The notes beneath the pieces are model-generated. The model had not been told where the DNA came from. It made no database searches and worked only from the letters and a program-made list of their open reading frames with translations. A stretch of 64,000 nt of DNA from Metaclostridioides mangenotii (GTDB taxonomy: Bacteria > Bacillota > Clostridia > Peptostreptococcales > Peptostreptococcaceae), in assembly GCF_018917235.1 (NCBI RefSeq), contig NZ_JAHLOF010000003.1, positions 1-64,000 on the forward strand, written 5' to 3'. The position numbers were made by a program, and so were the translations under genes. This document shows, piece after piece, positions 1 to 64,000 of this stretch (position 1 is its first letter; each line of letters starts with the position of its first letter).

Positions 1-122
<122 letters not shown>

Positions 123-294
123 AAAATTTGATGGCTCAGATACTATTGTTATCAAAATATCTGGCTTTATATGGTTTATTTCTTGTTTTCTTATAAATTA
201 ACCTACTGTTTAATTTTCAATGTTCTTTTAATACAATTTCTGTATTTACTATAAGTTTCTTTTGTTTCTCGTGCTTCTCTTGAGCACAGTAATA

Positions 295-323
295 ATAATA
301 TCATCTATTCTGTCATGAGTCAA
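295..323 (-). promoter_or_regulatory. rRNA operon promoter
   Basis: On the minus strand, TTGACT (318-323) and TATTAT (295-300) are separated by exactly 17 bp, a strong sigma-A promoter about 170 bp upstream of 16S. The leader between them and the 16S gene contains a small hairpin (271-287) and the GAACATTGAAAA element often seen ahead of clostridial 16S genes, probably part of the antitermination/processing leader. No gene lies between 123 and 352. Confidence 0.8.
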
Positions 324-352
324 CACTTTTTTACAATTTTTTTATTTTTATT

Positions 353-1327
353 TTATTTTTCCATTACTTTGTTGTCTATAAGCTGTAAATTGTAGTTTTT
401 TATAACTCCTATTAACATATCTGCGTATATCTTCTCTCCATTTTCATTGATTTTAGTACTGTAACCAGCATCTTCAAGAGCTTGGGCTTGGTCTACATAG
501 AAATTTGAGTTAAACAAACCATGTTTACTATAGCGGCTATTATCTGTTAAAAACTTTCCATAATCTCTTACTGATTCTTTTTGTGATTTATATGATCTAA
601 AGTTAGCTACTATTTTGTCATCATAATTTTCAGTTGTCTCAATTCCAACTTTTTCACCATTCCATCTATTATCTGCTTTTATTCCAAATAAGTTATTGCT
701 TTTTTTTGTTAGAGCAGAGTTACCCCATCCAGATTCTAATATTGCTTGACTTATAGTTATTGAAGGGAGTATTCCATATTCATAATAGTTTTGTATTGCT
801 GCATCTTCCATGTCTTTTATAAATAAGATTCTATAATCATTCTCTGAAAGTGTCTTTCCTAAAAAAACATACTCTAGGTCAGTAATACTTTGCTTTACCT
901 CTTCTTTTTGAACATCATTAAATTGCAGTTCATTTAATACATCATCAAGCTTTTTTACTTTATATAAGGTATTTCCAGATTTGTCTTTATCTTTTACTAA
1001 GAATTTTTCACCAATTTTTATACTTTCACTCTTTCGTACCTCGCTTAAATCACCATCATTTTTTACTGATTCTATAGCCAAAATTTCTTTCCAGCTAACT
1101 TGAGCCTTACTTTCACTAACTTCATCGGCAATATTGACATAATACTCAATTTTTGAATTTTCAATGTTTTTTCTGCCAAAAATATCTTCAAGAGTTTTGG
1201 TAACATTGAATAAGACAATTATACTAAGCACAGTTGCAAAGGTTATAAAGATTTTTTTCATGCCTCGTTTGAATCCGCTATTTCTTCTTTTATTTCTTTT
1301 TATACTTTTCTCAGTCTTAGTAGCCAT
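353..1327 (-). CDS. Membrane-anchored glucosaminidase (GH73-type peptidoglycan hydrolase)
   Basis: Predicted N-acetylglucosaminidase that cuts the glycan strands of peptidoglycan at the outer face of the membrane. It has a basic N-terminus, one signal-anchor helix (about residues 25-43, FITFATVLSIIVLFNV), a linker of about 120 residues and a C-terminal glucosaminidase domain (about 185-315). The domain shows SQAILESGWGNSALT with the likely catalytic Glu, NNLFGIKA, FRSYKSQKESVRDYGKFL and AGYSTKINENGEKIYAD. The second ATG (1327) is preferred over the one at 1333 because AAAGGA is then correctly spaced. It is transcribed alone towards the rRNA operon. Substrate preference and cellular role (separation, turnover) cannot be read from sequence. 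Confidence 0.85.
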   Translation of the reverse strand: MATKTEKSIKRNKRRNSGFKRGMKKIFITFATVLSIIVLFNVTKTLEDIFGRKNIENSKIEYYVNIADEVSESKAQVSWKEILAIESVKNDGDLSEVRKSESIKIGEKFLVKDKDKSGNTLYKVKKLDDVLNELQFNDVQKEEVKQSITDLEYVFLGKTLSENDYRILFIKDMEDAAIQNYYEYGILPSITISQAILESGWGNSALTKKSNNLFGIKADNRWNGEKVGIETTENYDDKIVANFRSYKSQKESVRDYGKFLTDNSRYSKHGLFNSNFYVDQAQALEDAGYSTKINENGEKIYADMLIGVIKNYNLQLIDNKVMEK

Positions 1328-1567
1328 AATCATCCTTTCCTATCAATATAAATGAATTTATTTTAATAATTTTAACATATTTATACCAATTTAAAAAGAA
1401 TATATCATTCCCTAAATATAAAATCCATTTATATTTTTATAAAATATTTCTTCTACCTTGGAGTCAATTAGTGTGTTATGCATTATTAAAAAGCATGAGA
1501 ATATTTGAAAGTGAGACTTTATAAATGAAAAATTATATTTAACTAATCAAACAAACTACTTAATAAG

Positions 1568-1614
1568 AAAAAGGATATTACAATCAGCCGATTAGGCTAT
1601 TGTAATATCCTTTT
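1568..1614 (-). terminator. Terminator of the pot operon
   Basis: A 12-bp perfect stem (GGATATTACAAT paired with ATTGTAATATCC) has a second small GCC/GGC stem inside its loop. It is flanked by A and T tracts and lies directly after the potD stop codon. The rest of 1328-1567 is AT-rich and holds only the promoter region of the glucosaminidase gene. Confidence 0.85.
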
Positions 1615-1616
1615 AT

Positions 1617-2669
1617 TTATTTTGATTTTAACTCTATCCATGCTTTATCATAAAGCTTAATACTATTGCCAATATCAATGAAAGTTTCGCACTTATCTAA
1701 AATTTCATCTGAAGGGTAAGCAACTGGATCATTTTTAATCTCGTCATCTAAAAGATCTATAGCTCCGTTATTCGGCGTAGAATAGCCTATATATTCAGTA
1801 TTAACCTTTGCATTTTCAGGATCTAATAAGAAGTTTATAAACATTTCTGCTTCTTTTTTATTCTTATTTGTACTAGGAATACACATTGCATCTACCCATT
1901 TATTACTACCTTCTTTTGGTATAGCGTACTCTAAATTAGGATTTTCATCCTTTAGAGTAACTGCATCCCCAGAATATATCATTCCCATAGCTACTTCTTC
2001 TCCAAGGAGCCTATCTTTTCCTTCATCATTTACATAAGCTAAAACTAAATCTTTTTGCTTTAATAATAGTTTTTTTGCTTCTTCGATTTCTTTAGGATTA
2101 GTGCTGTTCATGCTGTATCCTAATTTTTTGAGAGTTATACCCATAGTATCTCTAACAGAATCAAATACCATCATATTACCTTTATATTTAGAGTCCCATA
2201 GTATATCCCAGGAATCTATAGGCTCTTTAACTTCTTTTTTATTATAGAGTATACCTAGTGTTCCCCACATATAAGGGACACTGTACTCATTGGTTTTATC
2301 ATACTCTGGATTTGTAAATCCATCATCTATATATTTAAAGTTTGGTATATTTTTAAAATCAATCTTTTCTAATAGGTCTTCATTCTTCATCTTTTCAACC
2401 ATGTAATCTGATGGAAAAACTAAGTCGTAGTTTGTGCTCCCACTTTTTACTTTTTGGTACATCATTTCATTAGTATCATACGTCTCATATTGAACTTTGA
2501 TACCAGTTTCTTTTTCAAACTTCTTAAGAAGCGATTCATCAATATAGTCACCTACGTTATATACATATAGTACCTTCTTAGAAGTATCTGTAGATTTTTT
2601 ACAACCTGTAAACATAGCTATAGACATAATTAATACTAGTAAAAGAGATAATATTTTCTTAGTTTTCAT
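1617..2669 (-). CDS. potD: Spermidine/putrescine ABC transporter substrate-binding lipoprotein PotD
   Basis: Extracellular polyamine-binding protein tethered by a lipid. The N-terminus is a lipoprotein signal with the lipobox FTGC (Cys at about residue 23). The mature part reads as a PotD/PotF family member: YVYNVGDYIDESLLKKFEKETGI near the start, then YDLVFPSDYMVEKM, YSVPYMWGTLGILYNK and YSTPNNGAIDLLDDEI. Length (350 aa) is normal for the family. It is the last gene of XRE-potABCD and its start codon touches the potC stop. Polyamine specificity is inferred from the family and gene order. Confidence 0.9.
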   Translation of the reverse strand: MKTKKILSLLLVLIMSIAMFTGCKKSTDTSKKVLYVYNVGDYIDESLLKKFEKETGIKVQYETYDTNEMMYQKVKSGSTNYDLVFPSDYMVEKMKNEDLLEKIDFKNIPNFKYIDDGFTNPEYDKTNEYSVPYMWGTLGILYNKKEVKEPIDSWDILWDSKYKGNMMVFDSVRDTMGITLKKLGYSMNSTNPKEIEEAKKLLLKQKDLVLAYVNDEGKDRLLGEEVAMGMIYSGDAVTLKDENPNLEYAIPKEGSNKWVDAMCIPSTNKNKKEAEMFINFLLDPENAKVNTEYIGYSTPNNGAIDLLDDEIKNDPVAYPSDEILDKCETFIDIGNSIKLYDKAWIELKSK

Positions 2670-3412
2670 TATTTTTTATCCCCTCCTACTATAGACTGTT
2701 TTTTATTTGATAATAAAAGTAGTACCAAAACAACTGTAAACATTATTGTAGATAAAGCATTTATCTCTGGTTTTATTCCTCTTCTGGCCATACCATATAT
2801 CTCTATAGATAAGTTACTTACACCATTTCCTGTATTGAAGAAACTTATTATAAAGTCATCTATAGACATTGTAAAAGCTATCAGAAAACCTGAAATTATG
2901 CCTGGCTTTATTTGAGGAAGAATAACTTTTCTAAGAGCGTACATAGGTGTAGCCCCTAAATCCATAGCAGCATCCTCAATATTTTCAGGAAGTTGTTTAA
3001 TCTTAGGTAAAACTGAAAGTATTACATAAGGAATACAGAACATTATGTGAGATAAAAGCATAGTCATAAATCCAAATTCCATTTTTACAAATATAAATAG
3101 ACTCATCAAAGCAACAGCTGTAACAATTTCTGTATTTAAAATCGGAATATAATTTATATTTAAGATTATTTTTTTACTTTTACCTCTCATTTTTACAATC
3201 CCTATCGCACTAATAGTACCTATTATAGTTGCTATAACAGATGCTAAAACTGCAATGGTAACTGTATAATAAAGCGCACTCATTATCCCTTCATTTTGGA
3301 ACAATTGGCCGTACCACTTAAAAGTGAATCCATCCCATTTAGACATGTACTTAGAATCATTAAATGAGAATAGTACTAGTGCACCTATTGGTGCATATAA
3401 GAATAAAAACAC
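2669..3412 (-). CDS. potC: Spermidine/putrescine ABC transporter permease PotC
   Basis: Inner-membrane permease that pairs with PotB to form the polyamine channel. It has the BPD-type EAA loop (DAAMDLGATPMYALRKVILPQIKPG, about residues 140-165) and about six membrane helices. The called start is GTG at 3412 with no ribosome site before it, and it cuts into the first helix. Reading upstream in the same frame adds KLKKIISNVYLFLV, which completes that helix. A good Shine-Dalgarno (GGAAGGCGG) precedes an in-frame ATT at 3455-3457 that overlaps the end of potB. The true start may therefore be about 15 codons upstream and non-canonical, giving about 262 aa, close to E. coli PotC. Confidence 0.85.
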   Translation of the reverse strand: MFLFLYAPIGALVLFSFNDSKYMSKWDGFTFKWYGQLFQNEGIMSALYYTVTIAVLASVIATIIGTISAIGIVKMRGKSKKIILNINYIPILNTEIVTAVALMSLFIFVKMEFGFMTMLLSHIMFCIPYVILSVLPKIKQLPENIEDAAMDLGATPMYALRKVILPQIKPGIISGFLIAFTMSIDDFIISFFNTGNGVSNLSIEIYGMARRGIKPEINALSTIMFTVVLVLLLLSNKKQSIVGGDKK

Positions 3413-3450
3413 TAAGAATAAATATACATTAGATATAATTTTCTTTAATT

Positions 3451-4296
3451 TTAAAATAGGAATCCACCGCCTTCCGTGCCTGAATCATCATCCATCTTAG
3501 ACATAACAGCCATTGATATAAGGATAATCACCATCATAAACATAGATATTGCGGAACCGAAATTCCAATCACCTACTACTGTAAATTGTTGCTCAATTAG
3601 ATCACCAACCAGCATAACTTTTCCGCCTCCAAGAAGTCTAGATATCGCAAATGTCGTTACTGCTGGCATAAATACCATAGTTATTCCAGAAAATACTCCA
3701 GGTAAACTTAATGGAAATATTATCTTTCTAAATACTGTGATATTGTTTGCACCTAAATCGTGTGCTGCATTTATAAGATCTTCGTCCATTTTTGATAGAG
3801 CTGTATATATAGGAAGTACCATAAACGGTAAGAAGTTATAAACCATACCTAAAAGTACAGCATAATTTGTGTATAATATATTGATTCCTTCTAGTCCGAA
3901 GAATCCTAAAAATGTATTTAAAAGCCCGTTTTTGCCCAGTATTGCTACCCAGGCATAAGTTCTAAGAAGGAAATTCATCCACATTGGTAGAATAAACAAT
4001 AGTATTAATTTACCTCTTTTACTTACTGGAAACTTTGAAATCAAATAAGCTACAGGATATCCAATAACAAGACATAACAAAGTTGCACCACCAGCTAATA
4101 CTATAGAACGTCCAAAAACCTTAGCGTATATTGGACTAATTACTTCTTTGTAGTTTTCAAGAGTAAATACATATCCGGTATCTACTTCTTTAGTAAAACT
4201 AAAAAATACTACTAGTAATAAGGGGATTACTATAAAAATTAGACTCCACACGAAATAAGGATAAGCTAATATTGATTTTTTTTGAACTGTCTTCAT
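3451..4296 (-). CDS. potB: Spermidine/putrescine ABC transporter permease PotB
   Basis: Inner-membrane permease of the polyamine importer, 281 aa with six predicted helices. The EAA loop (NAAHDLGANNITVFRKIIFPLSLPG, about residues 175-200) contacts the PotA ATPase. LPMWMNFLLRTYAWVAIL is typical of PotB. The start overlaps the potA stop, and the gene ends inside the presumed ribosome site of potC, so translation of the two is probably coupled. The C-terminus is rich in Gly and Asp (MDDDSGTEGGG), slightly unusual. Confidence 0.9.
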   Translation of the reverse strand: MKTVQKKSILAYPYFVWSLIFIVIPLLLVVFFSFTKEVDTGYVFTLENYKEVISPIYAKVFGRSIVLAGGATLLCLVIGYPVAYLISKFPVSKRGKLILLFILPMWMNFLLRTYAWVAILGKNGLLNTFLGFFGLEGINILYTNYAVLLGMVYNFLPFMVLPIYTALSKMDEDLINAAHDLGANNITVFRKIIFPLSLPGVFSGITMVFMPAVTTFAISRLLGGGKVMLVGDLIEQQFTVVGDWNFGSAISMFMMVIILISMAVMSKMDDDSGTEGGGFLF

Positions 4297-5336
4297 TAGC
4301 TTCTCACTTTTTTCATTATATGGATATCTTCTGGATATATATCCATACCTAGTTCTGTTCCAATTTCAGCATTTTTCGTGTTCTGTATCAACCAAGTTCT
4401 CCCATTCTCATCTAATTCCATCTCGTAGTGAACCCCTTTAAATACAGAAGATATTACTTTTCCTTTAAGCATTCCTTCTTCAGGCTTTACCATCTTAATA
4501 TCTTCTGGTCTTACAACAACTTCTATATCTTCATTTTTCTCAAAGCCTTTATCGACACATTCAAATTCGACTCCAGAAAACTTAACTCTGTAATCGTCAA
4601 GCATAACCCCATCTATAACATTACTTTCACCGATAAATTTCGCTACAAAAGCATTTTCTGGCTCATTGTAGATATCCTCCGGAGTACCCATTTGTTGTAT
4701 TTTCCCTTTGTTCATTACAATTATTGTGTCTGACATCGTTAATGCTTCTTCTTGATCGTGAGTTACAAATATAAACGTTATTCCTAGCTTTTGTTGAATT
4801 CTCTTTAATTCTATTTGCATCTCTTGTCTTAATTTTAAATCCAGTGCTCCTAATGGCTCATCTAGTAACAATACCTTTGGCTCATTTACTAGTGCTCTAG
4901 CAATGGCAATTCTCTGTTGTTGACCACCACTTAAGGATTCTACTTTTCTTTTTTCAAATCCACTAAGCGCCACAAGTTTTAGCATATCCTTTACCTTTTG
5001 ATCTATAACACTTTTCTCAACTTTTTTAATTTTAAGTCCAAATGCTATATTTTCATAAACATCCATATGAGGAAATAACGCATACTTTTGGAAAACAGTA
5101 TTAACGCTTCTTTCATATGGTGGAACATCGCTAATTTCCTTACCTTCAAACATCACTTGACCTTCATCTGCAAATTCAAATCCAGCGATAATTTTAAGAG
5201 TTGTAGTCTTTCCACAACCACTTGGCCCTAGTAATGTCAAGAATTCATTTTTTCTAATCTCTAGGTTGAAATTATCCAAGACAATATTATCTTCATATGC
5301 CTTAGATATATTTTTTAATTCTACTATGTTTTCCAA
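4296..5336 (-). CDS. potA: Spermidine/putrescine ABC transporter ATP-binding protein PotA
   Basis: Cytoplasmic ATPase driving polyamine import. Walker [11 protein letters not shown] (about residues 35-44), Q-loop, signature [15 protein letters not shown], Walker [12 protein letters not shown] and switch VTHDQEEA are all present. A TOBE-type regulatory domain follows (about 240-340, [10 protein letters not shown] and [10 protein letters not shown]). Length 346 aa fits PotA. The start is TTG with AGAGGTG eight bases upstream. It is the first transport gene of the operon, 18 bp after the XRE/cupin regulator. Confidence 0.92.
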
Positions 5337-5354
5337 TTATCCAACACCTCTCTT

Positions 5355-5894
5355 TTAGAATGAGGGAGGAGTAGTCACCCAAAGAACCTTTGCTATAGTT
5401 TTTCCTTCATTTGAAATATAGTGATTTTCGCGTGATCTAAAATAAAAGCTCTCTCCCTTTTTCACTTTTAGTTTTTTATTTCCCATATGGACATATATTG
5501 ATCCTGCCAATACATATCCAAATTCTTCGCCTTCATGAGGTTTTTCTTCCTTATATCTACCTGAAGATTCTAGAGTGATTATAATTGGCTCCATCTCATT
5601 TTTTTGTGCATTAGGTACTAACCATTTCAACTTATAATTTAATTCCTCATCTTCAGTTTCAAACATATCGTCCTTTGTGAAAGTTATCCTTTCATCATTT
5701 CTCTCATTAAAAAATTCTCTTAAATCTGTACCTAGAATTTCTAATATATCTATTAATGTAGCTATGGATGGTGATGTCAAATTATTTTCAATCTGTGATA
5801 TAAAACCTTTTGATAGTTCACATCTATTTGCTAACTCTTCCTGGGTCAGCTGTTTCTCTATCCTTAGCCTTCTGATTTTTTCACCGATATCCAT
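5355..5894 (-). CDS. XRE-family regulator with C-terminal cupin domain (PuuR-like)
   Basis: DNA-binding regulator of the polyamine operon. Residues about 4-60 form an HTH (IGEKIRRLRIEKQLTQEELANRCELSKGFISQIENN). Residues about 105-178 form a small cupin with GEEFGYVLAGSIYVHMG, expected to bind an effector, probably a polyamine by analogy with PuuR-type proteins. An upstream in-frame ATG at 5921 is rejected: AGGAGG lies inside that extension, 6 bp before the ATG at 5894. It is the first gene of the pot operon, and two matching palindromes in its promoter region suggest autoregulation. Confidence 0.88.
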   Translation of the reverse strand: MDIGEKIRRLRIEKQLTQEELANRCELSKGFISQIENNLTSPSIATLIDILEILGTDLREFFNERNDERITFTKDDMFETEDEELNYKLKWLVPNAQKNEMEPIIITLESSGRYKEEKPHEGEEFGYVLAGSIYVHMGNKKLKVKKGESFYFRSRENHYISNEGKTIAKVLWVTTPPSF

Positions 5895-5924
5895 TTTGTG
5901 CCTCCTAATTTTACTAAACATTAA

Positions 5925-5941
5925 GTTTAATTTTTCTAAAC
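5925..5941 (-). promoter_or_regulatory. Candidate operator 1 for the XRE/cupin regulator
   Basis: GTTTAATTTTTCTAAAC is an inverted repeat (GTTTAR-N5-CTAAAC) lying just downstream of the -10 element of the pot promoter, across or just after the expected transcription start. This is a repressor-like position. A near-identical copy lies at 6084-6099. Binding by this regulator is inferred. Confidence 0.6.
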
Positions 5942-5951
5942 AACATAGCTA

Positions 5952-5980
5952 ATTATATATAAATTCACAGATAAATTCAA
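5952..5980 (-). promoter_or_regulatory. Promoter of the XRE-potABCD operon
   Basis: On the minus strand, TTGAAT (5975-5980) and TATAAT (5952-5957) have an exact 17-bp spacer. This is a near-consensus sigma-A promoter about 60 bp upstream of the regulator start. Confidence 0.8.
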
Positions 5981-6083
5981 GGGTTTTTTTGTTTTTTTTA
6001 TTTTTAACATATTTCATGTAATTAAGTTATATAAACATATTGGTAGTTTATTTTAAAAATAAGTTTATATTAATATTTAAAAA

Positions 6084-6099
6084 GTTTAGTTTTTCTAAC
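6084..6099. promoter_or_regulatory. Candidate operator 2 for the XRE/cupin regulator
   Basis: GTTTAGTTTTTCTAAC repeats the pattern of the 5925-5941 site (GTTTAR, five T, CTAA). It lies about 160 bp upstream in the otherwise featureless AT-rich stretch 5981-6206. Two sites of the same sequence could permit looping or cooperative binding. Confidence 0.5.
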
Positions 6100-6206
6100 T
6101 ATTTTTTTAAAAATATAAAAATAGATATATTGATATTTTCAGTAATCAGATACTTTTTATACATGTTTAATATTATTATTTATTTATAGTTATTTACTAT
6201 AAAAAA

Positions 6207-6230
6207 AGCACTCTTAATATTAAGAGTGCT
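6207..6230 (-). terminator. Terminator of the acyltransferase gene
   Basis: The stretch AGCACTCTTAATATTAAGAGTGCT is one perfect palindrome of 24 bp, followed on the minus strand by a run of seven T. It lies 13 bp after the acyltransferase stop codon. Confidence 0.85.
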
Positions 6231-6243
6231 AAATACTTTTATG

Positions 6244-7374
6244 CTATTTACTATAACTAAAATTATATTTTTTTACCAATGAGTAAGAAAACTCTAATAT
6301 TTTACTCATATATTTATCAAAATATACTGCTAGAATAAAACAAAGTGTTGGTCTTATCATAAACTCAAACAGAGTATTCGATCCTAAAATTCCTTCTGAA
6401 ATACCAAGTTTCTTTAAAGTAAGTGTTATTGCAAGATTTATAGTCATGTGATGTATCATAATCGAACACGTATTAGTACCAATAAAGTTAAGTACTTTTC
6501 TCGTTAGAATTAAATCTTTCTTACTTAATACTGAATATATAAGTTCTGAAATATTTAATATATACAGTATACCTAACATTGATGCGATTATAGGAGAAAA
6601 GTTATTTCTATAAAAAATCATAGTCCTCATACTAAAAACTGTGTTTTTCCCTGCTATTACAGTAAAAATTAATTTAACAGTTATTATTATAATCAGACTT
6701 TTCCACGAAAATTGGATTTTATCTCTAATATAGGTTGTAAAACAATAACCCAAATGGAAAAACAAAATGCCAAAACTTGTTCTAAATATGAATAATAGTA
6801 ATACGTGTTGTTTCAATTCTATATTATTAGAAATAACAATTGATACTATTGAAACTACAATGAGTACGATTAAAATGTATAAATCAACTTTCTCATTATT
6901 ATTTTCTAAAACTCTCTTTATAAGAGTGTAAAATATTTGAATAAAAAATAAGGAAAGCATAAACCAGGCTGGTCCATTTAAATTATACTGATATGCACCA
7001 AAGATTGGTTCAATAATTAGGTTGTAAAGAGTTATAGTATTTGCATTGCTAAAAACATTAGTGTTAATTAATATAGTTACTAATACTCCATAGAATAAAT
7101 TCCATTTATAGTATGGTAAAACTAAAGTATTAATCCTTTTTGATACGAGTACTTTTAAATTATGAATATATGAAGGATTAAAGAAATAACCCGATAAAAA
7201 TATAAATAACGGTATGTGAAATGAATAGGCAGGAAATAATTCTTCTGGCTTTGTTGAATATATTGGTATTCCGATATACTGATATATTCCTCCAATATGT
7301 CCGCTAACCACTAATAAAATTCCTAATGATTTTGCTATAGTTATATTGTTTAATTTAGCTTCAAAATCTTTCAT
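6244..7374 (-). CDS. Membrane acyltransferase family 3 protein
   Basis: Polytopic membrane protein of the acyltransferase-3 (OafA/WecH-like) family, which transfers acyl groups such as acetyl to surface sugars or other envelope molecules. The N-terminal IAKSLGILLVVSGHIGG carries the family's conserved His. IPLFIFLSGYFF is also characteristic. About ten hydrophobic helices cover 376 aa with no soluble domain. AGGAG lies 7 bp before the ATG. It has its own terminator and no obvious partner gene. The acceptor molecule cannot be told. Confidence 0.8.
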   Translation of the reverse strand: MKDFEAKLNNITIAKSLGILLVVSGHIGGIYQYIGIPIYSTKPEELFPAYSFHIPLFIFLSGYFFNPSYIHNLKVLVSKRINTLVLPYYKWNLFYGVLVTILINTNVFSNANTITLYNLIIEPIFGAYQYNLNGPAWFMLSLFFIQIFYTLIKRVLENNNEKVDLYILIVLIVVSIVSIVISNNIELKQHVLLLFIFRTSFGILFFHLGYCFTTYIRDKIQFSWKSLIIIITVKLIFTVIAGKNTVFSMRTMIFYRNNFSPIIASMLGILYILNISELIYSVLSKKDLILTRKVLNFIGTNTCSIMIHHMTINLAITLTLKKLGISEGILGSNTLFEFMIRPTLCFILAVYFDKYMSKILEFSYSLVKKYNFSYSK

Positions 7375-7483
7375 GCCATTCTCTCCTAAGTATTCAAAAT
7401 CACATTCAATCTATTTACACTTTTGTTCATCAAATATTTAGTCTTATACATTTGTTTGAGTAAATAAACTAATATATAAGATT

Positions 7484-9343
7484 TTATCTAATTACTCTCC
7501 TCTTCTTTAATAACTTTGTAAATATTAACATAATAATCATAATTGATATAGATATACCAACTATAATTAAATTTTGCTTAATATTACCTATACTATTAGG
7601 ATCTCCACCCATTTTAATGTTACCTCTTTCTGTTGGAGCTGCTTTATTTTCTCCATTAGGCATTTCTCTATTTTGCTGATTATTATTGTTATTGGAGTCT
7701 TTTTTACTATTCTCACTGACATTCGAATTGTTCTCTAGTTCTGTTGGTTGTACATTACCATTCATAGGAGGCATATTACCATTTCCTGGCGATTGATCTT
7801 CATTTTGATCTGCATTTTTTCCATTTTTATCAGATTCATTTATGCTTCCAATATCCTCCGGAGGACCAGCAAATGCCTCTGATATCTCTTCCGTATTTTT
7901 ATCTTTTACAGAGGATGTCTCTCCTGAAAGCTGAGATTTTATTGTAGCGCTCATTTTCTCAGATACTTCTAAAATTCCTGGAGTTGATTTTTGGCCCCTA
8001 TTATCACTACTATCTTCTACTTTTGATGATATATTTGTTTTAAAGTCCTCATAATTATAAAATATTGTTGGATCTTCTTTAACATAGGGGTCTATTAAAT
8101 CTGCTACTTTTGTTGTCATGTTCTCTATGTAATCTGAATCTAGATACTTTGTGACAATTTCATTTAAGTACTCATGGTATTTCTCTTTGTACTCACTATT
8201 TTTAAGTATTGTAGATACCATAGGTCGTTCATCCATGCTTCCTGTAGTGGGTTCGTCTATATATATACTTTGAACGTCATTTTGAATATCATTTTCCTGA
8301 TTATTTTCCTCTCCAGTGTCTGTTAAGTTTTCATTATTAGTTTCTTTATTTGAAGTTTGATTTTGTGTTTGTTTATTCTTAGTTGCTTGTCCATTATTAT
8401 CTTCTTTTCTAGACATACCTCCAGCTCCTCCAAAGCCTCCAAAAGACATATTGAAATCCCAAGGTAACATTGTGAACTTGCCATCCTGCTCATACAAATA
8501 GTAATTATGTGCAAAATTTCCTTGGTAACTATCTAAATTCAACAAAGCTGTATTTATAGCAATATTTTTAATTACTGAGTCTACATCTAAATATTTTTCT
8601 ATATCTTCTCCAGTTTTAAGTGATTTAAGTAATTTAGTAACATTTGACCATGAATTGTTCTTTTTATCACCTTTGTAGACTAATGATGAATAACTCTCAC
8701 TGTCATCATTTTGATAAACAAGAGAGGCTCTCTCCTCAGCTTTATACAATTCTCCTGTTGTATTTCCAAAGTTATTTTCTAGATATGAATCTCCTATATC
8801 TTCAACTGCAAGATAAAGCCCATGATATTCACCATTTATAGATACTTTTGCAAATGCAAATTCTGGCGTAGGTAGCCCCATGTCCTTACATATACTGTAA
8901 GATATGTATTCTCTCATGTATGATGGATCTGAATAATTGTTATTTAAGTTCAGTGTAGTTAGTCCCTCCATATTTTGACCATTATTGTATTTATCAAAAC
9001 TTATCTTATAACTGTAACGATCACTATCACTGTTAGCGACAGATGTAAGACTAGAGTTCCCTTTAGTTCTGACACCAACATTACTATAAATATCACCGTT
9101 TACAGTAATATTACCTAGTTTAAATTCTTCTTTAATGGCATTTTCATCCATATCTTTTAAATCTTCCTCTGATATATCAAGATTTATATCCATTACCTTT
9201 TCTTTATCAAAATATTTTTCAATATATGTATTATCAAATAAATCTACACTAGCTACATCAGAAATACTGTATAAACCAATTATTACACATAAAAATGTTG
9301 CCATTACAGTTGTCAGGAGCACAAGATTTTTGTTCTTTCTCAT
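7484..9343 (-). CDS. CotH kinase family protein, membrane-anchored
   Basis: Extracytoplasmic protein of the CotH family, atypical kinases known from Bacillus spore coats to phosphorylate serines. It has an N-terminal signal anchor (about 8-28), a CotH domain (about 50-300) with GVRTKGNSS, HGLYLAVEDIGDSYLENNFG and the metal-binding MLPWDFNMSFGGFG, long Asn/Gln-rich low-complexity linkers (about 310-355 and 480-585), and a C-terminal membrane helix (about 588-610) followed by KKRR. It is the last gene of a VTC-DUF4956-CotH operon, 15 bp after DUF4956. Its substrate here is unknown; the operon suggests a polyphosphate- or envelope-linked job rather than a spore-coat one. Confidence 0.85.
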   Translation of the reverse strand: MRKNKNLVLLTTVMATFLCVIIGLYSISDVASVDLFDNTYIEKYFDKEKVMDINLDISEEDLKDMDENAIKEEFKLGNITVNGDIYSNVGVRTKGNSSLTSVANSDSDRYSYKISFDKYNNGQNMEGLTTLNLNNNYSDPSYMREYISYSICKDMGLPTPEFAFAKVSINGEYHGLYLAVEDIGDSYLENNFGNTTGELYKAEERASLVYQNDDSESYSSLVYKGDKKNNSWSNVTKLLKSLKTGEDIEKYLDVDSVIKNIAINTALLNLDSYQGNFAHNYYLYEQDGKFTMLPWDFNMSFGGFGGAGGMSRKEDNNGQATKNKQTQNQTSNKETNNENLTDTGEENNQENDIQNDVQSIYIDEPTTGSMDERPMVSTILKNSEYKEKYHEYLNEIVTKYLDSDYIENMTTKVADLIDPYVKEDPTIFYNYEDFKTNISSKVEDSSDNRGQKSTPGILEVSEKMSATIKSQLSGETSSVKDKNTEEISEAFAGPPEDIGSINESDKNGKNADQNEDQSPGNGNMPPMNGNVQPTELENNSNVSENSKKDSNNNNNQQNREMPNGENKAAPTERGNIKMGGDPNSIGNIKQNLIIVGISISIMIIMLIFTKLLKKRRVIR

Positions 9344-9358
9344 ATAAATTACTCCTCT

Positions 9359-10033
9359 CTAGCCAACATAATCTCCGTTATAGCTAACAAGAACTGTATT
9401 AGATACTCCTAATACGTTGTTTAATTTGTTTACAAAAACAGTCTCACCGTCTTTCATTCTAACTTCAATAACAAGTTCTATACCTTTTTCTGATGTGATA
9501 CTCTTAGACTTTAGTTGATATTTATTAAATATTCTTTTAACCAAATCCATTGTTTCTTTTTCTGAATTCTCACCGTCACAGTTTACCATTAGTATGTATG
9601 GTGTAGATAAAATTGTCTTGTTAGAAAATACAACTAATATAAGTCCAATAATCATTGAACCCAATACTGCAAGTGGTATAAGACCAGCGCCCAAAACTAT
9701 TCCCGAAGCTAGTGACCAAAATAAAAATACTAAATCCATCGGATCTTTAATAGCCGTTCTAAAACGCACTATTGATAATGCTCCTACCATACCTAGAGAC
9801 AACACTACATTTGATGTAACTGCTAGTATAACGAATGTTGTTAATACTGTAAGTGCTACTAGAGAAACATTGAAAGGTCTTGAGTACATAACACCCATAA
9901 AAGTCTTTTTATATATTAAATAGATAAACATACCTATCAAAAATGCTGCTCCTAAAGCTAAAACACTGTCAATTATAGAAAATCCCGAAACTTTTTCTAT
10001 AAAGCTAGATTTGAATATATCATTAAATGTCAT
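9359..10033 (-). CDS. DUF4956 membrane protein
   Basis: Integral membrane protein of the DUF4956 family. It has four to five hydrophobic helices in residues 20-135 (with MVGALSIVRFRTAIKDPMDLVFLFWSLASG, where the RFR segment is highly conserved) and a C-terminal soluble domain of about 85 residues (TPYILMVNCDG onwards). The family repeatedly occurs beside VTC-type polyphosphate polymerase and CotH genes, as here. No biochemical activity is established to my knowledge. It may form the membrane component that works with the polymerase. Gene spacing (61 bp to VTC, 15 bp to CotH) supports one transcript. Confidence 0.85.
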   Translation of the reverse strand: MTFNDIFKSSFIEKVSGFSIIDSVLALGAAFLIGMFIYLIYKKTFMGVMYSRPFNVSLVALTVLTTFVILAVTSNVVLSLGMVGALSIVRFRTAIKDPMDLVFLFWSLASGIVLGAGLIPLAVLGSMIIGLILVVFSNKTILSTPYILMVNCDGENSEKETMDLVKRIFNKYQLKSKSITSEKGIELVIEVRMKDGETVFVNKLNNVLGVSNTVLVSYNGDYVG

Positions 10034-10094
10034 TTTAAAATCATCCTCTCTTTTCTATCAGTTATTCTTAATTTTTTAATTTATACTTTTGTTC

Positions 10095-10784
10095 TTATAT
10101 GTATAGCCTACTGGATACATACTTTGACATAGCAGTATTACTACATTTGTTTATTTGAATCAAATCTCTAACAAAGTCAGGCATAAATTCATCATACTTA
10201 ACTTCAAGCACACTCATATCATTTTCAACTATAGGTGTTGTTATTGATTTGTAATCAAAAGGATCCAATGAATTCACCACCTTTCTAATATTACTATCTA
10301 GAGTTATTCTTACATTTCCAAGTGGGTATACATAAGCTTCCCTCTCATAATCTACTATCGATTTCGGTTGTAGCATAGTATGTTTTAATTTTATGTAAAA
10401 CTCTTTAAGTAAACTATCTTCTCTTTGTTTTAAAAACTCAATGTCATTATTTAAGATTTTTTCCACATCATCTTTAGTAATTGATGCAGAAAATTTTAAA
10501 GTCATACCATTATTTTTAATCTTTTTTTCCAATTTGATAAAATCTGAATTGTAATTATAAAATCTAATTCTAAACTTCTCTCTATAAGGAACTCCATCCA
10601 GCTTTTCTGCTACAGCTTTATTTTTTGGGGTATCAAAGTATAGACTTCTAATAGTGTATTTTCCGTTTTTAGATGAATTCTGATCATTGTTCATTATTCT
10701 ACATAGTTTTGACTTTATAGAAATTACATCAGCTTCACTTACTATATGTTTTATCTCAAATCTGTATTTAAAATTACTCTTCAT
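10095..10784 (-). CDS. VTC-domain polyphosphate polymerase-like protein
   Basis: Cytoplasmic protein of the VTC/CYTH-type triphosphate tunnel superfamily. In yeast the VTC4 domain makes polyphosphate from ATP. Visible family features are YRFEIKHIVSEADV, SLYFDTPKNKAVAEKLDG, REKFRIRFYN, the basic FIKLEKKIKN, VDYEREAYV, NVRITLD and the late acidic VLEVKYDEFMPDFV. Length (229 aa) equals the catalytic domain without an SPX sensor. It is the first gene of the operon with DUF4956 and CotH. Polyphosphate synthesis is a family-based inference. Confidence 0.82.
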   Translation of the reverse strand: MKSNFKYRFEIKHIVSEADVISIKSKLCRIMNNDQNSSKNGKYTIRSLYFDTPKNKAVAEKLDGVPYREKFRIRFYNYNSDFIKLEKKIKNNGMTLKFSASITKDDVEKILNNDIEFLKQREDSLLKEFYIKLKHTMLQPKSIVDYEREAYVYPLGNVRITLDSNIRKVVNSLDPFDYKSITTPIVENDMSVLEVKYDEFMPDFVRDLIQINKCSNTAMSKYVSSRLYI

Positions 10785-10870
10785 GCAACCATTCCTTTCG
10801 CAGTATTTACTCTATATAACATAATCTATTTACTAACTTAATTTAAATATCTCCCTCCTCTTGCTTTTTT

Positions 10871-10876
10871 ATTATA
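10871..10876 (-). promoter_or_regulatory. -10 element of the VTC-DUF4956-CotH operon
   Basis: TATAAT on the minus strand, about 87 bp upstream of the VTC start. There is no good -35 hexamer at the right distance (AGAAAT occupies it), which suggests an activator-dependent promoter. The direct repeats at 10911-10930 lie at about -47 to -66, a usual position for an OmpR-family activator. Confidence 0.55.
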
Positions 10877-10910
10877 TGTCACTTGTTTACCCCATTTCTC
10901 CGTAAAACAA

Positions 10911-10930
10911 CGGCAAATTTGTGGCAAAAT
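10911..10930 (-). promoter_or_regulatory. Candidate response-regulator boxes upstream of the VTC operon
   Basis: On the minus strand TTGCCACAAATTTGCCG holds two TTGCCR half-sites 11 bp apart, the arrangement used by OmpR/PhoB-family dimers. The same motif in the same orientation stands upstream of the response-regulator gene itself (13286-13303). Control of this operon by the neighbouring two-component system is inferred from this match. Confidence 0.6.
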
Positions 10931-10946
10931 ATACGCTTTAAATAAA

Positions 10947-10997
10947 ATAACCTATAGAATTCATGGGTGAATATCTCCCCGGAATCCTATAGGTTAT
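10947..10997 (-). terminator. Terminator of the two-component operon
   Basis: An 11-bp perfect stem (ATAACCTATAG with CTATAGGTTAT) has a further GATTC/GAATT stem inside and is followed by TTTTATTT on the minus strand. It lies 10 bp past the histidine kinase stop codon and insulates the VTC operon downstream. Confidence 0.8.
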
Positions 10998-11006
10998 ACT
11001 TTAGTA

Positions 11007-12470
11007 TTAGTATGTTGGAAATTTAATTGTAAATACAGCACCTATATCACTATTAGATGCCTCTATAGAGCCATTGTGTTTTATAACTATAGATTCAACT
11101 ATTGAAAGCCCAATTCCATGTTTGCCACCTTCGCCTTTGTAGAATCTATTAAATATATGTGGTAAATCTTCTTTTGAAATACCTTCACCATCGTCTTCAA
11201 TTGATATATTTATATAATCATCTATATACTTACATCTAATAAATATATTCTTTTTCGCGTACCTTAAGCAATTTTCAATTAGATTGAGAAATGCTCTTGC
11301 TAGATACTTTTCATCGCAATTGTGGAGTACTGGTCTGGCATCAAAATCATATATAAATTCAATTTTATTATTTATAGCTCTTGCATTTAATTTTATACAA
11401 CAGTTTGACAGAGTTTCTCTTAAATCACATTCATTCATTACATAACTTTTTGAGATATTGTCGACTTTAGATATATATAAAAGATCTTCTACCATATCAC
11501 TTAGTCTATCGCTCTCTTCTAAGATTATATCACTAGCTTCATCTTTCTCTATCACATTGTATTTTATCGCTTCAGCATAACCCTTTATCGACATAAGTGG
11601 AGTTCTTAGTTCGTGAGAAGCATTTTGGAAAAAAGTTTTTTGCTCTTTATCGTATTTATCAAGATATTCAGCACTTTTATTCATAACTTTAAATAATTCT
11701 GAAAGCTCTTCATCTAAATAATCACTTTCCCTTGTACTAAAGTTACCCTCTCCTATTTGCTTTGCAAATCCAGATAGTTCTTTTATAGGTTTAGCAATTT
11801 TTTCTGATAAAATAGTAGCTATAATTATAGAAAGAGCTTCTGCAACACACATTACTAGTAATAGTACAAAGTTAATTCTTTTCGCTAAAGTAATCGTGCT
11901 AGATATATCGATAAAAATAATTAGATACTGTTCATCTATCTCATTTCTATTGGATATATTAACACTTGATACAAAATAATCTCTGCTTTTAGTGGATACT
12001 CTTCTGTTTTCTTTCGTATTTAAATCAAATTTTTTATTTTTAAGTTCATTATTTAAATTCTCCATCTCTGTTATATCTTTTAAAAAATCATTGTATCTAT
12101 TTGGAATTAACAATGTATAATTAGAATTTATTACCATAGCGTTTGATTCTGATTCTATCTCAGCAAGCCTAACTTTTTCTTGCACATCTCTCATAAAATC
12201 AGAAATTTCTCTCGGTTCTTCTGTATTCTGATCTGTGGGTGGTTTTATAGGTTTAGGCATATCGTCTATTTTTTCTACACTCTTTCTAGCTCTTATTAGC
12301 TGTTCATTAGCACTAGAATCAATATATCTATTTACTAGCAAATTAAAAGACACAATGATCGCTAAAAATACTACTGTTATTAAGCATATTATACTAGCTA
12401 ATATCCTAAACTTTATACTTAGTTTTTTTCCTTTAAATTTTATAATATTAGATTTTATTATATCAATCAT
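11007..12470 (-). CDS. Sensor histidine kinase
   Basis: Membrane sensor kinase of a two-component system. Helix 1 (about 24-47) and helix 2 (about 196-220) bracket an extracytoplasmic sensor region of about 150 residues. Then come HAMP (EKIAKPIKELSGFAKQIGEGNF), the dimerisation domain with the phosphorylated His (NASHELRTPLMSIKGY, about residue 290), and the ATPase domain with N box NLIENCLRYAKKN, G1 EDDGEGI and G2 GGKHGIGLSIV. The ATG at 12470 (after AAAGGAAA) is preferred to the TTG at 12473. It overlaps the response-regulator stop, so the two are co-translated. The signal is unknown; VTC operon control is suggested by shared promoter repeats. Confidence 0.92.
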   Translation of the reverse strand: MIDIIKSNIIKFKGKKLSIKFRILASIICLITVVFLAIIVSFNLLVNRYIDSSANEQLIRARKSVEKIDDMPKPIKPPTDQNTEEPREISDFMRDVQEKVRLAEIESESNAMVINSNYTLLIPNRYNDFLKDITEMENLNNELKNKKFDLNTKENRRVSTKSRDYFVSSVNISNRNEIDEQYLIIFIDISSTITLAKRINFVLLLVMCVAEALSIIIATILSEKIAKPIKELSGFAKQIGEGNFSTRESDYLDEELSELFKVMNKSAEYLDKYDKEQKTFFQNASHELRTPLMSIKGYAEAIKYNVIEKDEASDIILEESDRLSDMVEDLLYISKVDNISKSYVMNECDLRETLSNCCIKLNARAINNKIEFIYDFDARPVLHNCDEKYLARAFLNLIENCLRYAKKNIFIRCKYIDDYINISIEDDGEGISKEDLPHIFNRFYKGEGGKHGIGLSIVESIVIKHNGSIEASNSDIGAVFTIKFPTY

Positions 12471-13209
12471 CAATATTTTCCTTTAATCTAAAACCATATC
12501 CCCACACTGTTTCTATTTTTATATTTGTATTAGAAATCTTTTTTCTAAGCCTTTTTACAGTATCATCAACAGCTCTAGTTTCAACTTCAATATTATACCC
12601 CCAAATTTTATCTAATAATTCTTCTCTAGAAATAGCTCTATCACAATTTTTAAATAGATAGGTTATTAAATTATACTCATTTGGAGTTAAATATATATTA
12701 TTCCCATCATATCCGTATTTCACAATTTTACTCCTTTCATCTATTACTACATCACCAAATTTAAGTTCAAAATTTCCTACTACTCCAGAATTATTTTGAT
12801 CATTTGTAACATTTGAATTAAATTTTTTTAGTTGATTTTTCTCAAACTCAATTCTTCTAAAAATAGATCTTACTCTCATTACTAGTGCCATTGGGCTAAA
12901 TGGTTTTGTAAAATAGTCATCACTTCCCAAAGTAAGTCCGGCAATATAATCTATATCTGTGTCTCTTGCAGTTAACATTATTATTGGAACAGTACTTATC
13001 TCTCTAAGTTTACTACATACTTGAAATCCGTCTAATCCTGGCATCATAATATCTAAAATTACGAAATCGCTATTTTTAATAAAAAACTCTTCTAAAAGCT
13101 CGCTTCCGTTAACAAAATCTTTAACTTCATAACCATCATCTTCTAAAAACTTTTTAACAAGCTTTCTTATATTTTCTTCATCATCAGCTATATATATAAG
13201 TTTTGACAT
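12463..13209 (-). CDS. OmpR-family response regulator
   Basis: DNA-binding partner of the adjacent kinase. The receiver domain (about 1-118) has the acidic pair DDEEN, the phosphoacceptor Asp in FVILDIMMPGLDG (about residue 54), the switch Thr in LTARD and the Lys in FTKPFSP. A linker (about 120-148) leads to a winged-helix domain (about 150-246; LTPNEYNLITYLFKN, RAVDDTVKRLRKKI, VWGYGFRLKEN). AGGAGG precedes the ATG. The promoter region contains an 11-bp-spaced direct repeat that also occurs ahead of the VTC operon, suggesting autoregulation and control of that operon. Confidence 0.93.
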   Translation of the reverse strand: MSKLIYIADDEENIRKLVKKFLEDDGYEVKDFVNGSELLEEFFIKNSDFVILDIMMPGLDGFQVCSKLREISTVPIIMLTARDTDIDYIAGLTLGSDDYFTKPFSPMALVMRVRSIFRRIEFEKNQLKKFNSNVTNDQNNSGVVGNFELKFGDVVIDERSKIVKYGYDGNNIYLTPNEYNLITYLFKNCDRAISREELLDKIWGYNIEVETRAVDDTVKRLRKKISNTNIKIETVWGYGFRLKENIDD

Positions 13210-13285
13210 AAATACCTCCTAACTATTACTAAAATAAATTATATCAGTTTTCTAGTATAATTCTTTATAAAAGTAAAATTAACAT

Positions 13286-13303
13286 GTGGCAATTTTGCGG
13301 CAT
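13286..13303 (-). promoter_or_regulatory. Candidate response-regulator boxes at its own promoter
   Basis: On the minus strand ATGCCGCAAAATTGCCAC contains two TGCCR half-sites 11 bp apart. It matches the repeat at 10911-10930. TATACT (13254-13259) and TATAAT (13238-13243) are possible -10 elements, so the boxes fall at about -40 to -65. The site also lies about 80 bp upstream of the divergent CvfB-like gene and could affect it. Confidence 0.55.
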
Positions 13304-13382
13304 CAACCTATTTTTTGTATATTATTACTGAATTTTGTATGTTATTATAAGATAAGAAGATAATATATAAGAGGTGAATTAC

Positions 13383-14225
13383 TTGATAGAAATAGGAAAT
13401 TTTAATAAACTTATAGTAAAAAGGAAGACAGATTTTGGTTATTTTCTAGATGGAATGACTAATAACACAAAGGATGATATTCTTCTTCACAATAGATTAC
13501 TTGGAGATAACAAAGTTGATATAGGAGACGAAGTCAACGTGTTTATCTTTAAAGACTCTGATGATAGAATTGCAGCTACTCTAATACCACCAATTGCAAA
13601 AGTAGGAGATGTCGCTTACTTAAAAGTAGTAGACAATACTGATATAGGGAGCTTTGTAGATATAGGGCTTACAAAAGATATACTTGTCCCATTTAAGGAA
13701 AAAACTTATCCAATATTTAGGGATGAAAAATATTTATTTTATATCTATTTAGATAAAAGTGAAAGAATAGCTGCCACTACTGATATCGACTTGCATTTAG
13801 CTACTGATCATGTTTACAAAATAGGAGATACTGTAAATGGAATAGTATATGGTTTCCAGACTAACAATTCCGCTATGATCTGTGTAGACAACAAATATGC
13901 AGCAGTGATACTTCACAATGAATATTATAGTGAACTAAAAGAAGGAGATACACTAGAAGGTCTTAGAATAATAAAAATCTATGAGGATGGAAAATTAGGT
14001 CTTACTCCACGACAAGAAAGAAAAGATGAGTTAAATGATCTTGAAAAGAAGATTGTTAACTATTTAGAAGGCGCAGATGGATTTATGAGATTTAACGATA
14101 AATCAGATCCTAAGGATATATCAATTCTATTCAATTCTAGTAAAAAGAATTTTAAACGCGCTCTTGGTGTACTTATGAAAAAGGATCTTATAACCCAAGA
14201 TGAAAGCGGTACTTATTTAAAATAA
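13383..14225 (+). CDS. cvfB: CvfB-like S1 RNA-binding protein
   Basis: Cytoplasmic RNA-binding protein with S1-type OB-folds and a C-terminal winged helix, as in Staphylococcus CvfB and Bacillus YitL. It shows VGDVAYLKVVDNTDIGSFVDIGLTKDILVPF, DKSERIAATTDID, IVYGFQTNNSAMICVDNKYAAV and the ending GADGFMRFNDKSDP ... KKNFKRALGVLMKKDLI. About 280 aa is the usual length. TTG at 13383 is chosen over GTG at 13374 because that GTG forms part of the ribosome site GAGGTG. It is a single gene with its own terminator. In staphylococci the family affects virulence gene expression; the role here is open. Confidence 0.88.
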   Translation: MIEIGNFNKLIVKRKTDFGYFLDGMTNNTKDDILLHNRLLGDNKVDIGDEVNVFIFKDSDDRIAATLIPPIAKVGDVAYLKVVDNTDIGSFVDIGLTKDILVPFKEKTYPIFRDEKYLFYIYLDKSERIAATTDIDLHLATDHVYKIGDTVNGIVYGFQTNNSAMICVDNKYAAVILHNEYYSELKEGDTLEGLRIIKIYEDGKLGLTPRQERKDELNDLEKKIVNYLEGADGFMRFNDKSDPKDISILFNSSKKNFKRALGVLMKKDLITQDESGTYLK

Positions 14226-14243
14226 TTTTATAGTAAAAAGTAT

Positions 14244-14268
14244 AAAACCACCTATAATAGGTGGTTTT
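14244..14268. terminator. Terminator between cvfB and malic enzyme genes
   Basis: ACCACCTATAATAGGTGGT forms a strong stem flanked by AAAA and TTTT. It ends cvfB on the plus strand and can also serve the convergent malic enzyme transcript, whose stop codon is 88 bp away. Confidence 0.85.
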
Positions 14269-14355
14269 ATCTTTATATTTACTTTAATATTTGATATATC
14301 TATCATCAATCTTTATTGAAGGTTAGATTATAAAAGATCATTACATCTTTATGCC

Positions 14356-15537
14356 CTATATTCTATTTACACCTGTTTTTATAGCAGCCTCTTTTACTGC
14401 TTCTATAACATTTTTAGTAACATATTTATTAAAAATATCGGGAAGTATATAGTCTACTGAAATCTCATCATCAGTTATTGTGTTTGCAATTGCGTGCGCT
14501 GCTGCAATTTTCATCTCTTCGTTTATTTCACTAGCTCTTACATCCAATGCTCCTCTAAAAACACCAGGGAAAGCTAAAACATTATTTACTTGATTTGGAA
14601 AATCTGAACGCCCTGTACCCATTACGAATGCACCTGCTTCTTTAGCTTCTTCTGGCATTATCTCTGGAACTGGATTAGCCATTGCTAATATAATCGGATT
14701 ATCAGCCATGCTTTCTACCATTTCCTTCGTCAAAGCTTTCGCTGCAGATACACCAATAAAAACATCTTTTCCTTTAATAACATCTTTTAATGAACCTGTT
14801 TCATTATTGTTATTTGTTATTTCAAGCATTTCTCTTTGAGCCCAGTTTAGTCTCTGCATATCCGCTTCAATAGCCCCACTTCTATTACATAAAATAATAT
14901 TTTTTACGTTCATTCCAAGTAATATCTTAGCTATTGCAATTCCTGCAGCACCAGATCCATTAATAACTATCTCTAAGTCTTCTATATTTTTGTTTTCTAT
15001 TAGCTTTATCGCATTAATAATAGCTGCTGCAACAACTATTGCTGTACCGTGTTGATCGTCATGAAAAACTGGAATGTCTAAACATTCTTTCAATTTATTT
15101 TCTATTTCAAAACATCTTGGAGAAGATATATCTTCAAGATTTATTCCACCAAACACAGGCTCCATCAGTTTGACAGTTTGAACTATTTCATCTACATCAT
15201 TTGTACTCAAACAAATAGGAAATGCATCTACGTCTCCAAACTTTTTAAATAGTATCGATTTACCTTCCATAACTGGAATAGATGCCTCTGCACCTATATC
15301 GCCGAGACCCAGTACTGCACTACCATCGCTAACTACTGCAACAAGGTTCCCTTTAGATGTATATTTATATACATCGTCTTTATTTTCATGTATCTTTACA
15401 CAAGGTTCAGCTACACCTGGAGTATATGCTACAGATAAATCTTCCATACTATCTACAGGTACTTTACACTCTAAACCAACTTTTCCTTCATTTTCTTCAT
15501 GCATTTTAAGTGCCATTTCCGAATAATTTTTAGACAT
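14356..15537 (-). CDS. NAD(P)-dependent malic enzyme
   Basis: Cytoplasmic enzyme that oxidatively decarboxylates malate to pyruvate. Family signatures are [12 protein letters not shown] (about residues 33-44), [37 protein letters not shown] (divalent metal and substrate site, about 150-166) and a Rossmann loop [16 protein letters not shown]. Length 393 aa fits the short bacterial form without a phosphotransacetylase domain. It is the third gene after the two fumarase subunits, so the operon runs fumarate to malate to pyruvate. Cofactor choice (NAD or NADP) is not decided. Confidence 0.93.
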
Positions 15538-15587
15538 TCTAATCCTCCTGAAGTTACTTATTTTCTCTTTTATCGTTTAAACAATTA

Positions 15588-16136
15588 TTAATTTATTTCA
15601 AATTGTTTTCTTCCGATTTCGTATATATTATTACCTCTACTATCTATCGCTACTATAAGTTGTAAATTTTTTACTTCGATCTTTCTGATTGCTTCTGCTC
15701 CAAGCTCTTCATAAGCTATTATTTCACACTCTTTTATTGAGTTTGATATATAAGCACCTGCTCCGCCTATAGCAGCTAGGTATACAGCACCATAATTTTT
15801 CATTCCATCAATAACAGTCTGATTTCTCTTTCCTTTACCTATCATAACTCTAAGACCTTTTTTAAGTAAAGGCACTGTTAAATCGTCCATTCTATAGCTC
15901 GTAGTTGGTCCTGCTGCCCCTATTATTTCTCCTGGTTTTGCAGGCGTCGGGCCAACATAATATATTCCTTGTCCATCCACATCAAATGGAAGATCTACAT
16001 TTGAATTAATGCATTCTATCAATTTTTTATGTGCAGCGTCCCTTGCAGTATAAAGTGTTCCAGTTATGCTAACTGTATCACCACAGTTTAATTTTTCTAT
16101 ATCTTCCCTCGTAACAGGCATATTTAAATTTATCAT
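15588..16136 (-). CDS. Fumarate hydratase, beta subunit (class I, C-terminal domain)
   Basis: Second subunit of an oxygen-sensitive iron-sulfur fumarase (or the related tartrate dehydratase) that interconverts fumarate and malate. Visible family motifs are DTVSITGTLYTARDAAHKK, IYYVGPTPAKPGEIIGAAGPTTS, MIGKGKRNQTVIDGM and AIGGAGAYISNSIK. Length 182 aa is standard. It lies 9 bp after the alpha subunit gene. The next gene, malic enzyme, favours fumarase over tartrate dehydratase. Confidence 0.92.
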   Translation of the reverse strand: MINLNMPVTREDIEKLNCGDTVSITGTLYTARDAAHKKLIECINSNVDLPFDVDGQGIYYVGPTPAKPGEIIGAAGPTTSYRMDDLTVPLLKKGLRVMIGKGKRNQTVIDGMKNYGAVYLAAIGGAGAYISNSIKECEIIAYEELGAEAIRKIEVKNLQLIVAIDSRGNNIYEIGRKQFEIN

Positions 16137-16145
16137 AATACCCTC

Positions 16146-16985
16146 CTATAATACAATCTCTTTATGTCTAGATGCATGGCAGTTGATATTTACAACAACA
16201 GGAAGTCCTGCAATATGTGTAGGGAAGGTCTCTATATGTATATCCAGTGCGGTTGTAGTACCACCCAAACCTTGAGGACCAATTCCAAGTTTATTTATAG
16301 ATTCAAGTAATTCATTTTCTAACTCTTCTATATTTTTAACTTCACTTCTTTTTCCTATTTCTCTAAATAAGGCTTTTTTAGCAATTTGAGCACACTTATC
16401 TACAGTACCTCCTATACCTACTCCAACAACCATAGGCGGACATGGGTTTGGGCCAGCCTCTGATACTGTTTCTAATATAAATTTCTTAATCCCATCTACG
16501 CCATCAGATGGCTTTAGCATTTTCATTTTACTCATATTTTCACTTCCGAAACCTTTGGCTGCAAATTCAATCTTTAGTTTATCTCCTTTTACCATTTCAT
16601 AATGGATTACTGCAGGTGTGTTATCTCTTGTGTTAATCCTATCAATTGGACTTACTACTGATTTTCTTAAATATCCGTCTGTATACCCTCTCCTTACACC
16701 TTCATTGATAGCTTCAGTAAGTGTATCTCCTTCAATTACAACTTCTTGTCCAACTTCAACAAAAAAAACTGCCATACCAGTATCTTGACAAATTGGTATA
16801 TTGTTTTCTTTAGCTATATTAGCATTTTCAATTAATATATCTAGTATATTTTTTCCAGCATCACTTTTCTCTAGTTTTAGGTTTTCTTCGAATGAATTTA
16901 TAACATCTGATCCTAGATAAAGATTTGCTTCAATACATAGCTGTTTCACAGCTTCGATAACTTTTTCCGAACTTATTTTTTTCAA
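16146..16985 (-). CDS. Fumarate hydratase, alpha subunit (class I, N-terminal domain)
   Basis: Iron-sulfur subunit of the two-subunit fumarase. Three cysteines able to bind the 4Fe-4S cluster are seen: IPICQDTG (about residue 60), [17 protein letters not shown] (about 182) and [13 protein letters not shown] near the C-terminus. 279 aa is usual. The start is TTG with GGAGGT eight bases upstream. It is the first gene of fumarase-alpha, fumarase-beta, malic enzyme, which probably supplies pyruvate or NAD(P)H from fumarate in an anaerobe with a partial TCA cycle. Confidence 0.92.
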
Positions 16986-17034
16986 ACGAACTTACCTCCT
17001 ACATTTCTAATAGAATATTCGTATTTATATCTAT

Positions 17035-17063
17035 ATTTTATCATTTTTATGCTAATTTCTCAA
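17035..17063 (-). promoter_or_regulatory. Promoter of the fumarase-malic enzyme operon
   Basis: Minus-strand TTGAGA (17058-17063), a 17-bp spacer and TAAAAT (17035-17040), about 50 bp upstream of the alpha subunit TTG start. Confidence 0.6.
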
Positions 17064-17138
17064 CCTTTTTAGACAATGATACTTTTATGTATATTTATTA
17101 TATTCTTCCCATAAAGCACTGAAGCACTTTATAGTAAA

Positions 17139-17180
17139 ATAGGGCCATTTAGAATACATATGTACTCTAAATGACCCTAT
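17139..17180 (-). terminator. Terminator after the substrate-binding lipoprotein gene
   Basis: A 15-bp stem with one mismatch (ATAGGGCCATTTAGA with TCTAAATGACCCTAT) around a short loop, 15 bp past the stop codon of the gene at 17196. Confidence 0.8.
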
Positions 17181-17195
17181 AAAAAATTATATTTA

Positions 17196-18224
17196 TTAGT
17201 TTCCTAAATAATAGATCGACTCATCTGGTAATTTTTCATCCTCTAATTTATTCGATAAACTAAACACTTTTTTATAGTAATTATTATAATCCGCTATCAT
17301 ACTATTGATTGGTATGTATTTTAAATTCGATCTCTCAAGAGTTTCCTTTGTTATACTAAGCTTTGGTGACACATCCATTTCATGAACATATTTTTCTGTT
17401 TCATATGGATTTTTTATTGCCCAATCTGTACTAGTAGATACTTGCCCAACAAAAGAATTAACAAAGTCCTTATTAGTATTTAAAAAATCATCCCTTACAA
17501 CAATAGTATACTGTGGACAACCTTTTGAATTAGAATAATTCTCTTTCCACGAATCATTAATACTTTTTACAATTCTTATATTTTTATCTGCATTTTTCAC
17601 AAGCAATGTTGTAAGAATAGGCTCCGGTATAAAGGCATTTAGTGGTTTATTTGTCTCGATTTCTGAAATTAAATTTTGTTCTGATCGATAATAATCCATG
17701 ATATCTAGTTGTTTTATATTTACGTCTTCAGAGTCTACTCCATTATCTTCTAAAGCTAGCTGAATGACATCATCAGTAGCGTCTCCGTAAGTAACGCTAA
17801 CTGCTTCTTTACCTGATAAATCAGAAATACTATTTACACCCTCTTCATTTGAAACAAAATAGTATGGACTCATTCCAATTGTGCCCATAATCTTATATTT
17901 ACCATTTTGATTAAATGCCCTCGCAGCCATGTCTGGCGTAACAATAGCTATATCGACATTTGATTCTAGTAGAGAGTTGAATAGTTCCTCTTTATCATCA
18001 TTGATAATATATTTTGTCTCATATCCTTCTTTAATCTTAGGAGTTTCATTATAAAGTTTTGCAACTGAAACGGCTGGCAGTCCATCTAATGTCGCAACTT
18101 TAACCTCCCTAACTACAGAAGTTCTGTCTTTGACCGATTTTTCTTCATCAGCACTTTTACTACAGCCTATCACTATAACTACAATAAGCATAGCTAATAA
18201 TAGCAGATATATTACCCTTTTCAA
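17196..18224 (-). CDS. Orphan ABC substrate-binding lipoprotein (NMT1/SsuA-like)
   Basis: Predicted lipoprotein: the TTG start has GAGGGGG before it, and a signal peptide ends in VIVIGCSKSAD. The mature domain looks like the NMT1/SsuA/TauA group of periplasmic-binding proteins (VKVATLDGLPAVSVAKLYN, NVDIAIVTPDMAARAF, MGTIGMSPYYFVS, then a second lobe around FIPEPILTTLLVKNADKNIRI). No permease or ATPase gene adjoins it. It follows ygiQ by 54 bp with no terminator between, so it is probably co-transcribed. The ligand cannot be read; pyrimidine precursors, sulfonates and similar molecules are typical for relatives. Confidence 0.75.
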   Translation of the reverse strand: MKRVIYLLLLAMLIVVIVIGCSKSADEEKSVKDRTSVVREVKVATLDGLPAVSVAKLYNETPKIKEGYETKYIINDDKEELFNSLLESNVDIAIVTPDMAARAFNQNGKYKIMGTIGMSPYYFVSNEEGVNSISDLSGKEAVSVTYGDATDDVIQLALEDNGVDSEDVNIKQLDIMDYYRSEQNLISEIETNKPLNAFIPEPILTTLLVKNADKNIRIVKSINDSWKENYSNSKGCPQYTIVVRDDFLNTNKDFVNSFVGQVSTSTDWAIKNPYETEKYVHEMDVSPKLSITKETLERSNLKYIPINSMIADYNNYYKKVFSLSNKLEDEKLPDESIYYLGN

Positions 18225-18278
18225 ATTTTTTCCCCCTCAATCTAAGTTTGATTGTATATGTTTACAAAATAAAAATAT

Positions 18279-20192
18279 TTACTGTCTCTTTTTCCTAGCT
18301 GTCTTAGCCACTTTACCCGTCTTATTCATCTTAGTTTTATTTCCTTTATTGCTATTTAATCTTCTATCTTTATTTCTAAACTCACCACTTTTATAACTTG
18401 GAGGTTTAATTAAGCATTTAGGTCCAAAACCGATTAAATCTTCTCTATTGGCTTTAGTTAAAGCTGCATGAACTAATTTATAATTTCTTGGGGCTCTGTA
18501 TTGAAGAAGAGCTCTTTGCATTGCCTTTTCTGTCTTGCTTTTTGGAGTATATACTTCTTCCATTGTTATAGGGTTAAGCCCAGTATAAAACATTGTTGTA
18601 GATAGAGTTCCTGGTGTAGGATAAAAATCCTGTACTTGCTCTGGTTGATAATGTATATCTCTTAAGTATTCAGCTAGTTGTATAGCATCATCTAATGTAG
18701 CTCCCGGATGACTAGACATCAAATAAGGAACTAAAAACTGTTTTTTACCTAACTTTTCGTTCAGTTCGAAGAATTTTTTACTAAACTTCGAATAAGTTTT
18801 ACCAGCGGGCTTTTGCATATAATCCAATACATTTTCAGAAATATGTTCAGGTGCTACTTTTAACTGACCACTGACATGATGTTCAACAAGTTCTTTTAAA
18901 AATTTATCACTTTTATCAGCCATAACGTAATCATATCTTATTCCTGATCTAACAAATACTTTTTTTATATTTGGTAAATTTCTTACTCTTTTTAATACTT
19001 TTAAGTAGTCTGTATGATCGACATCCATATTTTTACATGGAGATGGATATAGACATTGTCTATTCTTACAAGCACCTTTTGTTATCTGTTTTTTACAAGC
19101 AGGCTCTCTAAAATTTGCTGTAGGCCCACCTATATCATGAATATAGCCTTTAAAATCCGGAAGATTACTTATTTGAATAGCTTCATCAACTATAGAATCT
19201 TCACTTCTACTTTGTACTGCTCTACCTTGATGGAATGTTATTGCACAAAATGAACAGCTTCCAAAACATCCTCTCGAACTTACTATACTGAATTTAACCT
19301 CTTGAATAGCAGGTATTCCGCCTAGTTCTTCATAAGTTGGATGGTAAGTATTTGCGTATGGAAGTGAATATACTTCATCTAATTCTTCTCTATTTAAAGG
19401 TTTTTCAGGTTTATTCTGAACTAAAAACTTTCCCGAATGTTCTTGAACAAGTACTTTTCCTCTATAAGGATCTTGTTCATCATATTGTATTTTAAACGCT
19501 TCAGCGTATCTTTTTTTATCTTGACATACATCTTTATAAGATGGAATCAATATATAATCGTCGTAGATCTCATCTAAACTGTCTGACACATAACATGTTC
19601 CATCTATATGTCTTATATATTTCCTGTCATATCCATCGTTTAAAGCATCAGCAACCTCTACAATCTGTTTCTCACTCATACCATATACTAGAACATCTGC
19701 TCCACTGTCGATAAGCATTGATTTTCTAACTCTATCTCCCCAGTAATCGTAATGAGCAAATCTTCTAAGACTAGCTTCTATTCCTCCAATAATAATAGGA
19801 ATATCTCCGTACGCTTCTCTAATCTTATTGCAGTAAACTATTGTTGCTAAATCAGGTCTGTGACCCATTTCTCCACCTGGAGAATACAAGTCTTTTTGTC
19901 TACGTTTTTTACTAACCGAGTAGTGATTTACCATTGAATCCATGTTTCCACTATTAACTAAAAAACCTAAACGAGGCTTACCAAGCCTTTTAAAATCATC
20001 TACATTCTTCCAATTAGGTTGAGCTATAATTCCAACCTTATATCCATGTTTTTCTAGCACTCTAGATATAATAGCCGTACCGAAGCTATGGTGGTCTACG
20101 TAAGCATCACCTGTTACTAAAACGAAATCAAGATCACTCCAACCTCTATCAATTATATCTTGAATACTTATTGGTAAAAATTTATTATCCAT
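18279..20192 (-). CDS. ygiQ: YgiQ-family radical SAM protein
   Basis: Large (637 aa) radical S-adenosylmethionine protein of the YgiQ (UPF0313) family. The cluster motif is CFGSCSFC within [20 protein letters not shown] (about residue 315). An N-terminal cobalamin-like domain begins [19 protein letters not shown], and a second Cys group ([21 protein letters not shown]) follows the core. The C-terminal tail is Lys/Arg-rich ([17 protein letters not shown]), as often seen. AGGAGG precedes the ATG. The reaction catalysed by the family is not established to my knowledge. Confidence 0.9.
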
Positions 20193-20474
20193 TGTTCCTC
20201 CTGCTTGAAATATAAAGCATTTCTATATTTATAACTTCTTATCATTTAATTTTTTGCATTAAAATCCATTCTAATTAATCCTTATTACATAGTATATCAA
20301 ACTTTACTCGCTAAACAAAGTTTTATCTTTGTAATATAATCTGGTATCGATTGATAAAAAAATATCTATCACATTGTACAATCGCTGTATTAGCTCAAAA
20401 TAGTGAATTCTATAATAAATTTCTCAAATCTTTAAGTTTATATTCATGAAATATTTTTCAATATATTTTTAAAC
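20193..20474. other. AT-rich intergenic stretch upstream of ygiQ
   Basis: No ORF or RNA gene is supported here. It contains a small hairpin ACAAAG-TTTTAT-CTTTGT near 20314-20331 and a weak minus-strand promoter-like pair (TTGTTT, 16 bp, TATACT) that could drive ygiQ. Confidence 0.5.
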
Positions 20475-20529
20475 AAAAAGATCACGATTAAATAAAATCC
20501 GCCATTTCTTATTTAATCGTGATCTTTTT
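20475..20529 (-). terminator. Terminator of the thioesterase operon
   Basis: A perfect 19-bp stem (AAAAAGATCACGATTAAAT with its complement at 20511-20529) around a 17-nt loop, 14 bp past the thioesterase stop codon. Confidence 0.88.
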
Positions 20530-20543
20530 ATAATAAATAATTT

Positions 20544-21047
20544 TTAAATCTCTATGTACTCAACTTTTTCTGTGTCTTCTACACTTAGCCATTCTTCCTC
20601 ATCAAGCTCTGTTTCAGAAATTTGACCTATTGGCATTTTCATATACTTTCCATGTGCAGTAGCAGCTATATCTCCATTTTGAAGTATTATCTCTCCTGTA
20701 CCTTCAAATAATTTTCTGTTTTCTTTTGTTATTCTACCAACAACTTTAATAGTCTCATCCAATGGTACAGGCTTTTTATACTTAATTTCTAAAGATACAG
20801 TTACACCCCATATCTGATCGTCATTTATACTCACTGCTCTTCCAATTGTTTCATCTAGCAATGCAGCTGTCATACCTCCATGTAGCCTACCTGGATAACT
20901 TTGATGCCAATCTTTAGTCTGACAAATTGCTACTAGTTCACCATTTTCTAATTCATAGAAACCCGTTTTAAGTCCTAGATTATTTTTTATTCCACAAACA
21001 ATACAAGATTTACTAACATTTTGCTTTTTAGTTACTTTATATTTCAA
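20544..21047 (-). CDS. PaaI-like hotdog thioesterase
   Basis: Small cytoplasmic acyl-CoA thioesterase of the PaaI/4HBT group. HGGMTAALLDETIGRAV (about residue 58) is the hotdog helix with the catalytic region, and VSLEIKYKKPVPLDETIKVVGRI follows. An N-terminal CIVCGIKNNLGLKTGFYE pattern, with two Cys three residues apart, is common in clostridial members. TTG at 21047 is preferred to TTG at 21053 because AAAGGAGG is then 8 bp away. It is the last gene of a group with a PH-like membrane protein and a PHP phosphatase. Substrate unknown. Confidence 0.82.
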   Translation of the reverse strand: MKYKVTKKQNVSKSCIVCGIKNNLGLKTGFYELENGELVAICQTKDWHQSYPGRLHGGMTAALLDETIGRAVSINDDQIWGVTVSLEIKYKKPVPLDETIKVVGRITKENRKLFEGTGEIILQNGDIAATAHGKYMKMPIGQISETELDEEEWLSVEDTEKVEYIEI

Positions 21048-21065
21048 CCCCAATACCTCCTTTAG

Positions 21066-21533
21066 CTATTCAACTTCTGCTTCGTCAATTTTTATCTTAA
21101 CCCTTTTACCAAGTTTATGTAGAAGCTTACTTTCACTCTCAGCATCTATAGCATTTAAAAATATTTTTGATTTACCTTTATCTGTTATTATTTCAAGTTT
21201 TCTACCTATTATATTGATTTCTTTAATATCCCAAAAGCTTATTCTTACATTTCTTTTTTGTCCTATCATAAACATGAACTTATTATTTATATCTATCGCA
21301 TAGTTATCTATTGATAAATATATTTCTTTATCATGCTTGTTTGTAAACTCACGGCCTTGTCTAAAAGCAAAAACTGCAAGTAAAATTAATGCAAAGTACA
21401 TTATTTTGTTAAAGTTATATGCTACAAAGGCTAAACCAAGTAAAGCCACCGAAGTTACCATGCTTATAACTGTAGCTTTTCTAAAGTATCCTCTATCTGA
21501 ATGCTTTATATGTAAAAACTTATTCTTACCCAA
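21066..21533 (-). CDS. Small membrane protein with PH-like domain (hypothetical)
   Basis: 155 aa. Two adjacent hydrophobic helices (about 22-40 and 42-58: VISMVTSVALLGLAFVAYNF and IMYFALILLAVFAF) are followed by a soluble beta-rich part (about 70-150; IYLSIDNYAIDINNKFMFM, RISFWDIKEINIIGRKLEIIT) that resembles the YcxB/bacterial PH-like fold. The start is TTG with GGGAGTGA upstream. It lies between thioesterase and PHP genes in the same direction. I do not recognise a specific function. Confidence 0.55.
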   Translation of the reverse strand: MGKNKFLHIKHSDRGYFRKATVISMVTSVALLGLAFVAYNFNKIMYFALILLAVFAFRQGREFTNKHDKEIYLSIDNYAIDINNKFMFMIGQKRNVRISFWDIKEINIIGRKLEIITDKGKSKIFLNAIDAESESKLLHKLGKRVKIKIDEAEVE

Positions 21534-21565
21534 AAATATTCACTCCCAATATTATAATTGTATTT

Positions 21566-22285
21566 CTAAAAATCCACTCTGAAGAATTCAATAATCTCAT
21601 CTTCATTATAATTTATAACTAGTTCATCTGGAAAATCCACTTCTTTTAATAATTCTAATGCATTTGAAAAATCTCCAACAGAATAGCAAATATGAGCATC
21701 ACTACCCAGTATTATCCTTACTCCATATTCTTTACAAAGTTTAAGCATCTTAGCTCCATTTTCTTTAGCACATCGTCTATAAGAGTTCGGGTTCAAAGAA
21801 GAGTTATTTACTTCTAGTAATATATTTTTTTCTTTAGCATTTATAACTATTTTTTCATAATCAATTGGATACTGACTGTCATCAGGATGTCCTATAATTT
21901 TAACTTTCTCATGTTCCATAACTTTCAAAATCGAATTAGTATTTTGTTCTATATTTCCTGGAGTGATGCACGGCATATGAAAACTAGCTATCATATAATC
22001 CATTTTTAAAGATATCTCATCACTTACGTCAATACCTCCATCAAAGTCAATAATATTAGCCTCTATACCTCTAAGAATCTTAACACCATTTACGTCTCTT
22101 GGTATTACATACATATTTTGAAAATAAAATGGGTGTCCACTTCCAGGCATATTTGGAGCATGATCAGAGACTCCTAAAAACTTAATCCCTTTTTTAGAAG
22201 CTATCTCTATATTTTCCTTAACTGTACTATAAGCATGTCCACTATCAACAGTATGGCAATGCAAGTCTAAAATTGATTTTGCCAT
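21566..22285 (-). CDS. PHP-domain phosphatase (YcdX-like)
   Basis: Cytoplasmic metal-dependent phosphoesterase of the PHP family. The metal ligands are visible: LDLHCHTVDSGHAYST (about residues 6-21), VSDHAPNMPGSGHP, GIEANI, MIASFH, KIIGHPDDSQYP and IILGSDAHICYSVG. Length 239 aa matches the YcdX/phosphatase branch rather than histidinol phosphatase or polymerase. GAGGAGG precedes the ATG. It is the first gene of the thioesterase group. Natural substrate unknown. Confidence 0.88.
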   Translation of the reverse strand: MAKSILDLHCHTVDSGHAYSTVKENIEIASKKGIKFLGVSDHAPNMPGSGHPFYFQNMYVIPRDVNGVKILRGIEANIIDFDGGIDVSDEISLKMDYMIASFHMPCITPGNIEQNTNSILKVMEHEKVKIIGHPDDSQYPIDYEKIVINAKEKNILLEVNNSSLNPNSYRRCAKENGAKMLKLCKEYGVRIILGSDAHICYSVGDFSNALELLKEVDFPDELVINYNEDEIIEFFRVDF

Positions 22286-22386
22286 CTTTTCCTCCTCAAA
22301 ATTTCAATAATAGCATTACTATAATATTATTATCAAATTAATTTAATTGATACAATAGTAGTAGCTATTCTACATCAATTAAAATG

Positions 22387-22409
22387 AGCTGTCTCTAAAC
22401 GAGACAGCT
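22387..22409 (-). terminator. Terminator of the S1-repeat protein gene
   Basis: AGCTGTCTC paired with GAGACAGCT around a 5-nt loop. It is followed by an imperfect T tract on either strand. It lies downstream of the gene ending at 22466. Confidence 0.65.
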
Positions 22410-22465
22410 ATTTCTTTAGATCTAAATAAAAATATAAGTATTTTTACCTCGTTAAAAACGCCTTA

Positions 22466-23698
22466 CTATATATCTAAGTCTTTGAATTTATCCTTGAATA
22501 ATTCTCCTATACTTCCTAGAGAACCCTCTACCTCTAAAAATTCAGAGATGTCTTCTTCAGGCTCTCTGTTGGCTTCTTTTATAGATACTAACATTCTCTT
22601 ATTTTTTGGTTTAAATTCTAGAACTTTTACTTTTATTTCATCCCCTACATTTACAACATTACTAACTTTAGCTATTCTGTCATCGCTAAGTTCAGATATA
22701 GGTAGATATGCATCTACGCCTTCAGAAACTTGAACAAATGCAGCATTTTCTATTATTCTTAATACTTTAACGTCAATTATATCTCCAACGCTAATTTCTT
22801 TAGCTATAAGATCCCAAGGATCGTTGTTTATATCTTTTAATGCTAACGCTATCCTTTTAGTTTCTTTATCAACATCTAAAACAAATACTTCAACATCCTG
22901 ACCTTCTGATAGAACATCTTCAACTGCATCTACTCTAGTCCATGATAGATTTTTAATATGCGCTAAACCTTCTAATCCACCTATGTCAATAAATGCTCCA
23001 TAAGACATTATCTTTGTAACTTTACCATCTTTCTTTTGGCCAACTTCAAGAGAATTGAATAAATCTTCTTTAGCTTGTTTAATTCTGGCTTTTTCAGCTT
23101 CTCTTTCCGTTTTTATTCTAATTTTTCTATCTTCTTTCTCTTTGTCGAGTCTCTCTTGTAATACATCTCTGTGAGAAGCAACTAGTCTATTCTTTTTAAG
23201 ATCTAATTCTTTTATATAAACTTCTAAATTTGTTCCTACATATTTAGATGTATCTGTTATAAATTTTGTATCTAATTGTGATATTGGAATAAATAAAGTG
23301 TATGATTTAAACGTAGCAAATACTCCCTTATCAATATTTTTTTCAACATTTACTGTAATTATTCTGTGTTCATCATAAGCTTTCTGTAAGTGAACTAAGT
23401 CAGCTTTTTTATCAGCTTGTAACTTTGAAAGTTTTATTGTCCCATCTTTTTGTGACACTTTTGTTATTACTGCACTCATTTCATCTCCAACACTATATAC
23501 TTCATTTGGATATGTTCCTTTTTTTATATTTAATTCATCTAATGATATAATTCCATCAAAACCATTACCTAAATCTAATTGAACAACTTCATTTGTAACG
23601 TTGTTAATTTTTCCAGTGATTATTTCTCCCACTTTTACTTTATCTAGTTCTTGCTCTTGCTGTGCAAGTAACTCTTCCATTGTAAGTTCTTGATCCAT
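22466..23698 (-). CDS. Ribosomal protein S1-like protein with four S1 domains
   Basis: 410-aa RNA-binding protein with four S1 repeats: about 20-90 (VGEIITGKINNVTNEVVQLDLGNG), 105-175, 215-285 (VGQKKDGKVTKIMSYGAFIDIGGLEGLAHI) and 300-370 (VGDIIDVKVLRIIENAAFVQVSEGVDAYLPI). A charged, probably helical linker (about 178-210, RLDKEKEDRKIRIKTEREAEKARI) joins repeats two and three. In many Clostridia S1 is fused to IspH; here it is separate. It may assist translation initiation or mRNA handling. Confidence 0.9.
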   Translation of the reverse strand: MDQELTMEELLAQQEQELDKVKVGEIITGKINNVTNEVVQLDLGNGFDGIISLDELNIKKGTYPNEVYSVGDEMSAVITKVSQKDGTIKLSKLQADKKADLVHLQKAYDEHRIITVNVEKNIDKGVFATFKSYTLFIPISQLDTKFITDTSKYVGTNLEVYIKELDLKKNRLVASHRDVLQERLDKEKEDRKIRIKTEREAEKARIKQAKEDLFNSLEVGQKKDGKVTKIMSYGAFIDIGGLEGLAHIKNLSWTRVDAVEDVLSEGQDVEVFVLDVDKETKRIALALKDINNDPWDLIAKEISVGDIIDVKVLRIIENAAFVQVSEGVDAYLPISELSDDRIAKVSNVVNVGDEIKVKVLEFKPKNKRMLVSIKEANREPEEDISEFLEVEGSLGSIGELFKDKFKDLDI

Positions 23699-23789
23699 AC
23701 TCTACATCCTTTCTCTAATTTAATAAGCATATGTAAACATTATACCATTAATATATGAAATACATATAAATTTCTTATATCAAATTATA

Positions 23790-25148
23790 TTATTCATCAA
23801 TATTTGATAATGTTTTTTTATAAAATATCATAAAACATGTAAATGTAACCACAGCAGCTGTTATGTCTGCTATAGGCTCAGCTAAAAATACTGCAAATAA
23901 TTTGTTTTCTATTAATAAAGGTAGTATAAATATAAGTGGAACTAAAAGTACGATTTTTCTTAATATAGCTAATAAAAAAGATATTTTTGATTTTCCTAGA
24001 GCTAAAAATGTCTGTTGACACGATATTTGGACCCCTATAGTCATAATACCTGCAAAATAAATTCTCATACTCCAGCTGGTCATACTTAAAAGCTCTTTGT
24101 CATTATTAAATATACTAACATATACTTCTGGAAATAACATTAATGTCAACCACATTATAAACGCAAATGAAAAACAAAGCAAAATAGATAGTTTAAATGT
24201 AGACTTTACTCTATCAAAATTTTTAGCTCCATAGTTATAGCTCATAATAGGTTGTGCTCCCTGCATAAGTCCTACAATTGGCAACATAACTATTTGCATT
24301 ATACTACTCATTATTGTCATAGCCCCAACTGCTAAATCTCCACCATAAAGTTGAAGTCTACTATTTAAAGACACTAAAACCAGACTCTCTGTTGCCTGCA
24401 TAATAAATGGAGATACCCCTAACGCCAAAACTCCAATTACTACAGTTTTGTTAGGTCTAAGGTATTTTGTTCTAATTTTTATTATACTTTTCTTTCCAAA
24501 CAAAAATAGAAGTACCCATAGCGCTGATACTCCTTGAGCTATAATAGTAGCTAATGCTGCTCCTTTTACTCCCATTCCTAACCCAAAAATAAATATAGGA
24601 TCTAATATAATATTAATAATTGCTCCAATAACTACTGTAATCATCCCTGTTGTTGCAAAACCTTGAGTATTTATAAAAGGATTCATCCCCATAGATACAA
24701 GTACAAATAAAGTTCCCCATAGATATATACCAAGATAATCGCTCGCATACGCTATTGTCGATTCGCTAGCTCCAAATAACCATAGTAAATTTTCTTTATT
24801 GATTTGGAATACTAACATTAATATTACAGAGACAATAATGAGTATCGAAAAACTATTGCTTATGATCTTTTCTGCCCCGTCATTATCTTTTTCACCCATT
24901 TTGATAGCAGCAAGCGGACCACCACCCATTCCAACAAGGGCACTAAACGCGGATATTATGAGAATTATAGGAAACGAAACACCTACTCCAGCCATAGCTA
25001 TACCACCGTTCTCCATTCTTCCTATAAATATCCTGTCAACAATATTGTATAACACATTTACTAGCTGCGCGATTATTGCCGGAGTTGCCAATTTAAAGAG
25101 AAGTCTTGATATTTTTTCTTCTCCTAAATTTGAACCTTTACTATTCAT
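23790..25148 (-). CDS. MATE-family efflux transporter
   Basis: Twelve-helix multidrug and toxic compound extrusion protein (452 aa). It reads as the DinF/MepA-like branch: LFKLATPAIIAQLVNVLYNIVDRIFIG (about residues 16-42), GVGVSFPIILIISAFSALVGMGGGPLAAIKMG, and the mirrored second half LVSLNSRLQLYGGDLAVGAMTIM. GGAGGGG precedes the ATG. It is transcribed alone. Probably driven by Na+ or H+; exported compounds unknown. Confidence 0.9.
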   Translation of the reverse strand: MNSKGSNLGEEKISRLLFKLATPAIIAQLVNVLYNIVDRIFIGRMENGGIAMAGVGVSFPIILIISAFSALVGMGGGPLAAIKMGEKDNDGAEKIISNSFSILIIVSVILMLVFQINKENLLWLFGASESTIAYASDYLGIYLWGTLFVLVSMGMNPFINTQGFATTGMITVVIGAIINIILDPIFIFGLGMGVKGAALATIIAQGVSALWVLLFLFGKKSIIKIRTKYLRPNKTVVIGVLALGVSPFIMQATESLVLVSLNSRLQLYGGDLAVGAMTIMSSIMQIVMLPIVGLMQGAQPIMSYNYGAKNFDRVKSTFKLSILLCFSFAFIMWLTLMLFPEVYVSIFNNDKELLSMTSWSMRIYFAGIMTIGVQISCQQTFLALGKSKISFLLAILRKIVLLVPLIFILPLLIENKLFAVFLAEPIADITAAVVTFTCFMIFYKKTLSNIDE

Positions 25149-25247
25149 ATAACCCCTCCATGTAAGTTTTTTCTACTAAATTAGTATATTTTATGCTCTT
25201 TCACTATAACAAATTAAGAGTAAATTTTCTATATTTAACAAATAAAA

Positions 25248-25279
25248 AAGTAGAAGATCTATATAATAATCTTCTACTT
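25248..25279 (-). terminator. Terminator of the CDF transporter gene
   Basis: An 11-bp perfect stem AAGTAGAAGAT with ATCTTCTACTT, followed on the minus strand by six T. It lies 30 bp past the stop codon. Confidence 0.82.
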
Positions 25280-25308
25280 CATACATAAAAATAAAATTTA
25301 TATAATAC

Positions 25309-26181
25309 CTATAGTTTATAAAATGGTTCAATATGAACTATTACCTGAGTATTTTTATTTATCTCCGTCTTTATTTCTTCTTCTATTCTGTGCGCTAATT
25401 TATGTGAATCTTCCACACTTATAAATGGATCTACCATTATATGCATATCTATATGTAGATCGTTTTTACTCCCCCTGCTTCTTATATTGTGAACATCTTT
25501 AACCTCATTGAATTCAAATACAAGCTCCTTTATTTTACTTTTATCAACGGCTGCTCCATCTATCAAAATACCGATAGAGGGTTTGAGAACTTCATAGGAA
25601 GAATTTATAATGAATACTGATACCCCAAGTGATACTATTGGATCTATTATTCCTGGTAAACCAAGTCTAACGCCCAAAAGAGTAAATAAAACACCTATAG
25701 AAATAAATATATCACTTCTCGTATGTACAGAATCTGAAATCAAAATCTGGCTATTTAACTCTTTACCCACTTTGAACTCGTATGCAGATACAAATATATT
25801 TACAGTAAGTGTTAATATCATAATTACTAAACTCAAGGTACTTATAGATAGTTCTACCGGATTTTGCAAGTTGTAAAATGCAGTAAATATAATTTTAATA
25901 CCTATAAATAATAGCATCAAACCTATAATTAAGCTAGCAATTGCTTCAATCTTCTTATGTCCATATGGATGATTTTCATCTTTAGGTCTAGAGGCAAAAA
26001 ATACAGCTATAAGTCCAATTATATTAGAAGTTCCATCAGAGAGAGAGTGAAATCCATCTGCAGTCATACTTGCACTTTTAATAGAGTTTCCTATACATAT
26101 TTTTAATATTGCCACAGTTAAGTTTGCAAATAATATTATTGCAAGAACTTGATTAACTTTTTTGTAATTATCTGATAACAT
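25309..26181 (-). CDS. Cation diffusion facilitator (divalent metal efflux)
   Basis: Six-helix CDF transporter that exports divalent metals (Zn, Mn, Fe, Co and similar) by proton exchange. Signature metal-site residues are in SASMTADGFHSLSDGTSNI (about residues 37-55; His/Asp on helix 2) and SDSVHTRSDIFISIGV (helix 5, about 150). HPYGHKKIEAIASLIIG is the conserved loop. The C-terminal cytoplasmic domain (about 205-290) has HNIRSRGSKNDLHIDMHIMVDP. GAGGGGG precedes the ATG. No metal riboswitch is visible in the 225-bp upstream region. Confidence 0.9.
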   Translation of the reverse strand: MLSDNYKKVNQVLAIILFANLTVAILKICIGNSIKSASMTADGFHSLSDGTSNIIGLIAVFFASRPKDENHPYGHKKIEAIASLIIGLMLLFIGIKIIFTAFYNLQNPVELSISTLSLVIMILTLTVNIFVSAYEFKVGKELNSQILISDSVHTRSDIFISIGVLFTLLGVRLGLPGIIDPIVSLGVSVFIINSSYEVLKPSIGILIDGAAVDKSKIKELVFEFNEVKDVHNIRSRGSKNDLHIDMHIMVDPFISVEDSHKLAHRIEEEIKTEINKNTQVIVHIEPFYKL

Positions 26182-26344
26182 TTTATTTCCCCCTCGCTTT
26201 AAATTTAGACGGATTTGTGTTTATACTTTAATATATTCACTAATTCACCAATGGTTACTGGTTTTATATTTAATATGAGAGGAGTCTTACGTTTGTTTTT
26301 TATTGATCATTTATCTATATAAATTTTTCTAGTTAAATATAAAT

Positions 26345-26380
26345 AAAAAGGATGCGACATTATAATGTCGCATCCTTTTT
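26345..26380 (-). terminator. Terminator of the betaine ABC operon
   Basis: A perfect 16-bp stem (AAAAAGGATGCGACAT with ATGTCGCATCCTTTTT) around a 4-nt loop, 25 bp beyond the stop codon. Confidence 0.9.
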
Positions 26381-26405
26381 ATATATATTTATTCAAATTA
26401 TTTGT

Positions 26406-27956
26406 TTACTTAATTAATCCTTCTTTTACTAGGAAGTCATGTGCTACATCTTCTGGTGATTTACCTTCCTCATCTACCTGATAGTTTAGATCCATCATTG
26501 TTTTATCATCTATTTTATCAGATAACATATTTAAAACCTTTTTAAGCTCTGGATATTTTTCTAAAGTATCTTCTCTAACTATTGGAGCTGCATAGTATGG
26601 AGGGAAGAATCCTTTATCATCCTCTAGTATCTTTAGATTATATTTCTTAACTAAACCTTCTGTTGAGTTTGCATCTATAACTTGAGCTTCATCTTGATTT
26701 ACTGCAGAATATCTAAGACTTCCATCTACTGCTTTTACATCTTTAAATTTCATGTTATACAGTTTTGATAATCCTACATATGCATCCTCTCTATTTTCAA
26801 ATTCAAGTGTACAAGATAGTATTAAATCTTTACTGTAATTACTCAAATCAGACATTGTATTTATACCGTATTTGTCTGCTAGCTCTGGTTTCATTGCCAA
26901 TGTCCATGTATTGTTAAATCCTATAGGATCTAATAGCGTAAGTTTATGATCCTTTTCCATCGTTGATTTTACTGTATCATAAGCTTTGTCTGGATCTCTT
27001 ACCATGTCGTGTTTCATTACATTTAATAAAAGTACACCTGTATAGTCTACATACATGTCAAGTTCACCGCTATCTAAAGCGTTAAATGTTACTGATGCTC
27101 CACCCAGGTTTAATTTTCTTTCTACATTTAAGTCTGTATGCTCTTCTATTAGGTCTGCGTACATATTACCAAGAACTAATTGCTCAGTATAATTTTTAGA
27201 TCCTACTGTTATTGTATCTTTTTTTCCTGTAAATGCAGGTACTACTGCTGTAAATATTATTGTAACAATAAGTATTGCACTTACTACTTTTAATCCTATA
27301 AAATTCTTCTTACCTCTTTTTAAGTCAAGTCCCTTTGGTGTAACTGCAATCTCAATTTGTGAGAATATGTAATCTACAAAAAGAGCTAGTATACATGAAG
27401 GTATTGCTCCTGCAAGTATCATATTGTTGTTTACTGTTTGAACACCAGAGAATACTAGGTATCCAAGACCTCCAGCTCCTATAAATGCGGCAAGTGTCAT
27501 AAGTCCTACTGCCGTTACTGCTGATATCCTAACCCCTCCCATTATTATTGGAAGCGCTAACGGAAATTGTATTTTAAATAAGGTTTGATTCCTTGTAAGT
27601 CCCATTCCTTTTGCTGATTCTAAGACTACTGGGTCTATACTCGTTATACCAATGTAAGTGTTCTTAACTATTGGAAGTAATGAATAAATTACAACTGTAA
27701 ATATAGCGGGTTTACTTCCTATACCTAGTATTGGAACTAGCAATCCAAGAAGTGCCATAGAAGGAACTGCTTGTACTAAATTTACAAATCCTAATATAAT
27801 TTTTCTGAGTCTTGGTGTTCTCGAAATCAGTATTCCAAGTGGAACACCTACTAATATGGCTATTACTATTGCTGTTGCTGTTAAGCTAACATGTTGTACT
27901 AACAAATCTATTATTTTTCCTTTTTGTTGAACTACGAAATTTAAGAAACTATCCAA
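26406..27956 (-). CDS. Glycine betaine/carnitine/choline ABC transporter, fused permease and binding protein
   Basis: One 516-aa chain combining the membrane permease (about 1-215, six helices; EAA-like loop VVLESAKGMGLTRNQTLFKIQFPLALP) and an OpuAC-type binding domain (about 245-516; ITVGSKNYTEQLVLGNMYADLIE, LDSGELDMYVDYTGVLL, DPIGFNNTWTLAMKPE, IDANSTEGLVKKY). Such OpuB/OpuC-style fusions import compatible solutes for osmotic protection. The TTG start overlaps the end of the ATPase gene, so they are translationally coupled. Exact substrate (betaine, choline, carnitine) is not resolved. Confidence 0.9.
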   Translation of the reverse strand: MDSFLNFVVQQKGKIIDLLVQHVSLTATAIVIAILVGVPLGILISRTPRLRKIILGFVNLVQAVPSMALLGLLVPILGIGSKPAIFTVVIYSLLPIVKNTYIGITSIDPVVLESAKGMGLTRNQTLFKIQFPLALPIIMGGVRISAVTAVGLMTLAAFIGAGGLGYLVFSGVQTVNNNMILAGAIPSCILALFVDYIFSQIEIAVTPKGLDLKRGKKNFIGLKVVSAILIVTIIFTAVVPAFTGKKDTITVGSKNYTEQLVLGNMYADLIEEHTDLNVERKLNLGGASVTFNALDSGELDMYVDYTGVLLLNVMKHDMVRDPDKAYDTVKSTMEKDHKLTLLDPIGFNNTWTLAMKPELADKYGINTMSDLSNYSKDLILSCTLEFENREDAYVGLSKLYNMKFKDVKAVDGSLRYSAVNQDEAQVIDANSTEGLVKKYNLKILEDDKGFFPPYYAAPIVREDTLEKYPELKKVLNMLSDKIDDKTMMDLNYQVDEEGKSPEDVAHDFLVKEGLIK

Positions 27957-29085
27957 GTATACTCACCTCCATCTCAAGGAATTGTTCACTTAAGACAGAA
28001 AGTAAACTACTTCTAGTAATAAGACCAACCAATATACCTTCTGATGATACAACTGGAATGTATCCTACTGAGTTTTTGTTCATAACTTCTAGTATCTCAA
28101 CCAAACTGTCGCCCTCATTTACACAAAGTGGGTCTATTGACATTATATCTTTTAAAGTCTCCGTCTTATCTAAAGTTGCTTTTATATCTTTTACAGTTAC
28201 TATTCCTTTTAAATGATCTTCTTTATCTACAATAAGTAAACTATCAACTTTACTTGTTCTCATTATCTCTATACCTTGTGTAACCCTTCTGTTTCCTTTA
28301 ACAGAAATTGGATTTTTGATCATTATATCTCTTGCTTTTATATACTCTGGGTTATCCCAAAGTCTATTTTCTCCTATGAAATCTTTTACAAAGTCGTTTG
28401 CCGGATTTCTAAGTATATTTTCTGGAGTGTCATATTGTGCAATCTGACCATCCTTCATTATACAAATTTTATCTGCTATTTTTAATGCTTCATCCATGTC
28501 GTGAGTTACAAATATTATTGTTTTCTTAAGCTCTTCTTGAAGAGTAAACAATTCGTCCTGAAGTGTTGTTCTCGTTATAGGGTCTAGTGCGCTAAATGGC
28601 TCGTCCATAAGTATTATATCTGCATCTGTAGCTATTGCTCTAACAACACCTATTCTCTGCTGCTGACCACCGCTTAGTTCTGAAGGGTATTTATTTAAGT
28701 ATTCTTCGCTGTCTAGATCGACCATCTTTAGTAGATCTTTAGTAGTTTGCACTATTTCTTCAATTGATTTTTCCTTTTTCAATCTAGGAATAAGCTCAAT
28801 GTTTTCTTTTATAGTTAAATGTGGGAACAAACCTGTATTTTGTATAACATAACCAATGTTTCTCCTAAGCTCTATTTCATTTTGTTTTGAAATTGGTTTA
28901 TCATCAATATATATTTCTCCTGATGTAGGTTTTATAAGTTTATTTATGAGTTTTAATGTTGTTGTTTTTCCACAACCACTCGAACCTATAAGGACAACTA
29001 ACATACCTGTGTCAATTGATAGGGAAATATCTTTTAAAATCGTCTTATTACCAATCTTTTTTGTAACATTTTTTATCTCTATCAT
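27949..29085 (-). CDS. Glycine betaine/carnitine/choline ABC transporter ATP-binding protein with CBS domains
   Basis: ATPase partner of the fused permease. Walker [17 protein letters not shown], signature [15 protein letters not shown], Walker B IILMDEPFSALD and switch VTHDMDEAL are present. A C-terminal pair of CBS motifs (about 255-370; IMIKNPISVKGNRRVTQGIEIM and IPVVSSEGILVGLITRSSLL) is the ionic-strength or nucleotide sensor known from OpuA-type importers. The start at 29085 (MIEIKNVTKKIG) is chosen because AAGGAG stands 10 bp before it; an extension to 29157 lacks support. Confidence 0.9.
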   Translation of the reverse strand: MIEIKNVTKKIGNKTILKDISLSIDTGMLVVLIGSSGCGKTTTLKLINKLIKPTSGEIYIDDKPISKQNEIELRRNIGYVIQNTGLFPHLTIKENIELIPRLKKEKSIEEIVQTTKDLLKMVDLDSEEYLNKYPSELSGGQQQRIGVVRAIATDADIILMDEPFSALDPITRTTLQDELFTLQEELKKTIIFVTHDMDEALKIADKICIMKDGQIAQYDTPENILRNPANDFVKDFIGENRLWDNPEYIKARDIMIKNPISVKGNRRVTQGIEIMRTSKVDSLLIVDKEDHLKGIVTVKDIKATLDKTETLKDIMSIDPLCVNEGDSLVEILEVMNKNSVGYIPVVSSEGILVGLITRSSLLSVLSEQFLEMEVSILG

Positions 29086-29107
29086 ATAATTCATCTCCTT
29101 ATTGTAC

Positions 29108-29138
29108 AAGCAACTTATATTTTGTTCATAAGTTGCTT
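29108..29138 (-). promoter_or_regulatory. 11-bp inverted repeat at the start of the betaine operon transcript
   Basis: AAGCAACTTAT and ATAAGTTGCTT are perfect complements 9 nt apart, lying from about +1 to +31 of the predicted transcript and just before the ribosome site. No T run follows, so this is not a terminator. It may be an operator for an osmo-responsive repressor or a 5' stabilising hairpin. Confidence 0.55.
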
Positions 29139-29145
29139 CATTAAA

Positions 29146-29174
29146 ATTATAACACAAGAAATAAATCCTGTAAA
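29146..29174 (-). promoter_or_regulatory. Promoter of the betaine ABC operon
   Basis: Minus-strand TTTACA (29169-29174), a 17-bp spacer and TATAAT (29146-29151). Confidence 0.7.
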
Positions 29175-29331
29175 CAAACTGTAAGGTTACATAATTGTTT
29201 TATCTAATACTAAATAGTTAAAATCACCTAGATTTTCATTAGATTTTTTACAGATTTTCTTCTTTTTTCCCTGCATTATTTTTATTATTTATCAGTATTA
29301 TAATCGATACTTTCATTATTTATGTATAAAA

Positions 29332-29377
29332 AACACCTATGGTTGCAACTTTAAATTTCGTCACATCCACAGGTGTT
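29332..29377 (-). terminator. Probable terminator of the DUF1846 gene
   Basis: AACACCT paired with AGGTGTT, with an adjacent GG/CC pair, followed on the minus strand by six T. It lies 36 bp past the stop codon. The loop is longer than usual. Confidence 0.55.
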
Positions 29378-29412
29378 ATTATATATAATGAAATTCTATT
29401 TTATAATAATGA

Positions 29413-30921
29413 CTAGCTATTGTAGTAAAGGTTTTGTGATTGATATTCCGGATCACTAGTAACATCTATACCTAACTTTCTAAAAGTTTGTTCATCATCT
29501 AGGCTTAAAATTGTTGTTGAATGAGCTTGGCAACCTTTTAATTGATCCAATTTTTCCATAGCAAATTGTGCAGTAGGATTCGTAACAGCACATATACTTA
29601 GTGCCATTAGTATCTCTTGACAACTTAATGATGCACTTTTACTTGAAAGAGCATTTGACTTTAAGTTGATAATCGGCTCAAGTATTACTGGTGATATTAA
29701 ATGCATATCATCTGATATATCTCCTAAATACTTAATTGCATTTAGTACTGCTGCTGCCGTACCATTCATTAAGTCTGATGACTTCCCTGTAATTATTTTT
29801 CCATCTTCAAGCTCTAAAGCTACAACTGGGCAAGTATCATTCTTTAGTGCGTGTTCTTTTAGCTTTGTGCTGTATTCTCTAGCTGGAGCAACAACTGTTC
29901 TATCCTCAGGTTTAAGATTAAGTTCCTCCATAATTATCTTCATTCTGTCTAGAGCACCTATATCTACTTGTCCTTTTTTACATTCACACGCAGTTTTAAA
30001 GTAACGTCTTATTATTTCTTCTATAGAAGCTTTTCTTACTACTTCATCATCTATTATACCATATCCTACACGGTTTACACCCATATCTGTAGGAGATTGG
30101 AAAATTGATTCTTCTCCTGTTATCTTTTCTATTATTTTTTTAAGTACAGGGAATAATTCTAGGTCTCTATTATAGTTTACAGCCATTTCTCCGTATTCTT
30201 CAAGATGGAATGAGTCGATCATATTTACATCTTTCAAATCAACTGTAGCCGCCTCATAAGCGATATTAAGTGGGTGTTTTAGTGGTACGTTCCAAACTGG
30301 GAATGTTTCAAATTTTGAATATCCAACTGCATTACCTCTCTTGCTTTCATGATATAATTGGCTAAGACATGTACCAAGTTTTCCACTATTGGGACCTGGT
30401 GCAGTTACTACAACTATAGGTTTAGTAGTTTCAATATAATCATTTGCTCCAAAACCCGATTCACTAACTATAATATCTACATCAGATGGATAACCTTTTG
30501 TTGCATAGTGTTTATAAACTTTTATACCTCTGTTTTCAAGCTTATTGATAAATACTGTAGTTGCTGGTTGTCCATCATATCTTGTTATAACAACGCTTGT
30601 AACATCTAACTCATAACCCTTTAAATCGTCAATTAATCTTAAAACTTCCATGTCATAAGTTATACCAAAATCGCCTCTTATTTTATTTCTCTCAATATCC
30701 CCTGCGTAAACACATACAACAACTTCAACTTTTTCTTTCATGTGTTGTAAAACTTTTATCTTAGCATTTTCATCAAATCCAGGTAAAACTCTCTTTGCAT
30801 GAAGGTCCATAGTAAGCTTACCTCCAAACTCTAAGTAGAGTTTGTCAAAATTATTTACTCTCTCAAGTATATATTTAGACTGCTCTCGTAAATATTTCTC
30901 ATGGTCAAATCCTATTTTCAT
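29413..30921 (-). CDS. DUF1846 family protein
   Basis: 502-aa cytoplasmic protein of the DUF1846 family. Recognisable stretches are [74 protein letters not shown] with a phosphate-binding-like [10 protein letters not shown] loop (about residue 173), and a C-terminal acidic/helical part. The family is widespread in Firmicutes, and structures suggest a nucleotide-related fold, but I know of no assigned reaction. GAGGTG precedes the ATG. It is a monocistronic unit with promoter and terminator. Confidence 0.85.
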
Positions 30922-31014
30922 CTCAACACCTCACTAAAATAAATTGTTTTTTTATATTTTTGTTACATGAAATATCATTTCACATTTAATTTAAATTTTT
31001 TAACTCAACTTTAA

Positions 31015-31043
31015 ATTATACATTTATAGAATCTATTTTTCAA
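31015..31043 (-). promoter_or_regulatory. Promoter of the DUF1846 gene
   Basis: Minus-strand TTGAAA (31038-31043), 17-bp spacer, TATAAT (31015-31020), about 90 bp upstream of the ATG. Confidence 0.65.
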
Positions 31044-31088
31044 GATTGTTTTGTGTCTAAAAAATGCTTTTTATTTGCACACAAAAAA

Positions 31089-31111
31089 GAAGGTAGTAAT
31101 ATACTACCTTC
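31089..31111 (-). terminator. Terminator of the small Cys-rich protein gene
   Basis: GAAGGTAGTA paired with TACTACCTTC around a 3-nt loop, followed by six T on the minus strand. Confidence 0.85.
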
Positions 31112-31176
31112 CAAGTACTTATATTATTCTGATTTCCAAAATATTTCTTACGTGTAAGTATTTTTCTAACTAACTA

Positions 31177-31377
31177 TTAGCATCCACATTCATCTTCGCA
31201 CTGTCCACAAGATATAACTATTAGTAGTAATATCAAGAATGGTATCCAATCACATATTTCTATATCTTCCCAACAGTCTTGGAATGCTAAGAATAGGAAG
31301 AATAAAATTATTATCCACCATCCACATCCGCCAAAGAAATCATTTCCACATCCGCCGCCAAAGAATCTATCTAACAT
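31177..31377 (-). CDS. Small Cys- and Gly-rich membrane protein (66 aa)
   Basis: Short but well supported: AGGAGG lies 7 bp before the ATG and a strong terminator follows. The chain has a Gly/Cys/Phe-rich head (MLDRFFGGGCGNDFFGGCGW), two hydrophobic segments (WIIILFFLFLAFQ and WIPFLILLLIVI) split by an acidic CWEDIEICDW, and a Cys-rich tail CGQCEDECGC; eight Cys in all. The composition recalls small clostridial high-cysteine or spore-surface proteins, but I cannot name a family. It stands alone between the DUF1846 gene and an ABC exporter. Confidence 0.7.
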   Translation of the reverse strand: MLDRFFGGGCGNDFFGGCGWWIIILFFLFLAFQDCWEDIEICDWIPFLILLLIVISCGQCEDECGC

Positions 31378-31450
31378 AATGCTACCTCCTAGTTGATTTT
31401 AATTGGAGTTTTAACTCCTAAACTATACTATGTTGGTAGCTGTTAAAATG

Positions 31451-34400
31451 TTAATCAATTGACTTTAAAGATTCTACCATTTTAACTTTTTTTAGCTTAA
31501 AATACATTGCAAAGTTAACTATTAAACCTAACAGTAATGTTATAACTATTGACAACATATAACTCTTAAAACTTATAACTCTTCCAAACATTAGATTATC
31601 TACTTCAAGTGTAACCATAATAAATCTATGCAGCACTTTTCCTAAACCTAATCCTACAAATGTACCTACTACTGTTAGCAATATGTTCTCTCTGTATATA
31701 TACGCAGATACTTCGTTATCATAAAAACCTAATACCTTAATAGTAGCTATTTCTCTAATTCTCTCAGAAATATTAACATTCGTTAGATTATATAAGACTA
31801 CGAATGCAAGAGCTCCTGCAGAAAGTATCATTATTAAAACTACATAATTAAGATTATTTACAGTATCTCCAAAGTTATCTTTGATTCCTGTAGTAAAACT
31901 TACTCCTTTTACTTTTAAATCTGTAATTAAATCTTTTGAAATAGAGGATTCATTTTCTTTAGAAATATCTTTTACATTTCCTAATACTCTATTGAAATTT
32001 ATATTTCTACCAAATACCTCTTTATAATAATCTTTTGACATATAAGCATAATGTGAAACATAGTTTTCAACTACACCTGTGATCAATACCTCAGCCTTTT
32101 TATCTTTATCATTTGTTAATTCTACTTTGTCACCAGCCTTGACTCCAAGGTTATTCGCTACTTTTTCTGTAAGAACTACACCTTTTTTCTCTATTTTAAC
32201 TGGTTTTTGTGATTCTCTTTCCTTTAAAACTATGAATTTTTTCATATGTTCAGAATCATCAGGGATATATATTGAAATTTTATTTTTATCTTTTACACTT
32301 TTAATATCACCATTTTGTAGATTGGCAAACTGATAATCTGATATTCTTTTATCTTCTGATATATATTCATCTGCTTTTTTGATTTCGCTATACTTAGAAT
32401 TGCTGTCTAGCGTTACCATCATATCGTACTTGTAAATTGCACCAAATTGTCTATCCACAATCATTTTTATAGAGTCCTTTATACCAAATCCAGTCAGTAT
32501 AAGAGCAGAGCATCCTGCAATTCCTAGTACTGTCATCAAAAATCTCTTCTTATATCTAATTAAATTTCTGATTGTAACTTTTCCAATAAAACTAATTTTG
32601 TTCCATATAAATGGAATATTCTCTAGCATTATTCTCTTACCATTTTTAGGAGCTTTTGGTCTCATAAGAACTGAAGGAGTCTCTTTGAGCTCTTTTCTGC
32701 AACTAAAGTACGCAGCAAGCGAAGTTATTAGTACAGAAACCACAGTAACTCCTAAAGCTATTGGTATATTGAATTCTAGTACTGCAGGTGGAACAATAAA
32801 CATCATCCTATAAGCATTGTAAATTATTATTGGAAAAACTGTGTATCCAACCGCTATCCCTAAAATGCTACCCATAAAACTTGCGCTTAGAGCATATACA
32901 ATATACTTTTGCGCTATCTTACCTTGACTGTATCCTAGGGCCTTTAAAGTACCTATATTTATTCTTTGCTCATCAACCATTCTAGTCATAGTTGTAAGTG
33001 AAACTAAAGCAGCTACAGAAAAGAAGAATACAGGGAATATTGACGCAAGTGCATCTATGTTTTCAGCTGCTTGAGAATATTGTACATATGAACTTAAACT
33101 ATTTCTATCTAATATATACCACTCAGGCTTTTTAAGCTTTGCCACTTCATCTTCAGCATCTTTTAATTTATTTTCTGCTTTTACAAGCTCATCATTAGCC
33201 TTATTTTTCGCTTCTTCTAGCTCAGACCAGCCACTTTCAATCTTATTTTTAGCGATTTTCATCTCATTTTCTGCTTTTTCAAACTCGACCTTAGACTTTT
33301 GTTCCATAGATTTAATCTTTGACTTGGCTGATTCTAATTTTTCCTTATTAAGATCTAAATTTATTTTTGAACTAGATAACTGAGATTTAGCATTTTCATA
33401 TTGTGTTACACTTTCATTCAATTCTTGTTTACCTTTCTCGTACTCTGAAGTAACAATGGTTAATTCCTTTTTAAGACTGGAAATCTGAGAAAGTATCGTA
33501 TTTTTTTGATCTTCGGTTAAATTTTCATTATTTAGCTGGTTTTCTAGCTGTGAAATTGTTGAGCTTATTTTATCTATTCCAGATTTTACTTCATTTAATT
33601 TTTCTTTGCCAGCCGTAATTTTACTCTCTATTTTACCCTTATTAACATCAAACTGGCTTTTAGCTTGCTCATATTTACTGTATCCAGCTTCAAGTTTTTT
33701 TTCGCCTTTAATAATTTCCGCTTTACCATTTTTTATTTGATTTTCTACTTCTATTTTTTTAGATTTTAATTGTTGAGTTCCATCTTTTAATTTTCGTTTT
33801 GAATCTTTTAATTTTTTTTCTGCATCTGATAACTTCTGTTCTACTTCTTTTTTCTTGTCTTCAAATTCCTTTTTACCGTCCACTAATTTATCATTTGCTT
33901 CTTTTTTTACATCATTGTACCTAGCATCTATTCTTGCTCCTGATATCGAATCTAATTCATCCGAAACTTCATCTACTAAATCAAAATAATCATCCTTATA
34001 TGAATTTTTCTCTTTAGCACCCTTTACAGTCAGGAATATATCTGTGTAAGCTTCCATGTCGAAGTCACTTTGGGGCACCATTATAAATCCAGAAACCGTT
34101 CCGCTTCCTATGCTACTCTCCTCATTTTCATGAGTAGTATAGTATGGAGTCTGAACCTGTCCTACAACAGTGTATTCAGTGCTTTTCATACTTTCAACTA
34201 GTTTTTCATCTTTTCCAGATCCTAGTTTTAATTTACTTCCTACTGGAATATCGAAGTTCTCTATACCAAGCCCCTCAACTACACATTCTCCAGATTTTTC
34301 GGGAAGTCTTCCCTTTACAACTTTAACTCTATTGATGTAGTCCTTATTTTTATTATTTTCATTAGATACTGGCAAGCCGTGAACTCTGAAAACCTTTTCT

Positions 34401-34699
34401 TGATCTTTATAATTTGATACTACATCTATAGAATACGTAGGAAAAACTCCATCAACATTTTTTATTTTCTCTATTTCATCAACATCCGAATCTGTTAATC
34501 CAAGAGTTGATAAAAGCCTTATATCCATAAGATTGTATTTATCATAATAACTGTCAGTCGTATTCTTCATTACTATAGGAGATATTTTAATACCAGAGAA
34601 AAATGCGACACCTAATGCTACTATAAATAATATAGATAAAAACCTACCTAGCGACCCTTTGATGTCTCTTAAAATGTCTTTAGTTAAAACATTTTTCAT
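31451..34699 (-). CDS. FtsX/MacB-type ABC transporter permease with long coiled coil
   Basis: 1082-aa permease. After an N-terminal helix (about 18-38) comes an extracellular region, then a long Lys/Glu-rich coiled coil (about 255-520: repeated DKLVDGKKEFEDKKKEVEQ-like heptads). A first FtsX block of three helices follows (about 545-680; FPVFFFSVAALVSLTTMTRMV), then another extracellular domain and a second FtsX block (about 950-1070). This architecture is typical of Firmicute exporters of peptides, lipids or cell-wall regulators. It forms a pair with the ATPase gene one base upstream. Substrate unknown. Confidence 0.85.
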   Translation of the reverse strand: MKNVLTKDILRDIKGSLGRFLSILFIVALGVAFFSGIKISPIVMKNTTDSYYDKYNLMDIRLLSTLGLTDSDVDEIEKIKNVDGVFPTYSIDVVSNYKDQEKVFRVHGLPVSNENNKNKDYINRVKVVKGRLPEKSGECVVEGLGIENFDIPVGSKLKLGSGKDEKLVESMKSTEYTVVGQVQTPYYTTHENEESSIGSGTVSGFIMVPQSDFDMEAYTDIFLTVKGAKEKNSYKDDYFDLVDEVSDELDSISGARIDARYNDVKKEANDKLVDGKKEFEDKKKEVEQKLSDAEKKLKDSKRKLKDGTQQLKSKKIEVENQIKNGKAEIIKGEKKLEAGYSKYEQAKSQFDVNKGKIESKITAGKEKLNEVKSGIDKISSTISQLENQLNNENLTEDQKNTILSQISSLKKELTIVTSEYEKGKQELNESVTQYENAKSQLSSSKINLDLNKEKLESAKSKIKSMEQKSKVEFEKAENEMKIAKNKIESGWSELEEAKNKANDELVKAENKLKDAEDEVAKLKKPEWYILDRNSLSSYVQYSQAAENIDALASIFPVFFFSVAALVSLTTMTRMVDEQRINIGTLKALGYSQGKIAQKYIVYALSASFMGSILGIAVGYTVFPIIIYNAYRMMFIVPPAVLEFNIPIALGVTVVSVLITSLAAYFSCRKELKETPSVLMRPKAPKNGKRIMLENIPFIWNKISFIGKVTIRNLIRYKKRFLMTVLGIAGCSALILTGFGIKDSIKMIVDRQFGAIYKYDMMVTLDSNSKYSEIKKADEYISEDKRISDYQFANLQNGDIKSVKDKNKISIYIPDDSEHMKKFIVLKERESQKPVKIEKKGVVLTEKVANNLGVKAGDKVELTNDKDKKAEVLITGVVENYVSHYAYMSKDYYKEVFGRNINFNRVLGNVKDISKENESSISKDLITDLKVKGVSFTTGIKDNFGDTVNNLNYVVLIMILSAGALAFVVLYNLTNVNISERIREIATIKVLGFYDNEVSAYIYRENILLTVVGTFVGLGLGKVLHRFIMVTLEVDNLMFGRVISFKSYMLSIVITLLLGLIVNFAMYFKLKKVKMVESLKSID

Positions 34700-34700
34700 T

Positions 34701-35405
34701 TTACCACTCTATCCTTTCTACAGGAGTAGGATTTTCATTTATCTCTACACTTTCAATTTTACCATTTTTAACTTTAACTACTTTGTCACCCATTGGAGTA
34801 AGTGCTAAGTTATGAGTAATTATTATTACAGTCATCCCCATATCCCTAGATGTATCTTGAAGCAGCTTTAAAATAGATTTTCCCGTATTATAATCAAGTG
34901 CTCCTGTGGGTTCATCACATAGTAAAAGCTTTGGATTCTTTGCTAATGCTCTAGCTATCGCTACTCTTTGTTGCTCCCCACCAGACATCTGTGCAGGAAA
35001 ATTATTCTTTCTTTCCTCTAATCCTACAGCCATAATTATCTTATCTATATCTAGCGGATCTTTACATATTTGAGTAGCTAGCTCTACGTTTTCCCTAGCA
35101 GTTAAATTTTGTACTAAATTATAAAATTGAAATACAAAACCTATATCATATCTTCTATATGTAATAAGCTCTTTATCAGTGCATGAATCTATACGGTTGC
35201 CATCAACTATTATCTGACCTTTTGTGGGTCTATCCATTCCACCTAAAATATTTAGTATCGTACTCTTCCCAGCACCACTCGCTCCAGCTACAACTACAAA
35301 CTCCCCTTTTTCAACTGATAGATTTACCCCACTGAGTGCTTTTATGTCTACTTCCCCCATTTGATATGTCTTTTCAACATTTTTAAATTCAATGTATCCA
35401 CTCAT
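34701..35405 (-). CDS. MacB/LolD-type ABC transporter ATP-binding protein
   Basis: 234-aa ATPase partner of the large FtsX-type permease. Walker [20 protein letters not shown]-loop [19 protein letters not shown], signature [16 protein letters not shown], Walker [18 protein letters not shown] and switch IITHN are intact. These are the marks of the MacB/LolD group, which drives mechanotransmission or export rather than import. GAGGT precedes the ATG. Confidence 0.92.
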
Positions 35406-35458
35406 TTTATACCTCTATTCCTAGTAAATTATTTAATGTGTTAAATATCTTGAACTAC

Positions 35459-35487
35459 ATTATATATCAACCTTAACGATAATTCAA
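35459..35487 (-). promoter_or_regulatory. Promoter of the MacB/FtsX-type operon
   Basis: Minus-strand TTGAAT (35482-35487), 17-bp spacer, TATAAT (35459-35464), about 55 bp before the ATPase start. Confidence 0.7.
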
Positions 35488-35660
35488 TGCAATAAACATA
35501 AGCAAATTTGATAAAGATATCTTTAACTTTATTTTATCAATACCATTCTTTTAAATGTAGTTTTCATTTAATTATTATGTAATAATTGTATTCTATATGA
35601 TTTTTTCTATATTTTGATTTCTTTACAAATGTTAATTAGTAGAATAATATAACAGGAAAA

Positions 35661-35744
35661 GGCAGGAAATAAAACAACAATAAAGACGAAAGTTACAGCC
35701 CTTACTCCAAGCTGTGATCGTCTTCGTTGTTGCTATTTCCTGCC
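35661..35744. repeat. Long imperfect inverted repeat downstream of the hydrogenase gene
   Basis: The arm at 35661-35689 (beginning GGCAGGAAAT) is complementary to 35718-35744 (ending TATTTCCTGCC), with only a few mismatches over about 27 bp. A smaller ACAGC/GCTGT stem lies inside. Only a broken T tract follows, so it is a weak candidate for an ordinary terminator, although its position after the hydrogenase stop codon would suit one. The right arm is duplicated (see 35720-35773). Confidence 0.75.
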
Positions 35745-35773
35745 ATGTCTTCGTTGTTGCTATTTCCTGCCAT
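35702..35773 (-). other. Possible 23-codon ORF made of the 27-bp repeats
   Basis: The frame MAGNSNNED, MAGNSNNED, DHSLE, stop is open on the minus strand, starting 31 bp after the hydrogenase stop codon. There is no Shine-Dalgarno sequence, and I recognise no homologue. It may be coding, a leaderless peptide, or chance within a structured element. Confidence 0.25.
35720..35773 (-). repeat. Two exact tandem copies of a 27-bp unit
   Basis: Copies at 35720-35746 and 35747-35773 are identical. On the minus strand each reads ATG GCA GGA AAT AGC AAC AAC GAA GAC (MAGNSNNED), so the repeat length is nine codons. Either copy can pair with the single complementary arm at 35661-35689, giving two alternative hairpins. 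Confidence 0.9.
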
Positions 35774-35804
35774 TATTGTTCTATATAATTTACTACAAAA
35801 AATG

Positions 35805-37301
35805 TTATTTTAATCTATCTAAATTTATATCTTCAAATTTCTTTATCTCTTCATTGGCTAATACACTTTTCTTAGATGCTTGTGAATTCTTTTTGTCAAA
35901 TGTATTTTTAGATCTGCTTCCTGAGAAGAACTTTCCTGATCCATTAATACATCCACCTTCACACATCATACCTTCTATAAAGTTTCCTGTAACCTTACCT
36001 ACATTGGCCATACTCATTGTCTTTTTGATTTCTTTTGCTCCAGAAACTTTAACAGGATCAAATTTTATATCTAGACCTTTCTCAGTTACATAGTTTTCTA
36101 TTGCCTTTGTAAGACCACCTGCAGCACCGAATCCTCTACCAAATATAGATGCTTCATCAACCTCTTCATTTGAGCACATAGCCATATCCACATCAAATGC
36201 GTCAAACAGAGCCATAAGTTCTTCAAAAGTTAGAACATAGTCAACTGCGTCTCTTAACATTGGTTTTGCTGCTTCGCTCTTTTTAGCAGTACAAGGTCCT
36301 ACAAATACTACTTTAGCATCCGGATCTTCTTTTTTAATAAATCTACCCGCTGCTATCATAGGTGAAACTGTATGAGAAATTTTATCAACTTGTTTTGGGA
36401 AAGATTTCTCTACATAATCTAAAAATCCTGGACAACAAGAGTTCATCATATATTGATCACCATTACTTATTCTTTCAGCGAATTCTTCACTTTCATGTGC
36501 AGTTACAGCATCTGCTCCACATGCAGCCTCTATCATATCTACGAAACCTAATTTTTTGATTGCACTTCTTATTTGACCATAAGTAATATTAGGATCAACT
36601 TGTCCGGTTATGGCTGGTGCAACAACAGCATACATATTTTTTTCTTCAACTAGTTTTTTTGCTACTGATGCTATAAGACTCTTATCTGAAATAGCTCCAA
36701 ATGGACAGGCTACCATACAAGCACCACAATTTACACACATTTTTTCATTTATCTCAGCTTTCATATTATCTCTATCAAAACCTAGGGCTGAAGTAGGGCA
36801 TACAGTTTTACAAGGTCTAACAACTTCAGATATAGCATCGTATTGACATGCTTTTTTACACATACCACAAGCTTTACATAAATCGTGATTTATATAAGCC
36901 ATTCCATTGACATATGTTATTGCGCCAAACTTACATGCCTCCTTACATCTATGTGCAAGACATCCTCTACATAAATCTGTAACGGTAAACTCATTTATTG
37001 GACATCTATCACATGCTGATTCTAATATATATATTATTTGTTCGCCTTCTTTTATTTCTTCTGTATCAAGGTTCGGTATTTCTCCACTATCTTTGACACC
37101 AGCTATTCTCTCAGCTCTTTCTAAAAGGACAGCTCTTTCCTTGTATACACAACATCTATATATAGCTTTATCTCCTGGTATTATTTCATGAGGTATCTTC
37201 TCTATTGCTTCTTTTGTTAAATTATCGTCCTTTCCAAGCTTAGCAACTGCAGTCAAAACCTGATGTCTTAGTTTATGAATCTGAGTTTCAAATTGAAACA
37301 T
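35805..37301 (-). CDS. Monomeric [FeFe] hydrogenase, group B type
   Basis: Cytoplasmic iron-only hydrogenase of about 498 aa. The N-terminal half binds several 4Fe-4S clusters (LCRGCLAHRCKEACKFGAI, CKACGMCKKACQYDAI, CVNCGACMVACPFGAI). The H-cluster motifs are NSCCPGF (about residue 289), GPCTAKKSEA (about 335) and MMCEGGCINGSG (about 444), the variants seen in group B enzymes rather than the classic TSCCPxW/PCxxKKxE forms. A Lys/Ser-rich tail follows. The ATG at 37301 (MFQFETQIHK) is chosen over GTG 37310 because AGGGGG is then spaced properly. It probably couples ferredoxin to H2 or senses redox state. No maturase genes are nearby. Confidence 0.87.
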   Translation of the reverse strand: MFQFETQIHKLRHQVLTAVAKLGKDDNLTKEAIEKIPHEIIPGDKAIYRCCVYKERAVLLERAERIAGVKDSGEIPNLDTEEIKEGEQIIYILESACDRCPINEFTVTDLCRGCLAHRCKEACKFGAITYVNGMAYINHDLCKACGMCKKACQYDAISEVVRPCKTVCPTSALGFDRDNMKAEINEKMCVNCGACMVACPFGAISDKSLIASVAKKLVEEKNMYAVVAPAITGQVDPNITYGQIRSAIKKLGFVDMIEAACGADAVTAHESEEFAERISNGDQYMMNSCCPGFLDYVEKSFPKQVDKISHTVSPMIAAGRFIKKEDPDAKVVFVGPCTAKKSEAAKPMLRDAVDYVLTFEELMALFDAFDVDMAMCSNEEVDEASIFGRGFGAAGGLTKAIENYVTEKGLDIKFDPVKVSGAKEIKKTMSMANVGKVTGNFIEGMMCEGGCINGSGKFFSGSRSKNTFDKKNSQASKKSVLANEEIKKFEDINLDRLK

Positions 37302-37310
37302 CAACGCCAC

Positions 37311-37664
37311 CCCCTGTTAAATTTTTTTGTCATTTTTATCAATCCAGAATTATTATATCACAAGAAAACTAAAATTGTAGATAAGTTTTAAATTTAATTA
37401 AAATTTAACGTTTTTGTTAAAAAAATTAAAAATGTTCGGATTATTTACGTTAATTATTTTAATTATAACTTATATAGAAATTTATAATAATAGTTGTTTG
37501 TATTGTATAAATTAATAAAATATAGAACCAAAGGATGTATCCTCGCTTGATATTTTAAGTTGCTTAATTTATATTTTTTATTTTATTTAAATTGTTTAAA
37601 ATAATCTAAATAAATACTACAATAGAGATATGGTAATTAATAAAAATAAAAATGGGAGGTATTT
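37311..37664. other. Divergent promoter region, AT-rich
   Basis: About 350 bp between the divergent hydrogenase and DMT genes. No ORF or structured RNA is supported. A TATAAT lies about 60 bp upstream of the hydrogenase start on the minus strand without a clear -35. A short palindrome AGGATGTATCCT lies near 37533-37544. Confidence 0.5.
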
Positions 37665-38615
37665 ATGAACGATACAATTAAAGGAAGTATATCAGCTGTT
37701 TTGTATTCAATAATTATAGGATTATCTTTCTTATTTAGCAAAATAGCTTTAATCGATGGAAATACTATAGACATACTAGCACATAGGTTCGGTTTAGCTT
37801 TTATAGCAATTTTTTTATATACAATTATAGCAAAAAAAGGGAAGGTAGTATCTAAATCTGATATTATCGCATTATTACCACTTAGCTTTGTATCTCCTGT
37901 TTTATACTTTTCTCTGCAGTTACTTGGACTTTCTATGTCCTCATCATCTGAAGGAGGTATAATACAATCTACGATACCAATTTTCACAATGATTTTTGGA
38001 ATTATTCTTCTAAAAGAGAAACCTAGTTTAAAACAAAAGATATTTACATTTATCTCAATGTTTGGTGTTTTATTTGTATTTATAGCACAAGGTAAAAGTA
38101 TTGATTCTAGACACCTTTTAGGTATAATCTTGCTTACTATATCATCATTATCGCTTTCTTTATACAATGTTATGGCAAGAAGAGACGCAAAAGAATACAG
38201 TGTTATACAAATGACCTATGTAATGACTCTTTTGGGATGTATTGTCTTTAATGCCATCGCAATAATCAAGCATTTATTTACATCCGATATAATTTCATAT
38301 TTCGCTCCTCTAGCTAGCTTTGATTATATTGGATCAGTATTATACCTAGGTATAATGTCTTCATTAATTACTTTTGTTTTATCAAATTACGCACTATCTA
38401 AATTAGAAGCTTCTAAAATGGGAGTTTATCTAAATCTAAGTGTTGTAGTTGCAGTATTTGCAGGAGCGGTCTTCTTAAAAGAAAATATAACTTTTATACA
38501 TATAATTGGTGTATTTATTATACTCATAGGAGTAATGGGGGCAAATTTATCTAAAACTTTAACCGAGGCTAACGCTAATACCGATAGTAATGACACAAAT
38601 ATACAAGATAGTTAG
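37665..38615 (+). CDS. EamA/DMT-superfamily transporter
   Basis: Ten-helix membrane transporter (316 aa) with the two EamA repeats (about 5-140 and 150-290): IIGLSFLFSKIALIDGNTIDILAHRFGLAF and SSSSEGGIIQSTIPIFTMIFGIILLKEKPSLKQ in the first half, GSVLYLGIMSSLITFVLSNYALSKLEASKMG in the second. GGGAGG precedes the ATG. The family exports amino acids, nucleosides or other metabolites; the substrate is not evident. A hydrophilic tail (NANTDSNDTNIQDS) ends the protein. Confidence 0.88.
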   Translation: MNDTIKGSISAVLYSIIIGLSFLFSKIALIDGNTIDILAHRFGLAFIAIFLYTIIAKKGKVVSKSDIIALLPLSFVSPVLYFSLQLLGLSMSSSSEGGIIQSTIPIFTMIFGIILLKEKPSLKQKIFTFISMFGVLFVFIAQGKSIDSRHLLGIILLTISSLSLSLYNVMARRDAKEYSVIQMTYVMTLLGCIVFNAIAIIKHLFTSDIISYFAPLASFDYIGSVLYLGIMSSLITFVLSNYALSKLEASKMGVYLNLSVVVAVFAGAVFLKENITFIHIIGVFIILIGVMGANLSKTLTEANANTDSNDTNIQDS

Positions 38616-38721
38616 ATTTGTAAAAACAATATATATAGTTATAAGGAGTAAAATTCTTTATGTATGATATCTAATCTATTGCTAAAAAGCTATATATTAA
38701 GAAAATTTTTCTGAAAGGAAA

Positions 38722-38782
38722 GAATACGATATATATCCGATATATTTGAATAGATACAATTTATGAATCAAAAAACGTATTC
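38722..38782. repeat. Widely spaced inverted repeat GAATACG/CGTATTC
   Basis: Seven-base arms GAATACG (38722-38728) and CGTATTC (38776-38782) enclose AT-rich DNA downstream of the DMT gene. It could be a weak terminator for that gene or chance. The rest of 38616-38790 shows nothing. Confidence 0.3.
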
Positions 38783-38791
38783 AGTAAAATA

Positions 38792-38838
38792 AAAGACCTG
38801 TGTGATTAGTATTTTTTTTACTTATCACACAGGTCTTT
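38792..38838 (-). terminator. Terminator of the NfeD-SPFH operon
   Basis: A perfect 15-bp stem AAAGACCTGTGTGAT with ATCACACAGGTCTTT, 8 bp past the SPFH stop codon. It could also stop the convergent DMT transcript. Confidence 0.88.
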
Positions 38839-38845
38839 ATTTATA

Positions 38846-39877
38846 TTATTGTTCTTCTAATTTTTCAACTAATTTACTTCCAACCTTCTCTAAGTTTACT
38901 TTTTTATCATCAGTCATAACTTCCTTAATTCCCTTAAATGTTCCAAGTAAATTAACTGTATCCGAAGGTAATACCAACTTAGTAGCATCTCCTTCACCTA
39001 GTTTGGCAAGTGCTTCCATAGATTTAAGTGCAAGCATGTTGTCGTCTATATTGGACTCTTTCATAGCTGTAAATACTAATCTAAGGCCGTCCGCTGTAGC
39101 TTTTTGGGTTCTTGAAATCATCTCTGCTTCACCTTGTGCTTTAGCTATTGCCATTTGTCTTATAGCTTCTGCCTCACCTTGTGCTATTAGTACAGCAGAT
39201 TCCTTTTCCCCTTCAGCTTCACGAACCATAGCTTCTTTTGTAGCCTCTGCTCTAAGAATAGCAGATTGCTTATCTCCTTCTGCTTGTAGAATTGCAGATG
39301 CTTTATTACCTTCTGCTTGTAGGATAGATTCTCGTCTCTCCCTCTCAGCTCTCATCTGCTTTTCCATTGCAACTTGTATATCATTAGGAGGCATTATATT
39401 CTTTAGCTCAACTCTATTTACCTTAATACCCCATTTATCAGTTGCCTCATCTAATATAGATCTCATCTTTGCATTAATTATATCTCTTGAAGTAAGAGTT
39501 TCATCAAGGTCTAATTCCCCGATAATATTTCTAAGAGTAGTTGCCGATAAATTTTCTATGGCCGAAATTGGATTTGCTATTTCAAAAACATACCCAACTG
39601 GATCAGTTACTTTGTAGTAAACAACTGTATCTATTTGCATAGTAACGTTGTCTTTAGTAATAACTGGTTGTGGTGGAAAATCCATAACAATTTCTCTTAA
39701 GTCTATTACATACGCCATTCTGTCTAAAAATGGAACTAAAAAATGTACCCCTGTGTCTGCAGCCTTGTGGAATTTCCCAAGCCTCATAATAATACCCATT
39801 CTAGATTGTTGAATTACTCTTATGCAAGATATACTTGCTACAGCAACCAATACAATCACTATCCCTATTAATAACAT
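38846..39877 (-). CDS. SPFH/stomatin-prohibitin (QmcA-like) membrane protein
   Basis: Membrane scaffold protein of the stomatin/HflK class. An N-terminal helix (about 2-20), then the SPFH domain (about 22-190; IRVIQQSRMGIIMRLGKFHKAADTGVHFLVPF, VDTVVYYKVTDPVGYVFEI, ATTLRNIIGELDLDETLTSRD) and a helical region with Ala/Glu-rich repeats (about 190-260, QAEGNKASAILQAEGDKQSAIL) that oligomerises. It follows the NfeD gene by 12 bp, the standard pairing. Thought to organise membrane microdomains and protein quality control. Confidence 0.92.
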   Translation of the reverse strand: MLLIGIVIVLVAVASISCIRVIQQSRMGIIMRLGKFHKAADTGVHFLVPFLDRMAYVIDLREIVMDFPPQPVITKDNVTMQIDTVVYYKVTDPVGYVFEIANPISAIENLSATTLRNIIGELDLDETLTSRDIINAKMRSILDEATDKWGIKVNRVELKNIMPPNDIQVAMEKQMRAERERRESILQAEGNKASAILQAEGDKQSAILRAEATKEAMVREAEGEKESAVLIAQGEAEAIRQMAIAKAQGEAEMISRTQKATADGLRLVFTAMKESNIDDNMLALKSMEALAKLGEGDATKLVLPSDTVNLLGTFKGIKEVMTDDKKVNLEKVGSKLVEKLEEQ

Positions 39878-39889
39878 ATCTATTCCCTC

Positions 39890-40336
39890 CTATATCTCAG
39901 CTTTTTCAGTTGCAAATTCAGACTTTTTTACAACTAGCTTTACACCTTCTATTTTCAACACTTCAACTTTGCTTCCCTTATCAATCTTTTCATTATCAAA
40001 TGAGATTGCTGTCCACTCTTCTCTATCTACTATTACCAACCCTGTTTTATTAGGAAGTATATCCTCTTTAACATAACCTTTAGCATTAAGTACTGCCTGC
40101 AAGTTTGTATTATACTTATAGCTACTGTCTTTTTTTACAAAATACTTTGTCGCTATAAATAGCATAGTAAATGAAATAATAGCAAATATCAAAATCTGAA
40201 TAAATAGGTTCTCAATCACCATACTCAAAAATATGAGAGCTACAGCACCTAAACTGAACCAAATTAGTGTAAGACTTGGTGTCAAAAGTTCTGCTATTCC
40301 AAAAACAATCGCAACACCTAACCATATCAATTGCAT
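39890..40336 (-). CDS. NfeD-like membrane protein
   Basis: 148-aa short NfeD protein. Two or three hydrophobic helices (about 5-25, 30-45, 47-65; LIWLGVAIVFGIAELLTPSLTLIWFSLGAVALIFLS) precede a C-terminal OB-fold (about 85-145; LQAVLNAKGYVKEDILPNKTGLVIVDREEWTAIS). This is the usual partner of SPFH proteins, encoded directly upstream. GGGAGGATATACT lies before the ATG. Confidence 0.9.
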   Translation of the reverse strand: MQLIWLGVAIVFGIAELLTPSLTLIWFSLGAVALIFLSMVIENLFIQILIFAIISFTMLFIATKYFVKKDSSYKYNTNLQAVLNAKGYVKEDILPNKTGLVIVDREEWTAISFDNEKIDKGSKVEVLKIEGVKLVVKKSEFATEKAEI

Positions 40337-40448
40337 AGTATATCCTCCCTCTTTTTATGTCTAATACCCTATAATATAATATGAGATTATATTGATTTAA
40401 TTATAACATTATATCTTAATATTATGTGAAAATTTTTAAAGTTTATTA

Positions 40449-40477
40449 TTGACTTTTATTATTTTCTATTTTATAAT
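40449..40477 (+). promoter_or_regulatory. Promoter of the attenuated amino-acid ABC operon
   Basis: TTGACT (40449-40454), exactly 17 bp, TATAAT (40472-40477): an almost perfect sigma-A promoter. Transcription would begin near 40484, giving a leader of about 325 nt before the permease gene. Confidence 0.85.
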
Positions 40478-40545
40478 AATCGATAAGCCAAGAGAGTTAA
40501 AACTTTCTGACAATTATATTAATAAAATTTTAAGGAGAGATAATT

Positions 40546-40599
40546 ATGATTACTTTATTAAACAATAACAAATATTATTACTATAGCCAATACTTATAG
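40546..40599 (+). CDS. Tyrosine-rich leader peptide (17 aa)
   Basis: MITLLNNNKYYYYSQYL, with four consecutive Tyr codons (40573-40584) and a fifth at 40591-40593. AAGGAGA lies 7 bp before the ATG, as good a ribosome site as any full gene here. The stop codon TAG ends at 40599, the first base of RNA segment 1 of the attenuator. Such a codon cluster beside mutually exclusive hairpins is the hallmark of an amino-acid attenuator: slow translation at Tyr codons would report tyrosyl-tRNA shortage. No protein function is expected. Confidence 0.8.
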   Translation: MITLLNNNKYYYYSQYL

Positions 40600-40706
40600 G
40601 GTTTGTAACTATACAAAATAGATGCAAACCCGTCGACAAATCGAATTGGGATTGTATCTATGTTGGTTATAGAATTTTGTTTATATATAGTTTTCATATA
40701 ATATAT

Positions 40707-40741
40707 AAAAAAGCCACGTAGATAAAACTATGTGGCTTTTT
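40707..40741 (+). terminator. Attenuator terminator 1
   Basis: AGCCACGTAG pairs with CTATGTGGCT (one G-T pair) around a 6-nt loop ATAAAA, preceded by A residues and followed by TTTT. It lies in the leader of the operon rather than after a gene. Confidence 0.85.
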
Positions 40742-40747
40742 CGTTGT

Positions 40748-40781
40748 AGCCACATAGTACTTTACTCTATGTGGCTTTTTT
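40748..40781 (+). terminator. Attenuator terminator 2
   Basis: AGCCACATAG pairs perfectly with CTATGTGGCT, followed by six T. The stem is nearly the same sequence as terminator 1, so the inner arms of the two hairpins can pair with each other instead. It ends 30 bp before the permease start. Confidence 0.88.
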
Positions 40782-40810
40782 GTATATAAATTTTTAAGGG
40801 GGTTCTAAAT

Positions 40811-41674
40811 ATGAGCAGTATTTTATCAGTAATAACGCAAAGTTTAATTTTATCAATTATGGCCATAGGTGTTTATATTACCTACAAGATTCTGGATTTT
40901 CCAGATATGTCAGCAGATGGGAGTTACACTCTAGGAGCATCAGTAGTAGCTGCATCATTAATGGGAGGTATGAATCCAGTTCCTGCAACCTTGCTTGCGG
41001 TTATATGTGGATCATTAGCTGGAATGATTACAGGTTTGCTACATGTAAAGCTTAAAATTACAAATCTACTATCTGGGATTCTTGTAATGGGTATGCTTTA
41101 CTCTGTAAATTTAAGAATAATGGGAAAATCAAATATCCCGCTCTTTAGCTACAAGCATCTATTTAACTCTGAATCATCACCTGTTTTACTAGCACTTATA
41201 TTTTTAATAATTTGTAAATTATTTCTGGATTTATTTTTAAAAACTAGTATAGGTTATACACTAAAGGGAGTTGGGGATAATTCACAAATGATAAAATCAC
41301 TAGGAATAGATATTGGCTATATAAAAATATTAGGACTTATGATATCAAATGGACTTATAGCACTTGCTGGTGCTCTTATGGCTCAATTCCAAGGATTTAC
41401 AGACGTGAATATGGGTACTGGTACGCTAGTACTAGGGATTGCATCAATAATAATAGGTTTAACTCTATTTAATAAGTTTAAGTTTATTAACAATACCACT
41501 TCAATAGTAGTAGGTGCTTTTATCTATCAATTTACTATTTACTACGCAATGCAAAGAGGTATGCTACCGACAGACTTAAAACTGATTACAGCATTAGTTA
41601 TAGTTGCATTTTTATCTGCGAGCAACTTAAAATTTCCTAAAAAGAAACAAGAAAAAGAAAAGGTGGTGGCGTAA
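40811..41674 (+). CDS. Amino-acid ABC transporter permease (TrpY-like), predicted tyrosine uptake
   Basis: 287-aa integral membrane permease of the TrpXYZ-type family (related to branched-chain/sugar LivH-like permeases). It has eight or so helices: SLILSIMAIGVYITYKILDFPDMSADGSYTLGASV, the glycine-rich VICGSLAGMITGLLHVKLKI, TNLLSGILVMGMLYSVNLRIM, and GIDIGYIKILGLMISNGLIALAGALMAQFQGF. AAGGGGG lies 8 bp upstream. The Tyr leader peptide and attenuator ahead of it suggest the substrate is tyrosine, whereas the best-known relatives import tryptophan. Confidence 0.85.
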   Translation: MSSILSVITQSLILSIMAIGVYITYKILDFPDMSADGSYTLGASVVAASLMGGMNPVPATLLAVICGSLAGMITGLLHVKLKITNLLSGILVMGMLYSVNLRIMGKSNIPLFSYKHLFNSESSPVLLALIFLIICKLFLDLFLKTSIGYTLKGVGDNSQMIKSLGIDIGYIKILGLMISNGLIALAGALMAQFQGFTDVNMGTGTLVLGIASIIIGLTLFNKFKFINNTTSIVVGAFIYQFTIYYAMQRGMLPTDLKLITALVIVAFLSASNLKFPKKKQEKEKVVA

Positions 41675-42430
41675 ATGCTAGAGATTAAAAATATATCAAA
41701 GACTTTTGACAACCCCTATGGAGATTCAAATACAATTTTTAGAGACTTGTCATTGAAAATAGATTCAGGTGAATTCGTTACAATCATCGGCAGTAATGGT
41801 ACTGGAAAATCAACTCTTTTAAATATTATTTCTGGACTTATAAAACAAACTTCAGGAGAAATACTTGTTGACGATAAAGATATAACAAATGCTCCTGAAC
41901 ATAAGAGAACTCAAATAATAAGTAGAGTGTTTCAAGATCCAAGTCTAGGAACATGTCCGTCTATGACTGTAAGAGAAAATCTTTCACTTGCGCTAAATAA
42001 AGGAAATCTTTTAAATTTAAAAAGATGCTTAAGATATAAAAAAGAATTCTTAGAAGGTTTATTAGAAGGTGTCTCATTGGATCTAAAAAAATACTTAGAT
42101 GTTCAAGTTATGTATTTATCTGGTGGTCAAAGACAGTCATTGTCTCTTATAATATCATGTCTTACAGATCCATCTGTACTGCTATTAGATGAACATACTG
42201 CTGCACTTGATCCCAAAACTTCAAATGAGGTCATTGAACTTACAAATAAGATTGTGAGAGAAAAGAAAATAACAACCCTTATGGTAACTCATAATCTTAA
42301 ACATGCTCTAGAATACGGAGATAGGCTGATTATGTTACATAAGGGGAAAATTGTTCTAGACGTTAAACAAACAGAAAAATGCAAACTAAGTATTGAAGAG
42401 ATCCTCAACAGATTTGAGTACGCAGTATAA
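41675..42430 (+). CDS. Amino-acid ABC transporter ATP-binding protein (TrpZ-like)
   Basis: 251-aa ATPase of the same importer. Walker A IIGSNGTGKSTLLNIISG, Q-loop VFQDPSLGTCPSMTVRENLS, signature LSGGQRQSLSLIISCL, Walker B VLLLDEHTAALDPKTS (His replaces the usual Pro after Glu, common in this family) and switch VTHNL. The ATG follows the permease stop codon without a gap, so they are translationally coupled; GGTGG is in the permease tail. Confidence 0.92.
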   Translation: MLEIKNISKTFDNPYGDSNTIFRDLSLKIDSGEFVTIIGSNGTGKSTLLNIISGLIKQTSGEILVDDKDITNAPEHKRTQIISRVFQDPSLGTCPSMTVRENLSLALNKGNLLNLKRCLRYKKEFLEGLLEGVSLDLKKYLDVQVMYLSGGQRQSLSLIISCLTDPSVLLLDEHTAALDPKTSNEVIELTNKIVREKKITTLMVTHNLKHALEYGDRLIMLHKGKIVLDVKQTEKCKLSIEEILNRFEYAV

Positions 42431-42544
42431 ATACAATTTAACTTTATATTTTGTTTAGTTGAGTATTTTAATATAAGTTACTTTATAAGTTATAAGATAA
42501 AAAAAATAATCATTAAATATACAAATAAAATTAGGAGGGTTATT

Positions 42545-43549
42545 ATGATAAATAAAAGAAAGGCAATTAGTCTAGCACTTACATCTGTACTTGTAGGGAC
42601 GATTCTTACAGGATGTTCAAGTAAGAATACTTCAGCAAATAACAATAACACCAAAAATGGAAGTGATACAAAGAAGATAGGTATAACTCAACTTGTCGAA
42701 CACCCAGCACTTGATGCTACAAAAACAGGATTTATAAATGCATTGAAAGATAATGGATTTGAAGAAGGAAAAAATATAGATATAGATTTTAAAAATGCAC
42801 AAAATGATATGCCCACTACTCAAACTATAGCGAGTTCGTTCGCATCAGATAAAAAAGATTTAATATTCGCTATATCTACGCCATCTGCACAAGCTGCCTT
42901 TAATGCAACTAAGGATATCCCAATACTATTTACAGCTGTAACTGATCCAGTAGAAGCTGGTTTAGTAAAAAATCCTGATAAACCTGAAGGGAACGTAACA
43001 GGAACTTCTGATTTTATACCTGTCTCAAATGCAATTACACTTATAAAAGATTTAGCTCCGAATGCTAAAACTGTTGGAATAATTGGGAATACAAGTGAGA
43101 TAAATTCTAAAATACAAATAGATGAATTTAAAAAAGAAGCAGAGAAAAATGGATTCACTGTAGTTGTAAAAGGAATAACAACATCAAACGAAGTTAATCA
43201 AGCTGTTTCTAGTTTAGCAGGAAAAGTAGACGTTATATACACTCCTACTGATAATTTAGTTGCATCTTCAATGCCTATTATCTCTAAAATTGCAACGGAA
43301 AATAAAATTCCAGTTATTGGTGCCGAGGAAGCTCATGTTAAAAACGGTGCTCTAGCATGTAATGGTATAAGCTACGAAAAACTTGGATACAAAGCTGGAG
43401 AAGATGCAGTAAAAATATTAAAAGGTGAAAAAATTGCTAGTGTTCCAGTTTCAACTCTAGAAGAAACTGAGACTATCATAAATGAAACTACTTTAGACTC
43501 TCTTGGAATAGAGAAGCCTAAAAGCGAAGGAATTACTTTTATTAAATAA
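42545..43549 (+). CDS. Amino-acid ABC transporter substrate-binding lipoprotein (TrpX-like)
   Basis: Lipoprotein (lipobox ILTGC, Cys about residue 24) of the ABC-substrate-binding family containing TrpX, which binds aromatic amino acids in streptococci. Motifs: IGITQLVEHPALDATKTGFINAL (about 45-67), IFAISTPSAQAAFNATKDIPILFTAVTDPVEAGLV, VDVIYTPTDNLVASSM and NGISYEKLGYKAGEDAVKIL. It is third in permease-ATPase-binding protein order, with AGGAGG before the ATG. The 114-bp gap after the ATPase shows no terminator. A Ser/Asn-rich linker follows the lipidated Cys. Confidence 0.9.
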   Translation: MINKRKAISLALTSVLVGTILTGCSSKNTSANNNNTKNGSDTKKIGITQLVEHPALDATKTGFINALKDNGFEEGKNIDIDFKNAQNDMPTTQTIASSFASDKKDLIFAISTPSAQAAFNATKDIPILFTAVTDPVEAGLVKNPDKPEGNVTGTSDFIPVSNAITLIKDLAPNAKTVGIIGNTSEINSKIQIDEFKKEAEKNGFTVVVKGITTSNEVNQAVSSLAGKVDVIYTPTDNLVASSMPIISKIATENKIPVIGAEEAHVKNGALACNGISYEKLGYKAGEDAVKILKGEKIASVPVSTLEETETIINETTLDSLGIEKPKSEGITFIK

Positions 43550-43561
43550 TGTTAATACAAA

Positions 43562-43608
43562 TGGGACTCCTCAAATGTAATTAATTTACTTTTGAGGTAG
43601 CCCCTTTT
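43562..43608 (+). terminator. Terminator of the amino-acid ABC operon
   Basis: CCTCAAA (43569-43575) pairs with TTTGAGG (43591-43597), extended by GGG/CCC outside, then TTTT. It lies 13 bp past the binding-protein stop codon. Confidence 0.8.
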
Positions 43609-43762
43609 ACTTATCAAATATACCAATTCTCTTATTCAATTAGTCTATTTCTTAATCTTTTGGTTCAATATAAACAAGTGTAATAAAAAAATAATATCCA
43701 ATCGAGTATATTTTCTCAATCAGATATCTTTTTATGTTAATTAAAATATTATATGTTTTTTA

Positions 43763-44836
43763 TTAAATGCAAAATAACTTATCCTCGGGAAATTCTAAGT
43801 ATACTGTATCATTTTTTTCGTATTTAAAGTTATCCTTTTCTATATCTACTTGAACATTGCAATTATTATTATAGAGTTCAATGCTTTTATTATTCTCTTT
43901 TAAATTATTAAAATACAATTTAAAACTAAAAGGATTCTCAACTGTATATACTAAATTAAAACTAAATATATTTTCTGAATCAGTAAAAAAATCTCTAACA
44001 ACTATATCATGTTCTCTTATCCCAATGTATTCAATATCTCTATAAATAATTTCTGGTACAGTAAGCTCAATACCCCAATCTAGAGCAAACACAGTGCAAT
44101 CACCTGTTTTCTTAGCTTTAGATATGTTTTTACATCCAGTAATTTTAGCTTCTGAATAAGATTGCGGTCTATCAAATAGTGATTTTTTGTCTCTCTTATT
44201 TACACCAATGCCACTATCGTAAACAATAATATCATCGCATACCCTGTATGCTTCTTCAATATCATGCGTTACAAAGAGTATATCTCCACTGTAATCTTTT
44301 ATCAAATTTAAAAGTTCTTTTTCCATATTACTTCTTAAATGATGATCAAGAGCAGAAAAAGGTTCATCTAAAAGTAGTATTTCAGGAGAAGTAGCAAGAA
44401 CTCTTGATAGAGCAACCCTTTGTTGTTGTCCTCCAGATAGTTGCCAAGGGAATCTTTCCTCCATACCTTTAAGTCCAACTATTCCCAAATAATAGCTAGA
44501 AATTTTTCTTTTTTCTTTCTTATCTAAATTTTTAAGTCCCAACTCGATATTTTGGCTAACTGTCATATGTGGAAATAGAGCATAGTTTTGAAATAAAAAA
44601 CCAACATTTCGATCTCTAGTTGGTATATTTATGTTTTTATCAGAATCAAATAAAACTCTATCATTTAGTATTATTTTTCCTCTAGTTGGTTTTTCAAGTC
44701 CAGCTATACATTTTAATGTCATACTCTTTCCAGAACCAGATTCCCCTAAGAATCCTAATATTCCTTTGCTTTGAATTATTTTTACTTTTAGTTTAAAAGA
44801 GGGTAATTCTTTCTCGATTTCTACATATAAGCTCAT
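43763..44836 (-). CDS. modC: Molybdate ABC transporter ATP-binding protein ModC
   Basis: 357-aa ATPase of the molybdate importer. Walker A FLGESGSGKSMTLKCIAG, signature [16 protein letters not shown], Walker B ILLLDEPFSALDHHLR and switch VTHDIEEAYRVCD. The C-terminal part (about 225-357) is a diverged TOBE-like region with KITGCKNISKAKK and IGIREHDI, as in ModC. The start overlaps the modB stop (TAATGA), so B and C are coupled. Confidence 0.9.
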   Translation of the reverse strand: MSLYVEIEKELPSFKLKVKIIQSKGILGFLGESGSGKSMTLKCIAGLEKPTRGKIILNDRVLFDSDKNINIPTRDRNVGFLFQNYALFPHMTVSQNIELGLKNLDKKEKRKISSYYLGIVGLKGMEERFPWQLSGGQQQRVALSRVLATSPEILLLDEPFSALDHHLRSNMEKELLNLIKDYSGDILFVTHDIEEAYRVCDDIIVYDSGIGVNKRDKKSLFDRPQSYSEAKITGCKNISKAKKTGDCTVFALDWGIELTVPEIIYRDIEYIGIREHDIVVRDFFTDSENIFSFNLVYTVENPFSFKLYFNNLKENNKSIELYNNNCNVQVDIEKDNFKYEKNDTVYLEFPEDKLFCI

Positions 44837-45519
44837 TATCTTCCTCTCTTTCCTACAATTTTTTGTTGTATATCAGACCAATAGTTAAGCAACAATATCA
44901 TAGCAATAGACATTAATACAATTATAATAACCCACATCATTGCTTTATTCATATCCCCACCTTCTACTGCAAAAAATATCGCTAAAGGCATAGTCTGTGT
45001 TCTCCCTGGAATATTTCCAGCAATCATTAGAGTTGCACCAAACTCTCCTAATGCTCTTGCAAAAGATAAAACTAATCCCCCTACTATCCCTGGTAAAGCC
45101 AATGGGATTGCAATTTTGGTAAAAACTTTCCATTCATTTAAACCTAAAGTCCTAGCAGCTGACAACATATTATCATCAATTTGTTCAAAGGCCGATCTGG
45201 ACGATCTGTACATCATTGGAAATGATACAACTACAGCCGCAAGAACTGTTGCACTCCAACTAAAAATTATATTTTTATCCATAGTTAAAAATATTTTTCC
45301 TACAAAGCCATTTTTTCCACATATTAATAATAAGAAAAAACCCACAACTGTTGGAGGGAGTACTAATGGCAATGTAAATACACCATCAATTAACCCCTTC
45401 CATCTTCCTCTATATGTTGCCATAGCATACGAAATTAGGATCCCTACTACAAATGTTATAACAGTTGCAAGAAGAGATGTCTTTACTGATATCCAAAGTG
45501 GTGCCCAGTCTGTAATCAT
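44836..45519 (-). CDS. modB: Molybdate ABC transporter permease ModB
   Basis: 227-aa permease with five or six helices and the ModB-type EAA region SAARTLGLNEWKVFTKIAIPLALPGIVGGLVLSFARALGEFGATLMIAG (about residues 120-170). AGGAGG precedes the ATG. A terminator separates it from modA upstream, yet the order modA-modB-modC in one direction implies some read-through or its own promoter. A perfect 16-bp palindrome TTCTATATATATAGAA (45559-45574) lies 40 bp upstream. Confidence 0.92.
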   Translation of the reverse strand: MITDWAPLWISVKTSLLATVITFVVGILISYAMATYRGRWKGLIDGVFTLPLVLPPTVVGFFLLLICGKNGFVGKIFLTMDKNIIFSWSATVLAAVVVSFPMMYRSSRSAFEQIDDNMLSAARTLGLNEWKVFTKIAIPLALPGIVGGLVLSFARALGEFGATLMIAGNIPGRTQTMPLAIFFAVEGGDMNKAMMWVIIIVLMSIAMILLLNYWSDIQQKIVGKRGR

Positions 45520-45619
45520 ATTTCTCCTCCTAATGTAAAACTAGTACATATATATTATTTCTATATATATAGAACGATAAACTATTTATTAAATTAAAAA
45601 TATATTAATATCTCAAAAA

Positions 45620-45661
45620 AATAGTGAAATTAACTTTTGTATCAAAGCCAATTTCACTATT
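45620..45661 (-). terminator. Terminator between modA and modB
   Basis: AATAGTGAAATT pairs perfectly with AATTTCACTATT around an 18-nt loop. It lies between the modA stop and modB, so it would cap modA expression above modBC, a common way of making more binding protein than membrane complex. Confidence 0.75.
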
Positions 45662-45709
45662 TATTGTAACTTATATATTGTATTTTTTAAAGACAAGTAA
45701 CATAATGAA

Positions 45710-46522
45710 TTATTTAGCTATTTTTTTATATCCGTATTTTTCTAATATAGTTTGACCTTTATCACTTAATAAAAACTCTTCAAACTTTTTAGCTTCATCA
45801 ACTTTATTGCTGTCTTTTATTACTGCTATTGGATATGTAATAGGTGAATGAGTATCTGCTTCTGTTGTAGCAACTACTTTTATTTTATCATTTTTTATTG
45901 TATCGCTTAAATATACAAACCCAGCGTCCGCTTCACCTGATTGAACCCAAGCTAATACTTCTTTAACATCTTTAGCAAATACAAGTTTGTCTTTTAATTG
46001 ATCTTTAAGCTTTAAATTTGTCAAAACTTCATCTGCATATTTACCAGCTGGAACACTTTCTGGCTCACCAACTGCAATTTTTTTAACATCATTTGCAGTG
46101 ATTCCATCTATTTTTTCTAACTTGCTGTCTTTAGGAGCAATTAATACTAAATCGTTTTCAACTAATCCCTTATTAGTTTCTTTTACTATCAGATCTTTTT
46201 CATCAAGTGCATCCATTTGCTTTTTACCTGCAGAAATAAACACGTCACAAGGTGCTCCTTGCTCTATTTGTTGTTGAAGTGATCCTGATGCACCAAAATT
46301 AACTGTAAGTTTTACATTATCATTTTCTTTTTTATACTCTTTTTCAAGTTCTGCCATTGCTTCTTTGAGACTTGCAGCAGCAGAAATATTTAACTCAACT
46401 GTTTCAGTTTTATTATTGTTATCTTTTGCTACTTCTTTTTTTGAATCATCTTTCCCTGAACATGCTACTAATCCTATGGATAGACATAAAACTAAACATA
46501 AAATACCTAAACTTTTTTTCAT
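45710..46522 (-). CDS. modA: Molybdate ABC transporter substrate-binding lipoprotein ModA
   Basis: About 270-aa lipoprotein (lipobox LVACSGKD) binding molybdate or tungstate outside the cell. ModA motifs: NISAAASLKEAMAELEKEY, VNFGASGSLQQQIEQGAPCDVFISAGKKQMDAL (about 75-110), LIAPKDSKL, KIAVGEPESVPAGKYADEVL and WVQSGEADAGFVYLSD. The ATG at 46522 (MKKSLGIL) is used because AAAGGAGA is then 8 bp away. It is divergent from the HTH/PBP regulator gene, whose likely operator overlaps the modA promoter. Confidence 0.93.
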   Translation of the reverse strand: MKKSLGILCLVLCLSIGLVACSGKDDSKKEVAKDNNNKTETVELNISAAASLKEAMAELEKEYKKENDNVKLTVNFGASGSLQQQIEQGAPCDVFISAGKKQMDALDEKDLIVKETNKGLVENDLVLIAPKDSKLEKIDGITANDVKKIAVGEPESVPAGKYADEVLTNLKLKDQLKDKLVFAKDVKEVLAWVQSGEADAGFVYLSDTIKNDKIKVVATTEADTHSPITYPIAVIKDSNKVDEAKKFEEFLLSDKGQTILEKYGYKKIAK

Positions 46523-46570
46523 TTTCAACTCTCCTTTATACCTTCTAATTTACAATCGAGACAAATAGAC

Positions 46571-46600
46571 ATGTTTCGTTATGTTTTGTCACGTTTAATA
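46571..46600. promoter_or_regulatory. Three 10-bp-phased direct repeats at the modA promoter
   Basis: ATGTTTCGTT, ATGTTTTGTC and ACGTTTAATA follow each other without gaps, sharing A[TC]GTTT at exactly 10-bp spacing, one helical turn. They cover about -5 to +25 of the modA transcript. Excisionase-type HTH proteins bind such in-phase direct repeats cooperatively, and the divergent gene encodes one, so this is its probable operator. Confidence 0.6.
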
Positions 46601-46602
46601 TA

Positions 46603-46631
46603 ATTATATATTCATTTATCGTATTTATCAA
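46603..46631 (-). promoter_or_regulatory. modA promoter
   Basis: Minus-strand TTGATA (46626-46631), 17-bp spacer, TATAAT (46603-46608), immediately upstream of the phased repeats. Confidence 0.75.
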
Positions 46632-46644
46632 GAAAATCTTTCTT

Positions 46645-46673
46645 TTGTAGTATAAATTGATATAATCTATTAT
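46645..46673 (+). promoter_or_regulatory. Promoter of the HTH/PBP regulator gene
   Basis: TTGTAG (46645-46650), 17-bp spacer, TATTAT (46668-46673), diverging from the modA promoter. Confidence 0.5.
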
Positions 46674-46717
46674 AATAATGTATAGTTTAATGATAGAATA
46701 GAGTTAGGAGGTGCGTT

Positions 46718-47698
46718 ATGGAACCATTATCTTCATTAACACCTGCAGAGGTGGCTGATTTACTTAAAATAACGAAAAACACAGTTTATGAAATGATTAA
46801 AAGAGGGGAAATCCCATCTTATAAAGTCGGTAAAAAAATTAGAATAGATACAAAAGATGTCAAAGAATACATTGAAAGGCAGAAAACATCTAGCGTCTCA
46901 AATTCACAGTCTTTTACAAATTCAGTCGATAAAAAAATAAGTTTTAATGTAGCAAGTAACCATATAATTAATAGCGCTACTGTTGACTCTACCCAAGACA
47001 TAATAATATCTGGACAAGATGTTATCCTAGACATACTCGCAAGATATATAGAAGAAAACTCAGAAGGTGTTAAAACTTTTAGATCTAATATCGGAAGTTA
47101 TAATGCCTTAAATGAACTTTACCATAATAAGGTATCTATTGCATCTTCTCACTTATGGGATTTTGAAACAAATGAATACAATACAACATTTGTAAAAAAA
47201 TTACTGCCTGCTGTTCCATGTATTTTGGTTAACCTTGCTTGTAGAACCCAAGGCTTTTATGTTGCTAAAGGTAATCCCAAAAATATAAATGCATGGGAAG
47301 ACTTGACTAGACAAGATGTATTTATTATTAATCGGGAGAAAGGTTCAGGTACTAGAATACTGCTAGATGGAATAATGAGAACTTTAAATGTCGATGCATA
47401 CAAACTTAACGGATATAATAAAGAAGAGACATCTCACTTAGGGGTAGCTAGTGCAATATCAAGAGGCCTTGCAGATGTTGGAATTGGAAACGAAAAAGCA
47501 GCTTTACAAGTAAGTAACATAGACTTTATACCAATACAAATAGAAAGATATGATCTAGTTATTAAGAAAGAAGATTTTCTAAACCCAGTTTACAAAAATA
47601 TTATTTCAATAATTAATTCTCAAGAGTTTAAATCTGAAATAGAAGGAATCGGAGGATATGACCTTAGATTTACAGGAAAGATCGTAGCAGAAGTCTAA
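46718..47698 (+). CDS. Excisionase-type HTH regulator fused to a molybdate-binding-like domain
   Basis: 326-aa one-component regulator. The N-terminal domain (about 6-56) is an excisionase/MerR-like HTH (LTPAEVADLLKITKNTVYEMIKRGEIPSYKVGKKIRID). After a Ser/Asn-rich linker, residues about 90-320 form a periplasmic-binding-protein-like domain kept in the cytoplasm (LDILARYIEE, SIASSHLWDFETNEY, VFINREKGSGTRILLD, GVASAISRGLADVGIGNEKAA). AGGAGG precedes the ATG. Divergence from modA suggests it senses molybdate or tungstate and controls transport, replacing ModE. Ligand and direction of regulation are inferred. Confidence 0.85.
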   Translation: MEPLSSLTPAEVADLLKITKNTVYEMIKRGEIPSYKVGKKIRIDTKDVKEYIERQKTSSVSNSQSFTNSVDKKISFNVASNHIINSATVDSTQDIIISGQDVILDILARYIEENSEGVKTFRSNIGSYNALNELYHNKVSIASSHLWDFETNEYNTTFVKKLLPAVPCILVNLACRTQGFYVAKGNPKNINAWEDLTRQDVFIINREKGSGTRILLDGIMRTLNVDAYKLNGYNKEETSHLGVASAISRGLADVGIGNEKAALQVSNIDFIPIQIERYDLVIKKEDFLNPVYKNIISIINSQEFKSEIEGIGGYDLRFTGKIVAEV

Positions 47699-47730
47699 GT
47701 ATTGTAAAGTTATTCAATACAATATAAAAT

Positions 47731-47802
47731 AAAAATAGTAAGAGATATCATCTTGTTAAAATTAGGAAATACTACTTTTAATAGGTATCACTTACTATTT
47801 TT
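47731..47802. terminator. Bidirectional terminator between convergent genes
   Basis: AAAAATAGTAAG pairs with CTTACTATTTTT, plus an inner GATATC/GGTATC pairing, around a long loop. A and T tracts flank both sides, serving the regulator gene on the plus strand and the ABC operon on the minus strand. Confidence 0.75.
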
Positions 47803-47881
47803 ATTTAATTTATATTATATTTGAGATGTTTAAACTTATTTTTTAGTTATAAATAATTTCAATTCTTATATATACTATACA

Positions 47882-48673
47882 CTAAATACTTGGTATTGAA
47901 GATAATAGTTCTTTTGTATGCTCACTTTTAGGTTTATTAAAAACTTCTTTTGAGGTATTAAACTCTACTAAACTTCCAGATTTAATAATAGCTACTCTAT
48001 CCGCAATTTTTCCTAACATTGATAAGTCATGTGATATAAATACAATACTCACCCCTAAGGTATCAACTATTTGTTTAAAAAGATTTGTAATTTTTAGTTG
48101 CGATATAATATCTAAAGATGTAATAGTTTCATCAGCAATTATAAATTTTGGTGAAGTAATTATTGCTCTGGAAATACAAATTCTTTGTTTCTCTCCACCT
48201 GAACACTCAAAAGAATACTTATCAATAAAACTTCTATCTAAACCAACTATGTCTAAAACTTCTTCTACTTTAAAATTAATTTCAGACTTATTCGAGTATA
48301 ATTTTTGTATTTTCAAAGGTTCTGAAATGATATCACCAATTTTCATCCTAGGATTTAATGCTGCACCAGAGTTTTGAAATAATAATTGCATACTTTTACA
48401 AATATAATTTCTATTTTTTCTATAAATAGTTTTATCAGAAATACATTTTCCTTCGAAGTAAACACTTCCACTCGTTGGCTTTTCTATATTCATTATTAAT
48501 CTAGCAAGAGTAGACTTACCTGATCCAGATTCTCCTGCTAATCCCAATATTTCTCTATTACACACAGAAAGGTTTATATCTTTTATAACCTTTATCTCAT
48601 GATTTTTATAGTAGTAATTTTTACAGAGATCTTTAACTTCTAATAAATTTATATCTGCCATTTGATTCTTCAT
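47882..48673 (-). CDS. Nik/Opp-type ABC transporter ATP-binding protein (second ATPase)
   Basis: About 263-aa ATPase of the OppF/NikE group. Walker A LAGESGSGKSTLARLIMN, signature CSGGEKQRICISRAI, Walker B FIIADETITSLDIISQ (Thr replaces the usual Pro), switch ISHDLSML, and the family tail FNKPKSEHTKELLSSIPSI. The ATG at 48673 (MKNQMADINLLEV), right after the stop of the other ATPase gene, is preferred over 48703. It is the last gene of a permease-permease-binding protein-ATPase-ATPase operon. Confidence 0.85.
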   Translation of the reverse strand: MKNQMADINLLEVKDLCKNYYYKNHEIKVIKDINLSVCNREILGLAGESGSGKSTLARLIMNIEKPTSGSVYFEGKCISDKTIYRKNRNYICKSMQLLFQNSGAALNPRMKIGDIISEPLKIQKLYSNKSEINFKVEEVLDIVGLDRSFIDKYSFECSGGEKQRICISRAIITSPKFIIADETITSLDIISQLKITNLFKQIVDTLGVSIVFISHDLSMLGKIADRVAIIKSGSLVEFNTSKEVFNKPKSEHTKELLSSIPSI

Positions 48674-48674
48674 A

Positions 48675-49535
48675 TTAACTTCCGTCTCCCCCTTTAATAT
48701 CAACAGATTTTAAGGAGTTTAAAAGATCCTTTGTATATGAGTTAATCGGATTATTAAAAATTTCCAAATTATTTCCTACTTCTAATATTTCTCCATCATG
48801 CATAACCGCTATTCTATCAGAAATACTCTTTGCTAGTATTAAGTCATGAGTAACAAATATTATAGATGTATTGTATTTTTTTTGAATGTTTGTCATAAGT
48901 GTTACAATTTGTTTCTGAACTATTGTATCTAGTGATGTTGTAGGTTCATCTGCAATAAGCAACTTTGGATTATTTGATATTGCAATGGCCAATAAAATTC
49001 TCTGTAACATACCTCCTGATAGTTGGTATGGATATTGTTCGAATCTTTTCTTTGGATTATCAATCCCCACAACATCTATTAACTCCAATGCTCTAATTTT
49101 AGCTTCCCGTTTAGGTATCCTATTTACTGCTATTATACATTCAACAATTTGTTTTCCAATAGTCAAAGTGGGATCTAAATATGAGGCAGGATTTTGAAAT
49201 ACCATAGAGATATCAACAGATCTTATCTTTTTAATTAATTTACTGTATTTATCTTCTTTTGATATTTTTCCAATACTATTAGACTCGGCTTTATCAATCA
49301 TATCCACTCCCTCAAACTCGATACTTCCAGATTTAATATATGCATTTTTAGGAAGTATACCTAAAATAGTTTTACAAAGAGTGGATTTTCCACTTCCAGA
49401 TTCCCCTACTATTGCTAATATCTCTCCCTTTTTTACATCTACAGAAACTCCATCTAAGACTTTTATTATATCTTGTTGAGTTGTGAAGTTAACAGTTAAG
49501 TTTTCTATACAAAGCAATGTGTTTGCCCATTTCAA
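48675..49535 (-). CDS. Nik/Opp-type ABC transporter ATP-binding protein (first ATPase)
   Basis: ATPase of the OppD/NikD group. Walker A IVGESGSGKSTLCKTILG, signature LSGGMLQRILLAIAI, Walker B LLIADEPTTSLDTIVQ, switch VTHDLILA and tail NNPINSYTKDLLNSLKS. The start is uncertain. The frame is open to 49574, but GAGGTGA before the TTG at 49535 makes LKWANTLLCIENLTVNF the likely N-terminus. It runs directly on from the binding-protein gene. Confidence 0.85.
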   Translation of the reverse strand: MKWANTLLCIENLTVNFTTQQDIIKVLDGVSVDVKKGEILAIVGESGSGKSTLCKTILGILPKNAYIKSGSIEFEGVDMIDKAESNSIGKISKEDKYSKLIKKIRSVDISMVFQNPASYLDPTLTIGKQIVECIIAVNRIPKREAKIRALELIDVVGIDNPKKRFEQYPYQLSGGMLQRILLAIAISNNPKLLIADEPTTSLDTIVQKQIVTLMTNIQKKYNTSIIFVTHDLILAKSISDRIAVMHDGEILEVGNNLEIFNNPINSYTKDLLNSLKSVDIKGGDGS

Positions 49536-49558
49536 ATCCTTCACCTCAATTCTAGACA

Positions 49559-51115
49559 CTAATTTATATCCCAATCAGCTATGTTAGAAAATATGCCTAC
49601 TCCATGATGTCCAAGTACTTTATCACTATTGAGCCCTTTTATATTGTCTTTAGATATATAAACAGCATCGATATATGCTATAAAAGTATAAGGCATATCT
49701 TTTGTGATTTCACTTTGAAATTCTTTATATAATCTTATCTTCTCATCATTATCTTCAGTCTCTCTGGCACTTTGTAGAATTTTATCAACATTTTCATTTG
49801 AATATCCACTTAAATTTGATCCTTTATCAGTTCCAAAAACTTTATATGTATGATCATCTGGATCAAATGGGCTTCCCCAACCAATTATTGTCGCATCTTG
49901 ATTTTCCCAATCGAGCTCAGTAGATATAGTAGCTTTTGCATTTACTCCAATTTTCTTAAGTTGTTGAGCGCATACTTTAGCCATATCAACTCTTACCGCA
50001 TCATCTTCACTTGCTGTGATCTCAAACTCTAGATCTACGCCATCTTTTTCATACACACCATCTTTACCCTTTTTCCATCCCAATTTTTCTATTTCTTCTT
50101 TTGCCTTATAGGTATTATACTCAAATTTTTCTATGTCTGGATTATTGTATTCTCCTAATTGAAGTGGTGAATAAGACGACTCTCCATAGCCTAAAAGTAT
50201 AGTTTTTATAATAGAATCTCTATCTATTGCATAACTAAGAGCATTAGGAAGACCCTTGGCTATATCCATACTAAAAAAACCTCCGTTGTGATTATATAGT
50301 ATCCCTCTATAATCTGCCGTTTTCATAATATCAGTTTTAAATCCTTTTTGATCTTTAAAAATCGGTATATCTTTCGGAGCAACTTGAGCTAAGTCTATCT
50401 CCCCTGCTTTTAGCTGAATAGTTCTAGCTTTATCATCAGGAACTATTTTAAATATGACTTTATCAAGTTTTGGAGCTTTTTCGAAATAATCTTTATTTTT
50501 TAATAATGTAATACTTTGGCCTTTATCCCATTTTTTTATCTTAAATGGACCTGTTCCAACAGGATTTTGATTGAAGCTATCTGTCATAAGTTCTTTTCCT
50601 TCAAGTTTATGTTTTGGAAGTATTCCCACAGATAAATAATCTAATATGGCTGTATTTGGTGTTTTAAGGGCTAATGTTATTTCACTTTCGCTTTTTACAT
50701 CTATATTAATTATATCTTCATAATTTGATGCAATCTCAGAAGCATTTTTAGGATCCATAATTGATTCAATAGTAAATTTCACATCTTCTGCTGTAAATCT
50801 CTTCCCATCATGCCACTTTACATTTTTTCTAAGTTTAAATGTATATGTATTGTTAGACTCATTATAATCCCACTTCTCTGCTAAACAAGGTATAATTTTG
50901 TTATCTTTATCATGAGCTGTAAGACCATTAAAAATAAGCGAATTAATTTCTCCATGTTCAAACAGTGCAGGATTTATACTTGTATAATCATTGCTACCAT
51001 ACACTAAAACTTTTTCATTGGTCGATGATTTATCTTTACTCCCCGCAGGATTTGAACATCCCACTATCAATAAAAAAGACATTATTAATACTAAAAAAAT
51101 TTTCATTTTTTTCAT
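49559..51115 (-). CDS. Nik/Opp-type ABC transporter substrate-binding lipoprotein
   Basis: 518-aa lipoprotein (lipobox LLIVGCSNP) of the SBP_bac_5 family that delivers peptides, nickel or metal chelates. Typical features are NGLTAHDKDNKIIPCLAEKWDYNESNNTYTFKLRKNVKWHDGKRFTAEDVKFTIESIMDP (about 63-120), NPVGTGPFKIKKWDKGQSITL and ALSYAIDRDSIIKTILLGYG. Operon order BCADE resembles nik operons, but residues deciding nickel against peptide cannot be judged here. GGAGG lies upstream of the ATG. Confidence 0.85.
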   Translation of the reverse strand: MKKMKIFLVLIMSFLLIVGCSNPAGSKDKSSTNEKVLVYGSNDYTSINPALFEHGEINSLIFNGLTAHDKDNKIIPCLAEKWDYNESNNTYTFKLRKNVKWHDGKRFTAEDVKFTIESIMDPKNASEIASNYEDIINIDVKSESEITLALKTPNTAILDYLSVGILPKHKLEGKELMTDSFNQNPVGTGPFKIKKWDKGQSITLLKNKDYFEKAPKLDKVIFKIVPDDKARTIQLKAGEIDLAQVAPKDIPIFKDQKGFKTDIMKTADYRGILYNHNGGFFSMDIAKGLPNALSYAIDRDSIIKTILLGYGESSYSPLQLGEYNNPDIEKFEYNTYKAKEEIEKLGWKKGKDGVYEKDGVDLEFEITASEDDAVRVDMAKVCAQQLKKIGVNAKATISTELDWENQDATIIGWGSPFDPDDHTYKVFGTDKGSNLSGYSNENVDKILQSARETEDNDEKIRLYKEFQSEITKDMPYTFIAYIDAVYISKDNIKGLNSDKVLGHHGVGIFSNIADWDIN

Positions 51116-51213
51116 ATAATACTACCTCCACCTTATTTTACATTTTATATAGAATTATATATTATCTTAAATAGCTTAAATAATATTATCTATACCATAC
51201 TTTACTACTTATA

Positions 51214-52050
51214 CTAAAAATTCCTATACTTTTTATTAGAATTTTCTCTAATAAAATTTCCTATGTTAGTAATTGAGACTAAAGTTACTACAATAAAAAT
51301 TCCAGGAATAAACACAATCCACCAAGAATTTGTCAATAAGGCTCCTTCTGACAGAGATAACATACTCCCCCAAGATATAATTTCAACAGGTAGTCCTAAA
51401 CCTAAAAAGCTAAGAGTTGATTCTATAAGTATCGCACTCCCAATATTGCTCACCACAATAAACATTATTGATGGTATAAAATTGGGTATAAGATGGACTT
51501 TTAATAAATGTAAAAAACTTCCTCCCATAAGCCTAGACATTAAGACAAATTCACTATCTTTAATCTGCTTTATTTCAATTCTAACAATCTTAGCAATACT
51601 CATCCAACTACTAATACCTATAGCTATTGATACAGAAACTACATTGTTTCTCCCAAATGTACCCTGTACAAAGAGAATAATTAGTATCGTAGGTATACTT
51701 AGCACAATCTCGCAAAACCTCATAAGTAAATTATCCACACTCTTTCCAGATAATCCACTTATGCTTCCATATAAAACACCAATGCAAGTAGATATAATTG
51801 TAGACATAATTCCTATAAATAGAGAAATACGACCTCCATACCATATCATACTAAAAACATCTCGTCCGAGAGTATCAGTTCCAAAATAGAAGTCTCTATT
51901 TGGACTCATATTAGTCTTGCTTAAATCCATATATCCATAATCAACTTTACATAAAAAAGGTATAATTATACACCCTAGAATTATCAGTGTAATAAAACTC
52001 AAAGATATCATTGGAAGATCTTCGATTTTGTTATAGAAGCGATGCAACAT
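51214..52050 (-). CDS. Nik/Opp-type ABC transporter permease (C subunit)
   Basis: About 278-aa permease of the DppC/NikC group. The N-terminal helix is followed by FYFGTDTLGRDVFSMIWYGGRISLFIGIMST, the hallmark of the C-type permease. Six helices and the EAA region VLMSRLMGGSFLHLLKVHLIPNFIPS. The ATG at 52050 (MLHRFYNK), after AGGGGTG, is chosen over TTG at 52065. It overlaps the end of the B permease gene. Confidence 0.88.
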   Translation of the reverse strand: MLHRFYNKIEDLPMISLSFITLIILGCIIIPFLCKVDYGYMDLSKTNMSPNRDFYFGTDTLGRDVFSMIWYGGRISLFIGIMSTIISTCIGVLYGSISGLSGKSVDNLLMRFCEIVLSIPTILIILFVQGTFGRNNVVSVSIAIGISSWMSIAKIVRIEIKQIKDSEFVLMSRLMGGSFLHLLKVHLIPNFIPSIMFIVVSNIGSAILIESTLSFLGLGLPVEIISWGSMLSLSEGALLTNSWWIVFIPGIFIVVTLVSITNIGNFIRENSNKKYRNF

Positions 52051-53014
52051 TTTCACCCCTATCAAAATTTAGTCTTGGATCTATTTTTATATTCACAAAG
52101 TCAGCGATTAAATTAATTAACACTACTATTACCCCTGTTATTAAACATAATACTAATAACATATTGTAATCATGATATTTGGCACTTTCAAAACACAAAG
52201 TTCCCAAACCTGGATATGAAAATATGGTTTCAACAACATATGTACCAGCAATTATATGAGGTGCAGAAATTGCTACCATGCTAATATAAGACGGTAATAT
52301 ATTTCTTAGGCAATGTTTATATACTATAGCCCTTTCTGTTAAACCTTTTGTCTTATATAAAATGACGTAATCTTGTCTAATCTCCTCAACTAACTTATTT
52401 CTAACCATGTAAGCATAAAACCACAAATGACTTATTACCATAACTGTCAGTGGTAAAATTAAGTGCATTATCCTATCAAATATATCTCTATCTTCACCAA
52501 TTGAATATGCTCCACTTGTAGGGAGTAGTTTTAAGTTTATACTAAATACTAAAATTAAAATTAAAGACATCCAAAAAGTAGGAATGCTATTAATTACAGT
52601 ACCTATTCTAATTATAACTTTATCAATAAAACTGTTTTCTCTTAATGCACAAAATATACCAAGAATAAGAGATAGAACGAAAGTCAGTACATAACTAATT
52701 CCACCTAACACTAGTGTATTAGCATAAACTTCTTTAATAACAACTAAAACACCTCTTTTATATTTTAATGAAATACCAAAATCACCATTTAAGGCATTAA
52801 TAACCCATTTTTTATATTGAATATATATTGGCTTATTCAAACCTAATCTCTCTGTTGCCTCGATTTTTTGTTGCGTGCTCATACGATTAACACTATCACC
52901 GTAGTATGAAACTAGTGGATCGCCAGGTGCTAATCTTGAAATATAAAATACTATTACCGACAACACAAAAATAAATAATACAGATTTAAAGATATTTTTT
53001 ATTAATCTACCCAC
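52031..53014 (-). CDS. Nik/Opp-type ABC transporter permease (B subunit)
   Basis: 327-aa permease of the DppB/NikB group. Features: FIFVLSVIVFYISRLAPGDPL at the N-terminus, ATERLGLNKPIYIQYKKWVINALNGDFGISLKYKRGVLVVI, INSIPTFWMSLILILVFSINLKLLPTSGAY, and the EAA region YVILYKTKGLTERAIVYKHCLRNILPS. The start is GTG with GGTGA before it. First gene of the operon; a terminator-like hairpin sits 22 bp upstream of the start codon. Confidence 0.88.
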   Translation of the reverse strand: MGRLIKNIFKSVLFIFVLSVIVFYISRLAPGDPLVSYYGDSVNRMSTQQKIEATERLGLNKPIYIQYKKWVINALNGDFGISLKYKRGVLVVIKEVYANTLVLGGISYVLTFVLSLILGIFCALRENSFIDKVIIRIGTVINSIPTFWMSLILILVFSINLKLLPTSGAYSIGEDRDIFDRIMHLILPLTVMVISHLWFYAYMVRNKLVEEIRQDYVILYKTKGLTERAIVYKHCLRNILPSYISMVAISAPHIIAGTYVVETIFSYPGLGTLCFESAKYHDYNMLLVLCLITGVIVVLINLIADFVNIKIDPRLNFDRGENVASLL

Positions 53015-53035
53015 AAGTTTGTCACCTACCTTTTA

Positions 53036-53067
53036 GCAAAAAATAAACACCTCAAGCAAAGTGTTTA
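53036..53067 (-). promoter_or_regulatory. Terminator-like hairpin in the leader of the Nik/Opp operon
   Basis: On the minus strand TAAACAC, ten bases, GTGTTTA, then six T. It lies just before the first gene and after a possible promoter (TTGAAA, 16 bp, TATATT near 53085-53112). No gene ends here on this strand, so it looks like an attenuator. I see no leader peptide and no known metal riboswitch motif. Confidence 0.5.
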
Positions 53068-53236
53068 CTTTTATATTCTAATTAAATATAAACTTTTTCT
53101 ATCTATTTTCAATTTATAAATACATCTAAATTTTAACATTATAGATATTTAATGTAAATGTGATTGAGTAAATACTTATAAACTTTCGATTTATAAATTT
53201 CGATAAATTAATACTAAAATTTTACTTAGTTGATAG

Positions 53237-53265
53237 TTGACTAAATTATAATAATACTGTATATT
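53237..53265 (+). promoter_or_regulatory. Promoter of the marR-hsmA operon
   Basis: TTGACT (53237-53242), exactly 17 bp, TATATT (53260-53265), about 35 bp upstream of the MarR start. Confidence 0.8.
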
Positions 53266-53281
53266 AGTTTGCATACAAACT
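53266..53281 (+). promoter_or_regulatory. Candidate MarR operator
   Basis: AGTTTGCATACAAACT is an inverted repeat (AGTTTG-N4-CAAACT) starting directly after the -10 element, covering the expected start site. A second looser palindrome TTAGTTGATAGTTGACTAA overlaps the -35. Both positions suit autorepression by the MarR protein encoded next. Confidence 0.65.
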
Positions 53282-53300
53282 TTTTAAAAAGGAGATTTAT

Positions 53301-53726
53301 ATGAAAGGTCATACTGATAGTTTTAAAATAGCTATGTTGTTAAAAGAACTCTACTCAAAAACAATTAATACAGTTGAAGATAATTTTAAACAAGAAAATC
53401 TAACACATCAACAAATTATGGTTATAAAATTACTAGCTCACAATGGAGAGCTTACAGTTTCTCAACTTTGCGATGAAATGCATCTAACAAAAGGTACGGT
53501 TTCCGGAATAGTTACTAGACTTGAAAAAAATGGATTTATAGAGAAGTTTAAAAGAAATACGGATCACAGAAATACATATATAAAGTTTTCATTAAAAGGA
53601 GAGAAGTTTGCATTTGAATTTAAAAACAAAATGCAGCATAGCTTCGATTCAATATTTGAAAAATGTTCTAAAGATGATCTAGAAGAACTAGCTAATTGTC
53701 TTAAAAAAGTATTATTTAAAATCTAG
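53301..53726 (+). CDS. MarR-family transcriptional regulator
   Basis: 141-aa winged-helix repressor. The core HTH and wing are LTHQQIMVIKLLAHNGELTVSQLCDEMHLTKGTVSGIVTRLEKNGFIEKFKRNTDHRNTYIKFSLKGEKF (about residues 35-105), with the DxR-type wing residues in NTDHRN. GGAG lies 8 bp before the ATG. It is followed after 12 bp by hsmA and overlapped upstream by an inverted repeat, so it probably represses its own two-gene operon in response to a small ligand. Confidence 0.9.
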   Translation: MKGHTDSFKIAMLLKELYSKTINTVEDNFKQENLTHQQIMVIKLLAHNGELTVSQLCDEMHLTKGTVSGIVTRLEKNGFIEKFKRNTDHRNTYIKFSLKGEKFAFEFKNKMQHSFDSIFEKCSKDDLEELANCLKKVLFKI

Positions 53727-53738
53727 GAGGCTTAAACT

Positions 53739-54131
53739 ATGGATACAAAATTAATACTAGCAATTGTATTTATTACATCCGCTTTAATATTTTATACAAT
53801 AGGTGTATTTGGAGAAAGAAAAGCTAAAATTTTAAAAAAATCTCATGTTATAATATTTTGGTTTGGATTATTGTGTGATACTGCAGGTACTATGACTATG
53901 AGTAGTATTGCAAAAAATGTTTCATTTCAATCAAGTGGATTAACTCAAAATCTACATGGAATTACCGGGCTTTTAGCTATAGTTCTTATGTTATTCCATG
54001 CACTTTGGGCTACTTATGTACTTTACAAAAATGATGAAGATAAAAAGAAATTCTTTCATAAATTTAGTATTGTAGTTTGGATTATTTGGCTTATACCATA
54101 TTTTATTGGTATGTATATTGGAATGATGTAA
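53739..54131 (+). CDS. hsmA: HsmA-family membrane protein
   Basis: 130-aa membrane protein of the HsmA (TIGR03987) family, with four predicted helices (about 4-22, 38-55, 70-95, 107-128). Characteristic pieces are FGERKAKILKKSHVIIFWFGLLCDTAGTMTM and HGITGLLAIVLMLFHALWATYVLY, with conserved His residues. AGGAGG lies 9 bp before the ATG, and it is co-transcribed with the MarR gene. Function is not established in detail. Confidence 0.8.
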   Translation: MDTKLILAIVFITSALIFYTIGVFGERKAKILKKSHVIIFWFGLLCDTAGTMTMSSIAKNVSFQSSGLTQNLHGITGLLAIVLMLFHALWATYVLYKNDEDKKKFFHKFSIVVWIIWLIPYFIGMYIGMM

Positions 54132-54168
54132 AATTTATAAATTATTTTATAAAAAGTTATGTTATATC

Positions 54169-54206
54169 ATAGCTATAGAGAATTAGACTTAATACTCTAT
54201 AGCTAT
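54169..54206. terminator. Bidirectional terminator between hsmA and the DUF6179-like gene
   Basis: A perfect 12-bp stem ATAGCTATAGAG with CTCTATAGCTAT, followed by TCTTTT on the plus strand. It overlaps the last codons of the convergent gene. Confidence 0.75.
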
Positions 54207-55622
54207 TCTTTTATTAATAAATTCTTCAATTTCGTTTATACTTTCTAATTTTAAACTCTTAACATATTTTAAATATATATCTTTCCATTCAGTATCAGTA
54301 TTTATAGTTTTTATTAATTCAGTCAATAAATCTAATTGACCAGCCCTGATCACATCATAAAATACTACAGTCCCTAATAATGATAATTCTAAATTGCTTA
54401 ATTTACTAAATAAAAATTCTATTTCCTCTTTAAATAGACAGTTTGATTCAAGTATATCTATAAAATCTTTTCTTGAATTAATGTTAGAAACTATAAGATT
54501 TATTTTCTCAACTTTATTTTGGCTTTCTAATATTTTATTATACAAGTCTCTAAAGGATTTATCATCCATATTTTTATCACCACTTATAATAATAACCTCT
54601 TCTTGATTCAATTCGTCTATTTTTTCTACAATCAACATGTTTTTTAGTAATTTATTATCTATAGAAGTCATCAATTGACCTAAAAATTTTGGCTTAAATT
54701 TATATAAATAATCTATTAATTTTGTATCACTTATATCTAGTTTTTCAATTATTGCCTTAATAGCTTTTTCTAATTTCTCTTTTATAGCTTCTTCCATTTT
54801 ATTTTTATCTAAACTGTATAAAACTAGTTCTACATGTTCAAACTCGTAATTATTTATTACTAAATCACTTATATCTTTATTTATAAAGCAACAAAATATC
54901 ATATTACAAATTGCTATTTCAAATATATTTATTAGCACAACTCGATAGTCAATCTTATAGTACTTACTGTATTCATCTAATAAGTGCTGAAGACTTTTTT
55001 CTTGAAGAAGTTTGATAAATTTATTCTCTTCTACTAAACAATCTAAATAATTTTTCATATAAACAAGTCCTTCAATTGTCAAATTATCTTCAATTGCTAA
55101 AGGATAATCTATTGTAGCCATAGTATTGTTAGCTGCAAACTCATAATTATATTTTTTAAAAAAAGTAGGAAATGCCTCATTTATAGTGTCTCTATACGCC
55201 ATATTTTCAAACTTTGATATAGCATCATTTTTTAGCAACTCTTCAAAGTGACTTTTTGTCATATCGAATTCTTCTTTAATTATTTTTATTCCTTCTGTGT
55301 AAATTTCTACTAGACTCTTTTTAATTAATTTATCGGATATTTCCTCAACAGATTCAAATTTAATACAAAAAGCATCCAGTGCATACCAAATTGAATTCAT
55401 AATCTGCTCCGCAGACTCAACTTTAATTGAGCTACTTTGTCCTTTGGTAGACTTTAAAATTAAGTTTCTTAGTAATTTAGCTACTTCTGATTGAATTCTA
55501 TATATATCTTCCTTGCTTATTAAATCAATCTTATAACCATAATTTAAGATATCAATAGTAAATTTGCTCTTCCCGTAATTTGATTTATCTAAGTAACTTC
55601 CATATATACTCTGTAGCTCCAT
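54189..55622 (-). CDS. DUF6179-like protein (uncharacterised)
   Basis: 477 aa, mostly alpha-helical, no signal peptide or membrane helix. It begins MELQSIYGSYLDKSNYGKSKFTIDILNYGYKIDLISKEDIYRIQSEVAKLL and contains KSTKGQSSSIKVESAEQIMNSIWYALDAFC, which I recall from the DUF6179 group. AGGGTGA precedes the ATG, and the gene lies 9 bp after a DUF6323-like gene, the usual partnership. The function is not known to me; no catalytic motif is visible. Confidence 0.65.
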   Translation of the reverse strand: MELQSIYGSYLDKSNYGKSKFTIDILNYGYKIDLISKEDIYRIQSEVAKLLRNLILKSTKGQSSSIKVESAEQIMNSIWYALDAFCIKFESVEEISDKLIKKSLVEIYTEGIKIIKEEFDMTKSHFEELLKNDAISKFENMAYRDTINEAFPTFFKKYNYEFAANNTMATIDYPLAIEDNLTIEGLVYMKNYLDCLVEENKFIKLLQEKSLQHLLDEYSKYYKIDYRVVLINIFEIAICNMIFCCFINKDISDLVINNYEFEHVELVLYSLDKNKMEEAIKEKLEKAIKAIIEKLDISDTKLIDYLYKFKPKFLGQLMTSIDNKLLKNMLIVEKIDELNQEEVIIISGDKNMDDKSFRDLYNKILESQNKVEKINLIVSNINSRKDFIDILESNCLFKEEIEFLFSKLSNLELSLLGTVVFYDVIRAGQLDLLTELIKTINTDTEWKDIYLKYVKSLKLESINEIEEFINKRIAIEY

Positions 55623-55631
55623 AATATCACC

Positions 55632-56069
55632 CTACCCCTCTAAATTAAATTTAAATTTCTTTGAATAATCTTCAACTTCTGCCTGAATATTTTTTATTTC
55701 GCCACAAAATGTTTCATGCATATCGCTGATTAATTCTATGGCATCATCATCACTTATTAATTCTAATGTCTCATTTTTAAGGTAATAAAATATATCTTGT
55801 AAATCAACAACTGCTTCAAGATAATCCTCTCGATTTGTGTATTGTGATTTGTATATGAATTCAACAATCTTCTTCGTAACATCTATCCCCAGATCAATCC
55901 TACCCATATGTTTTAATGATGTTTCTCTCCACTCAACTATTATTTCTACATCTTCCTTTGATAACTTTAAACCATACTCAAATGAATTTTCATTTAATTT
56001 CAATAAATCATTTTGTAATACTATGTTTAAACCTTCATTCATAATATCAATTACACTTGGAGTAATCAT
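55632..56069 (-). CDS. DUF6323-like protein (uncharacterised)
   Basis: 145-aa soluble helical protein. LNENSFEYGLKLSKEDVEIIVEWRETSLKHMGRIDLGIDVTKKIVEFIYKSQYTNREDYLEAVVDLQDIFYYLKNETLELISDDDAIELISDMHETFCGEI is conserved in small clostridial proteins annotated DUF6323, by recall. GAGGTG precedes the ATG. First gene of a two-gene operon with the DUF6179-like protein, so the pair probably acts together. Function unknown. Confidence 0.65.
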   Translation of the reverse strand: MITPSVIDIMNEGLNIVLQNDLLKLNENSFEYGLKLSKEDVEIIVEWRETSLKHMGRIDLGIDVTKKIVEFIYKSQYTNREDYLEAVVDLQDIFYYLKNETLELISDDDAIELISDMHETFCGEIKNIQAEVEDYSKKFKFNLEG

Positions 56070-56254
56070 TTTATCACCTCTTATAAATCTCTTTTAATAG
56101 TTACTTGACTTATTTTCCATTTTGTGCTATGATATAATTGTAATATTATAATGTTTTTGTGATTTTTGTCATACCTTTTATGTTAATACTTTTTTTATTT
56201 ATTGTCAATAATAAGGTGATAAAAATACATATTTTCATTTTTACGTTTGATACA

Positions 56255-56303
56255 AAAAAAGTAGATCCTTATGTAAAATGATTTATACATAGAGGATCTT
56301 TTT
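56255..56303 (-). terminator. Terminator of the zinc-ribbon protein gene
   Basis: AGATCCT pairs with AGGATCT, and an inner ATGTA/TACAT stem extends it with a small bulge, followed by seven A on the plus strand (T on the minus). The remaining bases 56070-56254 show only AT-rich promoter-like sequence. Confidence 0.8.
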
Positions 56304-56343
56304 TTAATTAAATACTTTTTTATTATTAAATTAAATTATTTTA

Positions 56344-57270
56344 TTACTTATTAAGCTTTTTTGTTTCTAAGCTTTTTCTTTGACGACTTTTATTAACATT
56401 AGCACAATTTCTACATGATGGTGAGCAATACTGAGACTTAGCACGAGAAGGTATAAATATTTTTCCACAATATTTACATTTGTTTAAATGTGAATTCTCT
56501 CCTGTAATCGCAAAGGCATATATTGTTTCAATAGTAGTTTTTAATGAATCAAACTCCCAAGCAATATTAGCTTTATCTAGATATGTTATAGAAAACCCTA
56601 TTTTTTGAGGATTGAATCCACCAGAAATTATGGTAACAGCATCTGTAAGGTGATTTGATGAGTTTCCATATACAAGCATTTGTCTAAAGTGTCTTGCTAT
56701 ATCTTTGGCAAAACTTAATATCCAATCGTATCTCTCTGCATAAAACTTTGAAAATATTACATCTAAAATTAACGGTCTCTTTCCAAAAAACTTAGGAGAA
56801 TCTTCACTTTTCTTGACGTCTACTCCACGTTTAAATTTCCTAAAATAAAGATCTTCATCTTTTATAAATGGTAAAAATTTATTTATATATTCAGTCGCAT
56901 CAAGTATACTTTCTTTAGTTATATAGTTTTTTTCTACCATTAATACTTTATCTTCATCAACTATATTTCTATTATAAACGCTTGAATAGGCAAGTCCAAG
57001 AAGTCCATACTTTTCACAAAATTCAAGTATCATATATTTTAAATTAGTTTCTTTTGATTCATCTTTATCACCAGATAGAGCATACTCACCAATTTGCAGT
57101 ATATCAACTACTATGATATCAGCCACATCGAATGGATTGAAAAGTTCAAAAGTTGCTTCATCAGCAGGTACTATATACAATTCTCTACTCTCATTTTCTT
57201 TATATTCATAACTACTGTATCTAATCCATTCACTTGCAAAATTACCAATAAGCCCTAATTTTCCACTCAT
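56344..57270 (-). CDS. Zinc-ribbon protein, DUF6076/CGNR-like (uncharacterised)
   Basis: 308 aa. The C-terminus (about 265-300) carries a zinc-binding motif CKYCGKIFIPSRAKSQYCSPSC followed by RNCANVNKSRQRKSLETKK, resembling CGNR/DUF6076 zinc ribbons and probably binding nucleic acid. The N-terminal 250 residues are of mixed helix/strand type (GNFASEWIRYSSYEYKENESRELYIVP) without a recognisable enzyme motif. GGAGGA precedes the ATG. It is monocistronic, with a strong promoter bracketed by an 11-bp inverted repeat, so it is probably regulated by a specific factor. Function unknown. Confidence 0.65.
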   Translation of the reverse strand: MSGKLGLIGNFASEWIRYSSYEYKENESRELYIVPADEATFELFNPFDVADIIVVDILQIGEYALSGDKDESKETNLKYMILEFCEKYGLLGLAYSSVYNRNIVDEDKVLMVEKNYITKESILDATEYINKFLPFIKDEDLYFRKFKRGVDVKKSEDSPKFFGKRPLILDVIFSKFYAERYDWILSFAKDIARHFRQMLVYGNSSNHLTDAVTIISGGFNPQKIGFSITYLDKANIAWEFDSLKTTIETIYAFAITGENSHLNKCKYCGKIFIPSRAKSQYCSPSCRNCANVNKSRQRKSLETKKLNK

Positions 57271-57310
57271 ATACTAGTTCCTCCTTACTTATCATTTTGG
57301 TTTAACAATC

Positions 57311-57348
57311 TTCATGTAATATATTATTCGATTATACTATTACATGAA
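57311..57348. promoter_or_regulatory. 11-bp inverted repeat bracketing the -10 of the zinc-ribbon gene
   Basis: TTCATGTAATA (57311-57321) and TATTACATGAA (57338-57348) are perfect complements with a 16-bp spacer that contains the -10 element. One arm lies in the -10/-35 spacer and the other just past the start site, a classical repressor arrangement. Confidence 0.6.
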
Positions 57349-57359
57349 ATTAATTGCAA
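57331..57359 (-). promoter_or_regulatory. Promoter of the zinc-ribbon protein gene
   Basis: Minus-strand TTGCAA (57354-57359), 17-bp spacer, TATAAT (57331-57336). Confidence 0.65.
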
Positions 57360-57551
57360 TAATTTATTTAAGATAAAAATTTTAATTAATAAAATTAACA
57401 TTGTCTCCACTCTACTTTGATATATTTAACTAATCTAATATGTTTATGCAAATACAATATACAAAACTTTAAAAGTTATTTTGAGTTATCAAAATAAAAT
57501 TTATAAATATCTTTTTTTTAAATACATAAAGTTAAAACAAAATAATTATAA
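57360..57551. other. AT-rich intergenic stretch
   Basis: No gene, hairpin or repeat stands out between the zinc-ribbon promoter and the glycosyltransferase terminator. Confidence 0.4.
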
Positions 57552-57603
57552 AAAACCCCTTAAAGTAAATATAGATTTTAACTGTATTATCTTTAGGGGT
57601 TTT
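57552..57603 (-). terminator. Terminator of the phosphatase-glycosyltransferase unit
   Basis: AAAACCCCTTAAAG pairs with CTTTAGGGGTTTT around an AT-rich loop with flanking A/T tracts, about 50 bp beyond the glycosyltransferase stop codon. Confidence 0.8.
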
Positions 57604-57653
57604 ATATATTTCATTTTTAATTCAATAATATGTCCAATTTTCTTTTACTAAAT

Positions 57654-58877
57654 TTATAGTTTATTATCTATTATTATTTCATAAATCCTAACAGTTAAAG
57701 CGTCCCATGTCTTGTCAAACATATCTACATTTGTCATATTAGTTTTATGAATAATTCTTTTCACACTTTTATCTATTGATTTTGCTAATCTTTTTTCAAA
57801 ACTGGATAATTCATCACACTTAGGTAATCCCTGTCCAATCATACTAGGTAGCTCAACATAATCTATCTTACCAGATCTATTTATTTTATCTCCAATCCAA
57901 TCTCTTACTCCTGAAATATCAGTTAGTATAACATCGTCTCCACAAGCTAATGCTTCCAAAACAACCACAGGTAAACCCTCGTAATAAGATGGTAGTATAA
58001 ACAACTGCGATTTATTAAACAATTCAGCTAGATCATGTTGTTTTAGCTTTCCAACAAAATTTATTTTATATTTACAACCTTTAGCTAATTCTATAATTTC
58101 ATTGTAAGTTTTAACATCACTACCTACACCTGCAAAATTTAACTCTATAAAATCACTTGGATATTTTAGAAGACCAAGGGCTTTTATTAAAGATTTTAGA
58201 CCTTTTGATTCACAAATCTTACCAGCATAACTTATATATATTTTTTTGGTCGATAATTGATAATTTCTATTGTAAAATATTTTTTCATTATATCCGCTAC
58301 CAATTACCTTTACTTTATCTGCATCTATAGAAAATGTACTTATTATATCATTCTTTTGTACATTGTGAAGAGCAAATACGGCATTTAATTTTCTTATTCC
58401 ATCTATTATGTAATCGCTCTCTAGATCTATTGTTTTAAGTTGTCTTAAACAGGTACCATGGCATATTGCCACAACCTTAATATCCTTTATTAAGTTTCTC
58501 ACAAATGATGTCAATAAGTATAGATGATGACATATAATTATGTCCGGTCTCAATTTTTCCACAGCTATTTCTATGTTTTTTTGGAATTCGTCCTTTAGAG
58601 CCTGTACCTGACATTTTTTTAAATCCCTATATCTAGTACTTTTATACGGCATTGAGTCGCTCATACCTACAACAGAAAAATCTAGTGGAGCTTTATTAAA
58701 CAAAACAGGATAAAAATCAACACTTTCATCAAAATATCTATTGTCGTCTTCAATATCGATTCCCGCAATAACTGCCTGCTTATTCCCCATTTTTCTAAAT
58801 CCATCAACTATCCCTGTAAGATAAACCCCACTTCCAGTACTATTAGGTTTTTGTGTTATTATATGAAGAATGTTCAC
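57654..58877 (-). CDS. GT4-type glycosyltransferase
   Basis: 407-aa cytoplasmic or membrane-associated retaining glycosyltransferase with the two-domain GT-B fold. GSGVYLTGIVDGFRKMG (about 16-32) is the N-terminal glycine loop. The C-terminal domain has ISYAGKICESKGLKSLIKALGLL and the nucleotide-sugar site ILPSYYEGLPVVVLEALACGDDVILTDISG (about 298-327), with the EX7E pair. The start is GTG, preceded by a long G run. It follows the PP2C-like gene by about 38 bp. Donor and acceptor sugars unknown. Confidence 0.88.
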   Translation of the reverse strand: MNILHIITQKPNSTGSGVYLTGIVDGFRKMGNKQAVIAGIDIEDDNRYFDESVDFYPVLFNKAPLDFSVVGMSDSMPYKSTRYRDLKKCQVQALKDEFQKNIEIAVEKLRPDIIICHHLYLLTSFVRNLIKDIKVVAICHGTCLRQLKTIDLESDYIIDGIRKLNAVFALHNVQKNDIISTFSIDADKVKVIGSGYNEKIFYNRNYQLSTKKIYISYAGKICESKGLKSLIKALGLLKYPSDFIELNFAGVGSDVKTYNEIIELAKGCKYKINFVGKLKQHDLAELFNKSQLFILPSYYEGLPVVVLEALACGDDVILTDISGVRDWIGDKINRSGKIDYVELPSMIGQGLPKCDELSSFEKRLAKSIDKSVKRIIHKTNMTNVDMFDKTWDALTVRIYEIIIDNKL

Positions 58878-58915
58878 CTTAACCCCCCCTTGTAAAAGTA
58901 TCTATCTATTCTTTT

Positions 58916-59770
58916 CTACTCTAAATTTAGGTTAAAGTAAACACATGATGAATCATCTTTTATCTTAAATCTGGGTATTTTCATTGCATTTGAATCTTCA
59001 TCCTCAAACTTTCTAACTAAATTATAAATGTATTCAATGCCATGCTTTTCTGCTACCTCTAAAATTTCCTCTTCAGTAAATAGTCCATATCTCTCACAGG
59101 CACATGTAAATCCATCACTAGCTAACATAATGGACGAATTTTCATTTATATTTAAATAACCGTGAAGTGATTTCTCTATAGATTTTTTATCAAAATCAAG
59201 AATCCAATACCCTCCATCAATATTCTTTTTTAATCGATTTGAAACTATTATATTTTGAACTTCATCTCTTACTTCCTCAAAAGGCTTATTACTAGTTTTT
59301 ATTATCTCTATCATTTTATCAAAAACTAGGTTATCAAATTCACATACCGTTTTATCCTTAATAAGTTGGCTTATTCCATTTTTCACAAATAAAGAACAGT
59401 CGCCAAGCATCAAATACTCTATTTTATCATTGTGAAATTTTAATATTGCAATGGAACTCGAAGGCAGATCCAGTTTCTCTACATTTGTTCCATTTAACCT
59501 TTTTCTATAATCAACCGATATTTTTTCTATTCCTTTTTGCATGATACATTTAAGTGTTGTGTCATTAGAAATATTTTGATATAAATACTGATTCCACCAT
59601 TGCACATACCATCTTGCATCACTATTTGTTGAAACAAAATTTTTTCCATTTAATCCAGTCGCTCCATCCAAAACCCAAGCACCAGCCGGTGTTATTCCAA
59701 CTACATCTTCATTGTGATCAGAGGAGCCTTGATTGCACAACAAGCTATAATCCTTAATTATTAAGCCCAT
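58916..59770 (-). CDS. PP2C-like protein phosphatase domain protein
   Basis: 284-aa soluble protein with PP2C/PPM-type metal-site signatures: SDHNEDVVGI (about 17-26), WVLDGATGL (about 32-40), MLGDCSLFV (about 140-148) and LASDGFTCAC (about 215-224). The domain makes up the whole protein, with no sensor or membrane helix. GGAGGC precedes the ATG. It is followed directly by a glycosyltransferase gene. It may dephosphorylate Ser/Thr or a small molecule; relatives are found in accessory gene clusters. Confidence 0.75.
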   Translation of the reverse strand: MGLIIKDYSLLCNQGSSDHNEDVVGITPAGAWVLDGATGLNGKNFVSTNSDARWYVQWWNQYLYQNISNDTTLKCIMQKGIEKISVDYRKRLNGTNVEKLDLPSSSIAILKFHNDKIEYLMLGDCSLFVKNGISQLIKDKTVCEFDNLVFDKMIEIIKTSNKPFEEVRDEVQNIIVSNRLKKNIDGGYWILDFDKKSIEKSLHGYLNINENSSIMLASDGFTCACERYGLFTEEEILEVAEKHGIEYIYNLVRKFEDEDSNAMKIPRFKIKDDSSCVYFNLNLE

Positions 59771-59913
59771 AAATGCCTCCTATTTGTCGTATATTAAAAG
59801 ACTTATACCTATTATTTATACACATATTCACATAAAAAATATTTTATCTGTTAATTTAAAATTATATGGTATTAGCCTTTAATTATCAAGAACAAAGAAA
59901 ATCACAAAAAAAT

Positions 59914-59948
59914 AGAGCTACCAAACGAATAAAACTATTGGTAACTCT
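59914..59948 (-). terminator. Terminator of the small HTH gene
   Basis: AGAGCTACCAA pairs with TTGGTAACTCT with one mismatch. It lies 14 bp past the stop codon of the gene at 59962, with T residues following on the minus strand. Confidence 0.75.
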
Positions 59949-59961
59949 AAATATAGCTGTA

Positions 59962-60276
59962 TCATTCATCGTACATTCCATTTAAAACTCTACTTACTGT
60001 AGCCTTACTCCAATTGGTAACATTTGAAATCTCCCTATAACTCTTTCCATTTTGCCTTAGATTTTTTATAATGTTTATATCAGAATCTTTAATCTGCTTC
60101 TCTTTAGGCTTAAGGTAATTTCTATGATCCTTAAATCTTTCAATTTCTGACTTTAATAAGTCTATCTCTTCTTGTTTAGTTTTTAATTTCTGTTCATATG
60201 TTTCTCTCATGTTATTAAAGTCTTTAATGTAATCTTGCTTCCAGTCTTTTTTTTCTTTAGTTTTAAAAATAGCCAT
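59962..60276 (-). CDS. Small helix-turn-helix protein with coiled coil
   Basis: 104 aa. A basic, coiled-coil-like first half (about 10-50, MRETYEQKLKTKQEEIDLLKSEIERF) leads to a resolvase-type HTH (about 65-102: DSDINIIKNLRQNGKSYREISNVTNWSKATVSRVLNGM). GGAGGT precedes the ATG. It probably binds DNA as a dimer; no target is evident. It is transcribed alone. Confidence 0.65.
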   Translation of the reverse strand: MAIFKTKEKKDWKQDYIKDFNNMRETYEQKLKTKQEEIDLLKSEIERFKDHRNYLKPKEKQIKDSDINIIKNLRQNGKSYREISNVTNWSKATVSRVLNGMYDE

Positions 60277-60454
60277 ATTTACCTCCTCTTTTCGTTTCTA
60301 TCGTTATGTATCAATCATAGACAATAACTTCTATTGAGGAGCTTCAAACCCTTCTAAATGGTATTATAAATATATAGTTAAATTCTTTTAAATTCTAACA
60401 AGTTGATTAATTTTCTAACAACACACTTCAAAATCTTTGTCGTAAATTATATTT

Positions 60455-60976
60455 CTAGAACCTATTAAAGTGAATTTTTTCAAATTTTAGTTGTGAATCT
60501 TCATAGCCTTTTTTAACTTCATCTGGGTATCCGACAGATATAATGCACTCAATTCTATAATTCTCCGGTATGTTTAATAGATTTTTTATAAAAGTTTCTG
60601 TAGTTTCATTCTGTGTATACAATCTATTTCTAACTTGAATCCAACATGAACCAAGACCCAAAGATACAGCTTGCAATTGTATAAAAGCTCCTGCTATACA
60701 AGCATCTTCTACCCAGACATCACTTTTTTCTTCATTTCCCAATATAACAATTCCTAAAGGCGAATTTTCTAAAAATCTTGCTGCACCATTTTCTCTACTT
60801 TCAGAAATTTTTTTAAGAATTTCTTTATCTTCAACTGCAATAAACTCCCAAGATTTAGAATTCTTTGATGTAGGTGCTAATAAACCTGCTTTAAATAAAT
60901 TTTCTACAGTCTCTTTATCTATAGACTTATCTTTGTACTTTCTAATACTTCTTCTATTCTTAAGCATATCCATCAT
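60455..60976 (-). CDS. Nitroreductase-family flavoprotein
   Basis: About 173-aa FMN enzyme of the nitroreductase superfamily. NRRSIRKYKDKSIDKETVENLFKAGLLAPTSKNSKSWEFIAV (about residues 8-48) carries the phosphate-binding RRSIR and substrate-side residues. DACIAGAFIQLQAVSLGLGSCWIQVR and IECIISVGYPDE are the other family blocks. The ATG at 60976 (MMDMLKNRR) follows AAAGGTGG; an in-frame GTG at 60991 is less likely. It reduces quinones, nitro compounds or similar with NAD(P)H. Confidence 0.87.
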   Translation of the reverse strand: MMDMLKNRRSIRKYKDKSIDKETVENLFKAGLLAPTSKNSKSWEFIAVEDKEILKKISESRENGAARFLENSPLGIVILGNEEKSDVWVEDACIAGAFIQLQAVSLGLGSCWIQVRNRLYTQNETTETFIKNLLNIPENYRIECIISVGYPDEVKKGYEDSQLKFEKIHFNRF

Positions 60977-61065
60977 ATAGTTCTCTACCACCTTTCAAGT
61001 TTTTTATTTGCTTTTATTTTAGAGCTTTTTATTTGTAGTTAAAAGCTTCAATTCAAAAATACATT

Positions 61066-61106
61066 AAAAGAGTATCATTAGTCAATATGACTAAAGATAC
61101 TCTTTT
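61066..61106 (-). terminator. Terminator of the aconitase-isocitrate dehydrogenase operon
   Basis: A 19-bp stem (AAAAGAGTATCATTAGTCA with its complement at 61088-61106; one mismatch) around a 3-nt loop, 20 bp past the stop codon. Confidence 0.88.
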
Positions 61107-61126
61107 AATTAATAACACTTAAATAT

Positions 61127-62119
61127 TTATAAATATTTACAAATTTCGTCTGCGAACTCAGTTGTGGAAGCACTTCCGCCTAAATCAACAGTTAAATTTT
61201 CACCTTTCAAAAATACTTGCTCAAGTGCATTTTCAATTTTTAACGCTTTGTCCTGTTCTCCTATATGTCTAAGCATCATAATTGCAGATTGTATAAGAGC
61301 TGTTGGATTAGCTTTATTTTGTCCCGCTATTTGAGGTGCGCTACCGTGTACAGCTTCAAATATTGCTACTTCTTTGCCTATATTGGCGCTCGGGATTATA
61401 CCAAGACCTCCAACAAGCCCAGCGCCTAAATCAGAAAGTATATCACCATAAAGATTAGACATAACCATAACATCGTAGTTTTCTGGATTTAAAACTAAAT
61501 TCATAGCTGCTGCATCAACTATAACATCATCATGGTCTACACCGTTTTGCTCAGAAACTTCCCTTGCAACCTCTAAAAATAGACCATCAGTAAGCTTCAT
61601 TATATTTGCTTTATGTATAGTTGTTAGTTTTTTTCTATTATTTTCTTTAATATATCTACAAGCAAAGTCAACAATTCTCTCACAAGCAGGTCTCGTGATA
61701 AGCTTTATACTCTCTGCACCATAGTTACCTATTTTATGTTCAATACCCGCATATAGATCTTCTGTGTTCTCTCTTACAACTACTAAATCTACATCTTCAT
61801 ATCTTGACTTTATTCCTTTAAAACTTTTTATAGGTCTTAGATTCACATATAAATCTAGCGCCTGTCTCAGTGTAACATTTACGCTTCTAAACCCTTTACC
61901 TACAGGCGTAGTAATAGGACCTTTTATTGCTATTTTATTTCTCTTTATACTTTCTATTACATAATCAGGAAGAGGAGTCCCGTATTCTTCCATTACAGAT
62001 TCTCCAGCTTCTACTTTATCCCATTCTATATCAACACCAGCAGCTTTTACAACTTTAACCATAGCACCTGAAACTTCTGGTCCTATTCCATCTCCTGGAA
62101 TTAACGTAACTTTGTACAT
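61127..62119 (-). CDS. icd: NAD-type isocitrate dehydrogenase
   Basis: 330-aa beta-decarboxylating dehydrogenase. LIPGDGIGPEVSGAMVKVV at the N-terminus, GFRSVNVTLRQALDLYVNLRPIKSF (the S-x-N-x-x-LR substrate pattern of isocitrate rather than isopropylmalate enzymes; about 83-107), the catalytic Tyr in NTEDLYAGIEH and YGDILSDLGAGLVGGLG. The gene follows aconitase by 59 bp, which fixes isocitrate as substrate and gives citrate to 2-oxoglutarate, probably for glutamate synthesis. Related homoisocitrate/isopropylmalate activity is less likely. Confidence 0.9.
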   Translation of the reverse strand: MYKVTLIPGDGIGPEVSGAMVKVVKAAGVDIEWDKVEAGESVMEEYGTPLPDYVIESIKRNKIAIKGPITTPVGKGFRSVNVTLRQALDLYVNLRPIKSFKGIKSRYEDVDLVVVRENTEDLYAGIEHKIGNYGAESIKLITRPACERIVDFACRYIKENNRKKLTTIHKANIMKLTDGLFLEVAREVSEQNGVDHDDVIVDAAAMNLVLNPENYDVMVMSNLYGDILSDLGAGLVGGLGIIPSANIGKEVAIFEAVHGSAPQIAGQNKANPTALIQSAIMMLRHIGEQDKALKIENALEQVFLKGENLTVDLGGSASTTEFADEICKYL

Positions 62120-62178
62120 CTTAGTACCTCCAATATTTTTTGATAGTATTTTTTTGATTGTCTTTTAGTAAAAGTTAT

Positions 62179-64000
62179 TTATTTTGCAGTTGCTGTTTCT
62201 CTTTTTGTGTAGTTTAGTTTTCCACCTGCTTTTAGTACTTCTACTTCTTTATCAGACAGCTCTACCTTTACTAATATCTTTTCATTAGTAGTAAGATTGT
62301 TAATTTCAATTAAACCACTATCTAATTTATTCAAAATATTAGGGAATTCTAATTTATCTAATAGATTAATTTTGTCGTAATCAGTTTCATTAAGAAATTC
62401 CATCGGAACAATTCCACTATTTATAAGATTTGCTTTGTGTATTCTCGCAAAACTCTTTACAAGCACTCCTTTAACGCCTAAATATAGAGGTGCAAGTGCA
62501 GCATGTTCTCTACTAGATCCTTGCCCGTAATTTTCACCACCTATAATAAATCCTCCACCATTTTCTTTGGCCCTGTCAGGGAAGGCTTCATCTACTGTGT
62601 TAAAGCAGAAATTTGATAGGTACGGAATATTACTCCTAAATGGTAGTAGCTTAGCATTTGAAGGCATTATATGATCTGTTGTTATATTATCTTCAACTTT
62701 TAGTACTACATTTCCAGATATACTTTCTTCTAACTCTTTACTAACAGGGAATGGTTTGATATTCGGTCCCCTAACAACATCTACATTATTACCAATTTCT
62801 GAAGGCTTTATTATCATGCTATCGTCAATTAAAAATTTATCAACATCTAAATCTATAAAAGTTATTTCGTATTTTGATGCATCAGTTAACACTCCTTCCA
62901 ATGCACTTACTGCTGCAGTTTCTGGGCTAACTAAGTAAACATCTGCACTAAGAGTGCCACTTCTACCATAGAAATTACGATTGAATGTTCTAAGAGAAAC
63001 TGCATCAGTACCAGGAGACTGTCCCATACCTATACAAGGTCCACACGAATTTTCTAATATTCTACCTCCAGCACTTATGATATCTCCTAACGCTCCATTT
63101 CTTGCTATCATCTCCATTACTTGTCTAGATCCTGGAGCTATTACCAAACTAACATCTTTATGAACTTTTTTTCCTTTTAATATCTGTGATACCTTCATTA
63201 AATCTTCATACGATGAATTTGTACAACTTCCAATAGCAACTTGATCTACTTTTATTTCACCAATATTTGATATCTCATCTACATTATCTGGGCTATGTGG
63301 TTTCGCTGCAAGTGGCTTTAACTCAGATAAATCTATTGTTATTTCTTGATCATAAGTTGCATCATCATCAGCCTTTAACTCAACCCACTCATCAAGTCTA
63401 TTTTGAGCTTTAAAAAAGTCTCTTGTTTTAGCATCACTTGGGAATATAGAAGTTGTAGCACCTAGTTCAGCACCCATATTTGTTACTGTTGCTCTTTGAG
63501 GTACTGAAAGGTACTTTAGACCTTCACCTCCATATTCATAAACTTTGCCTACTCCACCCTTTACAGTTTCTCTTCTAAGTACTTCAAGTATAATATCTTT
63601 AGATGAAACCATTGGATTTAACTTACCAATTAAATTAACCTTACAGACTTTAGGTGCATTTATATAATACGTTCCACCAGCCATAGCTATTGCAACATCT
63701 AATCCTCCTGCTCCCATCGCTAGCATTCCAACACCACCAGCAGTAGGAGTATGGCTGTCAGATCCCAGAAGAGTATCACCAGGAGTTGAGAATCTTTCTA
63801 AAAATACCTGGTGACAGATTCCATTTCCAGGCTTAGAAAATAACACTCCGTATTTATCTGCTACAGTTTGAATGTACTTGTGGTCGTCAGCATTTTCAAA
63901 TCCTTGTTGTAACATATTATGATCTACAAATGCTACACTACGCTTAGTTTTAACTCTATCTATTTCCATAGCTTCTAATTGTAAGTAAGCCATAGTTCCC
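62179..64000 (-). CDS. Aconitate hydratase (5' end beyond the window)
   Basis: Aconitase of the compact clostridial/IPMI-like type, about 640 aa when complete. The frame stays open through the right edge: codons before the ATG at 63993 read Gly-Thr, matching the conserved DATGTMAYLQ, so the first 35-40 residues are missing. The 4Fe-4S ligands are in GSCTNSSYEDL (about residue 255 of the visible part) and NSCGPCIGMG (about 315). The swivel domain has QGSSREHAALAPLYLGVKGVL and FARIHKANLINSGIVPMEF. It is co-transcribed with isocitrate dehydrogenase. Confidence 0.95.
   Translation of the reverse strand, partial: GTMAYLQLEAMEIDRVKTKRSVAFVDHNMLQQGFENADDHKYIQTVADKYGVLFSKPGNGICHQVFLERFSTPGDTLLGSDSHTPTAGGVGMLAMGAGGLDVAIAMAGGTYYINAPKVCKVNLIGKLNPMVSSKDIILEVLRRETVKGGVGKVYEYGGEGLKYLSVPQRATVTNMGAELGATTSIFPSDAKTRDFFKAQNRLDEWVELKADDDATYDQEITIDLSELKPLAAKPHSPDNVDEISNIGEIKVDQVAIGSCTNSSYEDLMKVSQILKGKKVHKDVSLVIAPGSRQVMEMIARNGALGDIISAGGRILENSCGPCIGMGQSPGTDAVSLRTFNRNFYGRSGTLSADVYLVSPETAAVSALEGVLTDASKYEITFIDLDVDKFLIDDSMIIKPSEIGNNVDVVRGPNIKPFPVSKELEESISGNVVLKVEDNITTDHIMPSNAKLLPFRSNIPYLSNFCFNTVDEAFPDRAKENGGGFIIGGENYGQGSSREHAALAPLYLGVKGVLVKSFARIHKANLINSGIVPMEFLNETDYDKINLLDKLEFPNILNKLDSGLIEINNLTTNEKILVKVELSDKEVEVLKAGGKLNYTKRETATAK

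Follow-up and report, generated by a model that had tools for sequence, protein, structure and literature searches.

The transporter operon that begins at position 40811 of the window, a 64,000-nucleotide stretch of the 2.87-Mb draft genome of Metaclostridioides mangenotii, is preceded by a leader in which a short open reading frame rich in tyrosine codons is followed by a chain of competing hairpins. This raises the question of which signal the leader senses, and how that signal would act on transcription. T-boxes sense amino-acid supply through tRNA and need no peptide, while the trp and his operons of Proteobacteria are controlled by ribosome-mediated attenuators with four segments. From sequence comparisons and fold calculations we conclude, with a probability that we put at roughly 0.87, that the leader is a ribosome-mediated transcription attenuator acting at tyrosine codons, which would open a likely tyrosine-uptake operon. 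We favour this reading because the reading frame, its Tyr/Phe codons and the competing helices are conserved, because exchanges of the codon run fit the genes downstream, and because masked folds agree with it.

Organization of the leader region

Read directly, window positions 40449-40810 hold a promoter, a Shine-Dalgarno sequence, a 17-codon reading frame and a chain of competing hairpins (Table 1), in agreement with the original prediction, which had named the TTGACT-17-TATAAT promoter, a run of four Tyr codons plus one more, and a stop codon that overlaps segment 1. The promoter boxes (TTGACT at 40449-40454, TATAAT at 40472-40477, spacer of 17 nt) match the consensus at 11 of 12 positions and form the best of 12 promoter-like sites between 39800 and 41600; shuffled sequences yield as many (12.6), so that a promoter-like site alone is no evidence. 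The reading frame extends from the ATG at 40546 to the TAG at 40597-40599, the G of which is the first G of segment 1, and its fifth Tyr codon is codon 16 (40591-40593).

Table 1. Features of the leader and of the operon behind it, in window coordinates.
Feature	Position	Strand	Basis
Promoter TTGACT-17-TATAAT	40449..40477	+	similar TTGACT and TATAAT boxes before leaders L007, L010, L013
Shine-Dalgarno AAGGAGAG of leader ORF	40532..40539	+	sequence reading
Leader ORF MITLLNNNKYYYYSQYL* (17 codons + TAG)	40546..40599	+	kept in relatives
Control codons 10-13, four Tyr (TAT TAT TAC TAT)	40573..40584	+	sequence reading
Segment 0 (codons Tyr13-Ser14-Gln15), partner of 3b	40582..40590	+	91.5% of cells paired
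Segment 1, begins at last base of stop codon	40599..40611	+	duplex energy, alignment
Segment 2, partner of 1 or 3a	40618..40631	+	duplex energy, alignment
Segment 3	40648..40671	+	alignment, masked folding
Segment 4, left arm of terminator 1, partner of 5 or 3	40708..40723	+	duplex energy, alignment
Segment 5, right arm of terminator 1 with T tract, partner of 4 or 6	40728..40741	+	
Segment 6, left arm of terminator 2, partner of 7 or 5	40748..40757	+	duplex energy
Segment 7 with T tract, right arm of terminator 2	40767..40781	+	sequence reading, duplex energy
ABC transporter permease (BPD_transp_2)	40811..41674	+	
ABC transporter ATPase	41675..42430	+	
Substrate-binding lipoprotein	42545..43549	+	nearest solved relative CD0873 (6hni)

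The alternating pairs of the chain as originally drawn hold up, with duplex energies of -17.3 (1:2), -17.9 (2:3), -14.6 (3:4), -19.5 (4:5), -16.2 (5:6) and -16.3 kcal/mol (6:7), but its count of seven segments does not: an eighth, segment 0 (TATAGCCAA, 40582-40590), can pair with TTGGTTATA (40663-40671) to form helix 0:3 (-12.1 kcal/mol), which had been overlooked. Segment 3 has three partners, with part 3a (40648-40661) pairing with segment 2, part 3b (40663-40671) with segment 0, and positions 40656-40668 with segment 4. Two further pairings lie outside the chain, 3:6 at -16.5 and 4:7 at -21.1 kcal/mol. The two proposed terminator hairpins with T tracts, 4:5 and 6:7, are both seen in the sequence; neither was reported by a simple terminator scan of 39800-41600, as far as seen because the T tracts are engaged in A-T pairs at the stem bases. 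The 201-nt RNA from segment 0 to terminator 2 (40582-40782) has a fold energy of -71.9, compared with -35.6 (sd 3.9) for dinucleotide shuffles (z -9.4; 0 of 200 as good).

The view that no T-box is present was borne out, as a search with RF00230 returned none at the gathering level in the window and none in the leader up to an E-value of 5. No other Rfam family reached its gathering score in the leader, and a T-box or other Rfam family was rejected as its explanation for want of a gathering-level match. At the window edge, positions 1-124 hold the start of a minus-strand 16S rRNA gene, cut by the edge.

Conservation and covariation in clostridia

A permease scan of named genomes gave 119 relatives, and 80 loci were retained. 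Upstream DNA was read for 19 of the 80, and 17 of these carry a Tyr/Phe leader ORF together with the same RNA; in the two exceptions (L024 and L033) a binding-protein gene occupies the leader's place. A script search for ORFs with four or more Tyr codons covered 29 of the 80 loci. Hosts of the leader include Metaclostridioides, C. difficile, Asaccharospora, Peptacetobacter, Peptostreptococcus, Tepidibacter, Clostridium acetireducens and Clostridium tetanomorphum, among others, and the window genome itself has a second copy, a Phe-type leader (MNTLINKQARFSFNSQFI*). Among the redundant clostridial leaders, Tyr runs of three or more codons occur in ten spellings, with 100 TAT and 20 TAC codons. 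The expectation of a conserved Tyr run was therefore confirmed in that the control codons are kept, but they are kept as Tyr or Phe.

Covariation was assessed on a MAFFT alignment of 24 clostridial leaders (A2), which includes the window sequence. Helices 1:2, 2:3, 3:4 and 0:3 have 94.8, 92.9, 95.7 and 91.5% of their cells paired, respectively, with two-sided changes in 5, 6 and 3 pairs of the former three and in 6 of the 9 pairs of 0:3; two-sided cells number 20 for 0:3 and 8 or 9 for each of the others. The covariation scores (0.300, 0.217, 0.230 and 0.368 in the same order, compared with 0.223, 0.155, 0.175 and 0.210 when shuffled) exceed all 500 shuffles for each helix, a control that ignores relatedness. 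Slid versions of the helices have far fewer cells paired and far lower scores, a comparison that favours the true register partly because the structure was drawn on the window sequence. The covariation that the original prediction expected for 1:2, 2:3 and 3:4 is thus present in these leaders, with 3:4 the weakest, its number of two-sided pairs being reached by 50 of the 500 shuffles.

A covariance model made from this alignment, fitted to 0:3, 2:3 and 4:5 and not to 1:2 or 3:4, aligned 99 matches (A3). On this alignment 1:2 and 3:4 have 91.7 and 92.7% of cells paired, with 39 and 22 two-sided cells (9.2 and 8.0 in shuffles), counts that include the last six rows, which are antisense or partial matches. 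The 4 two-sided pairs of 3:4 do not rise above shuffles (272 of 500 reach this number), and 3:4 slid by -2 has 31 two-sided cells compared with 22, at 46% of cells paired. Dropping the six artefact rows left 93, and thinning these at 85% identity left 50 sequences, with 91.9 (1:2), 92.7 (2:3), 92.1 (3:4), 86.6 (4:5) and 90.5% (0:3) of cells paired. The clostridial model has matches in 47 of 71 genomes of the family, at 95 places, of which 78 were read and 77 have the ORF in register; the leaders are interrelated, and these counts are not counts of independent events. The alignments therefore point to mutually exclusive helices, one of them a putative terminator, that are backed by covariation.

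Predicted effect of ribosome position

Masked folding was carried out on the window RNA from an assumed start at 40484 through segment 4, bases under the ribosome footprint being kept unpaired. Helix 3:4 formed with a probability of 0.28-0.68 when one of codons 10-13 occupied the A site, and of 0.00-0.01 when this was codon 14, 16 or 18 or when no ribosome was present. With the leading edge of the footprint varied from +9 to +17, the permissive band lay within codons 8-15 and overlapped the Tyr run every time, and codon 16 was off at all of these edges. Two RNA starts and two RNA ends gave a permissive band at codons 9-13 (0.14-0.86), with 0.00-0.02 at codons 2-7 and 0.00-0.05 at codons 14-18. 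By calculation, then, before segment 5 is made a ribosome on the control codons frees the antiterminator and a ribosome at the stop codon does not, and the proposed comparison of folds with segment 1 blocked or free came out as anticipated, 3:4 forming only when the ribosome stood at the Tyr run or next to it. The folds predict no control function for the fifth Tyr codon, codon 16, because a ribosome there already covers segment 1. The starvation logic of the original prediction was thus sound in its core, attenuation at Tyr codons being in accord with conservation, codon swaps and masked folds, but it missed helix 0:3.

In the mechanism that we propose, a ribosome held at the four Tyr codons would mask segment 0 and leave segment 1 free; segment 1 would trap segment 2, segment 3 would then capture segment 4, the left arm of terminator 1, and the operon would be on. 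The freed arm 5 would pair with segment 6 and disarm terminator 2. Three other situations would leave the operon off: without a ribosome, segments 0 and 2 would jointly hold segment 3 and the terminators would form; with a ribosome upstream of codon 8, helix 0:3 would keep segment 3; and with a ribosome at the stop codon, segments 0 and 1 would be covered, segment 2 would take segment 3, and terminator 4:5 and then 6:7 would form. Segment 0 would set the upstream edge of the permissive band and segment 1 its downstream edge. Once segment 5 is included, the equilibrium fold is terminator 4:5 in every state (0.96), and with both terminators complete the equilibrium favours one long hairpin, 4:7 enclosing 5:6, with a T tract at its end. 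An on state would accordingly have to rest on kinetics, as it commonly does in attenuators. We infer stalling on uncharged tRNA-Tyr, kinetic trapping of 3:4, and termination and its relief.

The leader resembles the proteobacterial trp and his attenuators in the amino-acid run of its peptide, its mutually exclusive hairpins, its intrinsic terminator and the use of ribosome position as the presumed signal. It differs in having eight segments rather than four, the extra helices 1:2 and 2:3 being interposed because the antiterminator strand lies far from the ORF, and many clostridial members also differ in having two or three terminators in series. In the terms of E. coli trp, we take segments 0, 3, 4 and 5 to be strands 1, 2, 3 and 4; segments 1 and 2 would be extra, and would be needed since segment 3 lies too far from the stop codon for the ribosome to cover it.

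A looser measure, any upstream pairing of arm 4, was scored for 180 of 194 leaders given; it is also high at codons 2-8 of the window leader and hence is not our main evidence. By this measure 142 of the 180 leaders have a higher probability of arm 4 pairing with the ribosome on the control codons than with it at the stop (ABC 49/49, BrnQ 17/20, SNF 4/7, SNF-Leu 4/5, His 17/26, trpB 51/73), with ABC-type means of 0.64 on the control codons, 0.17 at the stop and 0.17 without a ribosome. Control codons also exceed the state without a ribosome in 49/49 ABC, 19/20 BrnQ, 5/7 SNF, 4/5 SNF-Leu, 10/26 His and 49/73 trpB leaders; in the His leaders, the state without a ribosome is not predicted to be off.

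The downstream operon and exchange of control codons

The binding protein of the operon matches CD0873 of C. difficile (6hni) with an E-value of 2e-133. CD0873 binds tyrosine, and its Glu is Ala in Phe- and Trp-binding relatives (PMC6816091). In the window protein, the residue that aligns with the Glu taken as contacting tyrosine is also Glu, a correspondence that derives from the alignment and not from the numbering in PMC6816091. From these similarities, the operon is likely to serve tyrosine uptake. The pocket positions are Glu in 35 and Asp in 1, and Tyr in all 36, of 36 clostridial matches to the binding protein, a set that includes near-identical copies, matches upstream of the leader, and seven matches from five loci (L024-L026, L033 and L038) without such a leader noted. 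A rule by which Phe-type leaders would mark Phe transporters was dropped, since Phe-type loci share the Glu/Tyr pocket with Tyr-type loci. Four ABC leaders (L017, L020, L023 and L035) carry VVF, IIF or FVF, and the amino acid that they would sense is ambiguous.

Five loci (L012:6946-7118, L265, L268, L269 and L295) have an extra Tyr-run leader (e.g. MKTTALLNSKTYYYYYSLYI*) directly before a substrate-binding gene; that of L012 sits between two binding-protein matches, downstream of the first leader. Beyond the operon in the window, the minus strand at 43763-46528 holds genes for a putative molybdate-type ABC transporter (ATPase, permease and binding protein).

The codon run changes with the genes behind it in a redundant set of 108 leaders, composed of the 77 in-register clostridial leaders and 31 further ones, in which gene classes were assigned by best match to examples from the same set that had been named by reading. 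His runs occur in all 26 leaders before hisZ or a His-type ABC binding protein and in none of the 82 others, Leu runs in all 5 leaders of one SNF symporter subgroup, and Tyr/Phe runs before TrpX-type ABC genes (50), BrnQ-like carriers (20) and other SNF carriers (7). By sequence comparison, the window leader thus belongs in layout to a widespread group in which the codon run is swapped, and this group overlaps two Rfam families. The BrnQ-like family is commonly named for branched-chain amino acid transport; the leaders suggest aromatic substrates for those BrnQ-like carriers that stand behind Tyr/Phe runs. Such carriers are found at L239-L242, L244-L246, L248, L249, L255-L258 and L260, and leaders with LLL(L) runs stand before SNF-type symporters at L094, L106, L278, L280 and L281.

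Relation to the trpB motif and sRNA_2410

The 3' half of the leader gives a full-length match (1-107) to the trpB motif, RF04312, at 37.8 bits, below its gathering cut-off of 59; five of eight related loci score 38.9-50.8 bits and three have no match up to an E-value of 0.1. As in that motif, a helix P1 and then a terminator P2 precede a transporter operon of the same family. P1 is equivalent to 2:3 and P2 to 4:5, and TrpX-type transporter genes or trpB lie downstream; unlike the window leader, the Rfam model has no ORF and lacks segments 0 and 1. The motif, with more than 900 representatives, has been presented as a strong riboswitch candidate with a speculated ligand from amino-acid metabolism (PMC11109978), the one paper found on it among open-licence papers.

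In a sample of 148 genomes from one order (taken as Lactobacillales), 78 have an RF04312 match, and all 87 places were examined. An ORF led by a Shine-Dalgarno sequence stands in the right place at 87 of 87 (shuffles: mean 24, at most 35), with a Trp codon among its last ten codons at 83 and two or more at 50; in 200 shuffled sets, at least one Trp was found at a mean of 2.5 places (at most 7) and two or more at a mean of 0.15, the ORF with most Trp being chosen per place in both cases. Three of the places without Trp contain YYFSYFR, FYFSYFR or FNFSYFR, and L172, which still counts among the 87, resembles a gene end. Matches L095, L098, L104 and L105 were, like L172, rejected as apparent chance matches or terminators at gene ends. 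In 50 thinned Trp leaders, helices 1:2 (85.7% of cells paired, shuffles 79.7) and 0:3 (74.2%, shuffles 66.5) are above all 500 shuffles, and 3:4 has a weak excess in cells paired (81.4 compared with 79.7, reached by 4 of 500) and in two-sided cells (15 compared with 9.9, reached by 81 of 500). The binding protein was matched in 24 of the 30 loci L110-L139; its first pocket position is Val in 23 of these and Ala in 1, its second is invariably Gln, and Gln in the pocket has been tied to tryptophan binding (PMC6816091). Among 391 genomes of the class Clostridia, RF04312 matches with E-values up to 0.001 occur in 19, the window genome not being among them, and none is above the cut-off; in a sample of the phylum, one of 348 genomes has a match with an E-value up to 0.0001.

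The second family, RF02863, matches the window leader at 27.3 bits (cut-off 61) and is matched in 84 of the 148 genomes. It is catalogued as a small RNA, sRNA_2410 of E. faecium, for which two transcripts on Northern blots and an RNA-seq size of 195 nt have been reported (PMC5593968). Its four best loci (L299-L302) have ORFs ending in FFFSYFR or FYFSYFR before a TrpX-type protein and in this resemble the window leader. Where RF02863 and trpB places coincide, three are of the Phe/Tyr type (L176, L190 and L195) and one of the Trp type (L148). We conclude that sRNA_2410 is probably a terminated leader. Several genomes (e.g. G736, G845, G791, G728 and G814) have an RF02863 place and a trpB-motif place separated by about 3 kb, an arrangement that would suit two neighbouring operons, each with a different leader.

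Tandem terminators

By script, two or more terminator-like hairpins follow segment 3 in at least 70 of 82 clostridial Tyr/Phe/Leu leaders and in 2 of 26 His leaders of the redundant set, the former being a lower count because the script misses hairpins visible by eye (L018, L090, L094, L106, L234, L235, L262 and L266); a stricter script gives 57/82 and 0/26. The cascade had been called unusual, but most clostridial leaders of the Tyr, Phe and Leu types have terminators in tandem, and the layout is widespread. The Phe-type copy of the window genome and its relatives have a third hairpin between the two terminators. Phe-type leaders with three similar hairpins were seen at L002:1609-1920, L016, L108 and L230; in L002 and L016 the middle hairpin has no T tract and would serve for relay alone.

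In 34 thinned leaders, arms 5 and 6 of the same leader pair at -13.5 kcal/mol compared with -11.2 kcal/mol for arms of other leaders (0 of 20000 permutations); against shuffled letters the figure is -4.2 kcal/mol, and the leader's own arm is better in 34 of 34. The same leaders give -13.6 compared with -11.3 kcal/mol for 4:7, and because 4:7 is equally complementary, the relay through 5:6 is the least secure step of the mechanism. The two-terminator cascade of the original prediction accordingly fits the conserved 5:6 complementarity without being singled out by it, 4:7 being just as complementary, and the complementarity of 5:6 may merely reflect two terminators that are alike. We regard a relay of the on state through 5:6 to the second terminator as nearly an even bet, falling just short of one.

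Alternative explanations

The main competitor to the relay is an attenuator in which the second terminator is a mere backup duplicate and 5:6 has no role, a reading that we take seriously and hold at clearly less than even odds. A backup would suit the copy-like appearance of terminator 2 beside terminator 1, the single hairpin that the script counts in most His leaders, the single terminator in the model of the Lactobacillales-type Trp motif, the long hairpin of 4:7 and 5:6 as the equilibrium form, and the complementarity of 4:7, which equals that of 5:6. Against it stand the better pairing of same-leader arms than of mixed arms, and the consideration that a terminator 2 disarmed by nothing would cancel antitermination.

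Two other explanations concern the signal itself. We consider it very improbable that the leader RNA acts as a riboswitch by direct binding of a metabolite (e.g. an aromatic amino acid), the short ORF being incidental. The match of the leader's 3' half to RF04312 would favour this, as would the standing of that motif as a riboswitch candidate, although the accessible text of PMC11109978 indicates that its authors did not rule out a classic attenuator. More telling are the ORFs at all RF04312 places, nearly all with Trp codons near the end, the change of codons with the operon while the RNA layout stays, and the location of segment 0 inside the leader codons. Arrest peptides exist in bacteria, and the leader peptide could answer a signal other than charged tRNA-Tyr, for example by arrest of the nascent chain by tyrosine or a small molecule; we give this very little credence, as the codon run varies (Tyr, Phe, His, Leu or Trp) while the layout stays, and the on state is predicted at any of codons 10-13. 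Attenuation at the control codons therefore remains our preferred reading. Its extension, that the Bacillota hold a codon-programmable attenuator superfamily (Tyr/Phe/Trp/His/Leu) as a counterpart of the T-box, with RF04312 and RF02863 as members and with clostridia relaying one ribosome position to two or three serial terminators, we offer tentatively and at rather under even odds.

Relation to known systems and implications

The window genome has 22 T-boxes above the cut-off, among them T-boxes before genes that read, from their protein starts, as tyrS (L209), pheS (L197) and trpP-like (L217). T-boxes and the window leader would both be tied to amino-acid supply via tRNA, and only the leader involves a peptide; in this genome, separate kinds of RNA device would monitor tRNA charging and uptake. 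A tyrS T-box has been described in C. difficile, in a paper that mentions neither CD0873, leader peptides nor attenuation (PMC11477304). Leader peptides with His runs are known from Firmicutes, including C. difficile and other Peptostreptococcaceae (Naville and Gautheret 2010, PMC2965389; Ashniev et al. 2022, PMC9413887), the latter paper also describing the principle of ribosome-mediated attenuation. The Firmicutes His leaders found here have an RNA laid out like that of the window leader, two hairpins being counted by script in 2 of 26; the accessible parts of those two papers describe His leaders alone, compared with the Tyr, Phe, Trp and Leu versions found here. Among open-licence papers, no Tyr, Phe or Trp leader peptide was found for these genes, the nearest case being the uORFC-13-1 motif of Acholeplasma, a proposed upstream ORF with Phe codons before a terminator and aroF (PMC8632094). 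Judged by its description, this motif is like the window leader in combining an upstream ORF, a terminator and an aromatic gene, and differs in organisms and gene.

Our results suggest that low-GC Firmicutes would use leader peptides for several amino acids alongside T-boxes, as in the window genome, where tyrS stands under a T-box and the likely tyrosine-uptake operon under a leader. The codon run would then predict the substrates of poorly annotated transporters, such as the BrnQ-like and SNF carriers whose leaders have Tyr, Phe or Leu runs. If our reading is true, RF04312, an orphan riboswitch candidate, would acquire a testable leader-peptide mechanism and the search for its ligand would be redirected, and sRNA_2410, detected on Northern blots, would be reinterpreted as a terminated leader. 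If the relay is true as well, a single decision would be passed along the RNA to several terminators.
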